17,370 bases of DNA from Flavobacteriales bacterium (GTDB lineage: Bacteria; Bacteroidota; Bacteroidia; Flavobacteriales; UA16), in assembly GCA_030831885.1 (NCBI GenBank), contig JAURKF010000009.1:1-17370 (forward strand). Direction: 5' to 3'. Below are positions 1-17,370 of the stretch, one piece after another. Position 1 is the stretch's first letter. Every line of letters starts with the position of its first letter. A model generated the notes under the pieces. That model was given only the letters and a program-made list of their open reading frames with translations. It had not been told where the DNA came from and did not search any database. A program made the position numbers and the translations under genes.

Positions 1-909
1 GAAGCGGAAAATAAAATAGAAGCGAAAGATTGGATGCCTGATGGATATCGCAAAACCCTTATTCGTCAGATTGCTCAGCATGCGCATAGCGAGGTGGTGG
101 GCATGTTGCCGGAAGGCAATTGGATAACAAGAGCTCCATCACTTCGCAGAAAGGCAATACTTATTTCAAAGGTGCAGGATGAAGCCGGGCATGGTTTGTA
201 CCTCTACAGCGCTTGTGAAACGCTCGGTATAGATCGCGAAACGTTGATAGACGAATTGCTTTCAGGAAAGGCCAAGTATTCTTCGATTTTCAATTATCCT
301 ACGCTATCGTGGGCTGATATTGGTGCAATTGGTTGGCTTGTGGATGGCGCTGCCATTGTGAATCAGGTTTCTTTACAGCGCACAAGCTATGGTCCTTACA
401 GTCGGGCAATGGTGCGTATTTGTAAGGAGGAAAGTTTCCATCAACGCCAGGGCTATGAAATCATGATATCACTGGCGAAGAAGGGAAATGCTGCGCAGAA
501 GCAAATGGCACAGGATGCATTGAATCGTTGGTGGTGGCCCTCACTGATGATGTTTGGACCCAGTGATGTGAATTCGGCGCACAGCTCGCAGAACATGGCT
601 TGGAAAATCAAACGCCACAGCAACGATGAGCTTCGTCAGAAGTTCGTTGACATGACAGTGCCACAAGCAGAATACCTTGGCTTAACCTTGCCTGACAAAG
701 ATTTGAAGTGGAACGATGCTACAGGTCATTATGAGTTTGGTGAAATTGACTGGACGGAATTCAATGAAGTTGTTAAGGGTAATGGACCGTGCAACAAACA
801 ACGTTTACAAACACGCAATAAAGCGCATGAAGAGGGCGCATGGGTCCGTGAAGCAGCTATGGCTTATGCCACAAAGCAAGAGGTTCGAACAGCTGTGGAT
901 GCGGCGTAG
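1..909 (+). CDS. paaA: Phenylacetyl-CoA 1,2-epoxidase catalytic subunit PaaA (5' partial)
   Basis: This is the oxygenase (alpha) subunit of the ring-1,2-phenylacetyl-CoA epoxidase, which uses O2 and a di-iron centre to epoxidise the aromatic ring of phenylacetyl-CoA in the cytoplasm. The reading frame is open to base 1 ([11 protein letters not shown] precedes the first ATG at 34). Because E. coli PaaA also has residues before its equivalent DWMPD segment, the true start lies upstream of the window and the ATG at 34 is internal. About 302 codons are visible against roughly 309 in E. coli. Near-verbatim family blocks include [42 protein letters not shown] and [11 protein letters not shown]. Two ExxH di-iron motifs are present: EAGH (181-192) and ESFH (430-441). 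It is followed by paaB after 74 bp, with no Shine-Dalgarno-like sequence, as is usual in Bacteroidota. The operon promoter is outside the window. Confidence 0.97.
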
Positions 910-983
910 TTGAATTTTGAACTCAAATAGTTTCCATTGCATCACCGCATCACTAATAATTAAATTGCACAGAAATTTCACGT

Positions 984-1271
984 ATGAGCAACAGTAATTG
1001 GCCCCTTTGGGAGATATTTATTCGAAGTAAAAATGGCCTCGCGCACAAGCACGCTGGAAGTCTGCATGCAGCGGACGCTAAAATGGCTATCGAAAACGCA
1101 CGTGATGTATATACCCGACGCATGGAGGGAGTGAGCATTTGGGTCGTACGTAGTTCAGATATCGTAGCTTCATCGCCTGCCGACAAGGACTTCATGTACG
1201 AGCCTGCCAATGATAAGGTATATCGCCATCCAACGTTTTACGAAATTCCGCCAGAGGTGGGACACATGTGA
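984..1271 (+). CDS. paaB: Phenylacetyl-CoA epoxidase subunit PaaB
   Basis: A small non-catalytic subunit of the PaaABCE epoxidase, which in studied systems bridges PaaA-PaaC units into the larger complex. At 95 residues it matches the E. coli length. It carries the family signatures WPLWEIFIRSKNGL, GSLHAADAKMA, ENARDVYTRR, SIWVV and the C-terminal KVYRHPTFYEIP block. The ATG at 984 begins MSNSNWPLWE, the same N-terminus as the family, so the start is secure. It lies between paaA and paaC (25 bp to the next start), clearly in one operon. Its overlapping antisense reading frame is only a shadow. Confidence 0.96.
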   Translation: MSNSNWPLWEIFIRSKNGLAHKHAGSLHAADAKMAIENARDVYTRRMEGVSIWVVRSSDIVASSPADKDFMYEPANDKVYRHPTFYEIPPEVGHM

Positions 1272-1296
1272 TTTTGCAACCTGAACACCAATATTC

Positions 1297-2052
1297 ATGA
1301 CGGATTCCAATTATTACACATATTTGTTGCGGTTGGCTGACGACTCTCTCATCTTAGGGCAGCGCTTGAGCGAATGGTGTGGACATGGTCCTGTGCTCGA
1401 AGAAGATATTGCTCTTTCAAATATTGCACTTGACTATGTTGGTCAAGCTACCAATCTATATAAACAATTAAGCTCCACTGATTCATTGGGGCGAGATGAG
1501 GATGCGATTGCGCTTACACGTCAAGAATCGGAGTACACCAATTTGCTTCTTCTCGAATTACCCAACGGTGATTACGCGCAAACTATAGCTCGACAGTATT
1601 TCTATAGTTCTTTTTACTTGTTGTTTCTTGAGCAGCTCAAATTGAGTTCGGATGCATTTCTTGCCGGATTTGCTGAAAAGTCGATTAAAGAGGTGAAGTA
1701 TCATATGCAGCATGCAACAGATTGGATGTTGCGTTTGGGCGATGGTACCGCCGAAAGCCATCAACGCATGCAACACGCAGTGAATGCATTATGGCCCTAT
1801 CTGGGAGAATTATTTCTGAATGATGCGTTGGATGAATCTTCTGTCTCAGAAGGATGGGGCGTGAATAGAGCGGCATTGAAGTCGTCTTGGATGGATAGAT
1901 TGCAGTCATTATTTGGCGAAGCCCGCTTGGAAATTCCAACGGAAAGCTGGCACCACAAGGGCGGTCGTTCAGGACGCCATACGGAGCATATGGGTTTTTT
2001 ATTGGCCGAGATGCAATACTTGCAGAGAGCATACCCCGGTGCTAAGTGGTAA
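1297..2052 (+). CDS. paaC: Phenylacetyl-CoA epoxidase structural subunit PaaC
   Basis: The beta-type structural subunit of the epoxidase. It has a ferritin-like helical fold related to PaaA, but in characterised systems it is non-catalytic and forms a heterodimer with PaaA. It is 251 residues, against about 248 in E. coli. Recognisable blocks, in order, are YLLRLADDSLILGQRLSEWC, GHGPVLEEDIALSNIALD, NLLLLELPNGDYAQTIARQY, the KEVKYHMQHATDWMLRLGDGT segment, and GGRSGRHTEHMGFLLAEMQY near the C-terminus, ending in PGAKW (E. coli ends PGQQW). The stop at 2050-2052 is four bases from the paaD ATG, suggesting translational coupling. No unusual residues or breaks were seen. Confidence 0.95.
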   Translation: MTDSNYYTYLLRLADDSLILGQRLSEWCGHGPVLEEDIALSNIALDYVGQATNLYKQLSSTDSLGRDEDAIALTRQESEYTNLLLLELPNGDYAQTIARQYFYSSFYLLFLEQLKLSSDAFLAGFAEKSIKEVKYHMQHATDWMLRLGDGTAESHQRMQHAVNALWPYLGELFLNDALDESSVSEGWGVNRAALKSSWMDRLQSLFGEARLEIPTESWHHKGGRSGRHTEHMGFLLAEMQYLQRAYPGAKW

Positions 2053-2056
2053 ATAC

Positions 2057-2548
2057 ATGAACCACATTTCTGAAGCAGATATCTGGAGTTGGATGACGGA
2101 GGTATGTGATCCGGAAATTCCTGTGTTGAATATTGTCGAACTGGGAATTGTTCGACAAGTTTCAATGGATGCGGATAAGGTGCATATTATCATTACACCA
2201 ACCTATAGTGGATGTCCTGCCATGCGTACAATAGAAGAGGACATCGATGAAATTCTGAAGGAGAAGGGAATTGCTGATTCAGAAATTACAACCGTGCTTT
2301 CACCGGCTTGGACGACAGATTGGATGACCGATGAGGCTAGGGAAAAATTGCGACTCGAGGGAATTGCTCCGCCTCAACGGGGCAGTGCAGATAAGGGCCT
2401 AATTATGGGGCGTATTCGTGAGGTAAAATGTCCACGATGTGGTTCCATTCAAACACACATGATATCTCAATTTGGCTCAACCGCTTGCAAAGCGCTGTTC
2501 CGATGTGATAGCTGCCTTGAACCCTTCGATTATTTCAGGTGTATCTAA
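2057..2548 (+). CDS. paaD: Phenylacetate degradation protein PaaD (MIP18/DUF59 family with C-terminal zinc ribbon)
   Basis: PaaD is needed for an active epoxidase in characterised pathways and is thought to act in Fe-S or metal-centre maturation rather than catalysis. I place the start at the ATG at 2057, giving 163 residues (E. coli about 165). The frame is open further upstream, but starting there would overlap paaC by about 140 bp with non-homologous sequence. The N-terminal part is MIP18/DUF59-like: VCDPEIPVLNIVELGIV, and TYSGCPAMRTIEEDI with its conserved Cys. The C-terminus is a four-cysteine ribbon, CPRCGS followed by CDSC, with the family-typical FGSTACKALFRC and a final EPFDYFRCI. 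It is the last gene of the operon in this direction; a terminator starts 2 bases after its stop. Confidence 0.95.
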   Translation: MNHISEADIWSWMTEVCDPEIPVLNIVELGIVRQVSMDADKVHIIITPTYSGCPAMRTIEEDIDEILKEKGIADSEITTVLSPAWTTDWMTDEAREKLRLEGIAPPQRGSADKGLIMGRIREVKCPRCGSIQTHMISQFGSTACKALFRCDSCLEPFDYFRCI

Positions 2549-2550
2549 CG

Positions 2551-2576
2551 AAAAAAGGCCCGAATTCGGGCCTTTT
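2551..2576. terminator. Bidirectional intrinsic terminator between paaD and the convergent secreted-protein gene
   Basis: A perfect inverted repeat, AAAAGGCCCG / AATT / CGGGCCTTTT (2553-2576), begins just after the paaD stop and ends 23 bases before the stop of the convergent minus-strand gene. Read on the plus strand it is followed by only four Ts. Read on the minus strand the tract is six Ts (the As at 2551-2556). It can plausibly serve both transcripts, and is stronger for the minus one. Confidence 0.85.
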
Positions 2577-2599
2577 AAATTACAAGGTTATTTATGCAA

Positions 2600-5185
2600 T
2601 TAATGTTGAATCATTAAAGGGACAATGGATGAATTGTTTGCAGCATTGATTTTCACAACGTAGCATCCTGCTGCGAAGTGCTCGGTCGGAACAGTGATTT
2701 GGTTATAGCCACTCAACGTTTGAATATGCTGTCCGGCAACACTAACAATTGAGGCAGTGAATAGATTGTTGTCGGGGCTTTGAATGACGAATTGATTTTC
2801 CGCCGGGTTGGGGTAAATAGAAAAGCGAGTTACATCGTTCAGTTCGCCTGTGCTCAAGCAGGGATCAACGAAAATTAGTTGATTTGCTACGTTTACACAC
2901 CCTTGTTCATCGACGTACGTATAACTAATATTCTGTCCACCAGTGCCCGGAAGAGCAGGGTAGAAGATGTCGCCTAAGACACCATCACCGGAGAAAGATC
3001 CACCGGCAGGTTCACCAACGAGCTGGAAAGGTGGGTCGAAGGTGCAAACACGATCATCTGCTACAATTATCACTGTAGGAAAGAATAAAACCTCAATTGT
3101 TGCTGAAGAGGACGAGCCTTCGCAACCATTTTTGTCCATGATTACGTATTGTAATTCGTGGATACCGCCTCCGGCGATACCAGGATCGAATGTATTACCG
3201 ACAACACCTTCTCCAACAAAATAGCCGCCTTCAGGTAACCCGAGTAAATTCACGGGATTGCCTGAAACACAAACAGAATTTTGTGCAACAATCATGGAGG
3301 CCTCAGGTAACTCTATGAATTCAATCGTAACCGACTCGTTGCCTTCGCACCCATTAGGCCCTAAGGCTGTTGCTGTATAGGTTCTGGCGGTATCCGTAAG
3401 TAAAAATTCACCCTCTGTATGTGCCGGATCATTCCAAGAAAATGAAACACCCTCCGTTTCACTGGAGGCAATTAATTCAACCTGACCTTCACCACAGAAA
3501 GTAGTTGGACCCATCGGTGTTATAGTTACAAAAGGAACCTCAAGCGCTGTAACTTCTACCTTATTCGACATTCCCCAACAGCCTTCGATGTTGTAACCTT
3601 TTACGAATGCCAAATCAGTGGTATCAACTGTGGTAAGAAGGAAAGTATCGGCATTCATCCAAACATAATTATCCGCGCCACAAGCGGTGAAAAGAGCATC
3701 TTCTCCGTAACAGAATGTCGTATCATCGATGGTGTGAATAACAACATCCGGGTTGTTACAGTCGCTTAGGCGGGCATAGAATGCATCGGTGGTACCGTAG
3801 TTGATTTCTTCACCGAAAATCGAAGAATTTGTATAGCCTCCAATCATGACTTTTCCGAATCGATCGCTATCCATATGTCCAAACCAATCGTTACCTGTGC
3901 CTCCCATATAGGAAAGCCATTTCAACTCACCAAGTGTGCTGAATTTGGATATGAATGCATCTAAACCGCCTCCCAGATTTTCCTGAAATGCTTCTAGAAC
4001 ATCCAAGTTTCCTGAATCGGTTGTGCCTCCGACGTAAACATTCCCAAATACATCGACATGAATATCTTTAATATTCTCAATGCCGGAGCCCGTAACAAAT
4101 TGAGACCACAGCAATGTGCCTGTAGGATTGAAACTCATAAGCATTGCGTCGGTATTGTTGGGAGAAAGAATTCCCGAGTTGTCCAAAAAGGCTATAGGGC
4201 CTGAGTTGGTATTACCACCTACAATGAAATTACCTTGTATGTCGAGCGAAATACTATTGAATAAATCCGCTCCTGCGCCTCCGACGTATTCTGCCCAAAT
4301 AATTTGGAAATCGCTGTTTATGCAGGTGATAAATGCATCTGAAACACCGCCGAAATAAGGAATCGTGGTTAGGGAAGATAATATCTCAGCTCCTGAAGTC
4401 GCACCGCAAATGCAGAGGTTACCATCAACGTCAAAAGTTAAATCCTTAATCTCGTCGGTGCCGGTTCCACCCAAATATGAAAATTTATTGATTTGTCCGG
4501 TTGGGGTGATTTTAGCCAAAAAGCCATCGAAGGAACCCCCGCCATAGGAGGTCTGAAGTTGTGAATCGAATGGTACGGATTCTGAACCGGTTTTTCCCAC
4601 AATGATGATATTACCTTCTGAATCGATTGCCAGATCTTGAGTGTAATCGTCACCGTTTCCGCCGATATATACCGTCCAAACCAACTCACCGTCTTTGGTG
4701 AGTTTGCTGCAAAAGGCATCGCGGTTGCCGCCACCATAATTGGTTACAAGAGTGCCAAATGACATATTCGTAGAAGATGTGTAGCCAGTAACTACAATGT
4801 GATCGTCGCTAGTTACCGCAATTGCAGTGCAGAAGTCATTTCCGTTTCCTCCAATGAAGGTGCTCCAGAGAGATTGACCGTAAATATTCGATTTTGTAAT
4901 GAATCCGTCGAAATTACCTCCGAGATAAGAATTCAGCAAGAGATTGAGACCTATTGCGTCAGGGCCACTGACGTGCCCAACCGTGTAATTATTCCCCATG
5001 AATTCGCATGCGAGTCCTTCGGCCTTATCGGTGCCGGCGCTGCCTAATTGCGAAGACCACTGGATGTGGTGAGTATCAACGATGGGGGTAACTTGCCCGA
5101 AGGCCCAAAGTTGTGGTAAGAAGAGCGAAATGAGTAATGCGCCTCTTAAGACAAGTTGATTGATTTTTAGGTCTAGGTTTATCAT
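2600..5185 (-). CDS. Secreted SBBP beta-propeller and Ig-like protein with T9SS type A sorting domain
   Basis: Predicted cell-surface or secreted protein of unknown substrate. The start chosen (ATG, 5183-5185) gives 861 residues and a normal signal peptide: KINQLVLR then the hydrophobic GALLISLFLPQLWAFG, with likely cleavage before Q31. The frame is open to an ATG at 5257, but that start would place about 40 residues before the hydrophobic core. ATGs at 5209 and 5191 are also possible. Residues about 41-475 hold seven SBBP-type units with the motif W-x-x-x-[IVMF]-G-G-x-G-[ND]-[DE], consistent with a seven-bladed propeller. Next come Ig-like domains, two with the motif GG-x-F-x-G-x-G-V-x-G-x-x-F-x-P. 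The C-terminus (about 787-861) is a type A T9SS signal: FSIYPNPAENQF, SVAGQ, and FAAGCYVVKI. It faces the paa operon and shares its terminator. A Fur-like box lies upstream. Confidence 0.9.
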   Translation of the reverse strand: MINLDLKINQLVLRGALLISLFLPQLWAFGQVTPIVDTHHIQWSSQLGSAGTDKAEGLACEFMGNNYTVGHVSGPDAIGLNLLLNSYLGGNFDGFITKSNIYGQSLWSTFIGGNGNDFCTAIAVTSDDHIVVTGYTSSTNMSFGTLVTNYGGGNRDAFCSKLTKDGELVWTVYIGGNGDDYTQDLAIDSEGNIIIVGKTGSESVPFDSQLQTSYGGGSFDGFLAKITPTGQINKFSYLGGTGTDEIKDLTFDVDGNLCICGATSGAEILSSLTTIPYFGGVSDAFITCINSDFQIIWAEYVGGAGADLFNSISLDIQGNFIVGGNTNSGPIAFLDNSGILSPNNTDAMLMSFNPTGTLLWSQFVTGSGIENIKDIHVDVFGNVYVGGTTDSGNLDVLEAFQENLGGGLDAFISKFSTLGELKWLSYMGGTGNDWFGHMDSDRFGKVMIGGYTNSSIFGEEINYGTTDAFYARLSDCNNPDVVIHTIDDTTFCYGEDALFTACGADNYVWMNADTFLLTTVDTTDLAFVKGYNIEGCWGMSNKVEVTALEVPFVTITPMGPTTFCGEGQVELIASSETEGVSFSWNDPAHTEGEFLLTDTARTYTATALGPNGCEGNESVTIEFIELPEASMIVAQNSVCVSGNPVNLLGLPEGGYFVGEGVVGNTFDPGIAGGGIHELQYVIMDKNGCEGSSSSATIEVLFFPTVIIVADDRVCTFDPPFQLVGEPAGGSFSGDGVLGDIFYPALPGTGGQNISYTYVDEQGCVNVANQLIFVDPCLSTGELNDVTRFSIYPNPAENQFVIQSPDNNLFTASIVSVAGQHIQTLSGYNQITVPTEHFAAGCYVVKINAANNSSIVPLMIQH
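3761..5065 (-). repeat. Seven SBBP repeats (predicted beta-propeller)
   Basis: Seven tandem units lie within the minus-strand secreted protein. The aligned aromatic residue that opens each G-G-x-G motif falls at residues 43, 107, 170, 235, 297, 360 and 423 (numbered from the ATG at 5185), so the spacings are 64, 63, 65, 62, 63 and 63. Each unit also has a G-N-[IVF]-x-[IV]-x-G-x-T-x-S strand and a GG-x-x-D-[AG]-F segment. The unit number and regularity fit a closed seven-bladed propeller. Confidence 0.85.
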
Positions 5186-5254
5186 AGGCATACGTATTAA
5201 TAACACCATTCTATCATTGTTTCGACAGAAAGGATGTTGGAGTTCAACGTTCCG

Positions 5255-5262
5255 CAATTTTA
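5255..5262 (-). promoter_or_regulatory. Possible -7 element for the minus-strand secreted protein gene (weak)
   Basis: Read on the minus strand this is TAAAATTG, one mismatch from the Bacteroidota -7 consensus TAnnTTTG. If used, transcription would begin near 5248, which would exclude the ATG at 5257 and support a start at 5209 or 5185. I see no convincing -33 TTG at the right distance, so confidence is low. Confidence 0.25.
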
Positions 5263-5285
5263 CAATAAAAATTTTAAAATTAGTT

Positions 5286-5304
5286 GATAATGATAATTTT
5301 CATT
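5286..5304. promoter_or_regulatory. Fur-box-like 19-mer
   Basis: GATAATGATAATTTTCATT matches the classical 19-bp Fur consensus (GATAATGATAATCATTATC) at 15 of 19 positions, including the first 12 in a row. It lies about 100 bp upstream of the chosen start of the minus-strand secreted-protein gene and just upstream of its weak promoter candidate. The region is AT-rich, and Fur specificity in Bacteroidota is less well defined, so a chance match is possible. Confidence 0.35.
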
Positions 5305-5394
5305 GAGTATTCGTTCAGTTGAAGGAACTACGCATTGGAGTATGAATTTGTTTCGGTATGGTATTCACTTTGTCAAGTTTTTTTTTAAGTTTAC

Positions 5395-5424
5395 TTTCAT
5401 AGTATGAAAAAACTATTACATTTG
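5395..5424 (+). promoter_or_regulatory. Bacteroidota-type promoter for tRNA-Phe
   Basis: TACATTTG at 5417-5424 is a perfect match to the Bacteroidota primary sigma factor -7 consensus TAnnTTTG. A TTTC at 5395-5398 (18-bp spacer) can stand for the weaker -33 element. Transcription would start near 5431, a few bases before the tRNA 5' end at 5439. Confidence 0.7.
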
Positions 5425-5438
5425 CGCCCGCTTTCAGA

Positions 5439-5511
5439 GGTGCCATAGCTCAGTTGGTAGAGCAAAGGACTGAAAATCCTTGTGTCCCCGGTTCGATTCC
5501 TGGTGGCACCA
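5439..5511 (+). tRNA. tRNA-Phe (anticodon GAA)
   Basis: A full cloverleaf can be folded: acceptor GGTGCCA/TGGCACC (7 of 7 pairs), D arm GCTC/GAGC with the loop AGTTGGTA, anticodon arm AAGGA/TCCTT with loop CTGAAAA (anticodon GAA at 5472-5474), a five-base variable loop GTGTC, T loop TTCGATT, and discriminator A at 5511. CCA is not encoded. The T stem CCCGG/CCTGG has one C-U mismatch at its middle pair. A dedicated promoter and terminator make it a single-gene transcription unit. Confidence 0.95.
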
Positions 5512-5515
5512 CAAT

Positions 5516-5544
5516 AGCGAGACGGAAGTCTCGCTTTTTTTTTT
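5516..5544 (+). terminator. Intrinsic terminator of the tRNA-Phe unit
   Basis: Perfect 8-bp stem AGCGAGAC (5516-5523) / GTCTCGCT (5528-5535) with a GGAA tetraloop, running directly into ten Ts (5535-5544). It sits 4 bases after the tRNA and 16 bases before the aroB ATG, so aroB may be expressed by read-through or from a promoter I cannot identify. Confidence 0.9.
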
Positions 5545-5560
5545 GAGTCATCTTTGACCC

Positions 5561-6622
5561 ATGAAAATTACCCAGCCCAAATTTGTTCGCTCCGAAAAAA
5601 ACCTTTGTTCTCAGCTAGCGAGGCAATTGAATGGAAGGCGTTTTGTGTTGTTGATGGATGAGATGCTGAGTGAGAACTTTCTTTCGCTTTTAACTGAGTT
5701 TTTGGGAGCCCATTCAGCACTTGATATCATTGAGGTTGAATCTGGAGAGGCATGCAAAGCACCAGAGGTATGCTTCAACCTATGGGCTCATTTGCTGGAA
5801 CTGGGATTCACAAAGTCGGATGTGCTTGTGTGCGTAGGTGGCGGATCCATTTGCGATTTAGGTGGATTTGTTGCTGCAACATTTAAACGGGGTACACCCT
5901 GCATTTTCATACCAACTACACTGCTGGCAATGACCGATGCTGCAATCGGCGGAAAGAACGGGATTGATTTGGGAGCGGTTAAGAATGCAGTTGGCTCCAT
6001 TGTCCAACCGGAGGCCATTATTATTTATCCGTCGTTTTGCTCGACCCTTACAGATGAACAGTATATGTCGGGAATGGCAGAGATTTACAAACATGCACTA
6101 ATTGACGGTGGTGAATTTTGGCGAAATCTTAGTTTGATTAGTCCGGATAATCGAGATATAGACATTGTTTTACTTAGAAAGTCGATCCGGATAAAACTTG
6201 ATATCGTGCGTAAGGATGTCAGTGAAAACGGATTGAGAAAAATTTTGAATTTCGGTCATACAATAGGTCATGCGGTTGAGGCTGCATGTAGATCGGATGA
6301 TACATTTATGCCCCATGGTGTCGCAGTGGCCTTCGGAATGTTGGTTGAATCAAACGTTGCTAGGAAGATTGGACTTCTTGGTGAGGCTGATTACAAATCA
6401 ATCTCGCATGTTTTAAAGAATTCATTCAAAAAACTATGGATTGGTGTTCCTGAATGGAACGTGATCCTGCCATTTCTGCGGCACGACAAGAAGGCTGATT
6501 TCTCCGGAACAGATCTTTTTTTACCCCGGTCACCAGGAAATTTTGAAATTTTTCGAATAGATGACCAGGTTCAGATGCAGGTGTCTTATAATGAGGTTGT
6601 TGAGTCGATTGCGCTTGTCTAA
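5561..6622 (+). CDS. aroB: 3-dehydroquinate synthase
   Basis: Second step of the shikimate pathway: NAD+- and metal-dependent cyclisation of DAHP (3-deoxy-D-arabino-heptulosonate 7-phosphate) to 3-dehydroquinate in the cytoplasm. The 353-residue length is normal for bacterial AroB. Visible signatures are VGGGSICDLGGFVAATFKRG (residues 92-111, NAD-binding GGGS), IPTTLLAMTDAAIGGKNGID (117-136), the acidic metal-ligand region GMAEIYKHAL (E174), LNFGHTIGHAVE (H233, H237) and PHGVAVAFGM (H252). The probable metal ligands are E174, H233 and H252. FKRG and GGKNG, rather than the proteobacterial GGKTG, resemble Bacteroidota AroB proteins as I recall them. The gene stands alone between the tRNA terminator and a 318-bp gap; no other aro genes are next to it. 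Confidence 0.95.
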   Translation: MKITQPKFVRSEKNLCSQLARQLNGRRFVLLMDEMLSENFLSLLTEFLGAHSALDIIEVESGEACKAPEVCFNLWAHLLELGFTKSDVLVCVGGGSICDLGGFVAATFKRGTPCIFIPTTLLAMTDAAIGGKNGIDLGAVKNAVGSIVQPEAIIIYPSFCSTLTDEQYMSGMAEIYKHALIDGGEFWRNLSLISPDNRDIDIVLLRKSIRIKLDIVRKDVSENGLRKILNFGHTIGHAVEAACRSDDTFMPHGVAVAFGMLVESNVARKIGLLGEADYKSISHVLKNSFKKLWIGVPEWNVILPFLRHDKKADFSGTDLFLPRSPGNFEIFRIDDQVQMQVSYNEVVESIALV

Positions 6623-6940
6623 TGTTGATAAGTCGCGCCTGCTAATTCTTAGATGAACGACCTATATTTTTCGATAATTCCATCTTAAGGTTCTCTGTAT
6701 TGGTTTTTGGGTTGACTACCTAAAATGCAACTGATATTTATCAGCTGTAAATTGTTGATAAAAAGGGTGTTAATTGGACGATTGGCGGTTTTGTATCGAT
6801 GAATGTAGGCGCTTTCGTGTCTCGAGTAGAAAAAAATTTTGTTAGTTCATAAATTGTGATGATATATTCGCGCCGACTTGAATATTAACACTCCGGTGTT
6901 GAAACATTAAAAACACAATCACAAACCAAATCTCTTAATC
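6623..6940. other. Intergenic region between aroB and the giant HYR-like gene
   Basis: 318 bases with no plausible gene on either strand. It holds a short palindrome, CTGATATTTATCAG (6731-6744), and a candidate Bacteroidota promoter near 6838-6870, leaving a leader of roughly 60 bases before the ATG at 6941. I see no clear hairpin-plus-T terminator for aroB. Confidence 0.6.
6838..6870 (+). promoter_or_regulatory. Probable promoter of the giant HYR-like gene
   Basis: TTTG at 6838-6841 (-33) and TATATTCG at 6863-6870 (one mismatch from TAnnTTTG) are separated by 21 bp, within the usual spacing. The bases that follow, CGCC, resemble those after the perfect tRNA-Phe -7 box (CGCCC). The expected leader is about 64 bases. 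Confidence 0.5.
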
Positions 6941-9900
6941 ATGACTAAATTGTTACACGCAGTCAACTCGGCTTCGACGAGTTTAAAAACGTTAGCGCTA
7001 GCGATCGTGCTTGTTATCTGTGGAGCGAATGAAGCATTCGCTCAGCCTTCAATCAGTTGCCCTGATAATATCACGGTAAGCTGCCTTGAGGATATGTCCA
7101 ACTTCGACCTTGTGGGGTGGGTTTCCGTAAACAACCCGGATGGTTACGATGTTAACGTCAATTACGAAGATGTTTGGGGTAACTCGAATGGTAATCCATG
7201 CAGGAGAATTTATACTCGTACCTTCTTTGTTACTTTTAGCAGCGAGGAGTTGGGTATTGTTGAGACCCTCACTTGTAATCAAACGATTAAAGTTTTCGAT
7301 TTTGAGGGGCCTGTGTTTTTAGACAGTCCTGCCAGTGCTACTTATCAGTGTCCTCAGGAAGTGCCTGCTGAGCCTTCGTTGAGTGCCTATGATCGTTGTG
7401 GTGACGATGTGGTTGTAGAGTCATTCGGCTCTAATACATCTGCCGATGATACGTTAGTTTGTAATAGTGTTTCTACTCCGAATGGCCCTGGTCAAGATTG
7501 GGGTCTTTGGATTAATGGATTGTATCCTTCCCTTGCATCGACCAATTGGTACCGCTGGGTTGGCACACCAAGTCTCGTATTCAGTAATAATGGCGAGGCT
7601 CGCCTGATTGGCGACGTTGTAGCTATGAACAACCCTTCAAACGGTTGGCATGTTGATATGACAATGAATGATGGTAAGAATTGGGCACAATGGTCGGCTG
7701 CAGGTGGAAATTATTATGACAACCTCGGTCTGGGCGCTGCAACTCATACATCATGGAATTTCTATAAGCTTGTAACTACTATTTCACGATTGGAAGGCTT
7801 TGGTGCTTTCGAAGGTGACCAACTTATTCTTTCCCACCAGCCGGCCAACTATTACTACGGTTTCCAGTTTGGCAATGGTGCAAACAACCGCAATAGCCAA
7901 AATGGTGGTAGTGGTTGGTTCTTCTATTCAGGTCATGTTGATGGTGTAGATGTGAACGGTCATGGTGATGTTACACTTCAAATAGGATGTGAACCAGTTG
8001 ACCCACAAAACCCAAGTGATGCTTGTGCTCAGACTATCGAGCGCAGATGGTCAGCTACTGATGCATGTCAGAATGTAACATACTATACTCAGGTTATTAC
8101 AGTTGACGATACAACTGCTCCCGAGATTACGTGTCCGGAAAATGTAACTGTGAGCTGTGTTTCTGAAGTTCCGGCTGCTGTGAATGTTGCTGATATCACT
8201 GCTGTTGACAATTGCGGCGGCGAGGTTCTAGTAACTTACCTTGGCGAGCAAACAGCTGCTCAAGGTACTTGTAATTATGTAACTACGCACTCATACATGG
8301 CAGAAGACAACTGTGGTAATCGTTCATTCTGTTCATACACCATTTCTGTAAATGATGATCAGGCTCCTGTTTTGTCAGTGCCTGCTGATTATACAATTGA
8401 ATGTTCGGAAGACTTAGTACTGGAAGGTGCGTCGGCTGTGGACAACTGTTCGACTGCCCTTGAAATTAGTGAATTTACAGAGACGGTTCAACAGGATTGT
8501 ACAACAATATATTACCGCAATTTCTCGGTTAGCGATGAGTGCGGTAACACGTCATCTGCAATTCAAACAATTACTGTTAGCGATACAACTCCTCCTGTAT
8601 TGCAGGTACCTGCCGGGTACACTGCTGAATGTAGCAGCGACTTGGTATATGAAGATGCATCAGCTACTGACAATTGCACGGACAATCTAACCATATCTGT
8701 GGACGTTAATACACAAACAGACGGAAACGATTGCGCATACACAATTACACGCACCTTCAGTGTTACGGATGAGTGTGGAAACACCTCCAGCGCTGTTCAG
8801 GTTATTGAGGTTATTGATACTGAGGCTCCATCATTTGAAAATTTGAGCGGTGCTTACTATGTTGAGTGCAATGCTATCTACGACGCGGCTTGGACTTCCC
8901 CTGCTGCTATTGATAATTGCGATTCAGATTTGACTTACACATACAGTGATGAAATGACTTCAGGTGGATGCTTGGGAACAATTCATCGTACGATTACCGT
9001 TACAGATAACTGCGGAAACTCAGATACCGAAGTATTTGTTATTTACATCCAGGATACTACTGCTCCTGTGTTTACATCTATACCTGCCGATGCAACTGTA
9101 GAGTGCAGCAATGTGCCTGCAGCTCCGGGAGTTGAGACTGTGGTGGCAGTTGACAATTGCGGTGATGGATCTGCAATCTATGGCGATTATGCTGAGGGCA
9201 GTAATGCGAATGTTAACATCACTTTTGAGCAGCAAACAATTGCTGGTGATTGTCCCGGCAACTACACAATTCTATGGATTTGGACAGCTGCCGATTACTG
9301 TGAAAATGCCACATCAGACACAACAACCATTTCTGTCGTTGATGAGTCAGGTCCTGTCTTTGTTGATACCCCTGAAAGTATTACTGTTGATTGTGGTGAC
9401 CCGCTTCCGGGTACAGAAATAGTTACTGCAGTTGATAATTGTTCAGAGGAACCAGTAATTGTAATTTACACGGATAATGCTATGGGTGGAAGTTGCGCCG
9501 GTCAGCAGCTGGTTGAGCGTGTATTCACCGCTACAGATGCTTGTGGCAATTCTACTTCCATTACAATCGACATCTTCGTTGAAGATACTCATGCTCCTGT
9601 TTTTGCTGATGACAACCTAACTTCATTCACCTATGAGTGCAATGAAGTAATTGAGGTAATTACTCCGGCTGTTGAGGATGATTGCAGCGGTGTTGAATTA
9701 ACCTATTCAGATGATGTAACAGGCGAATATTGCAATCAACAAATTGCTCGCATTTGGACCGCTACCGATGGTTGTGGTAATCAATCAACCCTTGTTCAGT
9801 ACATTACCGTATTGGATACTCAGGATCCAACTATTGACTTTGCAGCGGAAATTGAGCGTCCATGCGATGATTATATGGGTGTATATGCAACTGCTACCGA

Positions 9901-12900
9901 CAACTGCGATAGCAGTGTTGAAGTGGTTTGGGAAGGCGATCAGTTTGTAGGTAATACCTGCGCAGGTCAAATCATTCGCTCTTATTCTGCTACAGACGAT
10001 TGTGGAAACAGAACCGATGTTCAACAAATCATTGAGCTCTATGACACAACTGCTCCTGTTGCTACCAGTGTTGTAGAAAACATCACGGTTGAGTGTGGTA
10101 ATGAAATTCCTTCTTACTCACCTAACTGGGTTGATAACTGTGCCAGTGAATTGACAACGGATTTCTCGACTACAGAGGAATTTGATGGTTGTACAACTAC
10201 TATTGTAGAGACGTACAGCGTTTCTGACCCATGTGGTAACACGAATTCAGCAACACGCACCGTAACAATAGTAGATACCACTAATCCGGTTATTGAAAGC
10301 ATTCCTGCTGATGCAACTATCGATTGTGATGACACAGTTCCTGCACAAGGCGAGGTAATTGCTTACGATAATTGTGATACTGACTTGTTGGTAGGTGTTG
10401 AGGACGTAACTGTTCCAGGCAACTGTGCCGGTTCTTACTTGATTGAGCGTACCTATCGTGTGATCGATAATTGCGGAAATCAGGCAGTGGCTATTCAGAA
10501 TATTTATGTGGTTGATTCTACTGCTCCGATGTTTAGTTCGGAGAACCAAATGGACTTCAGCTATGAGTGTAATGAGTCAATTCCGGTAATCACTCCTATT
10601 GCAGAAGACAATTGCAGCGACTTTACTATATCTTACAATGACGGCGTTCAAGGTGACGAATGTGCTACCTACATCAGCCGTGTATTTACTGCTACAGATG
10701 CCTGTGGTAATCAATCTCAATTTATCCAGAACATCACTATTTCTGATACCGAGGCTCCTGTAATTAAATTGGAGTCTGTAATCAGCCGTCCATGTAATGA
10801 TTATATGGATGTCTATGCAACTGCTGCCGACAACTGTTCTGAAGATGTGACCATTACGTATGCAGGTCCGGAAGAACTTTTCAGTGGCGCTTGCGCTGGT
10901 GAAATTGTTCGCACCTACATCGCTACGGATGCATGTGGTAACACATCGACTCAAATTCAAACCATCTATTTGACCGATGATATCGCTCCGGTTTGCTCAA
11001 ATGCGCCTGAAGCTGTCAACGTAGAATGCGGTCAATCAGTGCCTGCTTATTTCCCAAGTTGGTCTGATCAATGCGATGTTGAGCTTGATTTGAATGAAGC
11101 TTCTGTGGAAGAAAGTGATGGATGCACAACTACCATTACGACTACCTATACTGCAACCGATGATTGCGGTAATGTTGGAACTGTTGTTCGTGTTGTGAAC
11201 ATAGTTGATACAACTGCTCCGGTAGCTTCAAATGTTCCCGCCAATGAGTCAATCGAATGTTCGATTTTCAACTCCGAGACTTCTGTGGCTGCTCCAACTT
11301 TCACAGACAATTGTGGCGGTGATCTTAACGTAACTTCGAATATGACTGAACAATCGAATGGTTGTGAGCATATCTGGACTTACACTTGGACTGCAGAGGA
11401 CGCTTGCGGAAATGCTACAACTGTTTCTGCTGAAATTACAGTGTTTGATGCTACCAGCCCGGTGTTTACATCTGTTCCTGCAGGAGGTTCATTCACATGT
11501 GATGGCGGTATCAACTTCGGTGAAGCTACCGCTGCTGATGGTTGTAGCAATGTGGTAGTTTCTTACGACGATCAATTCTTCGCAGGTAACTGTCCTCAGT
11601 CCTACACTATTGTTAGAACATGGACAGCTGCTGATGCTTGCGGTAATACTGAAAGCGCATCAGCGGAATACATTGTAACCGACGAGGTTGCTCCGATATT
11701 TACATTCTTCCCTGCGGATGTAACATTGGAATGTGGCACCGCTTTACCATCTTCAGAGGCTACAGCATTTGACAACTGTGGTAACACCTTGGTAGTTTAC
11801 AACGATGCATTTATTGCAGCAGACAATTGCACTTCTATTTATGAGCGCACCTACACTGCAACGGATGAATGCGGCAATGCTACTTCTCAAGTTCAAGTTA
11901 TTTACTTCCAGGACACAACTGCACCTGTTGTTACCGGTGATGCAACCATCTATGTTGCTTGTGAAGAGTTTGATAGCGAAGGAATTTATGTTGAAGCAAC
12001 CGACAACTGCGGCAGTGCTACAATTACTATCATGTACGATGAAGCTTCCGGCGTTGGATGTGCAAATTCAGTAGTTCGTCACTATATGGCTATCGATGAG
12101 TGCAACAACACTTCATACTTTGATCAAAACATCGTAGTTACCGACTCTCAAGCTCCTATCGCTTCGATTGATCCTGATGATATCACCGTAAATTGCTCAG
12201 ACGAGTGGGCTGCTGCCACAGTGGAGTTCATCGACAATTGTGACTCTGAAGTAAGCGTTTCAACCGATGTTGAGACAGTTGGCAATTCTTGCTCTATGAT
12301 TTATCACTACGTTTGGATTGCTTCTGATGAATGTGGCAATGTGACTGTAGTTGATCAGTATGTTACAGTGATTGATGAAGATGCTCCTGTATTCGATATC
12401 GAGAGCAGCGAAGTAACAGTTGAATGTGGCACCGAAGTAATCTTCCCAACACCTTCAGCTATCGACAATTGTGCTGGTGAGGTGGAAGTAGCCTACTTCG
12501 AAGAGGTAACAGGCGGTAACTGCCCATCGAACTACACTATTACCAGAACATACTCAGCTGAAGACAACTGCGGGAACAGCTCATCTGTATCCTTTACTGT
12601 AAATTATGTTGATACTACTGCGCCAGTTTGGTCTGAAAACAATTCTGCATCGTTTGTATACGAGTGTGGTGAAAATGCCGAGGTTACAGAACCTTCTGCC
12701 TCAGATTGCAGCTCTATAGAATATACTTACTCTGATGGTGAATTTGTTTCTAATGGTTGCACGGGTTATTTAGTGCGTAGTTGGACTGCTACCGATGCTT
12801 GCGGCAACTCAAGCAGTTCATTTAACCAAACCATCAGTTTCGAAGACACTACTGCTCCTGTGCTTGATGGTTGCCCTGCTGAAGTGGTAACATTAGCTTG

Positions 12901-14005
12901 TGATGCTGAAGTTCCTGCTCCTGCAGATGTTACTGTGACTGACAATTGTGATAGCGATATTACAGTTACTTTCAATGAGACTTGCGTAGGTTGTCCGGAA
13001 GAAGGTTCAATCTCTTATGACTTGTACACTCCACAGCGTCCTGCTGCAAACACTTGCAACTACCCTAACGATTGGGCAATTGCTTTGTTCAGCTTGCCAA
13101 GTGCTTATCGCTGGTACCAGATTGACACAACTGTTCCTGCCACTATTACTTATAACGATGATGCTACAATCACCCTTAGCGGTCGTGTTTTCAACGTAGT
13201 TTATCCTGATGGTGGTTTTGACTTCAACGTAACTTATGGCAGTGGTCAAGATTGGAATACTTGGTTCAACGTAATGCCTCCAAGCGGTTTCAAAGCTGAT
13301 TGTGGTGGTGTTAGTGCTAACTACGCTGATTGGATGTACTATATCATGCAGGCTGGTAACGCTCAATTGACCGGATGGGGTTCATTTGCAGGTTCATCAT
13401 TGAATCTGACTCATGCTCCTTCCAACCAGTACTTCGGTTTCCAGGTGGGTGAAGGTGCCAACAACTACAACGCAGATTACGGTGCAGGTGGTTGGTTTAA
13501 CTACAGCGGATTGTTCTTGTACCAGGGTCAACCTGTAAGCAGCGGTTTGGCCGGCGGTATCGGTGACTTTGCGTTCCGTATCGACAACTGTCCATCTTAT
13601 ACGATTACTCGCTCATGGACAGCAGTTGACTGCTCAGGCAACGAGTCTTCTTGCACACAGGTTCTGAACTTTAACTTTGAGGAAACTTCTGTTGCCGGTA
13701 TGGATATGCTCAATGAAGGCAACGAAGCTCCACGTGATGAAGAAATTGCAATTGTTGGAATTCAGCCTAACCCGGCTAATAATCACTCTGCAATCACATT
13801 CATGAGCACTGTGACCGGTAACTTGACACTCGAGGTGTTGGATATGACAGGCCGTGTGGTTGGAAGCTTGTTCAACCGTTCTGCCGAAGCTGGAGTTGTT
13901 TATACCGCAGATTTCGATGCTAGTCAATTGTCTACTGGTATCTACATGGTGCGCTTGAGTTCAGGAACTACATTCCAGATTGAGCGTTTGCAAATTCAGA
14001 AGTAA
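6941..14005 (+). CDS. Giant secreted HYR-like repeat protein with T9SS type A sorting domain
   Basis: A 2354-residue predicted surface or secreted protein; its ligand is unknown. Residues 1-34 are a signal peptide (LKTLALAIVLVICG, cleavage AFA before Q35). A divergent N-terminal unit follows, then about 22 HYR-like Ig units of roughly 76-96 residues. The unit motif is DTTAPV...PADxTVEC...AxDNC...C...Y.I.RTWTATDxCGN...Q.I.V.D, and most units have four cysteines, suggesting two disulfides each. Two copies of an unrecognised domain interrupt the first and last canonical units (residues about 173-350 and 2023-2217). Residues about 2273-2354 are a type A T9SS signal: GIQPNPANN, LEVLDMTGRVV, LSTGIYMVRL and a basic end (ERLQIQK). 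Each partner in export (SprA-type translocon, sortase-like PorU) lies elsewhere. It has its own probable promoter and terminator. An adhesin or matrix role is inference from architecture; no catalytic motif was seen. Confidence 0.93.
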   Translation: MTKLLHAVNSASTSLKTLALAIVLVICGANEAFAQPSISCPDNITVSCLEDMSNFDLVGWVSVNNPDGYDVNVNYEDVWGNSNGNPCRRIYTRTFFVTFSSEELGIVETLTCNQTIKVFDFEGPVFLDSPASATYQCPQEVPAEPSLSAYDRCGDDVVVESFGSNTSADDTLVCNSVSTPNGPGQDWGLWINGLYPSLASTNWYRWVGTPSLVFSNNGEARLIGDVVAMNNPSNGWHVDMTMNDGKNWAQWSAAGGNYYDNLGLGAATHTSWNFYKLVTTISRLEGFGAFEGDQLILSHQPANYYYGFQFGNGANNRNSQNGGSGWFFYSGHVDGVDVNGHGDVTLQIGCEPVDPQNPSDACAQTIERRWSATDACQNVTYYTQVITVDDTTAPEITCPENVTVSCVSEVPAAVNVADITAVDNCGGEVLVTYLGEQTAAQGTCNYVTTHSYMAEDNCGNRSFCSYTISVNDDQAPVLSVPADYTIECSEDLVLEGASAVDNCSTALEISEFTETVQQDCTTIYYRNFSVSDECGNTSSAIQTITVSDTTPPVLQVPAGYTAECSSDLVYEDASATDNCTDNLTISVDVNTQTDGNDCAYTITRTFSVTDECGNTSSAVQVIEVIDTEAPSFENLSGAYYVECNAIYDAAWTSPAAIDNCDSDLTYTYSDEMTSGGCLGTIHRTITVTDNCGNSDTEVFVIYIQDTTAPVFTSIPADATVECSNVPAAPGVETVVAVDNCGDGSAIYGDYAEGSNANVNITFEQQTIAGDCPGNYTILWIWTAADYCENATSDTTTISVVDESGPVFVDTPESITVDCGDPLPGTEIVTAVDNCSEEPVIVIYTDNAMGGSCAGQQLVERVFTATDACGNSTSITIDIFVEDTHAPVFADDNLTSFTYECNEVIEVITPAVEDDCSGVELTYSDDVTGEYCNQQIARIWTATDGCGNQSTLVQYITVLDTQDPTIDFAAEIERPCDDYMGVYATATDNCDSSVEVVWEGDQFVGNTCAGQIIRSYSATDDCGNRTDVQQIIELYDTTAPVATSVVENITVECGNEIPSYSPNWVDNCASELTTDFSTTEEFDGCTTTIVETYSVSDPCGNTNSATRTVTIVDTTNPVIESIPADATIDCDDTVPAQGEVIAYDNCDTDLLVGVEDVTVPGNCAGSYLIERTYRVIDNCGNQAVAIQNIYVVDSTAPMFSSENQMDFSYECNESIPVITPIAEDNCSDFTISYNDGVQGDECATYISRVFTATDACGNQSQFIQNITISDTEAPVIKLESVISRPCNDYMDVYATAADNCSEDVTITYAGPEELFSGACAGEIVRTYIATDACGNTSTQIQTIYLTDDIAPVCSNAPEAVNVECGQSVPAYFPSWSDQCDVELDLNEASVEESDGCTTTITTTYTATDDCGNVGTVVRVVNIVDTTAPVASNVPANESIECSIFNSETSVAAPTFTDNCGGDLNVTSNMTEQSNGCEHIWTYTWTAEDACGNATTVSAEITVFDATSPVFTSVPAGGSFTCDGGINFGEATAADGCSNVVVSYDDQFFAGNCPQSYTIVRTWTAADACGNTESASAEYIVTDEVAPIFTFFPADVTLECGTALPSSEATAFDNCGNTLVVYNDAFIAADNCTSIYERTYTATDECGNATSQVQVIYFQDTTAPVVTGDATIYVACEEFDSEGIYVEATDNCGSATITIMYDEASGVGCANSVVRHYMAIDECNNTSYFDQNIVVTDSQAPIASIDPDDITVNCSDEWAAATVEFIDNCDSEVSVSTDVETVGNSCSMIYHYVWIASDECGNVTVVDQYVTVIDEDAPVFDIESSEVTVECGTEVIFPTPSAIDNCAGEVEVAYFEEVTGGNCPSNYTITRTYSAEDNCGNSSSVSFTVNYVDTTAPVWSENNSASFVYECGENAEVTEPSASDCSSIEYTYSDGEFVSNGCTGYLVRSWTATDACGNSSSSFNQTISFEDTTAPVLDGCPAEVVTLACDAEVPAPADVTVTDNCDSDITVTFNETCVGCPEEGSISYDLYTPQRPAANTCNYPNDWAIALFSLPSAYRWYQIDTTVPATITYNDDATITLSGRVFNVVYPDGGFDFNVTYGSGQDWNTWFNVMPPSGFKADCGGVSANYADWMYYIMQAGNAQLTGWGSFAGSSLNLTHAPSNQYFGFQVGEGANNYNADYGAGGWFNYSGLFLYQGQPVSSGLAGGIGDFAFRIDNCPSYTITRSWTAVDCSGNESSCTQVLNFNFEETSVAGMDMLNEGNEAPRDEEIAIVGIQPNPANNHSAITFMSTVTGNLTLEVLDMTGRVVGSLFNRSAEAGVVYTADFDASQLSTGIYMVRLSSGTTFQIERLQIQK
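7457..7990 (+). other. Unrecognised inserted domain, copy 1
   Basis: Residues about 173-350 of the giant protein, rich in W, Y, N and G and lacking the Cys pattern of the HYR-like units. Its best conserved block (residues 286-331, bases 7796-7933) begins GFGAFEGDQL and includes YYGFQFGNGANN and GWFFYSG. That block aligns without gaps to copy 2 at 26 of 46 positions by hand count. The copy interrupts a HYR-like unit between its DRC segment and its RRWSATDACQN segment. I cannot assign a named family; a carbohydrate- or surface-binding module is only a guess. Confidence 0.7.
8114..12850 (+). repeat. Array of 20 intact HYR-like units
   Basis: Twenty consecutive units of 76-96 residues (1579 residues in total) lie between the two interrupted units. 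Boundaries recur at the D-[TSED]-x-[AGNS]-P motif, for example at 8114, 8360, 8588, 8822, 9059, 9347, 10280, 11213 and 12851. Each unit normally carries four Cys in the order EC, DNC, C and CGN. Unit 5 (9059-9346) is the longest at 96 residues. Units 2 and 3 (8360-8821) are close neighbours in sequence and probably a local duplication. Confidence 0.9.
9347..11212 (+). repeat. Duplicated four-unit super-repeat (2 x 933 bp)
   Basis: HYR-like units 6-9 (9347-10279) and 10-13 (10280-11212) form two adjacent blocks of exactly 311 codons each. Matching units share features not found elsewhere in the array: unit 7/11 has YECNE...VITP, unit 8/12 has RPC[DN]DYM and VYATA, and unit 9/13 has DGCTTTI. 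Hand counts give 40/77 identical residues for units 7 and 11, and 37/77 for units 9 and 13, both without gaps. Confidence 0.85.
13007..13591 (+). other. Unrecognised inserted domain, copy 2
   Basis: Residues about 2023-2217 of the giant protein. The conserved block (residues 2145-2190, bases 13373-13510) begins GWGSFAGSSL and contains YFGFQVGEGANN and GWFNYSG, equivalent to the copy 1 block. It interrupts the last HYR-like unit: TVTDNCDSDITVTF lies before it and CPSYTITRSWTAVDCSGN after it. It is followed by the T9SS tail. Confidence 0.7.
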
Positions 14006-14024
14006 TTGAATTGCTGATATTTAT

Positions 14025-14058
14025 AAAAGCGCCCTCCATTCGGGGGGCGCTTTTTTTT
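14025..14058 (+). terminator. Intrinsic terminator of the giant HYR-like gene
   Basis: Stem AAAAGCGCCCTCC (14025-14037) pairs with GGGGGGCGCTTTT (14042-14054), with one G-U pair and an ATTC loop, and runs into eight Ts (14051-14058). It lies 19 bases after the stop codon. Confidence 0.9.
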
Positions 14059-14240
14059 GATTCTTTTTATTTGTGGTTTCGATGTCTAAGTGGAGTGTTT
14101 AATGAGTTATTTTTAGCAAATTTGTGTTGTGCTTAATCTATGAATCGTTTGACTAATAATAATTTAGTGACCACACTCCATTTTCTGTATTCTATCGATT
14201 TCTCGGAAACATTCCTTTTATTAACCGCATCGGAATAATT

Positions 14241-17200
14241 GTGCAACAGCTAATCCCGATATATCTGCTTGCAGTTCTTTCCATTTTTTCGTTTGGAAAT
14301 GTTTCAGCACAGCTTACATGCCTGAACTGTCCCGGGCGGGATACTACCTCCTACACGAACGGAGCTGATGATGATAGCTTGTTTTTTATTTGCCAAGGAG
14401 CAACAGCCGGCTTGCGTGTTCATTGGGATACGGGTGAATTACAAAATGTGCAGTGGTATCGTTTTATATCTACTACCAATACCTGGTTACCTATACAATT
14501 TCAACAACAAGTTGCCCAAGGGAGTTATTTAGCTTCTGTTGGCGGCTATCGTGCTGTGGTCACTAATTCGGAAGGCGAGGTTACATATGATGATCTTTGC
14601 TGGGTTTCACGCGTGAATTCTCCGGCCCTTGTAAATGCGAACACGCTTCAGCCCGGATGCAGCACAGTGCAACTGGCCGGTTTGTTCTTCACTGGGAACA
14701 TTAATGGTTATTACAACCCCCCGCCTTTGAATTTCAATGATTCCTATTTTTTTAATGAGAATACTGAGATACAGGTATGCGTGGATATAGAACATCCGAT
14801 AATGGCGGATTTACGCATTGAACTGGTGTCGCCTCCCGAGTGTGGTTCGGTTCCTATACTTCTTACAGATGCTCAAACTCCTGCTGAAGTTGATACGGTT
14901 TGTTTTAATGAGAATGCAGCGAATCTTTGTTTTAGTAATAGTTCTGATGTGAATTATTTCCTGTGTGATCTTCCCTATGCGACGGTTACCGGAAATTATG
15001 GCTCGTATGGTGCGACACCTCAATTGATAGATTGGACGCCTTTGGTTGGTTGTGATATTACCTCTCCGGGATGGCAGTTGAATATCTATGATTGTTACGA
15101 AGGAGCTGCCGGTTATGTAACAGATCTGTCTATTGTTATATCGGATGATTCAGCGTTTTCGACACCCTATATTCAATATTTCGAGCCTGTCGATAATGAG
15201 GATATCGTTATTCAGGATTCAGGATGTGTAAATGGAGCGCATACTTCCATTTTGATGGAGCGTCCTTATCCGAATTCCACCTTTATTGGTCAAAATATCG
15301 GTGTTCAATGGACTGCCGATCCGCCTATTGATTTTGGAGGTAATGCCAATGACCTCTATGTTCTGCTTAGTCCAGGGCCAACTCAGGATACCTATTTCAC
15401 ACTTTCCATTACCAACATTCAAATTGGTGAGGTCTGCGGAGTGACTCCCTATGATGTTGAATTTTATGATTACATCCCGCCTGACTCATCCGTGATTGCG
15501 GTTACGGATAGTATTTTGTGTCTGACGGATGAGCCGTTGTTGCTGCAATCCAGTTTCCCACAAGGTAGTTGGGGCGGGCCGGTAAGCGCTGATGCCGATA
15601 GCGCCTATTTTGATCCTGCTTCTGTCGGCGAAGGAATGTGGACGGTCACTTTCGATCCAACTTCGAGTTGTATTGAACCAACTGAGGTACATGTCTATGT
15701 TTATTCTGCGCCGAGTATTTCGCTGCCTAATCCTTCACCTTTCTGTAACACGGATGAAATGGAAACCTTTGAAGCACTTCCTCCCGGCGGGGTATGGAGT
15801 GGCGCAGGTATCGTGGATTCCATTGCAGGCGTATTCGATCCGAGCTTAGTTAATGGTGGTAGCTCTGTCATCAGCTACACGGTGGGTGAATATTGCCCCA
15901 GTCAGGCTACTTTTCAGACCGAAGTCGAGGAGTACATTCCTTTGCAAATAGTTCAGGTTGACAGTATTCACTTATGTGAAAGTGGAGCGACGTTGAATTT
16001 TGAAGCAAACCTGTCGGGCATATTTTGGGCTGGTGATGGCATTACCTCGTCGGAGCAAGGTTTTTTTAATCCTTCTGTTGCCGGGGTGGGAGTGCATCAG
16101 GTTATTGCTGCATACCATCAAGCATGTGATGATAATGATACTACGTGGGTTGTTGTTGAAGATGCATTCATACAAATTCAAGAGTTGAACCCTGTATGCG
16201 TGAACTCCGACACAGTTGCGTTGAGCGTTGTGGCTACTGAGGGAACGTGGTCGGGCTTGGGAATAGTTGATTCATTGTTGGGTATTGTAGATCCCACTTT
16301 GCTGAATCCGGGTGAGTATTTCTTCACATATACGTTGCTGAATTCCTGCGGTTCAGCTGATAGTGTTTCAATGCAGGTACAGGATTTTCCTACTATTCAA
16401 ATAACGCTGCAAAATGGTATTTGTATAGATCAACCATCAACACTCGTTCTTGCCAATCCTAGTGGAGGTGTTTTTTCGGGTTCTGGTATCGAGCAGCAGA
16501 ATGCGCAATGGTTTTTTAGTCCCGAGGCAGCAGGTGTTGGTGAGTCAATCATTCAATACGACTACTCCGGTGTTTGCACTTTATCGGTGATTGATTCTAT
16601 CGAAGTTTTTCCCCTCCCTGTTCCTGTTGTTTCGGCTGATACAACAATCTGTCCGGAGGGCGAAGCTGTTATTTCGGTAGCGGGTGTGGTCAGTTGTCAA
16701 TGGTCTCCTGCTGCATCGTTGCAATCTCCGCTGCAAACAATGACAGTAGCTCAACCTGATGTAACTACAACCTATACAGTTTTGGGAGAATCAGAAAATG
16801 GCTGCTATGCTTCAGCGGAGCTAACCGTCGAGGTCTATGAATCGCCCATTGTGACTACCAATGCGCCCTTGGAATTGTGTTATGGAGAATCTGATTTGCT
16901 TTCAGCAAATGGTCTCACAAACGTTGTTTGGTCCGGACCAAACGTTGAAAGTCCTGATGAATTATCAACGGTCATTTCTCCGATTGAAACTACGACATAC
17001 TCGGTGAGCGGCACGGATGAAAATGGATGTGTCGGTGAAGCCACCGCGGAGGTGATTGTATATAATCCGATGGCGTTTTTCACCGCTTCAGATACCTTGG
17101 GTGTTCCGCCAATGGAGGTAGAACTCACAAATCTTTCTGAAGGTGATTTTTTTGTCTGGGACCTTGGTAACGGTGATACAATCATTACGACGAATATTGC

Positions 17201-17370
17201 TGAAATTGTCCCCGCTATTTATCAGGGTGAACAAAGCCATTCCATCACATTGACTGCTTATTTGAATGGTTGTCCGGAAGAATACAGTATCAACCTTGTG
17301 ACCTATTACGATTCAGAGCTGCTTATTATTCCGAATGTTGTAACTCCAAATGGTGATACGAAAAATGATA
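14241..17370 (+). CDS. Secreted multidomain Ig/PKD-like protein with C-terminal CHU_C (T9SS type B) domain, 3' partial
   Basis: A predicted secreted or surface protein; at least 1043 codons with no stop before the window end. The frame has no early ATG. I take GTG at 14241, which gives the signal peptide QQLIPIYLLAVLSIFSFGNVSA (cleavage before Q24). An ATT at 14220 would add NRIGIIV and a positive charge, so the start is uncertain. Residues about 152-303 resemble a proprotein-convertase P-domain (ADLRIELVSP, WQLNIYDCYEGAAGYVTDLSIVI). Five 75-76-residue Ig-like repeats with G-x-[WF]-x-G follow, then two Ig-like segments ending TTTY[TS]V and a PKD-like domain (VWDLGNGD). The last residues, IPNVVTPNGDTKND, match the start of the gliding-motility-associated CHU_C domain. 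It follows the giant HYR-like gene in the same direction but behind a strong terminator, so is probably separately transcribed. Confidence 0.88.
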   Translation, partial: MQQLIPIYLLAVLSIFSFGNVSAQLTCLNCPGRDTTSYTNGADDDSLFFICQGATAGLRVHWDTGELQNVQWYRFISTTNTWLPIQFQQQVAQGSYLASVGGYRAVVTNSEGEVTYDDLCWVSRVNSPALVNANTLQPGCSTVQLAGLFFTGNINGYYNPPPLNFNDSYFFNENTEIQVCVDIEHPIMADLRIELVSPPECGSVPILLTDAQTPAEVDTVCFNENAANLCFSNSSDVNYFLCDLPYATVTGNYGSYGATPQLIDWTPLVGCDITSPGWQLNIYDCYEGAAGYVTDLSIVISDDSAFSTPYIQYFEPVDNEDIVIQDSGCVNGAHTSILMERPYPNSTFIGQNIGVQWTADPPIDFGGNANDLYVLLSPGPTQDTYFTLSITNIQIGEVCGVTPYDVEFYDYIPPDSSVIAVTDSILCLTDEPLLLQSSFPQGSWGGPVSADADSAYFDPASVGEGMWTVTFDPTSSCIEPTEVHVYVYSAPSISLPNPSPFCNTDEMETFEALPPGGVWSGAGIVDSIAGVFDPSLVNGGSSVISYTVGEYCPSQATFQTEVEEYIPLQIVQVDSIHLCESGATLNFEANLSGIFWAGDGITSSEQGFFNPSVAGVGVHQVIAAYHQACDDNDTTWVVVEDAFIQIQELNPVCVNSDTVALSVVATEGTWSGLGIVDSLLGIVDPTLLNPGEYFFTYTLLNSCGSADSVSMQVQDFPTIQITLQNGICIDQPSTLVLANPSGGVFSGSGIEQQNAQWFFSPEAAGVGESIIQYDYSGVCTLSVIDSIEVFPLPVPVVSADTTICPEGEAVISVAGVVSCQWSPAASLQSPLQTMTVAQPDVTTTYTVLGESENGCYASAELTVEVYESPIVTTNAPLELCYGESDLLSANGLTNVVWSGPNVESPDELSTVISPIETTTYSVSGTDENGCVGEATAEVIVYNPMAFFTASDTLGVPPMEVELTNLSEGDFFVWDLGNGDTIITTNIAEIVPAIYQGEQSHSITLTAYLNGCPEEYSINLVTYYDSELLIIPNVVTPNGDTKND
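15486..16613 (+). repeat. Five tandem 75-76-codon Ig-like repeats
   Basis: The motif G-x-[WF]-x-G recurs at codons beginning 15564, 15789, 16017, 16242 and 16467, so the spacings are 225, 228, 225 and 225 bases. In each unit a D-S or similar segment and FDP/FNP/VDP/FSP follow about 10 residues later, then a G-x-x-x-[IVF]-x-Y strand. No gap of more than one codon occurs over four periods. Confidence 0.85.

Follow-up and report, generated by a model that had tools for sequence, protein, structure and literature searches.

A predicted T9SS cargo protein of Flavobacteriales with a module lacking a convincing family match inserted into a split HYR-like unit toward each end of its rod

Background

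A long open reading frame in a stretch of Flavobacteriales DNA of 17,370 nucleotides, here called the window, raises the question of whether the same module is nested within a repeat unit at both ends of a long stalk and, if so, what a protein built in this way might do. A preliminary description of the window had proposed that a domain with no known named family interrupts the first and the last HYR-like units at an equivalent point, on either side of an array of 20 units, giving a symmetrical stalk.

The arrangement recalls one known from another export system. Two papers on RTX adhesins describe ligand-binding domains that are recognised because they bud from split Ig-like domains, which hold them off the axis of the rod (PMC12077191, PMC10865825). 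In Flavobacterium johnsoniae, SprB and RemA are T9SS adhesins, and static anchoring or release has been reported for type A CTDs (PMC12618676).

The literature search returned no paper joining HYR domain with T9SS in Bacteroidetes or HYR-like with Bacteroid, and none joining split domain with type IX secretion. The papers found for HYR domain and Flavobacteri were unrelated, judged by their titles and the start of their abstracts. Among the matches listed, none had 'hyalin repeat' in the Bacteroidota or adhesin literature and none had both HYR and T9SS.

Results and discussion

Layout of the window protein

The window protein matched HYR_4C (PF23237) over 21 stretches with 309.9 bits against a cut-off of 27 and so belongs to that family, while its match to HYR (PF02494), at 18.4 bits, was below the cut-off of 21.7. 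At the C terminus, Por_Secre_tail (PF18962) scored 38.7 bits in the Pfam scan (cut-off 27) and the NCBIfam model TIGR04183 scored 33.1 bits (cut-off 23), the latter classing the protein as T9SS type A cargo. Residues 1-34 resembled a Sec signal peptide by eye. A HYR unit profile of 79 positions, seeded with the units of the window and then widened to its homologues, found 20 complete units, one weak unit and two broken ones in the protein, typically with four cysteines per stalk unit. The features were as follows.

6941-14005, plus strand: ORF of 2354 aa, a long HYR-like T9SS cargo that holds both modules (HYR_4C, Por_Secre_tail and TIGR04183 matches)
7043-7240, plus strand: weak HYR-like unit ahead of the first split unit, residues 35-100 (19.6 bits, model positions 4-65 of 79)
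7298-7441, plus strand: part of the split N-side HYR-like host that precedes the module, residues 120-167 (30.0 bits over model 1-48)
7457-7993, plus strand: N-type module, residues 173-351, 179 aa (module profile 207 bits; AF2 model of the region)
7796-7933, plus strand: N-type conserved block with H299, Q309, N315, N318 and W326 (block comparison, column conservation)
8012-8104, plus strand: part of the split N-side HYR-like host that follows the module, residues 358-388 (39.5 bits over model 48-78; 58.2 bits when the flanks are joined)
8108-12838, plus strand: array of 20 complete HYR-like units, residues 390-1966 (HYR unit profile)
12845-13000, plus strand: part of the split C-side HYR-like host that precedes the module, residues 1969-2020 (45.4 bits over model 1-52)
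13043-13591, plus strand: C-type module, residues 2035-2217, 183 aa (module profile 231 bits; AF2 model of the region)
13373-13510, plus strand: C-type conserved block with H2158, Q2168, N2174, N2177 and W2185 (block comparison, column conservation)
13598-13669, plus strand: part of the split C-side HYR-like host that follows the module, residues 2220-2243 (29.3 bits over model 54-77; 66.9 bits when the flanks are joined)
13766-13993, plus strand: T9SS type A C-terminal sorting domain, residues 2276-2351 (Pfam and NCBIfam, both above the curated cut-off)

The array between the modules therefore had the 20 complete units that had been counted before. The placing of the modules in the first and last units held for the C side only: the C-side host is the last unit ahead of the type A sorting domain, which only the C module adjoins, while the N-side host is the second unit, the weak stretch at residues 35-100 preceding it.

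The split hosts

When the flanks of each module were joined, the HYR profile scored 58.2 bits on the N side, compared with 30.0 and 39.5 bits for the parts taken separately, and 66.9 bits on the C side, compared with 45.4 and 29.3 bits. Both copies thus interrupt a HYR-like unit that resumes past the insert, as proposed. The profile broke off at model position 48 on the N side and at 52-54 on the C side, so the break falls in the same loop at both ends and the insertion points are equivalent; by eye, it lies between the strand following the second cysteine and the third cysteine. AlphaFold2 models of the N and C regions had pLDDT values of 90.4 and 89.4, and fit a barrel-like module budding off a split Ig-like host, rather than an independent domain with complete HYR folds on either side. 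Profile and models agree that the window protein has the arrangement that defines a split domain, an Ig-like domain that is interrupted by a whole module and then resumed.

The survey of split hosts covered 103 proteins, the window protein and 102 homologues. Around the 88 copies in the C role, a partial match was found upstream in 87, downstream in 88 and across the joined junction in 85, and the joined match exceeded the best half by more than 5 bits in 72. The 88 N-role copies gave an upstream match in 69, a downstream match in 88 and a joined match in 49, which was more than 5 bits better in 38; in the other 39 no match spanned the joined flanks. Moreover, 33 of the 88 downstream matches on the N side began at the start of the model and therefore represent the next unit, not the resumed host. 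In the wider family the split was consequently demonstrated for nearly all C-side hosts, but on the N side for only 49 of 88, the remainder being too diverged for the HYR profile. The 15 proteins with one copy gave 13 upstream, 15 downstream and 13 joined matches, all 13 more than 5 bits better, and two of their downstream matches began at the model start. The single middle copy had an upstream, a downstream and a joined match, the last more than 5 bits better.

The inserted module

The two 46-residue blocks translated as described and were identical at 26 of 46 positions without gaps, confirming the earlier hand count. The likeness extended over the whole modules, which shared 49 of 163 residues, or about 30% (BLASTP E 2e-21 in a single comparison), and so is not due to chance. 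A single module profile found both copies, at 207 and 231 bits, so that one family is present at both ends, and no profile search assigned the two copies to different families.

Among 84 two-copy proteins, 21 columns were more than 80% conserved in both the N and the C sets; P0069, whose C copy does not fall within the C clade, was for that reason excluded from this count. These columns include H299/H2158, Q309/Q2168, N315/N2174, N318/N2177 and D343/D2209, three tryptophans and many glycines. The five polar residues (H, Q, N, N and D) were more than 90% conserved in both sets, and their near invariance suggests a binding chemistry that the two types may share.

The view that the module lacks a named family stood up to the searches made, in that none of 24 diverse members gave a convincing match in Pfam or NCBIfam and no convincing relative was found among PDB sequences (best E 0.28). 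The HYR_4C and HYR models of Pfam cover the stalk unit, not the inserted module. The best Pfam matches to the module, each from one member, were Cip1-like (E 0.0032) and DUF2612 (E 0.0039; 17.6 bits, below the cut-off of 23.5), and the best NCBIfam match, also from one member, had E 0.043. DUF2612, Cip1-like, the MiiA motif and netrin receptors were considered as the family of the module and set aside, the matches being weak, confined to one member each and judged to be chance. Foldseek gave no match at E <= 0.001 for the N model against PDB or for the C model against BFVD; FrhA and RbmA were among the top rows for the N model against PDB, at noise level, and are a lead only. The models covered the module together with the host region, and the absence of families from the VIA-align lists is no evidence for a new fold.

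A distant copy of the module occurs in Flavobacteriaceae proteins (Winogradskyella, Hyunsoonleella, Changchengzhania), some of them with DUF7467. Alignment of the distant and window-type modules by hhalign had a probability of 97.8 and E 9e-13 over 144 columns, and the module profile matched all 67 of these relatives, with one copy in 65 and two in 2. The aligned relatives start like lipoproteins, by eye, and HYR_4C was listed in the Pfam column for none of the 67. The 16 that were scanned gave no Pfam match that explained the module; DUF7467 matched four of them and in L056 lay outside it. The module therefore exists outside HYR rods, and may have been captured into them.

Copy number and distribution

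The module profile found two copies in 87 of the 103 long proteins, three in one (P0048) and one in 15, in a search that admitted proteins of 0.55-1.75 times the query length (about 1300-4100 aa) and so favours long two-copy proteins; some of the one-copy long proteins were labelled 'partial'. Spacing was surveyed in the 87 two-copy proteins, that is, with P0048 and the 15 one-copy proteins omitted and module fragments less than 100 aa apart merged (P0082, P0096). The copies were separated by 6-29 complete units, or 823-2683 aa. The C copy lay 110-157 aa from the C terminus in all 87, with no complete unit behind it. One or two HYR matches preceded the N copy in 26 of the 87, the window protein included, so the array need not begin with the N copy.

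A search with a 567-aa relative borne by a phage contig found 54 proteins, all with one copy. Only 26 start with M, and several of these begin inside a unit, so many of the 54 are contig fragments. P0170-P0172 (554 aa) and P0175 (790 aa) appear to be complete: the former have two full units, a split unit with the module and a C-terminal tail, a Por_Secre_tail match being listed for P0172 only, and the latter has three full units and a partial unit, followed by the split unit. Since 15 of the 103 long proteins and all 54 shorter ones have one copy, two copies are not required.

In genome samples that include the centre genome, and in tallies that count the module rather than the N and C pair, it was found in 6 of 395 genomes from the phylum and 104 of 299 from the order, two samples in which scoring was confined to the 8 or 11 candidates of each genome that ranked best at first look. 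Within one family, 90 of 114 genomes had it, and each of these gave 1-21 matches. Six carrier genomes had 36 to at least 150 TIGR04183 matches compared with 8 to 21 module matches; only a minority of type A cargo therefore carries the module. A contig scan gave 41 loci, of which 40 were titled as Flavobacteriales, Crocinitomicaceae, Bacteroidetes or Chryseobacterium MAGs and one as Roseivirga.

Several individual loci deserve mention. Near relatives of the window protein were found in L001, L003, L010, L020 and L027, titled Chryseobacterium gleum MAG, a title that may be misassigned; most other relatives belong to uncultured Flavobacteriales. L010:5000-19741 has two two-copy genes in a row and then a third, with one copy before the end of the locus, a tandem expansion, and two two-copy genes lie side by side in L040. 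The protein of the Roseivirga MAG (L038:1396-6525) has three module copies which, by eye, lie in or beside a different repeat lacking the HYR cysteine pattern. In another Bacteroidota genome, a 537-aa protein (L057:487-2100) holds a very distant form of the module (E 9e-6), flanked by DNCS and REWTVTDAAGN segments and so, by eye, again inside a HYR-like unit.

History of the two module types

Trees were made by a quick method without bootstrap from 41 of the 85 two-copy proteins with both copies longer than 140 aa, thinned at 72% identity. On the tree of the resulting 82 modules the N and C labels changed twice, compared with a mean of 27.7 for shuffled labels, and none of 500 shuffles was as low. 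The C copies of 40 of the 41 proteins formed one clade (SH-aLRT 95), the exception being that of P0069. When the distant Flavobacteriaceae relatives were added as an outgroup, the C clade held, with 51 rows and a support of 95, and took in 10 modules from one-copy proteins and the phage module, while the N copies were not resolved as a single clade (6 label changes). Mean identity was 0.41 among N copies and 0.40 among C copies. Between N and C copies it was 0.32 within a protein and 0.31 across proteins, which indicates that the copies split before the proteins spread, without homogenisation.

Because the C copies form a clade of their own, the divergence of the two ends must be old, and 'symmetrical' overstates their likeness. 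What stood of that description is that a module occupies a split unit at each end; the separate C clade in 40 of 41 proteins and the sorting domain adjoining the C module alone set the ends apart. The trees also ruled out a recent duplication. That the second copy is a recent internal duplication or an assembly artefact would be suggested by the presence of both in one repetitive gene, but is extremely improbable given that the copies are 30% identical and group with the N and the C copies of other proteins, respectively, and that Tandem Repeats Finder listed no repeat at a score of 50.

The distance matrices of the N and C modules were correlated (r 0.684, 0 of 2000 permutations as high). Each, however, correlated as well with the sorting domain (r 0.71 and 0.73), and the partial r between N and C given the sorting domain was 0.34. 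The modules were therefore inherited as one gene. A physical coupling of the N and C modules was considered and dropped after this control, since a correlation no higher than that with the sorting domain is no sign that the ends work together. Comparison of the sequences thus indicates two old module types that were inherited together in most of the long relatives, mostly from uncultured Flavobacteriales.

Possible function

The sequence, with support from the models, describes a rod of 20 HYR units in which one unit at each end is split in the same loop, where a predicted barrel-like module of about 180 residues buds. In the RTX adhesins FrhA of Vibrio cholerae, MpIBP of Marinomonas primoryensis and AhLap of Aeromonas hydrophila, a module likewise sits in an Ig-like domain of a long rod; those proteins are exported by T1SS and have an N-terminal retention domain, with the binding domains toward the distal C-terminal end (PMC12077191, PMC10865825). 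The window protein differs in having a T9SS type A signal, a HYR rod, another module family and one module per end of the array. A Pfam scan of it to E 1 gave seven families, none of them RTX. With a T9SS domain at its C terminus and no RTX repeats, it falls outside the RTX adhesins, though it may act in a similar way. Of the two T9SS adhesins of F. johnsoniae, RemA has a type A CTD, as does the window protein, and SprB, unlike it, carries a type B CTD and travels with the gliding machinery (PMC12618676).

By this analogy, the window protein is best read as a T9SS counterpart of the split-domain adhesins, with a different, putative gripping module at each end. That it is an exported fibrillar surface protein of this general kind, with two ends, is given a probability of about 0.55; the fact that the split-domain rule was published for T1SS RTX adhesins, and so for another export system, counts against it. 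The split host would hold the module sideways off the rod, leaving a face free for a ligand, as in the RTX adhesins. The N-type module might act at the distal tip. The C-type module might act at the base, unless the protein is released, in which case it would form the opposite end of a double-ended linker. An anchored protein would have the C module as its base and the N module as its tip, some tens of nanometres apart, an estimate that follows from the lengths of Ig domains; a released one would be a two-ended linker. Our guess for the ligand would be a glycan, whether from algae, from cyanobacteria or from the matrix of the cell itself.

Three other explanations bear on the same observations. 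The modules could be structural end caps that protect or space the ends of the rod, the C type also aiding the sorting domain in T9SS export or anchoring, with no outside ligand. The position of the C copy, within 110-157 aa of the C terminus in 87 of 87 proteins, is tighter than an adhesive tip would need, and the N copies are found close to where the array starts. Even so, we regard end caps as rather unlikely: C-type modules lie far from the C terminus in the one-copy proteins P0011 (residues 251-433 of 1949) and P0021 (683-863 of 2031), five polar residues conserved above 90% in both sets are more than a cap would seem to need, and most type A cargo of the six carrier genomes does without the module (36 to at least 150 matches against 8 to 21).

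It is less likely still that the N- and C-type modules bind each other, forming head-to-tail fibres or mats or docking the tip of one cell to the base of another. In its favour, 87 of 103 long proteins have both types as a pair, the two are inherited together, and there are several genes per genome, some of them adjacent (L010, L009, L040); but the correlation of their distances is largely explained by the shared gene (partial r 0.34), and C-type modules are found without N-type ones. That the stalk displays at either end a barrel-like enzyme or a carrier of small molecules (dirigent, lipocalin or avidin-like) seems improbable.

If the adhesin-like reading is correct, the split-domain rule, in print for RTX adhesins, would extend to T9SS proteins of Bacteroidota. 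The unnamed module, with its profile, conserved polar residues and two models, could be tested for binding, and an architecture in which two old types are fixed as a pair at opposite ends of a rod of variable length is unusual and testable; it would also provide a handle on the surface make-up of some uncultured Flavobacteriales. Much more tentatively, T9SS bacteria may have evolved a split-domain adhesin class of their own, with a barrel module of two anciently diverged types that occupies one and the same loop in the first HYR unit and in the last, a double-ended linker of some 20 Ig units with which an aquatic Flavobacteriales family would hold two partners at once and of which a phage would carry a short, one-ended version; in this full form the idea is possible but doubtful.

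Neighbouring genes and a phage relative

The genes on either side of the ORF, and the rhomboid-family genes of related loci, were as follows.

1-2548 and 2600-5257, minus strand: upstream genes that we take to be phenylacetate-degradation-like, and a separate SBBP-repeat protein
14241-17369, plus strand: downstream gene, cut by the end of the window, whose L001 homologue ends in a T9SS type B sorting domain (tblastn; TIGR04131)
L001:12675-13430, L002:4799-5560 and L003:4401-5147: rhomboid-family genes

The upstream SBBP-repeat protein carries a T9SS sorting domain in the Pfam scan. A 3-dehydroquinate synthase-like gene, also upstream, had a tblastn match in one locus, L001 (58%). The downstream gene had matches in 3 of 42 loci, many of them too short to reach it: L001, L002 and L003, at 55, 46 and 53% identity, respectively. 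Its homologue in L001 scored 46.4 bits with TIGR04131 (cut-off 35), a type B sorting domain. In these three loci the downstream protein, of about 1113 aa, is followed by the rhomboid-family gene, which the window stops short of and which scored 27-29 bits against rhombosortase, below the cut-off of 84.

Two scans of viral contigs found the module on one contig only, IMGVR_UViG_3300008267_000005 (L042), a 175-kb phage contig with terminase, tail sheath, RNA ligase and thymidylate synthase. The gene at L042:9194-10894 (plus strand) encodes the 567-aa HYR_4C protein with one C-type module, which falls inside the C clade; its T9SS tail match, at 20.9 bits (E 4.6e-4), is below the cut-off of 27. 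P0170-P0172, which lie on other contigs, are 100, 81 and 75% identical to this protein over the module region.
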